From the NCBI GenBank assembly GCA_013042835.1, contig JABDPJ010000059.1, positions 1-42,303 on the forward strand: DNA of 42,303 nucleotides, written 5' to 3'. Below are positions 1 through 42,303 of the stretch, one piece after another. Below the pieces are notes generated by a model. It was not told where the DNA came from and made no database searches. It saw only the letters and a list, made by a program, of their open reading frames with translations. A program made the position numbers and the translations under genes. This DNA comes from Lysobacterales bacterium. GTDB lineage: Bacteria; Pseudomonadota; Gammaproteobacteria; Xanthomonadales; SZUA-36. Position 1 is the first letter of the stretch; each line of letters begins with the position of its first letter.

Positions 1-419
1 GTCGTTCCCACTGACACCGAGTCAAATACCGCGTCGACCGCCACGCCCGCCAGGCGGGCGCGCTCGTGCAGCGGCACACCCAGCTTGTCGTAGGTTTCCA
101 GTAGCTTGGGATCCACTTCATCCAGGCTCTGCGGACGATCCTTGTCGGATTTCGGTGCCGAAAAATAAGAAATGGCCTGGAAATCTATCGGGTCAATCTT
201 CAGGTGCGCCCAGTCCGGCTGTTGCATGGATACCCAGTGCGCATAGGCTTTCAGACGCCATTCCAGGAGCCATTCCGGCTCATTCTTACGCGCTGAAATA
301 GCCCGGATAACGTCTTCAGACAAACCGGGCGGCAAGGTATCCGACTCGATATCAGTTACGAAGCCGTGCTGGTATTTCTGCTCGACCAGGCTGTGAATAG
401 TTGAATTGTCGCCGCTCAT
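1..419 (-). CDS. sufB: SufB, Fe-S cluster scaffold (partial, N-terminal part)
   Basis: The minus strand from 419 encodes about 139 residues that run off the left edge without a stop. They match the N-terminus of SufB: a segment reading RAISARKNEPEWLLEWRLKA, then YFSAPKSD, and near the edge GVAVDAVFDSVSVGT. All are typical SufB landmarks. SufB is the scaffold of the SufBCD complex, on which Fe-S clusters are assembled in the cytoplasm under oxidative stress or iron limitation. The ATG at 419 is the first usable start, because the ATG just upstream (in another frame) hits a TGA at once. Only about 18 bases separate it from the stop of the sufR-like regulator, so the two are probably co-transcribed. 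The catalytic C-terminal portion is outside the window. Confidence 0.93.
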   Translation of the reverse strand, partial: MSGDNSTIHSLVEQKYQHGFVTDIESDTLPPGLSEDVIRAISARKNEPEWLLEWRLKAYAHWVSMQQPDWAHLKIDPIDFQAISYFSAPKSDKDRPQSLDEVDPKLLETYDKLGVPLHERARLAGVAVDAVFDSVSVGT

Positions 420-437
420 ATAGTCATTAATCCCGAT

Positions 438-884
438 TTATGCATTGAAAGTCGTAATGTGTAAGGGTGCTGCTGGTGTCTTCACCGGCTGCGCCATTTC
501 CGCCAGTGACACAGCTTCCATCGCTTTGGCTATCGCCAGGCTGATGCGCTGCCAATTACCGCGCAGGCCACAGACCGCTTCCTGGGCGCAGAGTCCCTCT
601 TCCACGCTGCACTCGGTCATGGCAATAGGCCCCTCGATCGCTGCAATGATCTCGGCAACGCTGATTTCCTCTGCGTCGCGTTCCAGGCTGTAACCTCCGC
701 TAGGCCCTCGATAGGAAGCCACCAGGTCTGTTTTAACCAGCAATTTCAGAACCTTGCTGACCGTCGGAAGTTCCAGGTGCGACCGCTCAGCAAGCGCGTG
801 GGCGCTCAGGACCTCGCCGCGCAAGCCGTGCAGCTCAACCATGACCATAATGGCGTAATCCGTCATTTTGCTGATGCGTAACAT
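438..884 (-). CDS. sufR: Rrf2-family Fe-S regulator of the suf operon (SufR/IscR-like)
   Basis: 148 residues with the Rrf2 layout. An N-terminal winged helix-turn-helix starts MLRISKMTDYAIMVM and continues through SRHLELPTVSKVLKLLV-type helices to the wing YRGPSGGYSLERD (about 58-70). A cysteine cluster follows with C92, C99 and C105, placed almost exactly like the three cluster-ligating cysteines of IscR. Rrf2 proteins with this pattern bind a [2Fe-2S] cluster and repress suf or isc genes when the cluster is present. It is the first gene of a minus-strand unit leading into sufB, so autoregulation of sufR-suf is the natural reading. Assignment to the suf-specific subgroup rests on this location. 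The 26-base repeat-rich tract upstream is a candidate operator. Confidence 0.9.
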   Translation of the reverse strand: MLRISKMTDYAIMVMVELHGLRGEVLSAHALAERSHLELPTVSKVLKLLVKTDLVASYRGPSGGYSLERDAEEISVAEIIAAIEGPIAMTECSVEEGLCAQEAVCGLRGNWQRISLAIAKAMEAVSLAEMAQPVKTPAAPLHITTFNA

Positions 885-919
885 GCTGGCCTGTTAAATT
901 CCCGTCGAAAACTACAAGA

Positions 920-945
920 ACTATATAGTACCATATTAGTACCAT
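920..945. promoter_or_regulatory. Candidate operator/promoter between sufR and amgK (9-bp direct repeat)
   Basis: An AT-rich tract in the divergent sufR/amgK gap contains TAGTACCAT twice, at 926-934 and 937-945. The starts are 11 bp apart, about one helical turn. The first copy overlaps the perfect palindrome CTATATAG (921-928). Read on the minus strand, TATAGT at 925-920 could be the -10 of sufR. Operators overlapping the -10 of an Rrf2 gene are usual for autoregulation, so this is the likely regulator site, but no half-site consensus can be proven here. Confidence 0.45.
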
Positions 946-1010
946 TTAAAAATAGGCAAAAAGTCATCATCATCATTTCATCGTGGACCGGTTTCCGGCA
1001 AAATCCCCCC

Positions 1011-2006
1011 ATGGAATCATCCGCCGCGAAAAGACCGACCAATCTGGACCCGCGCCTCGATCAGGCCCGGGCCTGGCTGACAAGCCTGGGGGTCAAGTTG
1101 CAATCAGACTTTCAGGACGTCGCTGGGGATGCAAGTTTTCGCCGCTATTTCAGAGCCGATATTGAAGGCAGGTCACACATCCTTATGGATGCCGCACCTC
1201 CCGGCGAGGACGTCAGGCCATTCATGGATGTGAACCGGCGCCTGCGCACAGCTCAGCTGCATGCACCGAAAATAGTCCACGCTGACCGCCGTAACGGTTT
1301 TCTCCTGCTGGAGGACCTCGGCGACGAGCTTTATCGTGATTTGCTGGACAAGAACAACGTTGACGAACTGTTTCCCGGGCTGTTTGACATCCTGGAGACA
1401 TTTGCACTGACGGTAAACACTGATGACCTGCCCCTCTTCAGTGTCAGGAAGCTACGCAGGGACATGGACCTTTTTCCGGAATGGTACCTCGGTCATCATC
1501 GCACGGCGATACCCCGGCATAGACTTGACGCGGTCTGGGACGGTTTTTGCGACCACATCATTGACTCGGCATTGACTCAGCCCCAGTGTTTCGTGCACCG
1601 GGATTTCCATTCCTGCAACTTACTCAGAACAGCTGCAAACGAAATCGGCATCATTGATTTTCAGGACGCCGTCATTGGACCGGTGAGCTATGACTTCGTG
1701 TCACTGATCTGGGACCGCTACATCCACTGGCCGCGGCCACAAATCGAAACCTGGATGGAGACGTTCAGACTGAAACTCGGTCTTGAAATGGAGCCGGAAC
1801 AATGGCGCCGTTACTGCGACCTGATGGGGTTGCAGAGAAACATCAAGATCGTCGGAATTTTTGCCAGGCTCTATTACCGCGACGGCAAGAGTGGCTACCT
1901 TGAAATGATCCCGCGATTTTATGAGTACGTGACCAGTACCTTGCGCCTGTACCCCGAGTTTGCGGAGGTTTTGAGCCATATGGAGCACCCTGAATGCGTG
2001 CCATGA
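1011..2006 (+). CDS. amgK: Anomeric sugar kinase AmgK (N-acetylmuramate/N-acetylglucosamine kinase)
   Basis: 331 residues of the aminoglycoside-phosphotransferase fold. The nucleotide-lid region ASFRRYFRA lies near residue 45, the catalytic loop reads FVHRDFHSCNLL (about 195-206), and the metal-binding motif GIIDFQDAVIGPVSYD follows shortly after. These match AmgK, which phosphorylates N-acetylmuramic acid (and GlcNAc) at the anomeric position. The product is passed to MurU in the recycling route that bypasses de novo UDP-MurNAc synthesis. The end of the gene overlaps murU by 13 bases, indicating translational coupling. The start at 1011 follows a C-run with no good Shine-Dalgarno, so the start is less certain than the identity. 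Confidence 0.9.
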   Translation: MESSAAKRPTNLDPRLDQARAWLTSLGVKLQSDFQDVAGDASFRRYFRADIEGRSHILMDAAPPGEDVRPFMDVNRRLRTAQLHAPKIVHADRRNGFLLLEDLGDELYRDLLDKNNVDELFPGLFDILETFALTVNTDDLPLFSVRKLRRDMDLFPEWYLGHHRTAIPRHRLDAVWDGFCDHIIDSALTQPQCFVHRDFHSCNLLRTAANEIGIIDFQDAVIGPVSYDFVSLIWDRYIHWPRPQIETWMETFRLKLGLEMEPEQWRRYCDLMGLQRNIKIVGIFARLYYRDGKSGYLEMIPRFYEYVTSTLRLYPEFAEVLSHMEHPECVP

Positions 2007-2671
2007 TTTTGGCTGCGGGCCGGGGCGAACGCCTGCGACCGCTGACAGACAAGACACCCAAGCCTCTATTGGAAGTTGGTGGAAAACCGCTGGTCGAACA
2101 CCACCTTGAAGGACTGGCCAACGCCGGTTTTCGTGAAGTTGTCATCAACCTCGACCACCTGGGTGAAATGATACGCGAGATACTGGGTGATGGCTCGAGG
2201 TGGGGCTTGAAGATCCGCTACTCTCCTGAACCCGCCGGCGCCCTCGGCACCGGCGGTGGTATCGCACAGGCGATGCCGCTGCTGGGAGATGCGCCATTCG
2301 CGATCATCAACGGTGACGTTTTCAGCCACTACCCCCTGGCACGCCTCAGAGCCATCAAGTGCGACCACGCACATCTCGTACTCGTGCCCAACCCGGCACA
2401 CAACCCTGACGGCGATTTTTCCCTTCGTGGCGGATACGTTTTTGCCGCAGGACAACCGCTGTATACATTCAGCGGAATCAGTGTTTATCACCCCCGCTTT
2501 TTCGCTAATGCCGCCACCGGCAGCTTCTCCATTGTGCCCATGATGAAGGCAGCGATGGCCGTGCAAAATGTAACGGGAGAACTGTTTCGTGGCGACTGGT
2601 ATGATATCGGCACGATAGAGCGACTCGAAGCCCTTCGCGATCATTTAAAACAGCAACTTAATCAAGTTTAA
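1994..2671 (+). CDS. murU: N-acetylmuramate-1-phosphate uridylyltransferase MurU
   Basis: 225 residues of the sugar-nucleotidyltransferase fold. It begins MRAMILAAGRGERLRPLTDK, the glycine-rich nucleotide loop, followed by the KPLLEVGGKPL lysine segment, ALGTGGGIAQA near residue 90, the metal-binding NGDVF, and a late GDWYDIGTIERL. The order and the size fit MurU, which converts MurNAc-1-phosphate and UTP to UDP-MurNAc. Directly downstream of and overlapping amgK, it completes the two-step recycling branch known from Pseudomonas, which lowers dependence on MurA and so gives intrinsic fosfomycin tolerance. The 1994 ATG is preferred over the ATG at 2003 because the M-x-A-M-I-L-A-A-G start is typical of the family. 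The gene lies next to suf by chance of location, not by function. Confidence 0.9.
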   Translation: MRAMILAAGRGERLRPLTDKTPKPLLEVGGKPLVEHHLEGLANAGFREVVINLDHLGEMIREILGDGSRWGLKIRYSPEPAGALGTGGGIAQAMPLLGDAPFAIINGDVFSHYPLARLRAIKCDHAHLVLVPNPAHNPDGDFSLRGGYVFAAGQPLYTFSGISVYHPRFFANAATGSFSIVPMMKAAMAVQNVTGELFRGDWYDIGTIERLEALRDHLKQQLNQV

Positions 2672-2714
2672 TTGACCTAGGTCGTAGTTCTTTTGGGTTT
2701 TCTGAGTATACTCA
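2672..2714. promoter_or_regulatory. Two short perfect palindromes upstream of pntA
   Basis: GACCTAGGTC (2674-2683, inside TTGACCTAGG) and TGAGTATACTCA (2703-2714) are perfect inverted repeats 19 bases apart in the 161-base gap before pntA. The second contains TATACT, a plausible -10 element. No -35 sits at standard spacing (TTGACC is 29 bases upstream), so an activator-dependent or differently placed promoter is possible. The remaining gap to the pntA ribosome site shows nothing recognisable. Confidence 0.35.
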
Positions 2715-2832
2715 CGCCCGACTGAAGAAATCCTGATGTCAGGCAATAAAAACAAGCCTGATTGGCACAGAGCGCAAGGACAATTATTCCAAGTTAACCA
2801 AGCTTTAAACGGCAAATCATCCGGAGATTTTT

Positions 2833-4368
2833 ATGAGAATCGGAGTACCGAGGGAGATATATACAGGCGAGAAGCGTGTAGCCACAACCCCAGAAGTGGC
2901 CACCCAGTTAATCAAGTTGGGTTTTGATGTAGCGGTTGAATCCAATGCAGGTGCCGCTGCAAATTATTCAGACAAAGCCTACGAAGCAGTTGGCTGTAGT
3001 GTTGTCGGCCTGGACGAGATCTGGAACGATTCAGATATCGTTTTGAAGGTCCGCGGCCCCGATGACGAGGAAGCGGCGCGTCTGAAATCTGGTCAGACAC
3101 TGATCAGTTTCCTTTACCCTGCACAAAACCCCGATTTGTTGCAAAAACTCACTGAGCGCGGTGTGACTGCCATGGCAATGGACAGCATTCCACGCATTTC
3201 ACGCGCCCAGAAAGTAGACGCCCTGAGTTCCATGGCAAATATCGCGGGCTACCGGGCCGTGGTGGAGGCTGCCCAGCATTTCGGCCGCTTTTTTACCGGC
3301 CAGATCACTGCTGCCGGAAAAGTATTACCCGCCAAGGTGCTGGTAATCGGCGCAGGTGTTGCCGGACTCGCTGCTATCGGTGCCGCCAAGAGCATGGGCG
3401 CCATCGTGCGCTCTTTCGATACCCGTCCTGAGGTCAAGGAACAGATCGAGAGCATGGATGCAGAGTTCCTGATGCTCGATTTTGAAGATGAAGACGGCTC
3501 TGGTGAAGGCGGCTATGCCAAGGTCATGAGCGAGGAGTTCATCGAGGCCGAGATGGCATTGTTCCTCGAGCAGGCGAAGGAAGTCGATATCATCATCACC
3601 ACTGCACTGATTCCGGGCAAGCCCGCTCCGCGCCTGATTACTGCGGAGATGGTAGAGGCCATGAAGGATGGCAGCGTCATCGTTGACCTGGCTGCCGAAC
3701 AGGGTGGTAACTGCGAACTCACCGAACCTGAGCAGGTCGTCACACACCACGGTGTGACCATCATTGGGTATACGGACATGCCCAGTCGGCTGGCTGCACA
3801 GTCCAGCCAATTGTATGCAACCAACCTGCGTCACCTGCTAACCGATTTAACACCTGAAAAAGACGGCCAGATTGTGGTCGACATGGAAGATGAAGTTTTT
3901 CGTGGCGCCACTGTATGCAAGGATGGTGAAACCACCTGGCCACCACCTGCCCCTAAACTATCAGCAGCACCGCCGAAGAAGGCGGCGCCGGCACCTGCGC
4001 CAGTAGTGAAAGAGGAAAAGAAAAGGTCAGTCGCAGGCCCCGTCATTGGCATGGTGGTTGCCGGTCTGGCACTGCTTGGACTTGGGTCTGTCGCACCAGC
4101 GTCATTTATGAACCACTTCACCGTATTCGTACTGGCATGTTTTGTCGGCTACATGGTGATCTGGAACGTAACTGCTGCACTGCATACACCGCTTATGAGT
4201 GTTACCAATGCTATTTCCAGCATCATCATCATCGGTGCCCTACTGCAGATCAGTTCTGATGTTCCGCTAATCAAGTGGGTTGCGATCGGAACCGTTTTGA
4301 TTACTGCGGTCAATATCTTTGGCGGCTTTGCTGTTACGCGCCGTATGCTTGAAATGTTCAGGAAGTGA
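2833..4368 (+). CDS. pntA: Proton-translocating NAD(P) transhydrogenase, alpha subunit PntA
   Basis: 511 residues, the size of the fused E. coli-type alpha subunit. Domain I (about 1-380) binds NAD(H). It has the RQD loop [14 protein letters not shown], with R121, Q126, D129 and S132 all present, the Rossmann turn [15 protein letters not shown], the mobile-loop [11 protein letters not shown] and the [13 protein letters not shown] segment. An Ala/Pro/Lys linker (about 375-400) leads to four hydrophobic helices that form part of the proton channel (domain II). With PntB it couples the proton gradient to hydride transfer from NADH to NADP+ at the inner membrane. GGAG lies 7 bases before the ATG. 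pntB follows after 7 bases. All catalytic loop residues are canonical, in contrast to the paralogue at 6020. Confidence 0.97.
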
Positions 4369-4375
4369 GGTCGTC

Positions 4376-5782
4376 ATGTTTGAAGTAAACGAAGGAATTA
4401 TCCAGGTCTCGTACATCATCGCGACCATTCTATTCATCCTCGCCCTCGGTGGCCTTTCCAACCAGGAAACTGCCCGGCGTGGTAACTGGTACGGCATTAT
4501 CGGTATGGCGATTGCCCTGATTGCTACGTTTGTTGGTGATGTCACCCAGCATTACGAGTACCTGATCGTCGCACTGCTCGTTGGCGGCACGGTGGGCATC
4601 ATCGCTGCCAGACGCGTGCAGATGACCCAGATGCCGGAACTCGTCGCAATCCTGCACAGCCTGGTGGGCCTTGCAGCCGTGGCCGTTGGCTTTGCAAATT
4701 TCATGGATCCGGCAAGACTGTCCCATTATTTGGGTGTCGAATTGACCATTCACGATATTGAGACCTACCTCGGTATCCTGATAGGTGCGGTGACGTTTTC
4801 CGGCTCTGTAATTGCGTTTGGAAAGTTATCAGGCCGGATCGGTGGCAAACCGCTGACTTTGCCGGGAAGACACTGGTTAAACCTGTTGCTGCTGATCGCA
4901 TCTTTCTGGTTTGGCTACGAATTTGTCGTCCAGTCAGCGGCCGGTGGCGGTATGCAACCCCTCATCATCATGACGGTTATCGCCCTGCTTTTCGGTATCC
5001 ACATGGTCATGGCGATCGGTGGTGCTGATATGCCCGTGGTCGTGTCCATGCTCAACAGTTATTCCGGTTGGGCCGCTGCCGCAACCGGTTTCATGCTGGG
5101 CAATGACCTGTTAATCGTTACCGGCGCCCTTGTCGGTTCCAGTGGTGCGATTCTGAGTTACATCATGTGCCGTGCAATGAACCGCAAGTTCCTTTCTGTG
5201 ATAGCCGGTGGCTTTGGAACCAGTGAAGGAACGCAGGTGGCAGGAGCAGAGGACCAGGGTGAAGTCGCACCCATCGAGGCCGAAGAAACGGCAGACCTGC
5301 TTACCAATGCCAAAGAAGTGATGATCATCCCGGGTTATGGTATGGCGGTAGCACAAGCACAGCACATCGTCTACGAAATCACCAAGTCGCTGCGTGCCCA
5401 GGGTGTCAATGTCCGCTTTGGCATCCACCCGGTTGCCGGGCGCATGCCGGGCCACATGAACGTATTGTTGGCCGAAGCCAAGGTACCTTATGACATCGTC
5501 TACGAGATGGATGAAATCAACGACGATTTCCCGAACATCGATGTGTCCATCATCATCGGCGCCAACGATATCGTTAACCCCTCGGCGCTGACTGATCCGG
5601 ATGGCCCGATCGGCGGCATGCCGGTACTGGAGTGCTGGAAAGGCAAGGTTTCCATTGTTCTCAAGCGCAGTATGGCAACGGGTTATGCCGGCGTGCAGAA
5701 TCCCTTGTTCTTCCTCGACAACACCCGCATGCTGTTCGGTGATGCCGGTGACACGCTGGACAAGGTATTTAAAGAGCTCTAA
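4376..5782 (+). CDS. pntB: Proton-translocating NAD(P) transhydrogenase, beta subunit PntB
   Basis: 468 residues from the ATG at 4376, preceded by AGGAAGTGAGG. An earlier in-frame start at 4319 would lie inside pntA and is unlikely. Roughly residues 1-270 form multiple transmembrane helices (domain II). Domain III, the NADP(H)-binding part, shows [11 protein letters not shown], the Rossmann-like [16 protein letters not shown], and [16 protein letters not shown], whose Lys-Arg pair recognises the 2'-phosphate of NADP. Length and order match E. coli PntB. It forms the membrane enzyme with PntA from the gene directly upstream. A strong intrinsic terminator follows 28 bases after the stop, so pntAB is a closed two-gene operon. 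Confidence 0.97.
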
Positions 5783-5809
5783 GCAATTTGCCTGTTAACA
5801 GGTGTTAAG

Positions 5810-5839
5810 CCCCCAAAGCGCAAGCGATGGGGGTTTTTT
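5810..5839 (+). terminator. Rho-independent terminator after pntB
   Basis: CCCCCA (5810-5815) pairs with TGGGGG (5828-5833) and is followed at once by six T (5834-5839). Just before it lies the perfect palindrome CCTGTTAACAGG (5791-5802). This should end the pntAB transcript and separate it from the second transhydrogenase unit. Confidence 0.85.
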
Positions 5840-5860
5840 CATTTTGAGGCGAATTTTGTT

Positions 5861-5904
5861 ATCCGGCCAGGGGCCGGAACCTGGCAGGTTCCTACATGCC
5901 GGAT
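5861..5904. repeat. REP-like nested palindrome between the two transhydrogenase operons
   Basis: Two nested perfect stems. The outer stem is ATCCGGC (5861-5867) with GCCGGAT (5898-5904). The inner stem is GGAACCT (5876-5882) with AGGTTCC (5886-5892) around a 3-base loop. An intergenic imperfect palindrome of about 44 bases resembles REP/BIME elements. It is downstream of the pntB terminator and about 115 bases ahead of the next gene. No second copy was noticed in this window, so whether it is dispersed in the genome is unknown. The rest of 5905-6019 holds only the ribosome site GGGAGGAG before 6020 and possible weak -10 sequences (TAATAA near 5960). Confidence 0.6.
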
Positions 5905-6019
5905 CAATGCGCGCAGGACATGACCCCGTAAACAATAATGCGAAAGATTCACTTTTGGGTAATAATGTTAGTCATCAGCCTCATTGGAAGAAGCTGATTT
6001 CTGACAGGGAGGAGAGTTC

Positions 6020-7147
6020 ATGTCGCTATCTGTTGCGGTGCTCAGGGAACAGGCCGATGGGGAACGTCGCGTCGCACTGGACCCGGCCAGCGCCAACCAG
6101 CTTGCCCGGAGTGGATTCCAGGTGCTGGTTGAAAAAAGCGCTGGTGAAGCGGCAGGATTCGCCGATGAACAATACGCCGATTGCGTACTTCTGGATGATC
6201 CTGAACTCATAGTCACCATGGCTGACATATGGCTGTGGGTGCAAATGCCGGCGACAGAACAGCTGGCAAACCTGCCTGATGGCCGGCTCGGTATCGGCCT
6301 TGTTTATCCGCACCGGAGCCCGGCAATCACCGCTACACTCAATCAACATCACCATACCTGCCTGGCGATGGAACTCGTACCGTGTAATAACCGCACCCGG
6401 TCCATGGATGTACTCTCCTCGCAGGCTACAATTGCCGGCTACAGTGCAGTACTGAGAGCGGCCCAGCTGGCGCCGCGCGTATTTCCCATGTTGACCACCC
6501 CCGCCGGCACACTGAACCCGGCTCGAGTAGTCGTTATTGGCGCCGGTGTAGCGGGTTTACAGGCGATCGCGACGGCGCGACGGCTGGGCGCCCGTGTCGA
6601 AGTTTATGAACCGGGACCCATAGCCCGTGAAACAGTGGAATCCCTCGGGGCATTATTAATCAGCGCGGATACTGCAAAGGTTGACGGCACCGGATTGGAT
6701 GAAAAGCCGGCCCGGGATGATCAGCACCAGGTGTCCGAAAAGTTGACGGAATGCCTGGCCGGGGCAGATGTCGTCATATCAACCGTTGCACTGCCCGGGA
6801 TTTCGGCACCAAAGCTCATCAGCAAAGCCATGCTCGATGGCATGCAAGCCGGCTCCGTCATCGTCGACCTGGCTGCCGAATCGGGCGGTAATTGCGAGCT
6901 GACCGTGCCGGGTGAAACAATGACACACAATGGGGTTGTTGTGGATGGGCCGCTCAACCTTGCCAGTGAAGCCGCCAATCACGCGAGTGTTATGTATGCG
7001 CGGAGCCTGCTGGATGTGCTTGACCTCGTGGTCGATGGTGAGAGCATCGTCGTCAATCGCGACAGCGAGGTGATCGATGGGATCCTGTTGACACATGACG
7101 GAAAACTGGTTCAAAGAGACGCCATTGAGCCACCGGCAAACGCTTGA
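6020..7147 (+). CDS. PntA domain-I paralogue, soluble (NAD-domain protein of a reduced transhydrogenase)
   Basis: 375 residues, the size of the soluble PntAA subunit of Rhodospirillum-type enzymes, with no hydrophobic C-terminal helices. Similarity to PntA domain I is clear: ERRVALDP near the start, the Rossmann turn [18 protein letters not shown] (173-190) and [16 protein letters not shown] (280-295). Key positions differ. The RQD loop reads PCNNRTRSMDVLSS, so by alignment the Arg of the family is C122 and the essential Gln is R127. D130 and S133 are kept. The GYA tyrosine of the mobile loop is gone. GGGAGGAG precedes the ATG. The gene is followed by a membrane-tethered domain III and no channel genes. 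It may bind NAD(H) with altered chemistry, or act as a sensor. Activity as a standard transhydrogenase is doubtful. Confidence 0.85.
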   Translation: MSLSVAVLREQADGERRVALDPASANQLARSGFQVLVEKSAGEAAGFADEQYADCVLLDDPELIVTMADIWLWVQMPATEQLANLPDGRLGIGLVYPHRSPAITATLNQHHHTCLAMELVPCNNRTRSMDVLSSQATIAGYSAVLRAAQLAPRVFPMLTTPAGTLNPARVVVIGAGVAGLQAIATARRLGARVEVYEPGPIARETVESLGALLISADTAKVDGTGLDEKPARDDQHQVSEKLTECLAGADVVISTVALPGISAPKLISKAMLDGMQAGSVIVDLAAESGGNCELTVPGETMTHNGVVVDGPLNLASEAANHASVMYARSLLDVLDLVVDGESIVVNRDSEVIDGILLTHDGKLVQRDAIEPPANA

Positions 7148-7216
7148 ACCGGGGGCTGAAATGAACCTGCTGTCAAGTTCCTGCGTTAGCGTTCTTCCGG
7201 GAGGGAAATAGCCGTC

Positions 7217-7975
7217 ATGGAATTGTTCCCCGTCCTGTTGATCGTGGTGTCCTCTCTGGTCATCGCTTTACTGATTTTCGTCGCGGTTAAACTGACACTT
7301 GCACACCTGTCAGAGCTTCGGGCAATCGGCAAGGACAGCGACACAGAGGCCGAGGCACCTGCACCTGCACCTGCTCCTGCTCCTGCTCCTGCTCCTGAAC
7401 CTGAACCTGCACCTGCCCCGCATCCCGAAACCATTGTGGAAAAATCGGATCTGGCCAATACGCTGCTGGCGGCAGAGAATATTATCGTGGTTCCGGGTTA
7501 TGGCGTGGCAGTTTCGCAAGCCCATTTCCAACTTGGAGCCTTGGCAAGGTCACTTGCAGACAAGGGGATCGAGGTCAGTTTTGCGATTCATCCCGCCGCC
7601 GGACGCATGCCCGGGCACATGAATATCCTGCTTGATGAAGCGGAGGTACCACATGCAGGGATATTTGACCTTGAAAGCATCAACCACCGCTTTCCCGCGT
7701 GTGACCTGGCGCTCATCGTTGGCGCCAATGACGTGGTTAATCCGGCGGCCCGCGAAGATACGGACAGCCCAAATTACGGCATGCCCGTCCTCGACGCTGA
7801 CACAGCCCGGCGAGTGTTTGTCTTGAAACGTGGCGACGGAAACGGTTATTCCGAAACCGACAACCCGCTATTTTCACGGGATAACGTCCGTATGGTTTAT
7901 GGCGATGCCAGGGATACCCTGCAGAACCTTCTCAATGAAGTGCAGACAGACCAGGATTTGCCCGCCAGGAACTGA
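7217..7975 (+). CDS. Single-helix-anchored PntB domain III (NADP-domain protein of a reduced transhydrogenase)
   Basis: 252 residues in three parts. A single hydrophobic helix (about 5-29, MELFPVLLIVV at the start) acts as an uncleaved anchor. An acidic and Ala/Pro-repeat linker follows (about 40-70). A complete transhydrogenase domain III (about 75-240) has [48 protein letters not shown] and VYGDA. The Lys-Arg pair for the NADP 2'-phosphate is kept. The channel helices that precede domain III in PntB are absent, and no separate gene encodes them nearby. GGGAGGG lies upstream of the ATG. Only 69 bases separate it from the domain-I gene, so the two probably form a complex. The natural arrangement mimics the isolated dI-dIII mixtures used to study uncoupled transhydrogenation. 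Confidence 0.88.
   Translation: MELFPVLLIVVSSLVIALLIFVAVKLTLAHLSELRAIGKDSDTEAEAPAPAPAPAPAPAPEPEPAPAPHPETIVEKSDLANTLLAAENIIVVPGYGVAVSQAHFQLGALARSLADKGIEVSFAIHPAAGRMPGHMNILLDEAEVPHAGIFDLESINHRFPACDLALIVGANDVVNPAAREDTDSPNYGMPVLDADTARRVFVLKRGDGNGYSETDNPLFSRDNVRMVYGDARDTLQNLLNEVQTDQDLPARN
7355..7414 (+). repeat. In-frame hexanucleotide tandem repeat encoding the Ala-Pro linker
   Basis: Ten consecutive 6-base units: GCACCT three times, GCTCCT four times, GAACCT twice and GCACCT once. They encode alternating Ala-Pro and Glu-Pro. Slippage would change linker length by two residues per unit without breaking frame. Long Ala-Pro tracts form stiff extended spacers, consistent with holding domain III away from the membrane. 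Confidence 0.9.
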
Positions 7976-8015
7976 AAAAATTGCTACCGGCAAATTGAAT
8001 TTTTTCCAAATTTAC

Positions 8016-8044
8016 TTGTCTTTAGTGTTGTAGTGGTGTATAAC
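8016..8044 (+). promoter_or_regulatory. Sigma-70-type promoter for the lipoprotein gene
   Basis: TTGTCT (8016-8021) and TATAAC (8039-8044) are separated by exactly 17 bases. The -10 is embedded in the inverted repeat GGTGT-ATA-ACACC (8035-8047), a possible operator. The gene start is 36 bases downstream of the -10. The AT-rich stretch upstream (about 7976-8014) fits a promoter region, and no terminator is evident after the preceding gene. Confidence 0.6.
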
Positions 8045-8079
8045 ACCTATACATAGTTCAAAGACAGGACATCAAGACC

Positions 8080-9783
8080 ATGAAAATTGCCCGAACCCTA
8101 GCACTCATTGTTGGCGCCACGCTCGTGGTTTCAGCCTGTAACAGGGATGCTGAAGAAGCACTCGTCAGTATCGAAGCGAATGCCAATCCGCTGCTTGCCC
8201 ATGTTCCGGCCGATACGACCTACGTTTTTGCAACCGTCGAACCGGTTCCCAAGGAAATTACCGATGTCTACATTTCACGCTTCCAACCGGTTCTGGACGT
8301 CATGTCGAAACAGGTCGACAAGTTCCGGGCGGATTATGAATCAGGTCAATTCGAGAACGACCATATGGCCCGGATCGCCAGTGCCGTTCTTGACGAACTT
8401 GGCGGCGAAGTGAGCGCGGAAAGCCTTGAGAAATTGGGCATCAGCCTGCAGGCCAACTCCGCCTTTTATGCCAACGGGGTCTTTCCGGTCATGAGGATAA
8501 GCCTTGCCGATACCGGCAAGCTTCGCGACGCCATTGCCCGGATTGAAACCAAGATGGGCTTTACACTACCTGAAAAAGAACTCAACGGCACCGGCTACTG
8601 GCATGTCTCCGAGAATGATACGCCGGTTGGTGTATACCTCGCCATCCTCGACCAGCAACTGGCCATGGCCGCATTCCCGGTCAGTGCCGAGGACAAATTG
8701 CTGCCGGCATTTCTTGGCCAGGAAATGCCCGCCACGAGCCTGGCGTCAACCAATGCACTGGCGATCATGAACAGCGCAAAGGGCTACACCGGATACGGTT
8801 CAGGCATCGTGGACCTGCAAAAACTGGCTAACGAAATGCTTGATGAAAACAGCGCGACGCGCGCATACATGGGTGCGGACCTGTCCATGCAGATGAAGTC
8901 TCTCGATCCGGTATGCGTTGCCGAGTTCCGCTCGATGATCGACAAGGCGCCGCGCATGACCATGGGCACCACCCATCTCACTGCCAATGAAATCGGCATG
9001 CGTTACGAACTGGAAATTGAGAACTCACTGGCAAGCGGACTCCTTGGTCTCGTATCCGATACACCGGCTGCCATTGAGGGAGACCAGCTGGTATCGGCAT
9101 CGCTCGCTGTCAGGGTTGGTAAACTGCGTAACTTCCTGCTGGAGAAGGCCAACGCCATGATGGCGGCGCCTTACCAGTGCGAGCAGTTGCAGAAACTCAA
9201 TCAGAATGCGGAGGAACTCGTCACGCAACTCAATATTCCCATGCCCCCAATGGTGAACAACTTGATGGGTGTGCGAATCAGCATGGATGAGTTCGATCCA
9301 AAAGCGGACATCGTCAAAGGCAAGGGGCTCGTGGCATTGCACGTAGACAAGCCCGAGATGTTTGTCGGTATGGCCAGCATGATGGTGCCGGGATTCGATC
9401 AACTGGACCTCGCCAATCAGACCGAACCCGTCAGGATTCCGGAAAGCATTCTTCGCATGGAAGGCCTGGAGGTCTTCGCGCTGATGGGTGACAGCGCAAT
9501 CGGCGCTTCCGTTGGTGAGGAAAATTCCGGCGGCCTGGAAGCATTCATGAATCTGAAGCAGCAAAATGACGGTACATTCCTGTCGGTTTCATATGACATG
9601 GCGAAACAAATGGAGATTGAGGCGGCAATGAAGGATACGCTGCAATTCAGCACCGAAACCGCCGCACATGAATATTCCGAAGCGGTTAAAGAAGCGTATA
9701 CCGCCATGCTTGGCCGCTCACGCGTCGACATGCGTTTCACCCCCAGCGGCCTGGTCATAGACAACAAGGTCACCTTCAAATAA
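8080..9783 (+). CDS. Large lipoprotein of unknown function
   Basis: 567 residues. The N-terminus is a lipoprotein signal: MKIARTLALIVGATLVVSAC, with the lipobox cysteine at residue 20 followed by Asn, not Asp, so outer-membrane delivery is expected. The rest is soluble, with long alternating alpha/beta stretches, no other membrane segment and few cysteines. It begins with a segment on 'Leu-Leu-Ala-His-Val-Pro-Ala-Asp-Thr' that resembles periplasmic DUF3352-type proteins only faintly. I do not recognise the family with confidence. The gene has its own promoter and ends at a strong terminator, so it is monocistronic, although it sits just after the reduced transhydrogenase pair. Confidence 0.8.
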   Translation: MKIARTLALIVGATLVVSACNRDAEEALVSIEANANPLLAHVPADTTYVFATVEPVPKEITDVYISRFQPVLDVMSKQVDKFRADYESGQFENDHMARIASAVLDELGGEVSAESLEKLGISLQANSAFYANGVFPVMRISLADTGKLRDAIARIETKMGFTLPEKELNGTGYWHVSENDTPVGVYLAILDQQLAMAAFPVSAEDKLLPAFLGQEMPATSLASTNALAIMNSAKGYTGYGSGIVDLQKLANEMLDENSATRAYMGADLSMQMKSLDPVCVAEFRSMIDKAPRMTMGTTHLTANEIGMRYELEIENSLASGLLGLVSDTPAAIEGDQLVSASLAVRVGKLRNFLLEKANAMMAAPYQCEQLQKLNQNAEELVTQLNIPMPPMVNNLMGVRISMDEFDPKADIVKGKGLVALHVDKPEMFVGMASMMVPGFDQLDLANQTEPVRIPESILRMEGLEVFALMGDSAIGASVGEENSGGLEAFMNLKQQNDGTFLSVSYDMAKQMEIEAAMKDTLQFSTETAAHEYSEAVKEAYTAMLGRSRVDMRFTPSGLVIDNKVTFK

Positions 9784-9800
9784 GCGTGTGAAAACAAAAA

Positions 9801-9823
9801 GGGCCGCAGGTGCGGCCCTTTTT
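9801..9823. terminator. Bidirectional intrinsic terminator
   Basis: GGGCCGCA (9801-9808) pairs with TGCGGCCC (9811-9818), followed by TTTTT. On the other strand the same hairpin is followed by TTTTTGTTTT. It therefore ends both the plus-strand lipoprotein gene and the convergent minus-strand hda-amn unit. Confidence 0.9.
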
Positions 9824-9829
9824 CTGCTC

Positions 9830-10603
9830 TCAGTACATAAAGTGTTTTATTTTCTCACCCTTGCGGCCGATCTCGGTCATGGCCTCGATGCCGATTTGCA
9901 GGTGCAGGTCTACCCAGTTGGCGGTGACCTTCCTGTCGGATTCCTCGGTTTTTACACCATCAGGCGTCACCGGCACGTCCGACACCAATAACAGGGCGCC
10001 GTGCGCAATCGCATTGGCGTGTCCGACGATGAACAAGGTCGCTGTTTCCATGTCGATGCCGATACAGGTCATCTCCTTGAGCCGCATGTGAAAATCCTCA
10101 TCGTGTTCCCAGACACGGCGGTTGGTCGTATAGATCACCCCGGTCCGGTAATCGACGCCATGTTCCAGAATCTTGTCTGAAACGAACTTGTGTAATTTAA
10201 ACGACGGCAAGGCCGGCACTTCGGGCGGAAAATAGTCATCACTGGTGCCCTCCCCGCGGATAGCGGCTATCGGCAAGATAAAATGGCCGAGTTCAGTGGA
10301 CTTTTTCAACCCGCCACACTTGCCCAGGAACAGGACGCCCTTTGGTGACACCGCCGTCAACAAATCCATAATCGTGGCGGCATTGCTTGAGCCAATGCCG
10401 TAGTTGATGATGGTCAAACCATCGGCGTTGGTGGAAGCCTGCATCGCGCGGTCTTCGCCATATATCTTGCTGTCGAATTTCTGCGCAAAACGCCGAACGT
10501 AGTCAACGAAATTGGTGACCAGGATGTATTCGCCGAACTCATCCAGCGGCATGCCCGTGTATCGTGGCAACCAGTTACGGGTAATCTGGGACTTTGTCAG
10601 CAT
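9830..10603 (-). CDS. Short AMP-nucleosidase-like protein (phosphorylase fold)
   Basis: 257 residues related to the catalytic part of AMP nucleosidase. Landmarks are the phosphorylase-superfamily stretch TIINYGIGSSNAATIMDLL, LFLGKCGGLK, the ADE-type RGEGTSDDYFPPEVP and CIGIDMETATLFIVGHAN, whose Met-Glu contacts ribose in this superfamily. The domain would cleave AMP to adenine and ribose-5-phosphate. E. coli Amn is about 480 residues with an extra N-terminal regulatory domain. This shorter form lacks it, so the ATP/phosphate control of Amn may not apply. The ATG at 10603 is preceded by AGGAGA and overlaps the hda stop by one base (TGATG), so translation is coupled. A GTG three bases upstream is a less likely start. 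Confidence 0.82.
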   Translation of the reverse strand: MLTKSQITRNWLPRYTGMPLDEFGEYILVTNFVDYVRRFAQKFDSKIYGEDRAMQASTNADGLTIINYGIGSSNAATIMDLLTAVSPKGVLFLGKCGGLKKSTELGHFILPIAAIRGEGTSDDYFPPEVPALPSFKLHKFVSDKILEHGVDYRTGVIYTTNRRVWEHDEDFHMRLKEMTCIGIDMETATLFIVGHANAIAHGALLLVSDVPVTPDGVKTEESDRKVTANWVDLHLQIGIEAMTEIGRKGEKIKHFMY

Positions 10604-11322
10604 CACTGTTTCTCCTGATCTGCACCGGCTGCCTTGAGAACTTCGCGCGCCAGTGGGATGGTTATTCTTCTTTTGTGGGTCAGCGCCGCATAGTGCAGGT
10701 TTTCAACGGTTTGCAACAGCGCTGTCATACTGCGGTCGTGGTGCTTGAGCAGGTAGGTTTGCACTTCTGCAGGCAGGTCGAAGCCAAGCGCTGCGCTGCG
10801 CTGATTGACAACCGCCAGCTTATCGTCATCCTCCAACGGCATAAGCGGCAACCGCAGTCCCCAGGCCAATCTCGATGCAAGGTCGGGCAAGCCAAGATGC
10901 AGGGCGGACAGCCGTAGCCGGCTGCTTACGAGCAGACGCCCGCCAGCTTCCCGAATGCGGTTGAAACAATGAAACAGGGCCTCTTCCCAGGCCTCCTGAC
11001 CGGCTATGACGTGCAAGTCATCCACGCAGACGAGATCGAGTTGCTCGAGGCCCTGCAAAGATGCGATCGCATCTTTTGGCAATCGTTTCAGGGCCAGGTA
11101 AAACGCCCGCCCCTGGCGCTCGCGCACCTCGTAACACAGGGCGTTGAGCAGGTGTGTCTTACCGCTGCCTGCGTCACCGTACAGAAACACATGCGAACCG
11201 GGTTCATCCGGCATATGTTTCAGTGCATCTACCACAGCGGAATTGGGCCCGCTTACAAAATCAGCAAAGCGGCTTTCGCGATGAGGCATCAACTGCAGGG
11301 GAATTTGTGGAGAAAACAACAT
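10603..11322 (-). CDS. hda: DnaA-inactivating protein Hda
   Basis: 239 residues from the ATG at 11322. An earlier in-frame start would add 28 residues reaching into the upstream gene and is rejected. The N-terminus carries QIPLQL, a sliding-clamp-binding motif at the place typical of Hda. Next come the AAA+ Walker A GDAGSGKTH, Walker B VCVDDLHV, sensor I SSR and an arginine-finger region DLASRLAWG. There is no DNA-binding domain IV, which distinguishes it from DnaA. Hda with the loaded clamp stimulates ATP hydrolysis by DnaA and so prevents re-initiation. It is in a minus-strand series with the PerM-like gene upstream and the amn-like gene downstream, the usual purM/DUF2066/perM/hda neighbourhood of gammaproteobacteria. 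Confidence 0.93.
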   Translation of the reverse strand: MLFSPQIPLQLMPHRESRFADFVSGPNSAVVDALKHMPDEPGSHVFLYGDAGSGKTHLLNALCYEVRERQGRAFYLALKRLPKDAIASLQGLEQLDLVCVDDLHVIAGQEAWEEALFHCFNRIREAGGRLLVSSRLRLSALHLGLPDLASRLAWGLRLPLMPLEDDDKLAVVNQRSAALGFDLPAEVQTYLLKHHDRSMTALLQTVENLHYAALTHKRRITIPLAREVLKAAGADQEKQ

Positions 11323-11329
11323 GGATATT

Positions 11330-12418
11330 TCAGGCTTCCGGCTTTTTCGATGCATTGTATAACGCACTTTCCCGGTACTTTCCATGTGCGTGCCGAACCA
11401 GCACATTCAGTGCTGCAGCTACCGGCAGAGCCAGCAAAACACCCAGAAAGCCAAACAGCTGTCCGCCTGCGAGCACTGCAAAAATGACGGCTACCGGATG
11501 CAGACCTATCTGGTCACCGACCAGCTTGGGCGTCAGGTACATGCCTTCGGCTGATTGGCCGACTGCAAAGACGACCAGCACAAGGAGCGGGTGAACGACA
11601 TCCTGGAACTGAAACACGGCGACGCCGACCGCCACCAGAACACCGACGATCGAACCCAGGTAGGGAACGATGCTGAGCAAGCCCGCGCCCATGCCGATCA
11701 GAACCCCGAACTCGAGCCCGAGCACAGACAGGCCGACCGAATAAATGACGCCAAGAGCGAACATGACCAGTAGTTGCCCGCGGAAAAATGCTGCCAGGAC
11801 TTCATCCACATCACTTGCCGTGCGGCTGACCTCATCTTCCAGGTTACGTGGCAACAAATCCCGAATTCCCCGAACCAGTAAATCCCAGTCCCGCATCAGG
11901 TAAAACGTGACCACAGGAATCAATATTAGGTTGGTCAGCACGGTCGCCACGGCGACGCCGCCCCTGGAAATGACATCCGCAACCTTGAAGGCCGCGGAAC
12001 TTATCTCACGCCAATAATCTTTCATTACCTGGGAGAATTGTGCGGAATCAAACCCTTTCAATTCAAACCCGGCCTTGTCAGCCAGCCAGGGCAAGGCGCT
12101 CGCTGAAAACCATTCGATCCATTCGGGAAAACGATGGACCAGCTGCCGCACCTGGTCGGTGAGCAGCGGGATTAAAATCAACAATACGATGCCCAGCAGC
12201 GCCAGCATCAGCACAAATACGATACTGACCGCCACGGTCCGGCCTATTTTCCAACGCCATATGGAAACCTTTTGCAGACGGTCAACCAGCGGGTCGCCGA
12301 AATAGGCCAACACGGCGGAAATGGCGAATGGCGTTATCACGGGTGCCAGCAAGTAGACGAGCCAACCGCCCGCAACCACAAAAGCCAAGACCAGCCAGGT
12401 GCGCGAATCGGAAGCCAT
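11330..12418 (-). CDS. AI-2E/PerM family membrane transporter
   Basis: 362 residues from the ATG at 12418, which AAGGAG precedes; the TTG 6 bases before it is unlikely. Several hydrophobic helices are seen: a pair at the N-terminus, one near 60-85, and a group in the second half with LGLEFGVLIGMGAGLLSIVPYLGSIVG and ending GFLGVLLALPVAAALNVLVRH. This is the AI-2E transporter (PerM/YdiK/TqsA) fold. Members export varied small compounds or act as Na+/H+ antiporters, and substrate cannot be read from sequence. The gene abuts hda with only 7 bases between stop and start, so they share a transcript. Confidence 0.88.
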   Translation of the reverse strand: MASDSRTWLVLAFVVAGGWLVYLLAPVITPFAISAVLAYFGDPLVDRLQKVSIWRWKIGRTVAVSIVFVLMLALLGIVLLILIPLLTDQVRQLVHRFPEWIEWFSASALPWLADKAGFELKGFDSAQFSQVMKDYWREISSAAFKVADVISRGGVAVATVLTNLILIPVVTFYLMRDWDLLVRGIRDLLPRNLEDEVSRTASDVDEVLAAFFRGQLLVMFALGVIYSVGLSVLGLEFGVLIGMGAGLLSIVPYLGSIVGVLVAVGVAVFQFQDVVHPLLVLVVFAVGQSAEGMYLTPKLVGDQIGLHPVAVIFAVLAGGQLFGFLGVLLALPVAAALNVLVRHAHGKYRESALYNASKKPEA

Positions 12419-12439
12419 CAGCAACTCCTTGGTTTAGCG

Positions 12440-13477
12440 TCAGGGAAGAAATTCATAATCATAGTTACTACCGGCTTTTGCAGGCAGAAGAACTGTGCCC
12501 CGGTCGAATGTTTCGGCAAGATAAGCTGCCGGCGCGTTGATTTCCAGGCGAAAGCGGATTTGCCCCGGCTCGGCGCCCAGCACTGACACGGCCGTTACCA
12601 GGCTCAGACCCTGCAGGTAGTCCAGGCAATCGACGTAATCATCGGAACTGTCCAGTTCACCGACGATGATCTCGACCATCCGCGACCCCTGTTCAGCCGC
12701 TGCAATGGTATTGGCCTCCGCGATCCGGTCAGCCATCCAATGCGTGCCTTGCGCCATTGCGAATAAAAATTCCCGGTCACTGTTGTTCCAGCTCAGTTTC
12801 TGTTTACCGCTGACAATATTCCAGCGCAGGGTCCACCGCGGGCCTTCACGGCGGGCGGCGACAATCGCCACGCCATCTGCAGGTGCGCCGCGCTCTACAA
12901 GGTAATCAGTAAAGCCGCCCCATACCAAACGCATATCGATTAGTTGGACCTCCTCCTCGTCCAATTCAGGCCAACTCACGGGCAAGCCTCGCAGCGAGGC
13001 AATATCTTCCAAGGACTGCCACGCGTATTCGAACTCGACCGGCTTCAACTGCCTGTTCTGCCCATCGTCGACAACCACCCACAGCTGCACGGCCGGCCGC
13101 TCCTGTTGCCACCGGGGTAACGCGAGTTGTTGCACAAGCCGGTCTACCTCGGGCTGCATAAACGACGCAATCAGCCGCAACTCCTTTTCAACAGCGCCGT
13201 CAGGTCCTACCCGCTCAAAGTTCGTGTAGCGGTATGACAGCAACATCCGGTTGGCGTTAACAAGGGCTTCATCCAGCACTGGCGTCAAGGGCAGATCCCG
13301 CCGACCGCTGAGCTTTTGCAAGACCTGGATGAGGGCATCGGGAACCGCCTGATTGCGATCCTCCTCGGCCTGGCTAAGAACGGCGACTTCGCCTGAATAG
13401 AGATCTGCCCCCGCTGCTGCTTCGGCGACCGAAAAATGCAGAGCAATCAATATTAGCAGTAAAAATTTTATCCGCAC
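12440..13477 (-). CDS. DUF2066 periplasmic protein
   Basis: 345 residues with a signal peptide (MRIKFLLLILIALHFSVAEA). The mature start ADLYSGEVAVLSQAEEDRNQAVPDALIQVLQKLSGR is the hallmark of DUF2066, a family without known function. The C-terminal half has alternating strands and the pair DDYVDCLDYLQGL, reminiscent of this family's repeat domain. The start codon is a GTG at 13477: an in-frame TGA lies two codons upstream, so no ATG is available, and the Shine-Dalgarno is weak. DUF2066 genes commonly sit between purM and hda in gammaproteobacteria, divergent from purM, as here. It is likely co-transcribed with the PerM-like gene 21 bases downstream. Confidence 0.85.
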   Translation of the reverse strand: MRIKFLLLILIALHFSVAEAAAGADLYSGEVAVLSQAEEDRNQAVPDALIQVLQKLSGRRDLPLTPVLDEALVNANRMLLSYRYTNFERVGPDGAVEKELRLIASFMQPEVDRLVQQLALPRWQQERPAVQLWVVVDDGQNRQLKPVEFEYAWQSLEDIASLRGLPVSWPELDEEEVQLIDMRLVWGGFTDYLVERGAPADGVAIVAARREGPRWTLRWNIVSGKQKLSWNNSDREFLFAMAQGTHWMADRIAEANTIAAAEQGSRMVEIIVGELDSSDDYVDCLDYLQGLSLVTAVSVLGAEPGQIRFRLEINAPAAYLAETFDRGTVLLPAKAGSNYDYEFLP

Positions 13478-13582
13478 AATTCAGGGCCTGTAAACGTAGA
13501 TCCACTTAAAAATAGGGTTTTTCAAAGCGCTAATAAGATAACATAGGACACTGCACGCAAGCATGAATTAACGGGATATCAA

Positions 13583-14641
13583 TTGAAAAGCAAAACGGAA
13601 AACACAGCCGGACTCAGTTACCTCGATGCCGGCGTGGATATCGATGCAGGTAACGAGTTGGTGGAAAGGATCAAGCCGGCGGTTAAGTCCACCAACCGAA
13701 GCGGTGTGATGACCGGCCTCGGCGGCTTTGGCGGCCTGTTTCAGCTCGACACCGACCGCTACAGGGAGCCTTTACTGGTTTCCGGCACCGACGGAGTCGG
13801 CACCAAGCTGCTGCTGGCCAGGCAACTCGGGCGCCATGACACGATTGGTATCGACCTGGTCGCGATGTGTGTCAATGACATCCTGACCTGTGGCGCAGAG
13901 CCGTTGTTCTTTCTGGATTACTACGCTACTGGCAAGCTCAAGATCGACGATGCACAAGCGGTTATTGAAGGCATAGCGGAGGGTTGCCGACAGGCCGGTT
14001 GTGCTTTGATCGGCGGGGAAACCGCTGAAATGCCCGGCATGTACGGGCAGGATGAATATGACCTGGCAGGCTTCACGGTGGGCGTGGTGGACCGGCCCCG
14101 CTTGATCAGTGGCGATGGAATCAAGGCAGGCCATGTTGTATTGGGGCTTGAATCATCCGGACCCCATTCCAACGGTTATTCGCTGATCCGTAAAGTGCTG
14201 GAACAATCCGGCGACAGCCCGGATATGCCGCTGGGTGAAAGCACACTCGGTGAAGCACTGCTGGCGCCTACCAGAATTTACGTCAAAACGTTATTGCCCT
14301 TGATTGAAAATCAACAGGTCGATGGCCTGGCCCACATTACCGGTGGGGGGATCAGTGAAAACATCGTCCGCGTGATACCCGCCGGACTCGGCCTGGAAAT
14401 AGACCTTTCGTCATGGCAATTACCGGCGGTTTTCAACTGGCTGCAAAGCCGTGGCGGCATCCAGGAAAAGGAAATGCTGCGCACCTTCAATTGCGGTATC
14501 GGCATGGTGGTGCTGGTAGATGAGAAATCGGCATCCGACATTCGCCGGGCATTGAATGCGACCGGTGAACCAGTCCATCAGCTGGGCCGCGTTGTCAGCC
14601 AGCGGGACGGTGAACCCCGGGTCAGCTATATTCGTTCATGA
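13583..14641 (+). CDS. purM: Phosphoribosylformylglycinamidine cyclo-ligase (AIR synthetase) PurM
   Basis: 352 residues of the PurM/ATP-grasp-like fold: [62 protein letters not shown] and [11 protein letters not shown]. It converts FGAM and ATP to AIR in step five of purine synthesis in the cytoplasm. The start is a TTG at 13583 with GGGAT ahead; no in-frame ATG exists upstream, and E. coli PurM aligns from this point. purN overlaps the end by four bases. The 105-base divergent gap to the DUF2066 gene contains AT-rich stretches but no clear PurR box. Confidence 0.97.
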
Positions 14642-15300
14642 AAAACGCTCCACTCAAGGCAGCTGTCCTCATCTCCGGCACGGGCAGCAACCTGAAAGCG
14701 CTGATTGATGCCATCGGACGTGGACAACTGAATCTCGACATCGTCCAGGTGGTTTCAAACCGTCCCGAAGCCGCGGGGCTCGGCCATGCCCGGGCCGCCG
14801 CCATCCCTTTCAGCGTTATTGACCATACCGATTATCCTGACCGGCAGGCCCACGATGCCGCGGTCGCGGATGTACTGCAGCGGGCCGGGGCCGAACTCGT
14901 CGTCCTGGCGGGTTATATGCGCATCCTGGGCGAGGAGTTTGCCAATAAGTTTGCCGGTCGCATGATCAATTTACACCCTTCCCTGCTGCCCTTGTATAAG
15001 GGTCTGGATACCTATGACCGCGCCCTGGATGCCGGTGATACCGAGACAGGGGCAAGTATCCATTTTGTAACGGCCGGGCTTGATTCCGGCCCGGTTATCA
15101 CGCAAATCAGGATACCCATCCTGCAGGGTGACGACGCGGCAACACTCAAAGCCAGGCTGGGGCCGCTGGAGCACGAGTTGCTGGTGGCGACAGTCAGATT
15201 GTTCTGTGAGCGAAAAATCCATTGTACTGACAGCGTAGTTTCATTTGATGGCAAGGAGATAGAGCAGCCCTTGCAGTTGAAACCGGGCGGATCGTTCTGA
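14638..15300 (+). CDS. purN: Phosphoribosylglycinamide formyltransferase PurN
   Basis: 220 residues (E. coli 212). Features include the substrate loop [14 protein letters not shown], the catalytic [12 protein letters not shown] with the active-site His and Asn, the following [17 protein letters not shown], and the Asp of 'LD'. It uses 10-formyltetrahydrofolate to formylate GAR, step three of purine synthesis. It is in the classic purMN arrangement with a 4-base ATGA overlap and hence coupled translation. The stop is followed by a 62-base convergent gap to the BolA-family gene in which no clean terminator hairpin was seen. Confidence 0.96.
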
Positions 15301-15362
15301 CACCGGCCGGCGACCCGGCAGACTGGTTAACCGGGCGCGGCCTTGACTGAAAGTGTAGTTGG

Positions 15363-15584
15363 TTATTCCGGTAGTTCAGTGCGTAAGCCTAGTGCGTGAA
15401 TTTCATTCCCCATCAATTCACCCAGGGTGGCATAAACCATCCGGTGTCGCGCCAGCGTGGACTTACCCGCGAATTCGGCCGTGCGCACCACGGCTTCGAA
15501 GTGCACGCCGTCATCGCCGGTCACGGTGACCTCCGCACCGGGCAAACCCTTACGTATCATTTGCGCTATTGTTGTGCTATCCAT
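15363..15584 (-). CDS. ibaG: BolA-family protein IbaG
   Basis: 73 residues, matching the small IbaG/YrbA type more than full BolA. It has GDDGVHFEAVVRTAEFAGKS (23-42), RHRMVYATLGELM and the invariant-His segment EIHALGLRTE with H63. H28 in VHFE is the second expected ligand-type residue. Such proteins bind [2Fe-2S] clusters with monothiol glutaredoxins and influence Fe-S delivery and acid tolerance. In E. coli the gene is in the mla-murA region next to the yrbG-kds-lpt genes. Here it lies beside yrbG too, but without mla or murA in the window. It is convergent with purN. Confidence 0.88.
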   Translation of the reverse strand: MDSTTIAQMIRKGLPGAEVTVTGDDGVHFEAVVRTAEFAGKSTLARHRMVYATLGELMGNEIHALGLRTELPE

Positions 15585-15812
15585 AAACTATCGTGCTCCG
15601 TTACCGGGCAATCCTTCAAATAATTGAATCATTGAGCCGGGAGATAAACTAACATACATGAACCGCATAACCGGTGAGGCAAACGGATTTGACCTTTCAG
15701 AGACACTTATCATAATGGATTCCAATGCCATTAAAAACTCCCCATCCGTGAGGAATTTTCCGTTGATCAGCGCACGTCTTCGCGTACGCAGTCACCGGAA
15801 CTCAAGTCTCGC

Positions 15813-16802
15813 ATGCTGATTGCAATCACCCAATTGGCCGCCGGCTTTTTGTTACTGGTCTGGGGTGCTGACCGCCTGGTCGCCGGCGCCTCGGCCACGG
15901 CCCGGAACCTGGGTGTTTCACCGCTGATCATTGGCCTGACCATTATTGGGTTCGGTACTTCGGCACCCGAACTCGTGGTCTCTGCGGTGGCAACCATGAA
16001 AGGCAACTCGGGATTGGCGATTGGCAATGCCATCGGTTCAAACATTGCGAACATGGGACTTGTGCTGGGCGCCACGGCACTCATTTATCCCCTGCGCATG
16101 GAATCCACGGCATTGAAACGTGAGTACCCGATGTTGCTCCTGGTCATGCTGGTTTGTTTCCTGATGGCGCTGAATGGCCTTTATAGCCATTACGAGGGCT
16201 GGGCTTTGCTTGCCGGCCTGTTCGCTGTGGTCATATGGATCATACGCATCGGCCTGCACCGGCCTTTGTCAGACCCGTTGGCAGAAGAGTTTGATGCGGA
16301 GATTCCCAAGGATACACCGACCAAAACCGCCGTATTCTGGCTCCTGGTTGGACTTGTTGTCCTGCCCATAAGCTCAACGTTCCTGGTCGACGGGGCAATT
16401 ACCATTGCCAGGCACCTGCACGTGTCAGATACCGTCATTGGCCTGACCGTAGTGGCGCTGGGCACCAGCCTGCCCGAACTTGCAACGGCTGTAACCGCCG
16501 CGTTGCACAAGGAAGACGACCTGGCCATTGGCAATATTATCGGCTCCAACATCTTTAACCTGCTGGGTGTGCTGGGTATTGCAGCCGTCATCCAGCCGGT
16601 AGAATTACTCCCTGTTATCCTGGCGCGTGACTTTCCCGCCATGTTCCTGATGACGGGGGCGCTGTACCTGATGGCCTCGGACTTCCGCGGTCCGGGGCGC
16701 ATCGGCAGACGTTCCGGCAGCGTGCTGTTGATCATGTTTGCATTCTACTTCACCCTGGTGTGGATGAGTTCCTTTGACGTTCCTTCTACGCTGGCAAACT
16801 GA
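15813..16802 (+). CDS. YrbG-type Ca2+/Na+ antiporter (CaCA superfamily)
   Basis: 329 residues, almost entirely hydrophobic helices, with the two inverted alpha-repeats of the CaCA superfamily: GFGTSAPELVVSAVAT (about 48-63) and ALGTSLPELATAVTAAL in the second half, each followed by an AIGN-IGSNI stretch. These contain the ion-binding Glu and Asn residues. It exchanges Ca2+ for Na+ or K+ at the inner membrane. In enterobacteria yrbG heads the kdsD-kdsC-lpt cluster, as here, but kdsD is missing. The 228 bases upstream hold no obvious motif apart from an AT-rich stretch near 15610-15660. GGAACTC precedes the ATG. Confidence 0.9.
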   Translation: MLIAITQLAAGFLLLVWGADRLVAGASATARNLGVSPLIIGLTIIGFGTSAPELVVSAVATMKGNSGLAIGNAIGSNIANMGLVLGATALIYPLRMESTALKREYPMLLLVMLVCFLMALNGLYSHYEGWALLAGLFAVVIWIIRIGLHRPLSDPLAEEFDAEIPKDTPTKTAVFWLLVGLVVLPISSTFLVDGAITIARHLHVSDTVIGLTVVALGTSLPELATAVTAALHKEDDLAIGNIIGSNIFNLLGVLGIAAVIQPVELLPVILARDFPAMFLMTGALYLMASDFRGPGRIGRRSGSVLLIMFAFYFTLVWMSSFDVPSTLAN

Positions 16803-16855
16803 AACACGACAAAAACACTTCGAAATATCCGCCCAATACCATCATCTATAATCGA

Positions 16856-16882
16856 TTGACTTAATTCATTTCAGGTTAGAAT
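16856..16882 (+). promoter_or_regulatory. Possible sigma-70 promoter before kdsC
   Basis: TTGACT (16856-16861) and TAGAAT (16877-16882) are near-consensus hexamers but separated by 15 bases instead of 17. They lie about 85 bases ahead of kdsC, in the 164-base gap where kdsD would be expected. Sufficient for a candidate only. Confidence 0.35.
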
Positions 16883-16966
16883 ACGTCCATGGACAGTCAT
16901 GCCCTGAAAAGCCCGTCATGGGTAAGCTTGAACTTTAATGATCTTATCCGGCAAGGAGTTGTCTGA

Positions 16967-17506
16967 ATGACCATGATGGATGCGGCGCTCCGGGAACGGG
17001 CTTCAAAAATACGCATGCTGGTGCTCGACGTGGATGGCGTACTGACCGATGGCAAGTTGTTTTTCGACCATGCCGGTAATGAAACGAAGGCGTTTCATAC
17101 CCGTGATGGCCTCGGGATGAAGGCCCTGCAGCGCAGCGGAATCGAGGTGGCCGTGATCACCGGCAGGAAATCAGAGGCTGTCGCGCACCGCATGGCGCAA
17201 CTGGGAATCGAGCATGTTTACCAGGGCCGGGAAGACAAGTTGAATGCGTTTCTGCACCTGCTGGACGCTACCGGGCTGGATCCGCACCAGGTCTGTTTCG
17301 CCGGTGATGACTGGATAGACCTTCCGGTGCTGCTGAGGGCGGGACTCGCCGTATCGGTGGCGGACGCCGAAGAACGCGTCAGGGAGAGCGCCCACTACAT
17401 CACAAGTCGAAATGGCGGCGACGGTGCAGTGCGGGAAATTTGTAACATGATCCTGTCTGCACAAGGAAAGGACAAAGAGATTTTGGACCAGATCCTGGCT
17501 TCATGA
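16967..17506 (+). CDS. kdsC: 3-deoxy-D-manno-octulosonate 8-phosphate phosphatase KdsC
   Basis: 179 residues of the small HAD type without a cap. Motif I is LVLDVDGVLTDG (nucleophile D21, acid D23), motif II VAVITGRKSEAV, the lysine of motif III lies in REDKLNAF, and motif IV is FAGDDWIDLPVL. This set is characteristic of KdsC, which removes phosphate from KDO-8-P during LPS inner-core synthesis. AAGGAG precedes the ATG. The gene begins the kdsC-lptC-lptA-lptB-rpoN operon, with lptC overlapping by four bases. Confidence 0.95.
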   Translation: MTMMDAALRERASKIRMLVLDVDGVLTDGKLFFDHAGNETKAFHTRDGLGMKALQRSGIEVAVITGRKSEAVAHRMAQLGIEHVYQGREDKLNAFLHLLDATGLDPHQVCFAGDDWIDLPVLLRAGLAVSVADAEERVRESAHYITSRNGGDGAVREICNMILSAQGKDKEILDQILAS

Positions 17507-18066
17507 TTACGCGAAAAACAAGGCGTGGCATAATTTTGCTGGCATTGCTGACGGTTGCCAGTTTCTGGGTCAGCCGTTCACAGGATAAAGACGCTGCAGA
17601 TCCCGTGGCCGGCCTTGACCCGAGGTTGAATTACGTTTTGCGGGATTTTGAATTGCAGTTTTATGATGAAAACGGCGAGCCAACCATCAATATGAAAGCC
17701 CCCATCCTGAGAAATGATCCCGAACAACAACTAGGTACAATCGAGCAACCCGTCGTACAATTGCATCAGCCCGGAGAGGTTTGGGATATAACCGCGGACA
17801 CAGCCACCGTCACAGCCGATAAGGAACACGTGCGGTTATTGGGCCGGGTCAACGTTCGCAGGGTAGAACCTTCCTCAGGAAATTGGCTTGAACTCAACAC
17901 CCGGGAGGTTCAGATCGAGGTAACACCTCAAACGGCCACCACCGACCAGCCCGTGCGCATGTTCGATGGCCGGAACGAGGTCAATGCCATCGGGCTTGAC
18001 CTGGATTTAAAAGCCAATACATTCAATTTGAAACAACAGGTTAAAGCTACTTATGTCGTCAATTGA
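17503..18066 (+). CDS. lptC: LPS export inner-membrane bitopic protein LptC
   Basis: 187 residues: one N-terminal transmembrane helix (about 8-24, GIILLALLTVASFWV) and a periplasmic beta-jellyroll domain with the sequence LRDFELQFYDENGEPTINMKAPILRND, typical of LptC. It contacts the LptB2FG transporter and passes LPS to LptA across the periplasm. It overlaps kdsC by four bases at the start and lptA by 14 at the end, so the block is tightly coupled. Confidence 0.9.
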   Translation: MITRKTRRGIILLALLTVASFWVSRSQDKDAADPVAGLDPRLNYVLRDFELQFYDENGEPTINMKAPILRNDPEQQLGTIEQPVVQLHQPGEVWDITADTATVTADKEHVRLLGRVNVRRVEPSSGNWLELNTREVQIEVTPQTATTDQPVRMFDGRNEVNAIGLDLDLKANTFNLKQQVKATYVVN

Positions 18067-18685
18067 TCAGCTGATAAATACCCGTTGCGGCCTCTGGCTG
18101 TCACTGGGACTGTTGTGCGCGAGCATGCCGCTGATGGCGCTCGAATCAGACCGCCAGGAACCACTCGAGGTTAGCGCCAATTCGACTGATGGAACGCTGG
18201 GTGACGGTGTCACCACCTTGCGGGGTAACGTGGACATTCGCCAGGGCACTTTGCGCATAACGGCCAATGAAGCCGAGGTTAAGAAAGTTGACGGGCGCGT
18301 TAATTCTGTCACATTTCGTGGACAGCCCGCGTCACTTGAGCAGGAGATTGAAGAGCAGGGCCTGGTGCGCGCGATTGCCAATGTCATCGAATACCAGGTG
18401 GCCAGCGGATTGGTCACGCTGTCCGGGGACGCTGACGTCAAGCACCCCCAATACCAGATTAGTGGCGACCTATTGACCTATGACCTGAATATCCAGCATT
18501 TTCAGGGCAGCAGTGACGAAAACGGAAATGGAAGAATCCATATCCTGCTGGACCCGGAGGTCATCAACACAGACCAGGTAAAAGACGAAGAGAAAAGCGG
18601 CGACGAATTGAGCGATCCTGACCCGGAAACAGGTGGAGAAACCGAAGCGCCGGATAAGAAAGATTCCAAAGAGGAAACCAACTGA
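18053..18685 (+). CDS. lptA: LPS periplasmic bridge protein LptA
   Basis: 210 residues: a signal peptide (hydrophobic segment about 12-29 ending MPLMALES), then the OstA-type beta-jellyroll with [40 protein letters not shown]. LptA monomers stack to carry LPS to the outer-membrane LptDE. The last roughly 40 residues are strongly acidic (rich in Asp, Glu and Lys), longer than in E. coli LptA (185 residues), and probably disordered. It overlaps lptC by 14 bases and lptB begins one base after its stop. Confidence 0.92.
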
Positions 18686-18686
18686 T

Positions 18687-19406
18687 ATGCTCAAGGCCAC
18701 GAACCTGCACAAGTCCTACCGTAAGAAGGAAGTTGTGCGCGGCGTCAACATCGAAGTGGAACGGGGCCAGGTGGTTGGCTTGCTCGGGCCTAACGGTGCA
18801 GGCAAAACAACCTGTTTTTACATGATCGTCGGACTGATTCCGACCGAACAAGGGAACATATTCGTTGACGACGTGGATATCACCCACAAACCCGTCAATA
18901 TCCGTTCGAGCCTTGGCGTAGGCTACCTGCCGCAGGAGGCGTCGGTGTTTCGCAAACTCTCCGTAAGCGACAACATCATGGCTATCCTGGAGCTACGCAA
19001 CGACCTCGATGATGACGAACGCAAGGAGATGCTGCAGACACTGATGGAAGAACTCGGCGTTGCGCACCTGGCAAGCCAGATGGGCCAGGTACTGTCGGGA
19101 GGAGAGCGGCGCAGGGTAGAAATTGCCCGCGCATTGGCTGCGAAACCGAGGTTTATCCTTCTTGACGAACCATTCGCCGGAGTGGATCCGATTTCAGTCA
19201 GGGAAATCCAGTTAATCATCAACCAGTTGACAGACCAGAACATCGGCGTTTTGATTACAGATCACAATGTCCGGGAAATGCTCGGTATCTGTCACCATGC
19301 CTACATCATGAATGATGGACAGGTACTGGCGGAAGGAAATGCCGAAACCATCCTCGCCAACAAGGATGTCCGGGAGGTTTACCTGGGCAACGAGTTCCGG
19401 CTTTAA
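18687..19406 (+). CDS. lptB: LPS export ABC transporter ATPase LptB
   Basis: 239 residues from the ATG at 18687; an earlier in-frame start would lie wholly within lptA. It has all ABC motifs: Walker [11 protein letters not shown]-loop GYLPQEAS, signature [15 protein letters not shown], Walker [13 protein letters not shown] and the H-loop TDHNV. LptB dimerises and powers LptFG, which are encoded 15 kb away in this window at 34643-36788. The layout of a lone LptB in the kds-lptCA operon is universal in gammaproteobacteria. rpoN follows after 24 bases. Confidence 0.96.
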
Positions 19407-19430
19407 TTATTCGCTTATCGTGACCTGAAG

Positions 19431-20888
19431 ATGGCCAACCCCTCTCTGCAAATTCGACTGACCCAGAAGCTGGCGATGGCGCCGCAGTTACAGCAAGCGA
19501 TCCGCTTGCTTCAGCTCAATCGCATAGAACTGCGTGATTATATCCAGGAAGTGGTGGATGCGAACCCACTGCTTGATCATGATGAAAATTCAGCCCAACC
19601 CAAGGAGAAGGGTGAAGAGGTTTCTTTTGAAGCCGGGATGGCGGAAGCGCGCAAAACGGAGGGCGAACAGGAATACGCCGGCGATGATTTCGGTGCAGAT
19701 CAATGGTCGACTGAAGGCGATACATGGACCGAAACGGCGGGCTGGTCCGACGATTTTTCTGAACGGCAGATAGCCGACACCAGTTCCACTTCCTTACGCG
19801 AGCATCTGCTTACCCAGATTCGCCTTGCACACTTTAGCGAAATGGACGCCGAGATTGCCAAAGCCATAGTGTATGCACTCGATGATGACGGTTTCCTGCA
19901 TGGTGATATCCCGGATATACGTGAAAGCCTGTTGCCGGAAGTGCGGGTCGGGGAAGATGAGATCCTCGCAGTTTTGCACCGCGTGCAGCGACTGGAACCG
20001 GTCGGTGTCGCCAGCAGAACCCCGGGAGAGTGTATTCAGGTTCAGTTGAAGGCGCAGCCCACAGGCACCGCCGGTGTCGACCTGGCGCTGCGGCTGGCGC
20101 GTGATCACCTGAAGTTGGTTGCTGCCAATGATTACGATGGGATGCTGAAGGAGACCGGCGCGACATCCGACAATCTCAAACAGGCACTGGAACTGATCAG
20201 GGGCTTGGATCCCCATCCGGGATCGCGCTTTGATAACCGCCAGGATGAGTACCTGATACCGGATGTTTATGTCCGTCAAAATGGCGATGAATGGGAGACG
20301 ACGCTGAGCCCGGAAAGCAACCCGGGTTTGCGGTTGAATAAATACTACATAAGCCTGCTGCGCAAATCAGGCGGTAAGGATGCTGATTACCTGCGCGGTC
20401 GATTACAGGAGGCCCGCTGGCTGCTGTCCAGCCTGGAATTGCGCAATCGCACGTTGCTGAGCGTCTCCCAGTGCATCGTCGATACCCAAAAAGACTTCCT
20501 GGTCGATGGCGAGATCGCGATGAAACCCTTAATATTAAAAGAAGTTGCCGACCGGGTCGGTGTGCATGAATCCACTGTTTCCAGGGCGACTACACGAAAG
20601 TACATGTTGACACCAAGGGGTATCTTTGAACTGAAGTACTTTTTCTCGAGCCATGTGCGGACGACCGACGGCGGCAAAGTAAGCGCAACGGCCACCAAGG
20701 CCAGAATTCAAATCCTGATTGACAACGAACCTGCCAAACGGCCCCTGAGCGACCAGGAGATTTCACAATTGTTGAGAGAAACAGGTATCCGGGTTGCTCG
20801 CAGGACCGTTGCCAAGTACCGCGAATCGCTGGGTATCGGATCATCCAGCGAGCGCCGTCGCGCATACCGCAGGACAATGACGTTCTAG
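19431..20888 (+). CDS. rpoN: RNA polymerase sigma-54 factor RpoN
   Basis: 485 residues. Region I begins with a Gln/Leu-rich LTQKLAMAPQLQQAIRLLQL, then an acidic region (about 55-115), the core-binding region, and the helix-turn-helix RVGVHESTVSRATTRKY. The RpoN box ARRTVAKYRE lies close to the C-terminus. It recruits RNA polymerase to -24/-12 promoters that need bacterial enhancer-binding proteins. It is the last gene of the kdsC-lpt transcript, 24 bases after lptB; hpf, ptsN and rapZ follow as in E. coli, where the PTS-Ntr proteins modulate nitrogen and envelope responses. Confidence 0.97.
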   Translation: MANPSLQIRLTQKLAMAPQLQQAIRLLQLNRIELRDYIQEVVDANPLLDHDENSAQPKEKGEEVSFEAGMAEARKTEGEQEYAGDDFGADQWSTEGDTWTETAGWSDDFSERQIADTSSTSLREHLLTQIRLAHFSEMDAEIAKAIVYALDDDGFLHGDIPDIRESLLPEVRVGEDEILAVLHRVQRLEPVGVASRTPGECIQVQLKAQPTGTAGVDLALRLARDHLKLVAANDYDGMLKETGATSDNLKQALELIRGLDPHPGSRFDNRQDEYLIPDVYVRQNGDEWETTLSPESNPGLRLNKYYISLLRKSGGKDADYLRGRLQEARWLLSSLELRNRTLLSVSQCIVDTQKDFLVDGEIAMKPLILKEVADRVGVHESTVSRATTRKYMLTPRGIFELKYFFSSHVRTTDGGKVSATATKARIQILIDNEPAKRPLSDQEISQLLRETGIRVARRTVAKYRESLGIGSSSERRRAYRRTMTF

Positions 20889-21023
20889 TAAGGGAAAAAA
20901 TAGAAAATTGAGTTCACCGCGTATAGACTGTAAGTATAAGAGTCAAACATTCGGCACACTGTGAACAAGATTAAATATGTGCTTTGCAAATACCCGTACT
21001 ACCCGACACAAGGCCTCTTGCTA

Positions 21024-21044
21024 TTGACCTAGGCCTGATTGACC
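21024..21044 (+). promoter_or_regulatory. Repeat-rich tract upstream of hpf
   Basis: ATTGACC occurs twice (21023-21029 and 21038-21044). The first copy extends to TTGACCTAGG, a 10-base sequence also found upstream of pntA (2672-2681). Either TTGACC could act as a -35 box, but the downstream -10 candidates are weak. The rest of the 198-base rpoN-hpf gap shows AT-rich sequence and no hairpin terminator. Confidence 0.3.
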
Positions 21045-21086
21045 TTACATTGATGAGTAAGGAATACACTAAAAAGGAGATAGTTG

Positions 21087-21416
21087 ATGCAAATTAATAT
21101 TACCGGACACCATGTTGAGGTCACCCCCGCACTGCGTGCATACACAACGGAAAAATTGCAGAAACTTGGCCGTCATTTTGACCAGGTCAAATCTATCAAC
21201 GTTATTTTGAATGTGGAAAAATTACAGCAACAGGCGGAAGCAACCGTCAATGCAGCCGGACGAACAATATTTGCAACTGAAACAGCAGCGGATATGTATG
21301 CCTCAATCGATGGACTGGTAGACAAACTGGACCGCCAGGTTCGCCGTTACAAAGATCGCATCACCGACCACCATCATGTGAAACATGAACCCATTGAATC
21401 GGGTGGCGGCTTCTGA
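21087..21416 (+). CDS. hpf: Ribosome hibernation-promoting factor HPF (short form)
   Basis: 109 residues from the ATG at 21087, with AAAAAGGAGA ahead; the preceding TTG is not needed. The fold is seen in INITGHHVEVTPALRAYTTEKL, ending in the basic RQVRRYKDRITDHHH. The short type binds in the 30S decoding region and, with RMF, forms inactive 100S ribosomes in stationary phase. It stands between rpoN and ptsN, the common location. The gap upstream may carry a separate promoter, allowing growth-phase control. Confidence 0.94.
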   Translation: MQINITGHHVEVTPALRAYTTEKLQKLGRHFDQVKSINVILNVEKLQQQAEATVNAAGRTIFATETAADMYASIDGLVDKLDRQVRRYKDRITDHHHVKHEPIESGGGF

Positions 21417-21462
21417 TTCCGCCATACCGGTAATTATGACCACCGATACCTGACGACCTGAA

Positions 21463-21915
21463 ATGCTTGATAGAGATCTAATAAGCCCGGGTCGTATTTT
21501 TGCGAATGTTAGAATTAACAGCAAGAAACGCCTGCTCCAGTTGATCGCCACGACCCTGGCCAAAAAGAACAAGGAGCTGAATTCACGGGAAATTTTTGAA
21601 AGCTTTTGTGACCGTGAAAACCTTGGTAGTACGGCACTCGGCAACGGGGTCGCCATCCCACATGGACGCATCAGCGGCACCGATGAGGTAGAGGCCCTCT
21701 TTCTGCAACTGGTTCAACCCTTGTCTTACGAGACCGACGATGGTCAACCGGTAGACCTGATTTTCGCGTTGGTAGTGCCACAGGACTACACCGAAGACCA
21801 TGCAAAATTACTGTCAAGCACCGCAGAGCGTTTTAGCGACGCCGACTTCCTCGAACAGCTGCGCAGCGCTGAAGATGCCAATGAAATCTGGCAACTGCTT
21901 TCGAACGCTCAATGA
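21463..21915 (+). CDS. ptsN: Nitrogen-PTS EIIA component PtsN
   Basis: 150 residues of EIIA-Ntr: FCDRENLGSTALGNGVAIPHGRISG contains the phospho-accepting His (in IPHGR), followed by LVQPLSYETDDGQPVDLIFALVVPQ and HAKLLSSTAERFSD. PtsN is phosphorylated by PtsP-NPr and in its unphosphorylated form regulates potassium uptake and envelope and metabolic functions. It lies directly before rapZ, in the conserved order. NPr, usually a few genes on, is not found in this window. Confidence 0.94.
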   Translation: MLDRDLISPGRIFANVRINSKKRLLQLIATTLAKKNKELNSREIFESFCDRENLGSTALGNGVAIPHGRISGTDEVEALFLQLVQPLSYETDDGQPVDLIFALVVPQDYTEDHAKLLSSTAERFSDADFLEQLRSAEDANEIWQLLSNAQ

Positions 21916-21972
21916 TCCGCGTGCCTCGAATCATATGAAGTGCATGACAGACGGTACCCGGTGAAGACCAGA

Positions 21973-22854
21973 ATGGGTGCGCAGGATCAAAGTGTCATCA
22001 TTGTCAGCGGCATGTCCGGCGGCGGTAAATCTACCGCCCTCAATGCGCTTGAAGACCTTGGTTATTACTGTATTGACAACCTGCCAGGGGCCATGCTGCC
22101 CTATTTTGAACCGCAGATCGAAGCCAACCCCAAGCTCTATAAAAAAGTAGCCCTGGGAATTGACGCCCGCTCACATGAATCCAGCCTCCAGGTCGTGCTT
22201 GACTGGATGACCTCGTTGCGGGCCAATGGCCTGAACTGCAAATTGCTGTTTGTCACCGCTGAAAAGCCGGTGTTGATCAAACGTTTCAGTGAAACACGAC
22301 GACGGCATCCACTTACCGGCAGCGATAAAGTCCTGCCCGAAGCCATCGAAAACGAGAGGAAACTGCTTGAACCCTTGCGTGACCAGGCGGACCAGGTCAT
22401 TGACAGCAGCGACACCAACATCCATCAACTCAGGCGCCAGGTCTGGAACTTCGTCGACCGGCGCTCCAGCGGCATGACCATCGTCCTGCAGTCCTTTGCG
22501 TTCAAGAAGGGCGTACCGCAAGATCTCGACTTCATGTTCGATGCCCGAATACTTCCTAACCCTTTTTGGCAGGAAGAGCTCAGGTCTTTGACCGGCAGGG
22601 ACCAGGAAGTGATTTCGTGGCTTGAAAAAGAGACCGGTGTTCTGAAAATGAAACAGGATATCGGACAATTCATGGAAACCTGGCTGCCCGCATTCCAGGA
22701 CGCGCAGCGCAGTTATGTCACGATCGGTGTCGGCTGCACCGGCGGTCGGCATCGTTCGGTATACCTTGCTGAAAAGTTAGCGGCTGCGATTGGCGGAAAA
22801 CATGCTAACGTGCTTGTGCATCACCGCGAGCAAGGTTCCTGGGGCGACTCCTGA
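21973..22854 (+). CDS. rapZ: RNase adapter protein RapZ
   Basis: 293 residues from the ATG at 21973 (E. coli 284). GTG codons at 21940 and 21961 would give longer forms without better ribosome sites. The Walker A reads SGMSGGGKST, followed by LEDLGYYCIDNLPGAML. The C-terminal domain has DLDFMFDARILPNPFW and GVGCTGGRHRSVYLAEKLA, characteristic of RapZ. RapZ senses glucosamine-6-phosphate and presents the sRNA GlmZ to RNase E, controlling GlmS in enterics. In other gammas the sRNA is not conserved, so the partner here is unknown. Confidence 0.93.
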   Translation: MGAQDQSVIIVSGMSGGGKSTALNALEDLGYYCIDNLPGAMLPYFEPQIEANPKLYKKVALGIDARSHESSLQVVLDWMTSLRANGLNCKLLFVTAEKPVLIKRFSETRRRHPLTGSDKVLPEAIENERKLLEPLRDQADQVIDSSDTNIHQLRRQVWNFVDRRSSGMTIVLQSFAFKKGVPQDLDFMFDARILPNPFWQEELRSLTGRDQEVISWLEKETGVLKMKQDIGQFMETWLPAFQDAQRSYVTIGVGCTGGRHRSVYLAEKLAAAIGGKHANVLVHHREQGSWGDS

Positions 22855-23015
22855 AACGCAGTAGTTTCCGCCGCCGCCGGGAGACTTCCCTGCCCCGCAT
22901 TTCACTCGTTACGGATTACCCCTAATTTCCGGCTCCTTGTTACAATAGGCAGGTTTTCGGGACCACCGAAGGATGTTTGGCGGTCTTCCATGAATCCCAC
23001 GAAAGGTTGACGACA

Positions 23016-24383
23016 ATGATGCGGGAACACCAACTCGAAGAAAAAACAGCCCGCCACCTCGATCGCTTGTCCGAAGCACTGGACAGCGGCGTTCAGTCGA
23101 AGGTCAAGCACCTGCTCAATAGCCTCAGCGGCGCGGAGATAGGTGACCTGCTGGAATCACTGCCGCATGCGAAACGCCAGGCTGTTTGGGAACTGGTCAA
23201 GGTAGATCTCGATGGCGATGTACTGGTCGAGGTGAATGACGAGGTGCGTGCGGGATTGATCAGGGACACCGCTCCCGATGACCTTATCCAGGCCATGGGT
23301 GAACTGGATATCGACGACCTTGCCGATATCCTTGACGATCTGCCCGATGACGTGGTTACAGAGGTATTGCGCGCCATGGACAGGCAAGACCGCGAGCGGC
23401 TCGCTCAGGTCATGTCCTATCCGGAGGATTCAGCCGGTGGCCTGATGAACCCGGACGTCGTGACAGTGCGCCCGGACGTCAGCCTGGACGTCGTATTGCG
23501 TTATTTGAGACTCAGGGGTGAGCTGCCGGAAGTCTTTGACCAGTTGTTCGTCGTTGACAGGGCTGGCAAGTACCTCGGACAACTCAAGCTGTCGGATGTG
23601 TTGACCAAGGAACCCACCAGCGAAGTTTCCGAGTTGATGGATACCTCGAAAGATGCCATTCCGGTGGAGATGTCCGCCAGGCAGGTAGCCATTGAGTTCG
23701 AGCATGCTAACCTTGTATCAGCGCCGGTTACCGAACCGAACGGCTTGTTATTGGGCCGCATAACCATTGATGACGTCGTCGATGTCATACGCGAAGAGGG
23801 CGAGCACATGGTGCTGACTGCCGCCGGCCTCGATGAAGAGGATGATATGTTTGCACCGGTGATGCAATCGGCACGACGGCGCTGGGTCTGGCTGGGCGTC
23901 AACCTGATCACGACCCTGTTGGCAGCCCTGGTCCTGTTTGCCTTCCAACCTACCCTCGACCAACTGGTGGAACTCGCCGTCCTGTTTCCGATCGTCATGA
24001 GCATGGGCGGAATTGCGGGTACACAAACACTGACGCTGATGATCAGGGGTATGGCAACGGGGCAAGTCAGCGGTCGTAACTCCATGGCCATTCTGCGCAA
24101 AGAGCTCGCGGTCGGTATGCTCAACGGCGTCGTGTTCTCTATCATCCTGGCTGCCATTGCCTTCCTCTGGTACGGCAGTTTCGGTCTCGGCCTGGTCATG
24201 GCCGTCGCCATCATCGTCAACTTGATTGCCGGTGCGCTGGCGGGTGCGTTAATCCCGGTGATATTGCGCCGGATGTCCATCGACCCGGCGCTGGCCGGCG
24301 GCGTTGTATTGACCACGGTGACAGACGTCATCGGCATTTTAGCCTTTGTCGGACTGGCAAGTTTCCTGCTGCTGACGACCTAG
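23016..24383 (+). CDS. mgtE: Magnesium transporter MgtE
   Basis: 455 residues from the ATG at 23016; the in-frame TTG at 22977 would add 13 residues. N-terminal superhelical domain: LLESLPHAKRQAVWELV and the Asp-rich DIDDLADILDDLPDD. A pair of CBS domains spans about 130-250 (SAGGLMNPDVVTV, then LLLGRITIDDVVDVI). Five helices from about 270 carry the pore sequence GIAGTQTLTLMIRGMATG and GALIPVILRRMSIDPALAGG. MgtE is a Mg2+ channel gated by Mg2+ binding to the cytosolic domains. AAAGG precedes the ATG. It is the last gene of the rpoN block. Confidence 0.94.
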   Translation: MMREHQLEEKTARHLDRLSEALDSGVQSKVKHLLNSLSGAEIGDLLESLPHAKRQAVWELVKVDLDGDVLVEVNDEVRAGLIRDTAPDDLIQAMGELDIDDLADILDDLPDDVVTEVLRAMDRQDRERLAQVMSYPEDSAGGLMNPDVVTVRPDVSLDVVLRYLRLRGELPEVFDQLFVVDRAGKYLGQLKLSDVLTKEPTSEVSELMDTSKDAIPVEMSARQVAIEFEHANLVSAPVTEPNGLLLGRITIDDVVDVIREEGEHMVLTAAGLDEEDDMFAPVMQSARRRWVWLGVNLITTLLAALVLFAFQPTLDQLVELAVLFPIVMSMGGIAGTQTLTLMIRGMATGQVSGRNSMAILRKELAVGMLNGVVFSIILAAIAFLWYGSFGLGLVMAVAIIVNLIAGALAGALIPVILRRMSIDPALAGGVVLTTVTDVIGILAFVGLASFLLLTT

Positions 24384-24412
24384 TTACCGGTTAACTGCAC
24401 ACCAATACCGCC

Positions 24413-26890
24413 ATGCACATCTTATTGATCACACAGGAACCTCCGTTGGCGCCGGCGGCCGTTGCCACGGGCAACGCCATTCGCACGGCGCAACTTGAAG
24501 GCGCGCTGCGGCGGGCCGGCCATTCCACTGCACAGGTTTGGCTGGAGCGGCAAAACGGTAGTCATGCCAATGCCTTCAAGTCGCTGGACGATTTGCACGC
24601 AGCCATTACCCGCACCAACCCGGACGTGATCCTGGTCATGTACTGGGAACTGCTTGAATTTCTGCCGTTCGATTTACCCCAAGCAGTGGTGCTTGATTTT
24701 GTAGCACCACGGCCGCTGGAAGTGCTCTATGAAAACCCGGAACTGGTCAGTTTCGAGCTGCAACGTCTACAGGGCCTGCTTGCAAAATGTGATTTGCTTT
24801 TAACCGGTAACGAGTCACAGCGCGAGCTGCTCAGGTTTGCGTTGCTGGAGGCGGGATTTGACTTACGCTTCAATGATCCGCTACTGGTCGTGCCATTGGC
24901 CGGCGAACCTGCCGGTCAACCCGAGTCCGATCCCCGGGAAACCGGCTGGACCCTGGTCAGCGGCGGTGTGCATTGGCCATGGCGCGAGTCAGAGGCTTAC
25001 TGGCAGGCCATCAGACGCATGCAGGATGACCCGCACGCCTCGACACCACGCCTGGTTTTGTTCGGTGGACCCTACCAATGGCAAGCCGTGCTGGATGGTG
25101 AAGGCGGTCAAAAGGCGCCTCTCATGCATAGGGGTCCGGGGCACGCGACCAGCGAAACATTTCAGACGCATGGGCTTGCGCCCTATGAGCACTTCAGCCG
25201 GTACCTCCTGGAGCACTCGCATATCGGCCTTGAAGTTGCCGAAGCGAATATAGAAAGACAGTACAGCCAATCTTTTCGTTCACTGGAGTTTCTCCGCCAT
25301 GGCTTACCGCTGATCTGCAATGATTACCTGCCGATTGCAAAGCTGATCGAACAATACAAAGCTGGCTGGACGGTAAAAAGCCCTGAGGACATTGCTGAGC
25401 TGTTACGCGAAATCATGCGTTCACCGGATGAGTGGAAGGCCCGTTCCGACAATGCGTTGCGCCTGGTCAAAGAACAACTGAATCCCGATGTCGCTATCAG
25501 GCCTTTGCTTGATTGGCTCAAGACGCCCCAAAAAGCTGTCAGGTTACCCGTGGTTCAGCAGTTGCCAACCCCGGTTGATCTGGCAACTCCGCCCTGGGGT
25601 GAACGAATCAAACGTCAGTGGCGAATCATCAGGCGACTCTGTCTTGGCCGGATTTTTGCTCCGGATTCGAAAACCGGACCCGGTGAAAACATATTGATTG
25701 TCACCCGCAGAGACCTGTTTCCCGCTGACCACGGCGGGGCGGTCAAGATTGTAGAAACTGCACGGGGTCTGTCACAACACGGCCGCAAAGTGGGCATCGT
25801 AAGCGATGACCGTAAACACTGGTGGCTGTTCGAAAATGGTGTCGAAAAACGTCACCGCTTGCCCCTCTGGCTGCGGTTTTTGAGCCTGCCACGTACATTG
25901 ACCCGTCTTCTGCACTTCAGCAAGGACCTGCCGGAAAGCAACAGCTTTTTGTACCTTCCGTTTACCGATGGCAGTTTTTTCTGGCATTGTCTGTATGTGG
26001 GAAAACGTCTGAATGCCGGTATCCTGCAAGCCGAATTTCCGGCCTATGCCAAGCCTTGCATCGAGGCCAGGGAGATCCTGAACGCGGCGGTGGTGCTGGT
26101 TGAACATAATGTTGAATACGCACGTCTCAGGGCACAGGTGCCGGAACTTACAGACCAACAATTTCAGAATCTGCGTGCCATTGAAGTCGATCTTTGCAAC
26201 CGGTCCAATGCGGTTGTCTGCGTTTCAGACAATGATCGCCAGCAATTGTTGAATGACGGTGTCAAGCCGGGATTGCTCAATACCATTCCGCATGGTTTCA
26301 ACCCCGAGCCTTACAAATTGCCGGCCATCAACACGATCAGGGAAGATTTTGGTATACCGGCCGATGCGGTGCTGATTGCATTTCATGGTACGTTTTCCTA
26401 TCCGCCAAACCGCGACGCGCTGCAGGTTTTTGCCGATATTCTGCTGCCTCAATTGAAAGGCAACCGGACCCCGTTTCACGTGATTGCAATCGGGCGAAAT
26501 CCCCCCCAGGCAGGTTTACACCCTAACATGCACTGCACAGGCAGCGTTAAAGACGTCGGACCCTGGCTGAAAGGCTGCGACCTGGCAGTTGTTCCCCTGC
26601 AGGAAGGCGGTGGAACACGCATGAAAATCATCGATTGTTTCGCTGCCGGACTGCCGGTCATCAGCACTTCCAAGGGCATTGAAGGAATACCGGTTGTCAA
26701 TGGGCGCGAAGCCGTGATCTGTGACGACTGGCTGAGCATGACCAATGAAATCATCGGCCTGGGCGAGTCCGAAGAACGCCGTGAGCAACTGGTCAACGCT
26801 GCATTGGAGTTTGCATCAGGCATGGACTGGAAAAGCATATGCGGTCAATATCTCGACGTTTATTCCACCATCCGGCCGGCGCCAAAATGA
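24413..26890 (+). CDS. Double-domain glycosyltransferase (two GT4-type halves)
   Basis: 825 residues with two glycosyltransferase-like halves. The first (about 1-380) starts MHILLITQEPPLAP and has SQSFRSLEFLRHGLPLICNDY in its second lobe. The second (about 425-820) starts ENILIVTRRDLFPADHGGAVK, has SNAVVCVSDNDRQQLL and AFHGTFSYPPNRDALQ, and the donor-site segment VPLQEGGGTRMKIIDCFAAGLPVISTS. These are the GT-B fold donor regions of family GT4. No signal or membrane segment is seen, so it works at the cytoplasmic face. Two halves suggest addition of two sugars or one inactive domain. Donor and acceptor cannot be read from sequence. The genes downstream suggest a lipid-linked product. Confidence 0.82.
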   Translation: MHILLITQEPPLAPAAVATGNAIRTAQLEGALRRAGHSTAQVWLERQNGSHANAFKSLDDLHAAITRTNPDVILVMYWELLEFLPFDLPQAVVLDFVAPRPLEVLYENPELVSFELQRLQGLLAKCDLLLTGNESQRELLRFALLEAGFDLRFNDPLLVVPLAGEPAGQPESDPRETGWTLVSGGVHWPWRESEAYWQAIRRMQDDPHASTPRLVLFGGPYQWQAVLDGEGGQKAPLMHRGPGHATSETFQTHGLAPYEHFSRYLLEHSHIGLEVAEANIERQYSQSFRSLEFLRHGLPLICNDYLPIAKLIEQYKAGWTVKSPEDIAELLREIMRSPDEWKARSDNALRLVKEQLNPDVAIRPLLDWLKTPQKAVRLPVVQQLPTPVDLATPPWGERIKRQWRIIRRLCLGRIFAPDSKTGPGENILIVTRRDLFPADHGGAVKIVETARGLSQHGRKVGIVSDDRKHWWLFENGVEKRHRLPLWLRFLSLPRTLTRLLHFSKDLPESNSFLYLPFTDGSFFWHCLYVGKRLNAGILQAEFPAYAKPCIEAREILNAAVVLVEHNVEYARLRAQVPELTDQQFQNLRAIEVDLCNRSNAVVCVSDNDRQQLLNDGVKPGLLNTIPHGFNPEPYKLPAINTIREDFGIPADAVLIAFHGTFSYPPNRDALQVFADILLPQLKGNRTPFHVIAIGRNPPQAGLHPNMHCTGSVKDVGPWLKGCDLAVVPLQEGGGTRMKIIDCFAAGLPVISTSKGIEGIPVVNGREAVICDDWLSMTNEIIGLGESEERREQLVNAALEFASGMDWKSICGQYLDVYSTIRPAPK

Positions 26891-26962
26891 AAATCCCGGT
26901 GTTTTATGCCACGCTTCACACTGGCAGACGCCGGTATACTGACTCTTACTGGAATTGAATAT

Positions 26963-28108
26963 ATGAACGATCTTTCCGACACGAAGGTTGAAATCAGGGA
27001 GGTTTCCGGGAGGAAGGCTTTGAAAGCTTTTATCCGGGTTCCGTGGAGTATCTATAAAAACGACCCTAACTGGGTGCCGCCCCTGATCATGGAGCGCAAG
27101 GACGCACTTTCGCCGAAACATCCGTTCTTCAGACACGCGGAATACTGCGCATGGATCGCCTATCGCGACGGCCAACCGATCGGGCGCATCTCGGCACAGA
27201 TCGACAAGAACCACCTGGAACAACAGGAAACCATGACGGGCTTTTTCGGCCTGGTTGAAGCGCCGGATGATGACGAGGTCTTTCAAGCCCTGCTGACAAC
27301 CGCCGAAACCTGGCTGCGGGACAAAGGCATGCACAATGTACTGGGGCCTTTTAACCTCAGTATCAATCAGGATCTGGGCATACTCGTCGAAGGATTTGAC
27401 TCTCCGCCCTATATCATGACAGGCCACTCACCTGCCTACTACGGTCCGGCGATAGAGCGTTGCGGCTACCAGGGAACACAGGATTTGCTCGCTTATGGTC
27501 TTGATGCGAAGGACATCAACATTCCGAGGGTCATGCAATCGCTATTAACCAGAAGCGCCGACCGGATCAAGGTAAGGAAATTCAATAACAAACAGAAATT
27601 CGCGGAGCTGGAGTCAATGCGCGACATTTTTAACGACGCATGGCAGAACAACTGGAATTTTTCACCATTTACCCCCGAGGAGTTCGATCATATTGGCAGC
27701 GAGTTACTGATGGTGACGCCAAAAGACTTCATCCATATTGCGGAAGTTGATGGAGAAGATGTCGCGTTCATAGTGCTGATGCCCAACATCAATGAAGTGA
27801 TCGCTGATTTGAATGGCCACCTGTTGCCATTCGGATGGGCTAAATTATTGTGGCGCCTGAAAGCCGACTTCCCTAAAACAGGCAGGGTCGCGTTAATGGG
27901 CGTCAAGCAAAAATACCAGAACACCCGCTTCGGTCCGGCACTTGCTTACGTGACGATTAAGGAAGTGATCGAAGCAGGAATCGCCAGGGGATTGGAAACG
28001 GTGGAAATGTCCTGGATCCTGGAACACAACCACGGTGTAAGAAATATTATTGAAAGCCTGGGTGGTGAGATCACCAAGCGTTACCGCATGTATGAAAAGT
28101 CCCTGTAG
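26963..28108 (+). CDS. GNAT-fold acyltransferase-like protein, possible bacterial ceramide synthase type
   Basis: 381 residues from the ATG at 26963; the upstream in-frame start is less likely. The N-terminus carries FIRVPWSIYKNDPNWVPPL and KHPFFRHAEYCAWIAYRDGQ-type text, with PIGRISAQID; then LGPFNLSINQDLG and GHSPAYYGPAIERCGYQG. The C-terminal GNAT-like half has FGPALAYVTIKEVIEAGIARG and EMSWILEHNHGVRNIIESLG. This family is often misnamed in databases. The ceramide synthase proposed for Caulobacter is reported as a GNAT-type acyltransferase of similar size. I think this is a relative but cannot verify it here. With serine palmitoyltransferase at the far end of the locus, an N-acyl transfer to a sphingoid base is a reasonable guess. 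Confidence 0.6.
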   Translation: MNDLSDTKVEIREVSGRKALKAFIRVPWSIYKNDPNWVPPLIMERKDALSPKHPFFRHAEYCAWIAYRDGQPIGRISAQIDKNHLEQQETMTGFFGLVEAPDDDEVFQALLTTAETWLRDKGMHNVLGPFNLSINQDLGILVEGFDSPPYIMTGHSPAYYGPAIERCGYQGTQDLLAYGLDAKDINIPRVMQSLLTRSADRIKVRKFNNKQKFAELESMRDIFNDAWQNNWNFSPFTPEEFDHIGSELLMVTPKDFIHIAEVDGEDVAFIVLMPNINEVIADLNGHLLPFGWAKLLWRLKADFPKTGRVALMGVKQKYQNTRFGPALAYVTIKEVIEAGIARGLETVEMSWILEHNHGVRNIIESLGGEITKRYRMYEKSL

Positions 28109-28135
28109 TGCGGCCAGCTGAACAATCCAGCATCG

Positions 28136-28981
28136 ATGATGGTTGAACAAGCCGGTAAATTTCGCTCTGTTATTCTCGCGGGTGAACGCCCGGGTGGCAG
28201 CCCGTTGAGCCATGCGTTCAACGTGCCGGCCAGTGTTATGGTTCCGGTCGCCGGAAAACCGTCTTTGGCTCGTGTCATACAGGCAATCACCGATAGCCGG
28301 GCAGCGTCGGGCGGCATTATCTGCGGCCCGTCAGCTGATGTCGTCGCGAACAGCAGAGAGTTAGAAAAACTCCTTGAATCACCGGGTTTCAAATGGCTGG
28401 CGCCGGCCAGCGGCCCGGCCGCAAGCGCGCTGTCCGCCCTGGAAGACCTGGACCATTATCCGGCCTTGCTGACGGCGGGCGACCACGCGTTACTGACCCC
28501 GGAGATTGTTGATGCCTTCTGTCAACAGGCACTCCCGCATGGCCGTGACCGGTCACCGGAAGCGCAGTTCCCCGCCAGTGAGCAAGGCTTCGACCTGGTT
28601 ATCGGCTTTGTCCCGCATGAGCTTGTCAAGGCGGCGTGGCCGGACAACAAAAGAACCGTGCTGAAATTCTCACATGGCAAATACTGCGGCAGTAACCTTT
28701 TTGCCATCCTGAATTCGCGCGGTCGCAATGCATTGCATTTCTGGCAACAGGCGGAAGCCGACCGCAAACACCCGTGGCGCATTGCACGCAGGTTCGGGCT
28801 CGGCGCCCTGCTGCGCTACCTGTTCAGGCGACTGACCCTTGAAGAAGCACTACAGGCGCTGTCAAAGGCCGCGGATTGCCGTATCGGCTCCGTGGAAGTG
28901 GAGTTTGCCAGGGCAGCCGTGGATGTCGACTCCATTGAGGATCAGAAGCTGGCTGAACAGATTCTCTCCGCAAAAGAGTAA
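28136..28981 (+). CDS. NTP-transferase-fold protein (MobA-like)
   Basis: 281 residues. The start FRSVILAGERPGGSPLSHAF resembles the glycine-rich nucleotide loop of MobA/GlmU-type transferases with unusual spacing. VPVAGKPSLARVIQAI is the lysine segment and LLTAGDHALLTPEIV the metal-binding aspartate. The C-terminal 100 residues are helical and unlike known subfamilies. It may make an activated head group (nucleotide-linked alcohol or sugar) or be a degenerate relative. Start: two ATG codons (28136, 28139); no strong Shine-Dalgarno. It is 27 bases after the GNAT-type gene, so the three plus-strand genes 24413-28981 likely form one operon. Confidence 0.7.
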   Translation: MMVEQAGKFRSVILAGERPGGSPLSHAFNVPASVMVPVAGKPSLARVIQAITDSRAASGGIICGPSADVVANSRELEKLLESPGFKWLAPASGPAASALSALEDLDHYPALLTAGDHALLTPEIVDAFCQQALPHGRDRSPEAQFPASEQGFDLVIGFVPHELVKAAWPDNKRTVLKFSHGKYCGSNLFAILNSRGRNALHFWQQAEADRKHPWRIARRFGLGALLRYLFRRLTLEEALQALSKAADCRIGSVEVEFARAAVDVDSIEDQKLAEQILSAKE

Positions 28982-28997
28982 ATCACCCCGTCGCTAC

Positions 28998-30608
28998 TCA
29001 GGATTCCTTATCCATCAGACTGTTCAGATGGTCGCCGAGCCGGTGTGCCAGGGCCAACAGGGTCAAGGTTGGATTCGCCCAACCCCCGGTGGTGAACACG
29101 GAACTGCCGGCGATATGCAAATTGTGATATCCATGTACCGTGCAGTTGGCGTCCACTACCCCGTTCTTCGGCGACGTGCTCATTCGGGTCGTACCCATAT
29201 GGTGGTAACCACCGATTGGATGGTTGCCGACGGTCATATCGACCGGCCACTCGGGCCTGCCGTCCTCGAGCCACTCACAGGTCGTCAGTTTGCCCAACCC
29301 CAGGCGGTCAAACTCCTGCCCCAGCACCCTGCCGAATTGCAGCATGGTTTCCTTGTCCAACGCGCAAAGCCGCCAGTCGAGATCCGCTCTTTGGCAACCC
29401 AGGGCGTCTCTCTCAGCCGACAGGCAAACCCGGCTATCGGGATTCGGGGCCTGTTCGGCCCTGGCCATCACATAAAGATTCATACGCTTGGCCTTGACGA
29501 CCGTACGCAGCAGGGGCATGGACACGTGCCGCTGCAACCAGTTGAGACCACCACGCCAGGTCTGCCACAACAGGCGCTTGGACGTGGTGGGGGACAATGC
29601 ATGCTTTAAATTCATATAGGTGCGTTTACTTAAACTGGCGCCCCTGTCAGGGTCCTTCTGCAAATTAAAAGTGGCAGCACTGTTGAGAATGCCAAGTTGC
29701 TGCTGCAAAGCTGGCGGCAACACCATCGCTGGCGCCACTGGCACACCTCCTTCCGGAAACCGTTTGCGGTGCAGCGCCCAAAAAGCTGCCGGGTCGCTTG
29801 TTTCGATATGCGCCACCCTGCCGTGCGGGTGCTCCATGAAGTAACGGCCAACCTGGTCAAACTGGTTGCCAATTCCGTTTTTATCCACATCATTTGAGCT
29901 GAGTAAAAGGCGTGCATTTTCAATCGCTCCGCAAGCCAGCACGAAATGGCCTGCCTTCACCTCCAGTCGCCGGCCATGCATGGTGCTTGCACTCAGGCTA
30001 TCAATGCCAGCGGCATTTTCAGCGGCACGCAGCCCGGTGGTATTCGCATGCAGAACTATCCGGACATTCTGTGCCCTGACCAGGTCTTCACTGCGCTTGC
30101 TGTTGAATCGCTCTGCCAGGTGATCGAAGCGCCAGAAGCGTGTCCGGATTTTTTGCTGATCAAAATCAAGCGGCGTCAATCCCAGCTTGTCCCAATTTGA
30201 GGCCTCGTAGTCATATTCACCCAGCTCAAGCGAGTCATGGGCAATGCGGTAGTATTCTTGCAGGTCATCGAGCGTCAGCGGCCAGCCGCTATGCGGCACC
30301 CAGTCGCGTTTTTCAAAATCAATCGGGTCCAGGGGAATACTGCGACCACCCCAGATATTCGTGGTCCCACCAAAAAAACGCAGACGGGAATGGTCAAGGT
30401 CATAGTATTCCATGCCAATGTTTCTGCCTTCGAACAAAGACTGCGTATTGGCGTCGTAATCCATTCCGCCACCCTCAAGCAGACACACATCGCGCCCGGC
30501 TTTCATCAGGTCCCTGGCGAGCGCAACCCCCGCTGCCCCTGCTCCCACGATGCAGATTTCGGCTTCCAGCGTGACGTCGGCCGTGGCCTTTTCAAGATCG
30601 ATTAACAT
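28998..30608 (-). CDS. FAD-dependent GMC-type oxidoreductase
   Basis: 536 residues from the ATG at 30608; the much longer in-frame extension toward 31403 lies within a divergent gene and is unlikely. The FAD dinucleotide fold is EICIVGAGAAGVALARDLMKAG, with FFGGTTNIWGGRS, the signature region of GMC family proteins, in the first third. The C-terminus has GGYHHMGTTRMS with the catalytic His pair, then NLHIAGSSVFTTGGWANPTLTLLALAHRLGDHL, the second signature. GMC enzymes oxidise alcohols or related groups with FAD. The substrate is unknown. It converges with the upstream plus-strand operon (17 bases apart) and diverges from the NTP-transferase gene. A role in oxidising a lipid or sugar alcohol of the same pathway is plausible only. 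Confidence 0.85.
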   Translation of the reverse strand: MLIDLEKATADVTLEAEICIVGAGAAGVALARDLMKAGRDVCLLEGGGMDYDANTQSLFEGRNIGMEYYDLDHSRLRFFGGTTNIWGGRSIPLDPIDFEKRDWVPHSGWPLTLDDLQEYYRIAHDSLELGEYDYEASNWDKLGLTPLDFDQQKIRTRFWRFDHLAERFNSKRSEDLVRAQNVRIVLHANTTGLRAAENAAGIDSLSASTMHGRRLEVKAGHFVLACGAIENARLLLSSNDVDKNGIGNQFDQVGRYFMEHPHGRVAHIETSDPAAFWALHRKRFPEGGVPVAPAMVLPPALQQQLGILNSAATFNLQKDPDRGASLSKRTYMNLKHALSPTTSKRLLWQTWRGGLNWLQRHVSMPLLRTVVKAKRMNLYVMARAEQAPNPDSRVCLSAERDALGCQRADLDWRLCALDKETMLQFGRVLGQEFDRLGLGKLTTCEWLEDGRPEWPVDMTVGNHPIGGYHHMGTTRMSTSPKNGVVDANCTVHGYHNLHIAGSSVFTTGGWANPTLTLLALAHRLGDHLNSLMDKES

Positions 30609-30720
30609 GTCACTGATCCATGATTCATTGAGCTTTCCGAAGTGAGGGTGTACCAGTCGCTTTCCGCAATTCTGCACGCACCCGATGTTACAGATTGTCG
30701 CGTGGAGCATTGTATCAACT

Positions 30721-30749
30721 TTGCATTTTGCAGAGTGGTAAAATAATGT
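30721..30749 (+). promoter_or_regulatory. Sigma-70-type promoter for the NTP-transferase gene
   Basis: TTGCAT (30721-30726) and TAATGT (30744-30749) with 17 bases between them, in the 190-base gap between the divergent GMC and NTP-transferase genes. The start codon is 50 bases downstream. A promoter for the GMC gene must lie in 30609-30720 but is not clear. Confidence 0.5.
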
Positions 30750-30798
30750 TTTAATGCGTCTCTTTTTCCGCAAGCTGAAACAGTAAAAAGGATATTCT

Positions 30799-31527
30799 TT
30801 GAAAGCGATCATACTAAGCGCCGGCCAGGGTCGCCGGCTGATGCCGTTAACCTCAAATATGGCAAAGTGTTGCCTGACGCTGCACGGCAAATCGATCCTG
30901 GAGTGGCAATTAAGCCAGATCGCAAAGTGCGACATCGATGAAGTTATCGTTGTCACCGGCTTCGCGTACGAAATGGTCGATGCCATTGTGGACAGGGTCA
31001 AGGGTATCAAGGTGCGCACGCTACACAACCCGATGTATGCGCATACCGACAACCTGGGAACCTGCTGGGAAGCGCGCGCCGAAATGGACGGGCCATTCGT
31101 GCTCATGAACGGCGACACCCTGTTCGAAGCCGCTGTTTTACAGCGCCTGCTGGATATGGAGAAATCCTTTTCAATCACCCTGGCAACCAATGCGAAACCC
31201 CACTTTGATCTCGACGACATGAAAGTCATCACGGACGGCGACCGCTTGTTAAAAGTCAGCAAACAGCTGGAAATCAGCCTGGTCAGTGCGGAAAGCATCG
31301 GCCTGATGGTCTTTGATGAGCGCGGCGCAGAAGCCTTCACAGGAAAACTGGAAGAGATGATGGACAAATCAGACGCACTCAAATTGTGGTACCTTTCAGC
31401 CATTGATCAACTTGCCAGTGAAGGCCTGGCCGGTGTCTGTCCGATCGACGGGTTGAGCTGGTGCGAAGTGGATGATGCGGCGGATTTTGCGGCAGCGGCA
31501 GATGTTGTCGAGTCCTGGGTGGGATAG
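30799..31527 (+). CDS. Sugar/alcohol-phosphate nucleotidyltransferase (LicC-like NTP transferase)
   Basis: 242 residues. MKAIILSAGQGRRLMPLTSN is the nucleotide loop; CCLTLHGKSILEWQL the lysine segment; NPMYAHTDNLGTCW a substrate loop like that of choline-phosphate or inositol-phosphate cytidylyltransferases; PFVLMNGDTLFE the metal-binding Asp. The C-terminus SWCEVDDAADFAAAADVV has the second metal-site acid. It would activate an alcohol phosphate as CDP- or other NDP-derivative, a substrate type used by CDP-alcohol phosphotransferases like the one at 37813. The start is TTG at 30799 with AAAAAGGAT eight bases upstream. A LicC-type choline substrate versus inositol or glycerol cannot be decided. 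Confidence 0.78.
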   Translation: MKAIILSAGQGRRLMPLTSNMAKCCLTLHGKSILEWQLSQIAKCDIDEVIVVTGFAYEMVDAIVDRVKGIKVRTLHNPMYAHTDNLGTCWEARAEMDGPFVLMNGDTLFEAAVLQRLLDMEKSFSITLATNAKPHFDLDDMKVITDGDRLLKVSKQLEISLVSAESIGLMVFDERGAEAFTGKLEEMMDKSDALKLWYLSAIDQLASEGLAGVCPIDGLSWCEVDDAADFAAAADVVESWVG

Positions 31528-31589
31528 AATTACGGAAAGGGTTATCTCTCTTTTTCCATGATGGTTGTATGACTTGGTTGGTGAAGAAT

Positions 31590-34046
31590 ATGAATTCAAG
31601 TACACGTTTATTTCTCGGTTTGTTGATTGCAGGGCTGTTTATCCAGTTCGCACAGGCAGATGAAACAGGTCCGGATCCCGACTCCATTGAGGGTTCGAAA
31701 GCGCACATCCAGACCCTGCAGGATGAGTTGAAAGCAGCAAAGCAAAGGGTCGCGGAACTTGAGACTGAACTCGTCAAGGCGCAGAAAACCATTGAACAGA
31801 TGGAAGATAAAAACGCTGCGCATATCGCCGCTTCAGCCCCCCAGGGGACAACTTCCACGCCAGATGATCCTTTAATGCGAACAGTACGGGGTCAACCCTT
31901 GTACGATGACACCAATCCGCAACTCCCCGTCGAGCAAAAGACCGTACTGGCGGAGAAATTTCCCGCTGCAACGCAGGGCCAGCCGGTAGCAATGACCCGC
32001 TTGTTTGAAGACGACCTCGTGCGCAGCCGTATCAGGCATATTGACCGTATCGCCGACCAGGTGCCGAACATGCAGTATGGGCAGTCGGGTAACGAGGCCC
32101 GCATAGCCATTCGCGGCACGCGGACCAACCGGACCGGGGCCGAGGCGGATCCGGTGGTGGCGATATTTGAGGACGGCGTTACCGTGGCCACGACCACCCA
32201 GGCACTGGAGCCCTACGTGGACATCAACAGAATTGAAGTTCTGCGCGGGCCACAGGGTGTCATGTACGGCCGTAACGCCTTCGGTGGTGCAATCAATATC
32301 ATCAGCAACGAGCCGGACCCGAGTGGCTGGGATGCCGCTTTCGAGGGTGAGTTCGGCTATGCCGACGGTACCCGTTTTGACGCCATGCTGAACGTGCCAT
32401 TGACGAAAACCGTAACCACCCGTTTCGCGGCCCGCTATGACATGCATTCGGGTTATGTGAATAACCGGGTGCTGGATGGCGATGCTGATGACCTGCGCGA
32501 CAGGAAGCAGCAATTTGTCCGTTGGATGACCAAGTGGCAACCCACGGATACATTCGACCTGATGGTCAACCTCGTCTCCTATGACCAGAATCAGACGGGT
32601 TCCGGAATGTGGGGTTATCAGCAAGTTGGCGCTTATGTAAATGGCGAGTATCTGAGCGGTCACCAGTTTGCCCCGGACGGTGCGCAGCCGGATATCGAGC
32701 CGTTGATCGTGAGTAGAAATTTTGCGTCGCTTGAAGACCAGGAGAACCTCAGCGGCACAATCAAGGTTAATTGGGATATCGGTTTCGCCGACCTGCAGGC
32801 ATTCATCAATAAATCCACTTTTGAAAACCAGCAGGTATTCGACAGCGATTACAGTGATGGCGGCGACCCCCGCAACAGCGACTTTAACGGCTGGAAGTCA
32901 AACAGGGATACCTGGTCAGGCGAGTTGCGCCTGGTTTCGAACGAACAGGGCCGTTTCGATTGGATGGCCGGCGTTTACTGGATGGACATGGAGTCAAGAT
33001 GGCACTGGCTGGAAACCGTTGACGGCCTCTTTTACCGGCCCGATTGGGATGCCCGCGGGCGCTACAAGACCGACTCAACTTCTGTTTTTGCCAGTGTGGG
33101 TTACGAATTTACCGACGATTTGCGGCTGGCTGGCGGATTGCGCTGGTACGATGACAGCAAAACTCTCAGGACCGGCAGCAGTGACAGTTGGAACGGTGTA
33201 CTGTGGAATGCCGCATTGAGCTACAAGATCAACGATGACATGGACTCGTACTTCAGTGTATCTACCGGCTACCGGCCGGGCGGTATCAACGAAAACCCGG
33301 GCATACCAACCGGGGTTCCGCTCAACTACGATTCTGAAACAGTCACCGCTTACGAGATCGGCCTCAAAAGCACGCTCGTGGATAACACCCTGGTAATGAA
33401 CCTGTCGGCGTTTTACAACGACTACAAGGACATACAGGCGCAATCCTGGAGGATATTGCCCTTGCCCGGAACTGCCGGGCTGATGGACTATCTTGATACC
33501 GCCGGTGACATGGAATCAAAGGGTGTTGAAGCAGAGATCCAGTGGTTACCGGGCTCGCACTGGAATATTTCCGCCAACCTGGCATGGCTCGATGCGAAGT
33601 TCAAGAATTACGAAGTACCTGCCCTTGCCGGGCTCGGCGACATCGAAGGCCATACCATGGGTGACACATTGTTACTGGACGGTTGGCGGCCGAAACTGTC
33701 TCCCGAGTGGTCCTTTGGTCTGCAGGCAAGCTATGTATTTGACCTGAAACGTAGCGGCAGATTAACACCAATGCTGCAAACGACCTATGTTGGTGAACAT
33801 TACGCCAATGACCTGAACCTCGAAGGCGCCCGTCAGGGCTCCCAGACAAAAACTGATTTCAGGCTCTTCTGGGATCTGCCAGGCAACAAGATCAATTTCC
33901 AGTTTTACGTGGAGAATATAGAAGAGGCCGACACCCTTAACAACGTGATGATCTACAACCCCGAAGAACAGCCCGACATCGCAACATTTCTGGCTAATTG
34001 GGGCGACCCGATGACCTACGGGTTTTTAATGTCTTACAGGTGGTGA
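31590..34046 (+). CDS. TonB-dependent outer-membrane receptor with N-terminal coiled coil
   Basis: 818 residues from the ATG at 31590 (GGTGAAG ahead). A signal peptide of about 23 residues is followed by a heptad-like stretch (about 36-76, with KAHIQTLQDELKAAKQRV and AELETELVKAQKTIEQME). The plug follows with RIAIRGTRTNRTGAEADPVV, VDINRIEVLRGPQGVMYGRN and AFGGAINIISNEPD. The C-terminal barrel ends in MTYGFLMSYRW, with a terminal aromatic residue as expected for BAM insertion. Such receptors import siderophores, vitamins or glycans. The substrate is unknown. The coiled coil lies where a TonB box would be expected and none is evident. The last 21 bases overlap the convergent OstA-like gene. Confidence 0.9.
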   Translation: MNSSTRLFLGLLIAGLFIQFAQADETGPDPDSIEGSKAHIQTLQDELKAAKQRVAELETELVKAQKTIEQMEDKNAAHIAASAPQGTTSTPDDPLMRTVRGQPLYDDTNPQLPVEQKTVLAEKFPAATQGQPVAMTRLFEDDLVRSRIRHIDRIADQVPNMQYGQSGNEARIAIRGTRTNRTGAEADPVVAIFEDGVTVATTTQALEPYVDINRIEVLRGPQGVMYGRNAFGGAINIISNEPDPSGWDAAFEGEFGYADGTRFDAMLNVPLTKTVTTRFAARYDMHSGYVNNRVLDGDADDLRDRKQQFVRWMTKWQPTDTFDLMVNLVSYDQNQTGSGMWGYQQVGAYVNGEYLSGHQFAPDGAQPDIEPLIVSRNFASLEDQENLSGTIKVNWDIGFADLQAFINKSTFENQQVFDSDYSDGGDPRNSDFNGWKSNRDTWSGELRLVSNEQGRFDWMAGVYWMDMESRWHWLETVDGLFYRPDWDARGRYKTDSTSVFASVGYEFTDDLRLAGGLRWYDDSKTLRTGSSDSWNGVLWNAALSYKINDDMDSYFSVSTGYRPGGINENPGIPTGVPLNYDSETVTAYEIGLKSTLVDNTLVMNLSAFYNDYKDIQAQSWRILPLPGTAGLMDYLDTAGDMESKGVEAEIQWLPGSHWNISANLAWLDAKFKNYEVPALAGLGDIEGHTMGDTLLLDGWRPKLSPEWSFGLQASYVFDLKRSGRLTPMLQTTYVGEHYANDLNLEGARQGSQTKTDFRLFWDLPGNKINFQFYVENIEEADTLNNVMIYNPEEQPDIATFLANWGDPMTYGFLMSYRW

Positions 34047-34544
34047 CGGCGCATCTGCAGAACCGGTTGGTGGGACGACGATCAATACGCCATCGGCCCC
34101 ACCGGCCCGGTAGCGCCTGGTTTCGATATCGTATTCTATCTCTGTGCTTTGAATGATTTCACGGTCCAGCACAAGCGTGGCGTTGCCGGACAAAGTCAGC
34201 TTGCCGGTGGCGCGAACGTACTCGACCACCATGGCTGCTGCCTCTACCAACTCCGGTTCGGGGCTATCTTCCCGGCGGACGTGAAACCGGGCTGGCGCGC
34301 CTTCGAGCCGAACCCTGTCAGGCCGGTCGGGGCTGCCGTAAACCGTAGCCTGCGTTGAGGTCAACCGCCAATCGTTGCTTTGCAACAGGAAATTTCCCTT
34401 GAAATGCAATATTCCGGGGCGCTCATCTTCCTCGGCCACGTCGGCGCTGATGCTGATCATGTCAAACTCGTCCACTCCCAACAAGACTGCGTTGCTGTGA
34501 GAGCAAACCAATGTCAACAAACAATAAAGGACTGCCTTTTTCAT
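34026..34544 (-). CDS. Additional LptA/OstA-like periplasmic protein
   Basis: 172 residues: a signal peptide (MKKAVLYCLLTLVCSHSNA), then one OstA-type beta-jellyroll with MISISADVAEEDERPGILHFKGNFLLQSNDWRLTSTQATVY and LTLSGNATLVLDREIIQSTEIEYDIETRRY. The tail is Pro-rich. It is distinct from the canonical LptA at 18053 and from LptC. It is divergent from lptF, with a 98-base gap holding CATAA-CAA-TTATG (34581-34593), and its end overlaps the TonB receptor gene. Possible roles are a second bridge for LPS or for another lipid made by this locus. The family is clear, the function not. Confidence 0.75.
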   Translation of the reverse strand: MKKAVLYCLLTLVCSHSNAVLLGVDEFDMISISADVAEEDERPGILHFKGNFLLQSNDWRLTSTQATVYGSPDRPDRVRLEGAPARFHVRREDSPEPELVEAAAMVVEYVRATGKLTLSGNATLVLDREIIQSTEIEYDIETRRYRAGGADGVLIVVPPTGSADAPSPPVRH

Positions 34545-34642
34545 ACTTTAATACTGGATTTGGGCCCCTAGCTAGTTAATCATAACAATTATGCCCGCAA
34601 TCAACCCCGCTCAGAGCACTTAACACAGAAAATAAAGCGCCA

Positions 34643-35728
34643 ATGCCTGCAAAAAAAATCATAGATCATTACGTGATCCGCGAAGTAGCGCAGCCATTGG
34701 CCGTCATCTGCCTGATTCTCGTCGTCATATTCATCACCTTCAGCCTCAGCCGGTTCCTGCTGGATGCCGATGCCGGCTTGTTGCAGCCGCGTGAAGTGGC
34801 TTTGCTCACATTGTTCAAATCGATCATCTCGCTGGACGTGCTGCTGCCGCTCAGCCTTTTCCTCGCCATCATGACAGGACTCGGCCGCCTTTACAGTGAT
34901 TCAGAGATTTACGCCATGCGCTCCAGCGGTGTCAGTGAGGCCCGCCTGCTGCGCCCGCTAATGCGGTTAGCGCTGCTGCTGGCCATCGTGGTCGGGGCAT
35001 TGTCGACCCTGGCAAGGCCATGGGCATACGAACAGGCCTACGCGGTCAGGGCGGCCGCGGAGGCCTCTGCCGAGACCGGGCGTATACGTGAAGCACAGTT
35101 TTACAGCTTTGGGGAGGATAAACGCACGGTGTTCATTGAGAACATCGCGGACAACGGCAGTGACCTGGATGGTATCTTTGTCAGGACGCGCAAAGGCGAC
35201 GACCTGCAGGTCATTACGGCCAGCAAGGGCGTCTTCGAATACTTTTACGATCCCTTATACCATCGCCTGGTACTAACGGATGCGCAGGTTCTGAAGAAGA
35301 TTCCTTACGGAACCGACTTTTCAGGACGTTTCGGCACTTTTACCATTCTGCTGGCGGCCAGGACTCCCGAACCGCCCGGCTACAAGGTCAAATCGGCTTC
35401 AACAAATCAACTCCGGCAATCGACAGACAGTGTTGACAAGGCGGAATTCCAATTTCGCCTGTCCACACCCGTTTCAGCGCTGCTGCTGGCGCTGGCAGCC
35501 ATCCCCCTGAGCCGCAGCCGGCCGCGGCAGGGCCGCTATGCCAAGATGCTGGCCGCACTGGGTGTGTACGCTGTTTACTTCAACCTGCTCGACGTCAGCC
35601 GCAGTTGGGTCGAACAGGGCAACAGTGACTATATCTGGTGGGTGCCCGGACTGTTGTCACTGGTGGTAGCCGTCCTGTATGCACCGGCGTTTTTGAAAAT
35701 GAGAAAGGACAGACGTGCGCAGGATTGA
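34643..35728 (+). CDS. lptF: LPS export permease LptF
   Basis: 361 residues of the YjgP/YjgQ fold: two helices at the N-terminus (about 15-40 and 55-85), a periplasmic beta-jellyroll, and three C-terminal helices ending in LVVAVLYAPAFLKMRKDRR. The start IIDHYVIREVAQPLAVICLILV and MRSSGVSEARLLRPLM are typical of LptF. With LptG and LptB it extracts LPS from the inner membrane into the LptCA bridge. It overlaps lptG by 14 bases. The family pair is universal in LPS-bearing bacteria. Here they sit in the lipid locus, apart from lptCAB. Confidence 0.93.
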   Translation: MPAKKIIDHYVIREVAQPLAVICLILVVIFITFSLSRFLLDADAGLLQPREVALLTLFKSIISLDVLLPLSLFLAIMTGLGRLYSDSEIYAMRSSGVSEARLLRPLMRLALLLAIVVGALSTLARPWAYEQAYAVRAAAEASAETGRIREAQFYSFGEDKRTVFIENIADNGSDLDGIFVRTRKGDDLQVITASKGVFEYFYDPLYHRLVLTDAQVLKKIPYGTDFSGRFGTFTILLAARTPEPPGYKVKSASTNQLRQSTDSVDKAEFQFRLSTPVSALLLALAAIPLSRSRPRQGRYAKMLAALGVYAVYFNLLDVSRSWVEQGNSDYIWWVPGLLSLVVAVLYAPAFLKMRKDRRAQD

Positions 35729-36788
35729 CCGTTACATCATGCAGCAATTCCTCGCCGGTATCTTACCGGTGTTGCTGCTGCTGACCATCCTGTTCAGTTT
35801 CATGTCACTTGCCGAAGAACTGGAAAATGTCGGCACTGGAACGTTTACGCTGCCCGATGCCTTCATGGTCGTACTACTGACCACCCCGAAGCGCATCGTA
35901 GAACTGCTGCCGGTTACCGCCCTCCTCGGCGGTTTGATCGGGTTGGGGGCCATGGCCAATAACCGTGAGCTGATCGCTATCCGGTCGGCCGGAATCTCCA
36001 AGCAACGCATCGCGCAGACCGTAGCCGCCCTGGCAGGCTTGCTGTGTGTATTCATCACGTTATTACAATTTGCCATCGTTCCCGGATTCGAGCGGGAAGC
36101 TGCTACTTTGAGGGGACAGGCGTTACAAAACACGGAGTCCAGGAGCCGGTATTCCCAGGCCTTCTGGACAAGAAACGACCAACAATTCATCCATGTCGAC
36201 AACGTCAATCCGGATCGTTCATTGTCCGGCGTAGAAATCTACTCCACCGATGAGCTCGGACGCTTGACCCGGCTGACCCAGGCATCCGGCGCGTTCTACA
36301 CGGGCGAGGAAAACTGGCTCCTCATCAATGTGCTGGAAAGCCAATTCCAGGATGACCAGGTGATTGAAACCACCCATGACCGGATGCAGTGGAGTTCCCT
36401 GCTTTCTACCAGGCAGGCATCAATACTGATCCTGCCGCTGGAAGCCCTGGCGCCGGATGATCTGATTGATACCATCACGAACCTCAAGAGCAACCAGCTT
36501 GACACGCACCAGTATGAAGTCGTCTTGTGGCAACAAGTGAGCCTGTTACCCAGCTTGCTGGCCATGTCCCTGTTGTCTCTGCCGCTTTTACTGGGTTCGG
36601 TCAGGTCGGTGAGTGCCGGCCAGAGGGCGATGACCGGCGGTTTGATCGGTATCGGTTTTTACCTGTTACAACAGCTCAGCGGCCACCTCGCCGGCATCCT
36701 GGGACTGAACCCTTTACTGGTAATCCTGACACCGCCGCTGATTCTGCTGGCAATCGCAATCGCTGCAATTCGCCACCGGACTCTTTAA
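35715..36788 (+). CDS. lptG: LPS export permease LptG
   Basis: 357 residues with the same architecture as LptF: IDRYIMQQFLAGILPVLLLLTILFSF at the start, then the coupling-helix-like MANNRELIAIRSAGISKQRI, a periplasmic domain, and C-terminal helices with IGIGFYLLQQLSGHLAGILGLNPLLVI. Start GTG at 35715, AAAGGAC a few bases upstream, overlapping lptF by 14 bases, so translation is coupled. It pairs with LptF to form the LPS lateral gate. The metallophosphoesterase gene is convergent, 15 bases downstream. Confidence 0.93.
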   Translation: MRRIDRYIMQQFLAGILPVLLLLTILFSFMSLAEELENVGTGTFTLPDAFMVVLLTTPKRIVELLPVTALLGGLIGLGAMANNRELIAIRSAGISKQRIAQTVAALAGLLCVFITLLQFAIVPGFEREAATLRGQALQNTESRSRYSQAFWTRNDQQFIHVDNVNPDRSLSGVEIYSTDELGRLTRLTQASGAFYTGEENWLLINVLESQFQDDQVIETTHDRMQWSSLLSTRQASILILPLEALAPDDLIDTITNLKSNQLDTHQYEVVLWQQVSLLPSLLAMSLLSLPLLLGSVRSVSAGQRAMTGGLIGIGFYLLQQLSGHLAGILGLNPLLVILTPPLILLAIAIAAIRHRTL

Positions 36789-36803
36789 CAATACCTGCGC
36801 AAT

Positions 36804-37697
36804 TCACGCTTTTGAAACTTGCCAGTATTGCTCGTCGACGGCCAGGAATTCGACTTCCTTGCGCGCCCCGATGGCGATCGATTTCAGCGTCATGCGAAAA
36901 TTCCAGGCATCACCATCGTCATCGATATCAATAACCCGATAAGACGCATCGGCAACGCTCGATCCTGCTGCGGTGCAATAGATGCGTGAATTCCCCCATT
37001 GCAGTTCGCGGTTATGGTGCAGGTGACCGTGGAAGAGCAAGAGCGGCGGGTGGCGCTCCAGTACAGCCTGTAGCCTGGCAGCATCATCCAGTGACTTGCG
37101 CCATTTTGTCATGCCGGTCAGTGGCGGGTGGTGAATCAACAGACAGACCAACTGACCCTGTTCGGCTTCCTGTTCGAGCAGTCCGGCCAGTTTCTCCAGC
37201 TGCACGTCCCCCAATTTCCCAGTGGCCATGAACACCGGTGTAACACAGGCGCTGGAAAGCCCGACCAGGCTCAACCTGCCGAGCTTGCGCATGACCGGAA
37301 ACCGGTCATTCATACCCGCGTCATCGGTACTGACGCCGCTGTAGAGGTACTCTGACCATGCACCGCTGACTGACTCCGCACTCCCCCCTGCGTAGATATC
37401 GTGATTTCCCGGCACCAGCATGACCTGCTCGGCAGGACCCAATGACCTTAACCACTCGGAAGCCTGTTGTATTTCTGCTGGCAAGCCAATCTGTACCAGG
37501 TCGCCGGTCAACAGTATTTGATCAGCATTTTCCGCCCTGACCGACGCTGTCAGTTTATCGAGCACCGCCGGCAGAAACCGTTTGCTCCTGTTCTTACGCC
37601 AGGACAGGTAGCCGGACCAGCGCTTGCCCCTTAACGCGGTGAATTTTTCACCGGCAAGGCTGCTCAAATGCGGGTCGGTCAGGTGTACCAATCTCAT
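36804..37697 (-). CDS. Calcineurin-like metallophosphoesterase
   Basis: 297 residues from the ATG at 37697; the longer in-frame form adds 17 residues and lacks a better site. It has the complete di-metal set in order: LTDPHLSS (D-x-H), LTGDLVQ, VPGNHDIY, LLIHHPPL, and FHGHLHHN. It has no signal peptide. Substrates of this fold range from cyclic nucleotides to lipid-linked diphosphates. In this neighbourhood removal of phosphate from an alcohol phosphate or lipid phosphate intermediate is an option; a CpdA-type cAMP phosphodiesterase is another. It is convergent with lptG and divergent from the CDP-alcohol phosphotransferase gene. Confidence 0.88.
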   Translation of the reverse strand: MRLVHLTDPHLSSLAGEKFTALRGKRWSGYLSWRKNRSKRFLPAVLDKLTASVRAENADQILLTGDLVQIGLPAEIQQASEWLRSLGPAEQVMLVPGNHDIYAGGSAESVSGAWSEYLYSGVSTDDAGMNDRFPVMRKLGRLSLVGLSSACVTPVFMATGKLGDVQLEKLAGLLEQEAEQGQLVCLLIHHPPLTGMTKWRKSLDDAARLQAVLERHPPLLLFHGHLHHNRELQWGNSRIYCTAAGSSVADASYRVIDIDDDGDAWNFRMTLKSIAIGARKEVEFLAVDEQYWQVSKA

Positions 37698-37812
37698 CAA
37701 ACCCTGCCCTTGTCTTTGCCGACAAATGCAGCACTGTCTATAATCCAACCTTGCATAAGCACCCGAATCACCAACCGGCCGTCCTCACTTCAAATTCGAG
37801 TCGCAATATAAC

Positions 37813-39033
37813 ATGACCATTTACGCACTTGTTCCTAAACATTCCCCGGTTCTTCTTTGGGGGCTTAGCTCAAAACAGCGCCTGAAGCGGCAGTTGGAAC
37901 AGATCAGCAACGAATCCGGTCCCGGGTTTCGTGACATTCGCTGGCTCGAAAGCACCGCTGACCTGCCCGCCACGGGCCAGGTTTTATTGCTGAACGGTAC
38001 CTTTCTGTTTGATAGTCGCACCATCAGGCGGGTGCTGGACCATGCCAACTGTATTTTGCAGTTCTCGGATAATGAAACAGCAGCAGCCTTTGTCGATGCC
38101 GGCCATGTACAAGCGGTTCTGGCCTTCATTGAAGGCAGCAGCCTGAACCCGCCGAAGGATCTGAAAGTCATGCAGACAAACGAGATGCAGGCTTTTGACC
38201 TGACCTTGAGCCGGTCGACACAACCACTGCTGGAACCGGTCAGCCCCGAGCGTAAGAGCGAGCTTGAAAACAACCTGTACGGCAATGCTTACAAGGGTAT
38301 TACCGACCTGGTGACAAAGTTCGTCTGGCCGAGGCCCGCCAAGCGCTTCGTGCACCTGTGCGCCAGCCTGCACATATCTCCGAACATGGTGACGAGTTTC
38401 GGCTTGCTGCTGGTCGTGCTTGCCTGCTACCTGTTTTACTCGGGCCAATACGGCCTGGGCCTGCTGGCCGCCTGGTTTATGACCTTCCTCGATACGGTGG
38501 ACGGCAAACTCGCCCGGGTGACCATCCAGTCAAGCAAGTTCGGCCACTTGTATGACCATATCATCGACCTGGTTCATCCACCGTTCTGGTATATCTATTG
38601 GGGTATGTCACTGGTTAACTTTCAACCTGTGTCCGGCCAGGGACAGGAGCAGATGTACTGGATTATCGTTATCGCTTATATCGCGGGGCGGATTGTCGAA
38701 GGTGTTTTTCCCTTGCTGGGAAACTGCGGCATATTTACATGGCGTCCCTTTGATGCCTGGTTCAGGCTGGTCACGGCGCGACGGAACCCCTGCCTGATTT
38801 TGTTGAGTTTGAGCGCCGTGCTGGGTAAGCCGGAATGGGGCTTTGTTGCGGTTACGTTCTGGTCCGCCCTGACCACGATCATTCTCCTGCTCCGCCTGCT
38901 CCAGGCATTTTTCGTCAGGATAATGCGCGGGCCTTTGAATTCATGGCTCAATGAGGACGACGTGGCAAGCGGACCGAATGCCCGATCATACGCAATGTTT
39001 GGATCTACCCGGGGTGCCTATGCACGAAAGTGA
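37813..39033 (+). CDS. CDP-alcohol phosphotransferase with extra N-terminal domain
   Basis: 406 residues. The C-terminal half is a membrane CDP-alcohol phosphatidyltransferase with a perfect active site: D227, D230, G231, A234, R235, G244, D248 and D252 in the order D-xx-DG-xx-AR-x8-G-xxx-D-xxx-D. Several helices flank it (about 192-225, 255-275, 285-305, 330-375). The N-terminal about 150 residues are soluble with VLLLNGTFLFD near 57-67, reminiscent of a worn NTP-transferase domain. Fusions of those two domains are known in inositol-phosphate lipid and solute synthesis. It would transfer a phospho-alcohol from CDP-X to a lipid or sugar alcohol, possibly a ceramide. The next gene overlaps it by 14 bases. 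Confidence 0.8.
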   Translation: MTIYALVPKHSPVLLWGLSSKQRLKRQLEQISNESGPGFRDIRWLESTADLPATGQVLLLNGTFLFDSRTIRRVLDHANCILQFSDNETAAAFVDAGHVQAVLAFIEGSSLNPPKDLKVMQTNEMQAFDLTLSRSTQPLLEPVSPERKSELENNLYGNAYKGITDLVTKFVWPRPAKRFVHLCASLHISPNMVTSFGLLLVVLACYLFYSGQYGLGLLAAWFMTFLDTVDGKLARVTIQSSKFGHLYDHIIDLVHPPFWYIYWGMSLVNFQPVSGQGQEQMYWIIVIAYIAGRIVEGVFPLLGNCGIFTWRPFDAWFRLVTARRNPCLILLSLSAVLGKPEWGFVAVTFWSALTTIILLLRLLQAFFVRIMRGPLNSWLNEDDVASGPNARSYAMFGSTRGAYARK

Positions 39034-39991
39034 AGCAGGCCGGACCCGTTCATCGCCAGTTAAAGTCAAAGATAAAACGGCGGATGAAATACAGCATCAG
39101 GATGAGAGCCTTGGGCCATTGCTCGAAGAAATCAGGCTCAAACACGGCGCAGCCCTGCTGGCCATCCTGGTTTACGGGTCCTGGCTGCGTGGCAAGCGCG
39201 ATACCATGCTGGATTTTTACGTGCTGGTCGAGGATTACCGTACGCTGGATTCGGCCTGGCAGGGATGGATGTGTCGGCTTCTGCCACCCAACGTCTATCA
39301 CATTCACCACGAGGCCAAAGACGCCAACGGCGATATCCATGAATCCCGGGCCAAGTATGCCCTGCTGACCCTGGACCGCTTCCGGCGCGCCATGCAGCAC
39401 GATTTTCATTCCTATTTCTGGGCGCGTTTCGCCCAACCCTGTGAGGTTCTTTACGCCCGTGATGAATCGGTACAGGCAGTTTTGGAAGATGCGTTCAAGA
39501 CAGCATCAAAAACGTTTATACGGCGGGTTTTGCCTGCCATGGAAGACAGTTTCACCAGCAATGAATTATGGATCCGCGGACTGTCGCTGACCTATCAGTG
39601 TGAGTTGCGCACGGAAAGCAGCAACCGGGGTGGTTCCATCTATGATTTCAACCCGGCGTATTACGATGGAGTCACAGGCTCCTATGCCCGCGACAACGGG
39701 ACAATTTCAATGGCTGCGACCGGAGGGCAGTATCACAACCAATGCAGCGGTCTTGCAAGGAAGCTTTCATCGTTGACCTGGTGGTTGCGCCGTGTGCAGG
39801 GCAAATTGCTGTCGGTACTGCGCCTTTCCAAGGCCGCTATGACATTCAACGAACCACTGCAATACCTGCTGTGGAAAATAGAACGCCATACCGGCATATA
39901 TATCGAACCAACCCCCCGGCAGCTTAAACATCCGTTGATATTTGCCTGGCCATTATTGTGGAAACTCCACCGTCGGGGAGCTTTCAGATAA
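39020..39991 (+). CDS. Nucleotidyltransferase-fold protein of unknown role
   Basis: 323 residues from the ATG at 39020, which overlaps the previous stop by 14 bases with GGGGTG just upstream; starts at 38951 or 38975 are less likely. LAILVYGSWLRGKRDTMLDF resembles the polymerase-beta-type G-S-x-D signature, but the residue two after the aspartate is Tyr, not Asp/Glu (MLDFYVLV), so catalysis is doubtful. The rest has DFHSYFWARFAQPCEVLYARDE and a helical C-terminus, with ELRTESSNRGGSIYDF in the middle. I do not recognise a subfamily. It is coupled to the CDP-alcohol phosphotransferase and to the flippase gene, so a role in the same lipid pathway is likely. Confidence 0.65.
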   Translation: MHESEAGRTRSSPVKVKDKTADEIQHQDESLGPLLEEIRLKHGAALLAILVYGSWLRGKRDTMLDFYVLVEDYRTLDSAWQGWMCRLLPPNVYHIHHEAKDANGDIHESRAKYALLTLDRFRRAMQHDFHSYFWARFAQPCEVLYARDESVQAVLEDAFKTASKTFIRRVLPAMEDSFTSNELWIRGLSLTYQCELRTESSNRGGSIYDFNPAYYDGVTGSYARDNGTISMAATGGQYHNQCSGLARKLSSLTWWLRRVQGKLLSVLRLSKAAMTFNEPLQYLLWKIERHTGIYIEPTPRQLKHPLIFAWPLLWKLHRRGAFR

Positions 39992-41286
39992 TGACCCAAA
40001 GCGCCTCGAAAAGGGTACTCAGGAATTTCGGAATTGTACTGCGCGGCCGCGGTATCGCCGCAATTTTTACCCTGCTGGCAACGGCGCTCATGGCCAACGC
40101 CCTGCAGGCAACAGAGTTTGGACTGGTCATCCTGTTGCATACCTACGTCCTTGCTGTGCGCGGCATACTCAATTTCCGAACTTACGAGGCCGTTGTTCGG
40201 TTTGGTGTTCCGCTGCACGAGAACGGCGATAACAATGGACTCAGGAAACTGTTCCGGATCACGACACTGATAGATCTGTTTTCGGGAATTGCGGCAACCC
40301 TCGCCGGCGTATTCGCAGCCGGCCTGGCAGGTCATTTCCTGCACTGGGACGCGCAAATGATTTCCCTGGCTGGTATCTACAGCCTGGTTATGCTGACCAC
40401 CGTTATCAATACGCCGAATGGCATCCTGCGCCTGTATGATCGCTTCGATGCACTCAGTGTTTTTTACACCGTGGGCCCCGCTATCCGCTTAACAGGCGTG
40501 CTGATCGCGTGGCTATTGAATGCCGAAATGCATGTGTTCATTTTCATCTGGGGTGCCGCCTTCGTACTGGAAAACACCTGGCTGATCGTACGCGGCCACC
40601 TCGAACTCAAGCGCCACTCAGCCGGACATATCTGGCGGGGTGGGAGTTGGCGGGAAGTCCGTGAAACCAGCAGCGAATTCCGGCACTTTATCGCAGTGGT
40701 TTACTGGCAAACCAATATAGATCTGCTACCCAAGCACGTCTCAGTGTTGCTCGCCGGTAGCCTGCTCGGCCCGGCCGCGGCCGGCATGTTCAGGCTGGCA
40801 CGCGATTTTTCGTCCATCCTCAGCAAGCCGGCAATGATGTTACGCGAGGTGTTGTTTCCCGACCTGAGCCGTATTTTGCACAACGAGGCTGAAGGGTTTC
40901 ATAAACTGGGATTTCGGGCCGTGCGGGCAGCGGGTGTGGCCGGCTTGTTACTGGTGCTGCTTTCAATACCCGCGGCGGGGCCATTGCTTGGTCTGATCGG
41001 GCCGGATTATACGGATGCGGCAACCCTGTTGACGCTGATGCTGCTCGCGGCAACATTCGAACTCGCCGGGTCGCCGTTACGCGCCGCGGCCTATGCCATG
41101 GGCAAAGTGGCGCCGATTCTGCGCATACACCTGCTGGGGATCATCGTATTTTTCGCTTTGTTCTATCTCTTGACACCCATGATGGGCCTTGAAGGGCCCG
41201 GTGTTGCGGCCTGTGTTGGCACACTTGTGACCCTGGTATTGATGTTCAGATTGCTGCCAAGCCGGAATGAAGAACAGGATTATTAG
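39991..41286 (+). CDS. MOP-superfamily flippase (polysaccharide/lipid-linked)
   Basis: 431 residues from the ATG at 39991 (TAATG overlap of one base with the previous stop, GGGGAG upstream). About twelve hydrophobic segments. The N-terminal half reads GIVLRGRGIAAIFTLLATALMANAL and TEFGLVILLHTYVLAVRG, the second half PKHVSVLLAGSLLGPAAAGMFRLARDFSS and KVAPILRIHLLGIIVFFALFYLL. This is the Wzx/MATE-like MOP fold that moves lipid-linked sugars across the inner membrane. It ends a plus-strand three-gene operon with CDP-alcohol phosphotransferase and NTase-like genes, implying export of the product they make. It is convergent with spt. Confidence 0.85.
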   Translation: MTQSASKRVLRNFGIVLRGRGIAAIFTLLATALMANALQATEFGLVILLHTYVLAVRGILNFRTYEAVVRFGVPLHENGDNNGLRKLFRITTLIDLFSGIAATLAGVFAAGLAGHFLHWDAQMISLAGIYSLVMLTTVINTPNGILRLYDRFDALSVFYTVGPAIRLTGVLIAWLLNAEMHVFIFIWGAAFVLENTWLIVRGHLELKRHSAGHIWRGGSWREVRETSSEFRHFIAVVYWQTNIDLLPKHVSVLLAGSLLGPAAAGMFRLARDFSSILSKPAMMLREVLFPDLSRILHNEAEGFHKLGFRAVRAAGVAGLLLVLLSIPAAGPLLGLIGPDYTDAATLLTLMLLAATFELAGSPLRAAAYAMGKVAPILRIHLLGIIVFFALFYLLTPMMGLEGPGVAACVGTLVTLVLMFRLLPSRNEEQDY

Positions 41287-41332
41287 CGCGGCCTGGTGAA
41301 CCTGACCGTTTAAATCAGTAAAACTTTCCGCG

Positions 41333-42303
41333 TCAAAGGTCGGCAAATTTACTGATAATCGTCTCGATTTGTTCCGGAGTGTGAGCCGCGCTGATACTGC
41401 AGCGCAAGAAACTCTGACCGCCAGGCGTTGCCGGCGGCAACATCATATTGACATAGACGCCCGCTTCCAGCAGCTGGTTCCAATTGGCCAGGGCCGACTC
41501 CCTGTCCTTGCAGCGGACCGCTATGACCGGGCTGATTTCCGGTCCCAGTTCAAAACCAAGCTCATGTAAGCCGTTGTAGAGAAGCCGTGCATTCGACCAC
41601 AGCCGGTCTTTCAACTCAGGCCGCGTCCGCAACTGGTGCAGGGCTTCCCGGGTTGTCGCCATGACCGCCGGACTGGGTGATGCGGTAAACATGAATGGCC
41701 GGGAAACGTAGCGGAACAAGCCAAGTACGTCGTGTTTACTGGCGCAAAATCCACCCATGGCACCAAGGCTCTTGCTGAAAGTTCCGACGATAAAGTCGAC
41801 CCTGTCCATTACGCCTTGTGCTTCAGCGATACCGCAGCCATGCTCGCCAAAAACCCCCAGTGAATGCGCTTCATCAACAAGCAGGCAAGCGCCATAGCGC
41901 TCCTTGATCTCCACGATTTCCACCATTGGTGCACTGTCACCCAGGACGCTGTACATTCCCTCCACGACGATCAGGCAACGATCGGCACGGTCGCCTAACC
42001 TGGCAAGCCGGCGTTCCAGGCTTTGCACATCGTTGTGTTTGAAACGATAGATATCCGCGCCGCTCATATTGCAGCCGTCGTAAAGGCTGGCGTGGGCGTC
42101 TGAATCCAGCAGAACCGCGTCGCCCTTACCGAGCAATGCAGTCAGGACGCCGAGGTTGGCGGCATAGCCGGTGGAAAACACCATGGCATTGGGAACCTGG
42201 AAAAAGTCCGCCAGTTCAGCCTCCAGCCTGCCGTGCGCCGCATAACTGCCGTTGGCCATTCGCGAACCGGTGGTTCCGGTGCCGAATGTCTCCATCGCGG
42301 TAA
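41333..42303 (-). CDS. spt: Serine palmitoyltransferase (partial, C-terminal about 320 residues)
   Basis: The minus-strand frame is open through the right edge (T-A-M before the listed Met), so the N-terminus of about 100 residues is missing. It is an alpha-oxoamine synthase of the PLP fold-type I. EFGTGTTGSR-like METFGTGTTGSRMANGSYAA, DSDAHASLYDG (the PLP-stacking His), LLVDEAHSLGVFGEHG and the PLP lysine K in VGTFSKSLGAMGGF (codon 41771-41773). The C-terminal SRPFMFTASPSPAV and VYVNMMLPPATPGG are those of the Sphingomonas-type SPT, not of AONS, KBL or ALAS. It condenses L-serine with palmitoyl-CoA (or acyl-ACP) to 3-ketosphinganine, the first committed step of sphingolipids. Its presence assigns a sphingolipid flavour to the whole locus. 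Confidence 0.88.
   Translation of the reverse strand, partial: TAMETFGTGTTGSRMANGSYAAHGRLEAELADFFQVPNAMVFSTGYAANLGVLTALLGKGDAVLLDSDAHASLYDGCNMSGADIYRFKHNDVQSLERRLARLGDRADRCLIVVEGMYSVLGDSAPMVEIVEIKERYGACLLVDEAHSLGVFGEHGCGIAEAQGVMDRVDFIVGTFSKSLGAMGGFCASKHDVLGLFRYVSRPFMFTASPSPAVMATTREALHQLRTRPELKDRLWSNARLLYNGLHELGFELGPEISPVIAVRCKDRESALANWNQLLEAGVYVNMMLPPATPGGQSFLRCSISAAHTPEQIETIISKFADL

Follow-up and report, generated by a model that had tools for sequence, protein, structure and literature searches.

Two adjacent genes in the window, by which we mean the whole stretch of 42,303 bases analysed here, appear to encode proteins derived from a transhydrogenase: a free-standing domain I (dI) protein that has lost conserved catalytic residues, and a domain III (dIII) protein predicted to be anchored by a single helix. 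We favour describing them as a transhydrogenase-derived pseudoenzyme pair, a natural exception that is represented by one draft assembly. Sequence and gene order make it very likely that the pair is the remnant of a native three-gene operon displaced in its own slot by an E. coli-type pntAB. The initial annotation had proposed a naturally encoded, membrane-tethered dI and dIII pair without domain II as a new architecture; such a pair is present, and a search of one literature library turned up no earlier report of a natural one.

Organization of the Locus

The genes and sequence features of the pair and of its upstream neighbour all lie on the forward strand. The dI-like gene (6020–7147) encodes 375 residues of the PntAA type, and the gene for the membrane-anchored dIII protein (7217–7975) encodes 252; the 69 bases from 7148 to 7216 separate them. 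The frames, with their sizes, positions and spacing, agree exactly with those first noted. Pfam finds AlaDh_PNT_N (2.9e-29) and AlaDh_PNT_C (6e-54), a complete dI, in the first protein, and in the second aligns residues 73–240 with positions 288–455 of PNTB, its dIII part only (6.1e-72). Both proteins score below the NCBIfam equivalog cut-offs, which belong to full-length models (295.2 against 383 for dI, 181.5 against 689 for dIII). Neither frame carries a disabling stop or frameshift of the kind that would mark a pseudogene.

A Shine–Dalgarno sequence, AGGGAGGAG, precedes the dI gene (6006–6014), its CAGGGAG being common to genomes G005 and G006 of the same genus, and a Shine–Dalgarno-like GGGAGGG precedes the dIII gene (7199–7205). 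Upstream of dI, the promoter-like block TTTTGGGTAATAAT (5953–5966) could be aligned by eye with TTTTGGGTGATAAT in G006 and TTTTAAGGGATAAT in G005, both of which stand 5' of a three-gene operon. A consensus promoter scan of the window gave no match, including the region 5' of dI.

The full-length pntAB reported immediately upstream was confirmed at 2833–4368 and 4376–5782. Its pntA, the presumed displacing newcomer, is of the E. coli type (dI and four transmembrane helices, with PNTB_4TM present; NF006942, 842 bits against a cut-off of 383) and is 86–88% identical to the pntA genes that occupy this slot in G003 and G007. The E. coli-type pntB has full domain II and dIII (NF006974, 715.8 bits, cut-off 689). 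A terminator-like hairpin and T run follow it (5807–5836; −20.4 kcal/mol, z −3.0, 3 of 200 shuffles folding as well); a consensus terminator scan, which allows loops of at most 8, gave no match to this hairpin. Elsewhere in the family, G033 holds two differing E. coli-type pntA-pntB pairs (G033:C109 and G033:C128; L133 and L132), whose pntA copies are 86% and 82% identical to that of the window.

The source assembly (3.43 Mb in 329 contigs, 89% complete, contamination estimate 1.36%) contains two PNTB matches, the neighbouring pntB and the dIII of the pair, and one PNTB_4TM match, the neighbouring pntA. The claim that the pair has no domain II gene is upheld to this extent: the pair has one hydrophobic helix only, and PNTB and PNTB_4TM profile searches of an assembly that leaves about 11% of the genome unseen found no spare domain II and no unassigned match. 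Fragmentation into so many contigs, together with the contamination estimate, could suggest that the pair is a chimera or a contaminant. We regard such an artefact as extremely improbable: the pair lies between flanking genes whose order is conserved in relatives, its GC contents are 58.4% and 55.9% against 53.2–57.8% in neighbouring genes, and its best relatives belong to the same genus. A chance product is excluded by sequence, because the pair is 59–68% identical to those relatives.

Probable Origin from a Displaced Three-Gene Operon

The free-standing PntAA proteins of G006 and G005 share 68% and 65% identity with the dI protein, and the neighbouring PntA shares 40%. The dIII protein is 60% and 59% identical to PntB of G006 and G005, and 46% identical to the neighbouring PntB. 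Duplication of the upstream pntAB was considered as the source of the pair and rejected on these figures, 40% and 46% standing against 59–68% for the three-gene relatives. The operon pntAA-pntAB-pntB was read in nine genomes of the family (G005, G006, G010, G011, G018, G019, G021, G024 and G027), the dI of G011 being cut by a contig end.

In the window, the slot is flanked by rrf2, kinase and NTP transferase genes on one side and by lipoprotein, AMP nucleosidase and Hda genes on the other. The same flanks enclose the three-gene operon in G005, G006, G010 and G024; most of them are shared around the operon of G019, where rrf2 and AMP nucleosidase are absent from the stretch read. G003 shares both flanks, and its slot contains E. 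coli-type pntA-pntB alone, a search at E 1e-8 picking up no remnant of the native operon. E. coli-type pntA-pntB is also present in G004 and G007, with one shared flank visible in each. In the window the E. coli-type pntAB comes first, then the terminator-like hairpin, and then the stripped native genes. Within the genus the slot is thus seen with the old operon, with the new pntAB, or with both, the old one stripped. Kinase and NTP-transferase genes stand 5' of the transhydrogenase slot in G003, G005, G006, G007, G010, G019 and G024; those of the window (1011–2671) resemble an AmgK/MurU cell-wall recycling pair.

Because the slot of G003 holds the E. coli-type pntAB only and that of the window holds both, the simplest reading is that this looks like displacement in place, caught midway, with the old genes not yet removed. 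The E. coli-type pntAB would have overtaken the native pntAA-pntAB-pntB in the native chromosomal slot. The native operon would then have lost pntAB and the membrane helices of PntB, leaving dI and a dIII anchored by one helix, behind what appear to be a promoter block and a ribosome site of their own. The initial annotation had held the pair to be more than a mere deletion product; gene order and sequence instead indicate what remains of the three-gene operon once pntAB and the helices of PntB had gone. In a tree of dIII sequences the window groups weakly with G024 and not with G005 and G006, which counts against the favoured explanation. A species tree of the genus from neighbouring genes has supports of 0.2–0.99 and conflicting branches.

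Loss of Catalytic Residues in the dI Protein

The AlphaFold2 single-chain model of dI has a mean pLDDT of 88, with residues 217–230 below 50, and its best solved Foldseek matches are transhydrogenase dI chains. Five substitutions, R122C, Q127R, D197E, R199G and Y226L, affect positions at which the original residue is kept in 30 of 30 distant relatives. The first two fall in the remains of the RQD loop (residues 122–133; 6383–6418), which reads RISRAQSMDVLS in G005 and G006 and CNNRTRSMDVLS in the window; D130 and S133 are kept. Residues 215–238 (6662–6733), the stretch of the mobile loop, have been replaced (relatives have DTG...GGYARELTDEE). Position 226 is that of the mobile-loop Tyr, and positions 197 and 199 are those of an Asp and an Arg in the NAD site.

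The Arg and Gln of the RQD loop are kept in 47 of the 49 distinct loop strings found across all loci examined, a count for which the search pattern itself requires Asp and Ser. The exceptions are the window dI and L114, a Bifidobacteriaceae dI in which MISAAQNMD replaces R...Q..D, with the Arg lost and the Gln and Asp kept. In PMC5026163, the four loop residues Arg, Gln, Asp and Ser are given as invariant in the catalytic site; in the window dI the Arg is Cys and the Gln is Arg. Solved R. rubrum mutants, R127A, Q132N, D135N and S138A, fall on the same four positions, a correspondence of residues (R127, Q132, D135 and S138) that is drawn from PDB titles and identical spacing. A partial dI match occurs in the two-contig genome G055 (G055:C1:368822–369676; L168), where a frame beside a full PntB matches residues 113–365 only, its N-terminal third being missing or shifted.

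Having lost the Arg and Gln of the RQD loop, the mobile loop and a portion of the NAD site, the window dI is unlikely to transfer hydride efficiently, and we consider it highly probable that this activity is lost or crippled. Sequence and model together suggest that dI is a pseudoenzyme, with its fold kept and conserved catalytic residues gone.

The uncoupled redox equaliser first suggested for the pair would be an active, membrane-tethered dI–dIII transhydrogenase that brings NAD(H) and NADP(H) into equilibrium. Normal dI and dIII do form a complex unaided, as in the solved dI2–dIII structures; the catalytic site still contains D130 and S133, and dIII its NADP motifs. Such an enzyme is nevertheless quite improbable here, because the Arg and Gln of the RQD loop, Asp and Arg residues at the NAD site and the Tyr of the mobile loop are replaced. 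The lost Arg and Gln are among the catalytic-site residues listed as invariant in PMC5026163. Moreover, an uncoupled exchanger would be expected to dissipate what the upstream pump builds.

The Anchored dIII Protein

The dIII protein begins with a single hydrophobic anchor helix (residues 5–28; 7229–7300), modelled as a helix from residue 3 to 39, and continues through an Ala-Pro/Glu-Pro linker (residues 47–70; 7355–7426) to a dIII Rossmann domain (residues 74–241; 7436–7939). In another frame the Ala-Pro linker gives rise to a leucine-rich frame of 107 residues (7299–7622), a by-product of the repeat. The motifs GYGxAVxQA, RMPGHMN, GANDVVNP and KRG are retained. Changes are seen at Q103 and G213, kept in 34 of 34 distant relatives, at Y146 (33 of 34) and at I186 (32 of 34). 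The AlphaFold2 model has a mean pLDDT of 90, and its best solved Foldseek matches are transhydrogenase dIII chains. With the main motifs kept, dIII may be able to bind NADP(H). The helix probably tethers it to the membrane on the cytoplasmic face, an orientation assigned because positive residues follow the helix on its C-terminal side.

The anchor helix may be foreign in source. It gives no signal of descent from a PntB helix (P 0.09–0.79), and no donor was found elsewhere in the assembly, where the best other match has an E value of 0.15. It is possible, though doubtful, that the dIII gene was born by one in-frame deletion of about 1.1 kb, by which the dIII of PntB became joined to the beginning of pntAB with its first helix. 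The opening MELF...L.I of dIII resembles MEGF...L.I of pntAB, and the pntAB of G006 has a similar CCGGGAG...ATGGAA start. A fixed-register score gives P 0.03–0.07 with a profile built from only 10 of 24 distinct pntAB starts (ME.F or ME.W), a choice made towards similarity. This significance disappears when the second residue is disregarded (P 0.17–0.33), free local alignment of the helix to pntAB gives P 0.46, and the PntB helices give no match either.

Selection or Decay

The main rival to a maintained pair is that it is a functionless relic, a displaced operon in the course of erosion whose frames have stayed open by chance or for want of time. We give this a substantial probability, somewhat short of even. 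It would suit a pair found in one genome and the slot of G003, in which nothing of the native operon is left at the E value given above. The window branch also shows strongly accelerated amino-acid change, 0.41 (dI) and 0.62 (dIII) against 0.08–0.09 and 0.01–0.05 in G005 and G006. Invariant sites have been lost in both proteins, and across the whole of dI they are no better protected than variable ones (41 of 158 changed against 48 of 156, P 0.38). As a control, sites changed in one relative and kept in the others number 0–18 for dI and 0–11 for dIII. These counts are based on nine relatives for dI, the incomplete G011 being dropped, and on twelve for dIII, with two fragments dropped.

Against a relic stand the open frames themselves. 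Neutral decay, simulated with substitutions only to the observed extra divergence, puts about five stops into the frames of the pair. Both frames stayed open in 0.6% of runs started from G005 and 0.2% of those started from G006 (P 0.006 and 0.002; 1000 runs for each starting sequence). The changes in dI are regionally uneven: 32 of 54 invariant sites are changed in the RQD loop and residues 195–266 and 9 of 104 elsewhere (Fisher 1.6e-11, the regions having been picked after the changes were seen). In dIII, 30 of 103 invariant sites are changed, Q103, Y146, I186 and G213 among them; this is a lower proportion than the 31 of 57 for variable sites with the same residue in G005 and G006 (P 0.002). 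The ribosome sites and the predicted folds are kept as well.

Codon models reject omega = 1 on the window branch, with a loss in lnL of 22.5 for dI (seven sequences) and 14.4 for dIII (nine sequences). The branch omega is 0.07 for dI and 0.06 for dIII, not significantly different from background (lnL gains of 0.6 and 1.4). Long constraint followed by recent decay is compatible with this test because synonymous sites are saturated. Codon usage of the pair is uninformative. The initial annotation had counted absence from related strains, together with decay into pseudogenes, as grounds for dismissing a working system; the searched relatives indeed lack the pair, but its frames show no such decay by stops or frameshifts. 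On balance we lean towards the pair still being under selection for something.

Distribution

The initial annotation had looked to conserved co-occurrence of adjacent dI and helix-linker-dIII genes for support. No such conservation is seen: the pair occurs in 1 of 10 genomes of the genus and 1 of 39 of the family, that is in the single draft assembly, two of the 39 family genomes giving no match at all. Domain II-free dIII genes were sought by looking for short open frames in the match listings of 101 genomes of relatives, 39 of the family, 369 of the class and 398 of the order, sets that overlap; 52 GTDB loci were also searched, a dIII frame being recognized in 49.

Among the loci examined, only two dIII frames shorter than 350 residues end inside their stretch, those of the window and of G008, a genome of the same genus. 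The other short dIII frames checked, in G012, G035, G036, G147, G342, G463, L098 and L109, run off contig ends, as does that of G002:C111, judged there by position; the matches also include a 110-residue frame in G084. In G008 (G008:C145, L134; reverse strand, 4314–4319) a single in-frame TGA interrupts an E. coli-type pntB in the linker between domain II and dIII, and the dIII after it forms a separate frame of 160 codons that opens directly with TTG. The TGA may be an error in a 77% complete draft or a real split. This case differs from the pair because an intact domain II lies directly beside the dIII frame.

No dIII match was found in viral contigs. Plasmid records, for example NZ_LR890294.1, matched dIII in 294 cases, none over more than 80% of the query; they include Rhizobium (67) and Klebsiella (14), and those among the listed records that carry an annotation are labelled as a transhydrogenase beta subunit.

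Possible Roles

The reading that we favour, at about even odds, is a maintained pseudo-transhydrogenase derived from the displaced operon and perhaps still able to bind NADP(H). If the pair has a working role at all, the likeliest is that of a complex that may bind NADP(H) without catalysis, either as its sensor or buffer or as a modulator of the resident PntAB by way of dI/dIII contacts. Such a sensing, buffering or modulating role is put forward tentatively, at less than an even chance. A more specific proposal, which we think unlikely, is that a recycled pump serves as a tethered NADP(H) receptor, in which a dead dI dimer would scaffold dIII on its flexible Ala-Pro stalk, and the complex would signal or buffer the state of NADP(H) by docking on PntAB, as an inhibitor or modulator, or on some other partner.

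Whatever the role of the pair, one slot in one genus appears to capture a transhydrogenase displacement in place, with either system present or with both. A working leftover would amount to a dI/dIII module produced by natural evolution and would offer a way to ask what dIII does when no channel is attached. If it is a relic, loss of the channel was accompanied by loss of the catalytic loops.

Comparison with Known Transhydrogenases

Set beside a functional proton-translocating transhydrogenase, the pair has the dI and dIII domains, by Pfam and by fold, and lacks the domain II channel. E. coli-type PntAB belongs to the same reaction family and is 40% (dI) and 46% (dIII) identical to the pair, but it has a full proton channel and an intact RQD loop and represents a separate lineage, not the parent. 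Alanine dehydrogenase has the AlaDh_PNT fold in common with dI, which scores 105.6 bits against its cut-off of 391.85.

The three-subunit PntAA/PntAB/PntB enzymes of the R. rubrum and T. thermophilus type share with the pair a free-standing dI of about 375 residues, a dIII that ends the last gene, the gene order, the chromosomal slot and, for members of the same genus, 59–68% identity. The pair differs from them in the absence of pntAB and of the PntB helices, in a dIII carried on one helix and an Ala-Pro linker, and in a dI without the catalytic Arg and Gln and the mobile loop. The recombinant dI2–dIII1 complexes (for example PDB 1hzz, 1u2d, 2oor and 4j16) comprise the same two soluble domains with domain II absent, and the single-chain models of the pair match them in Foldseek searches. 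Those complexes are laboratory fragments that, mutants apart, have the active-site Arg and Gln, whereas the pair is natural, tethered and without both.
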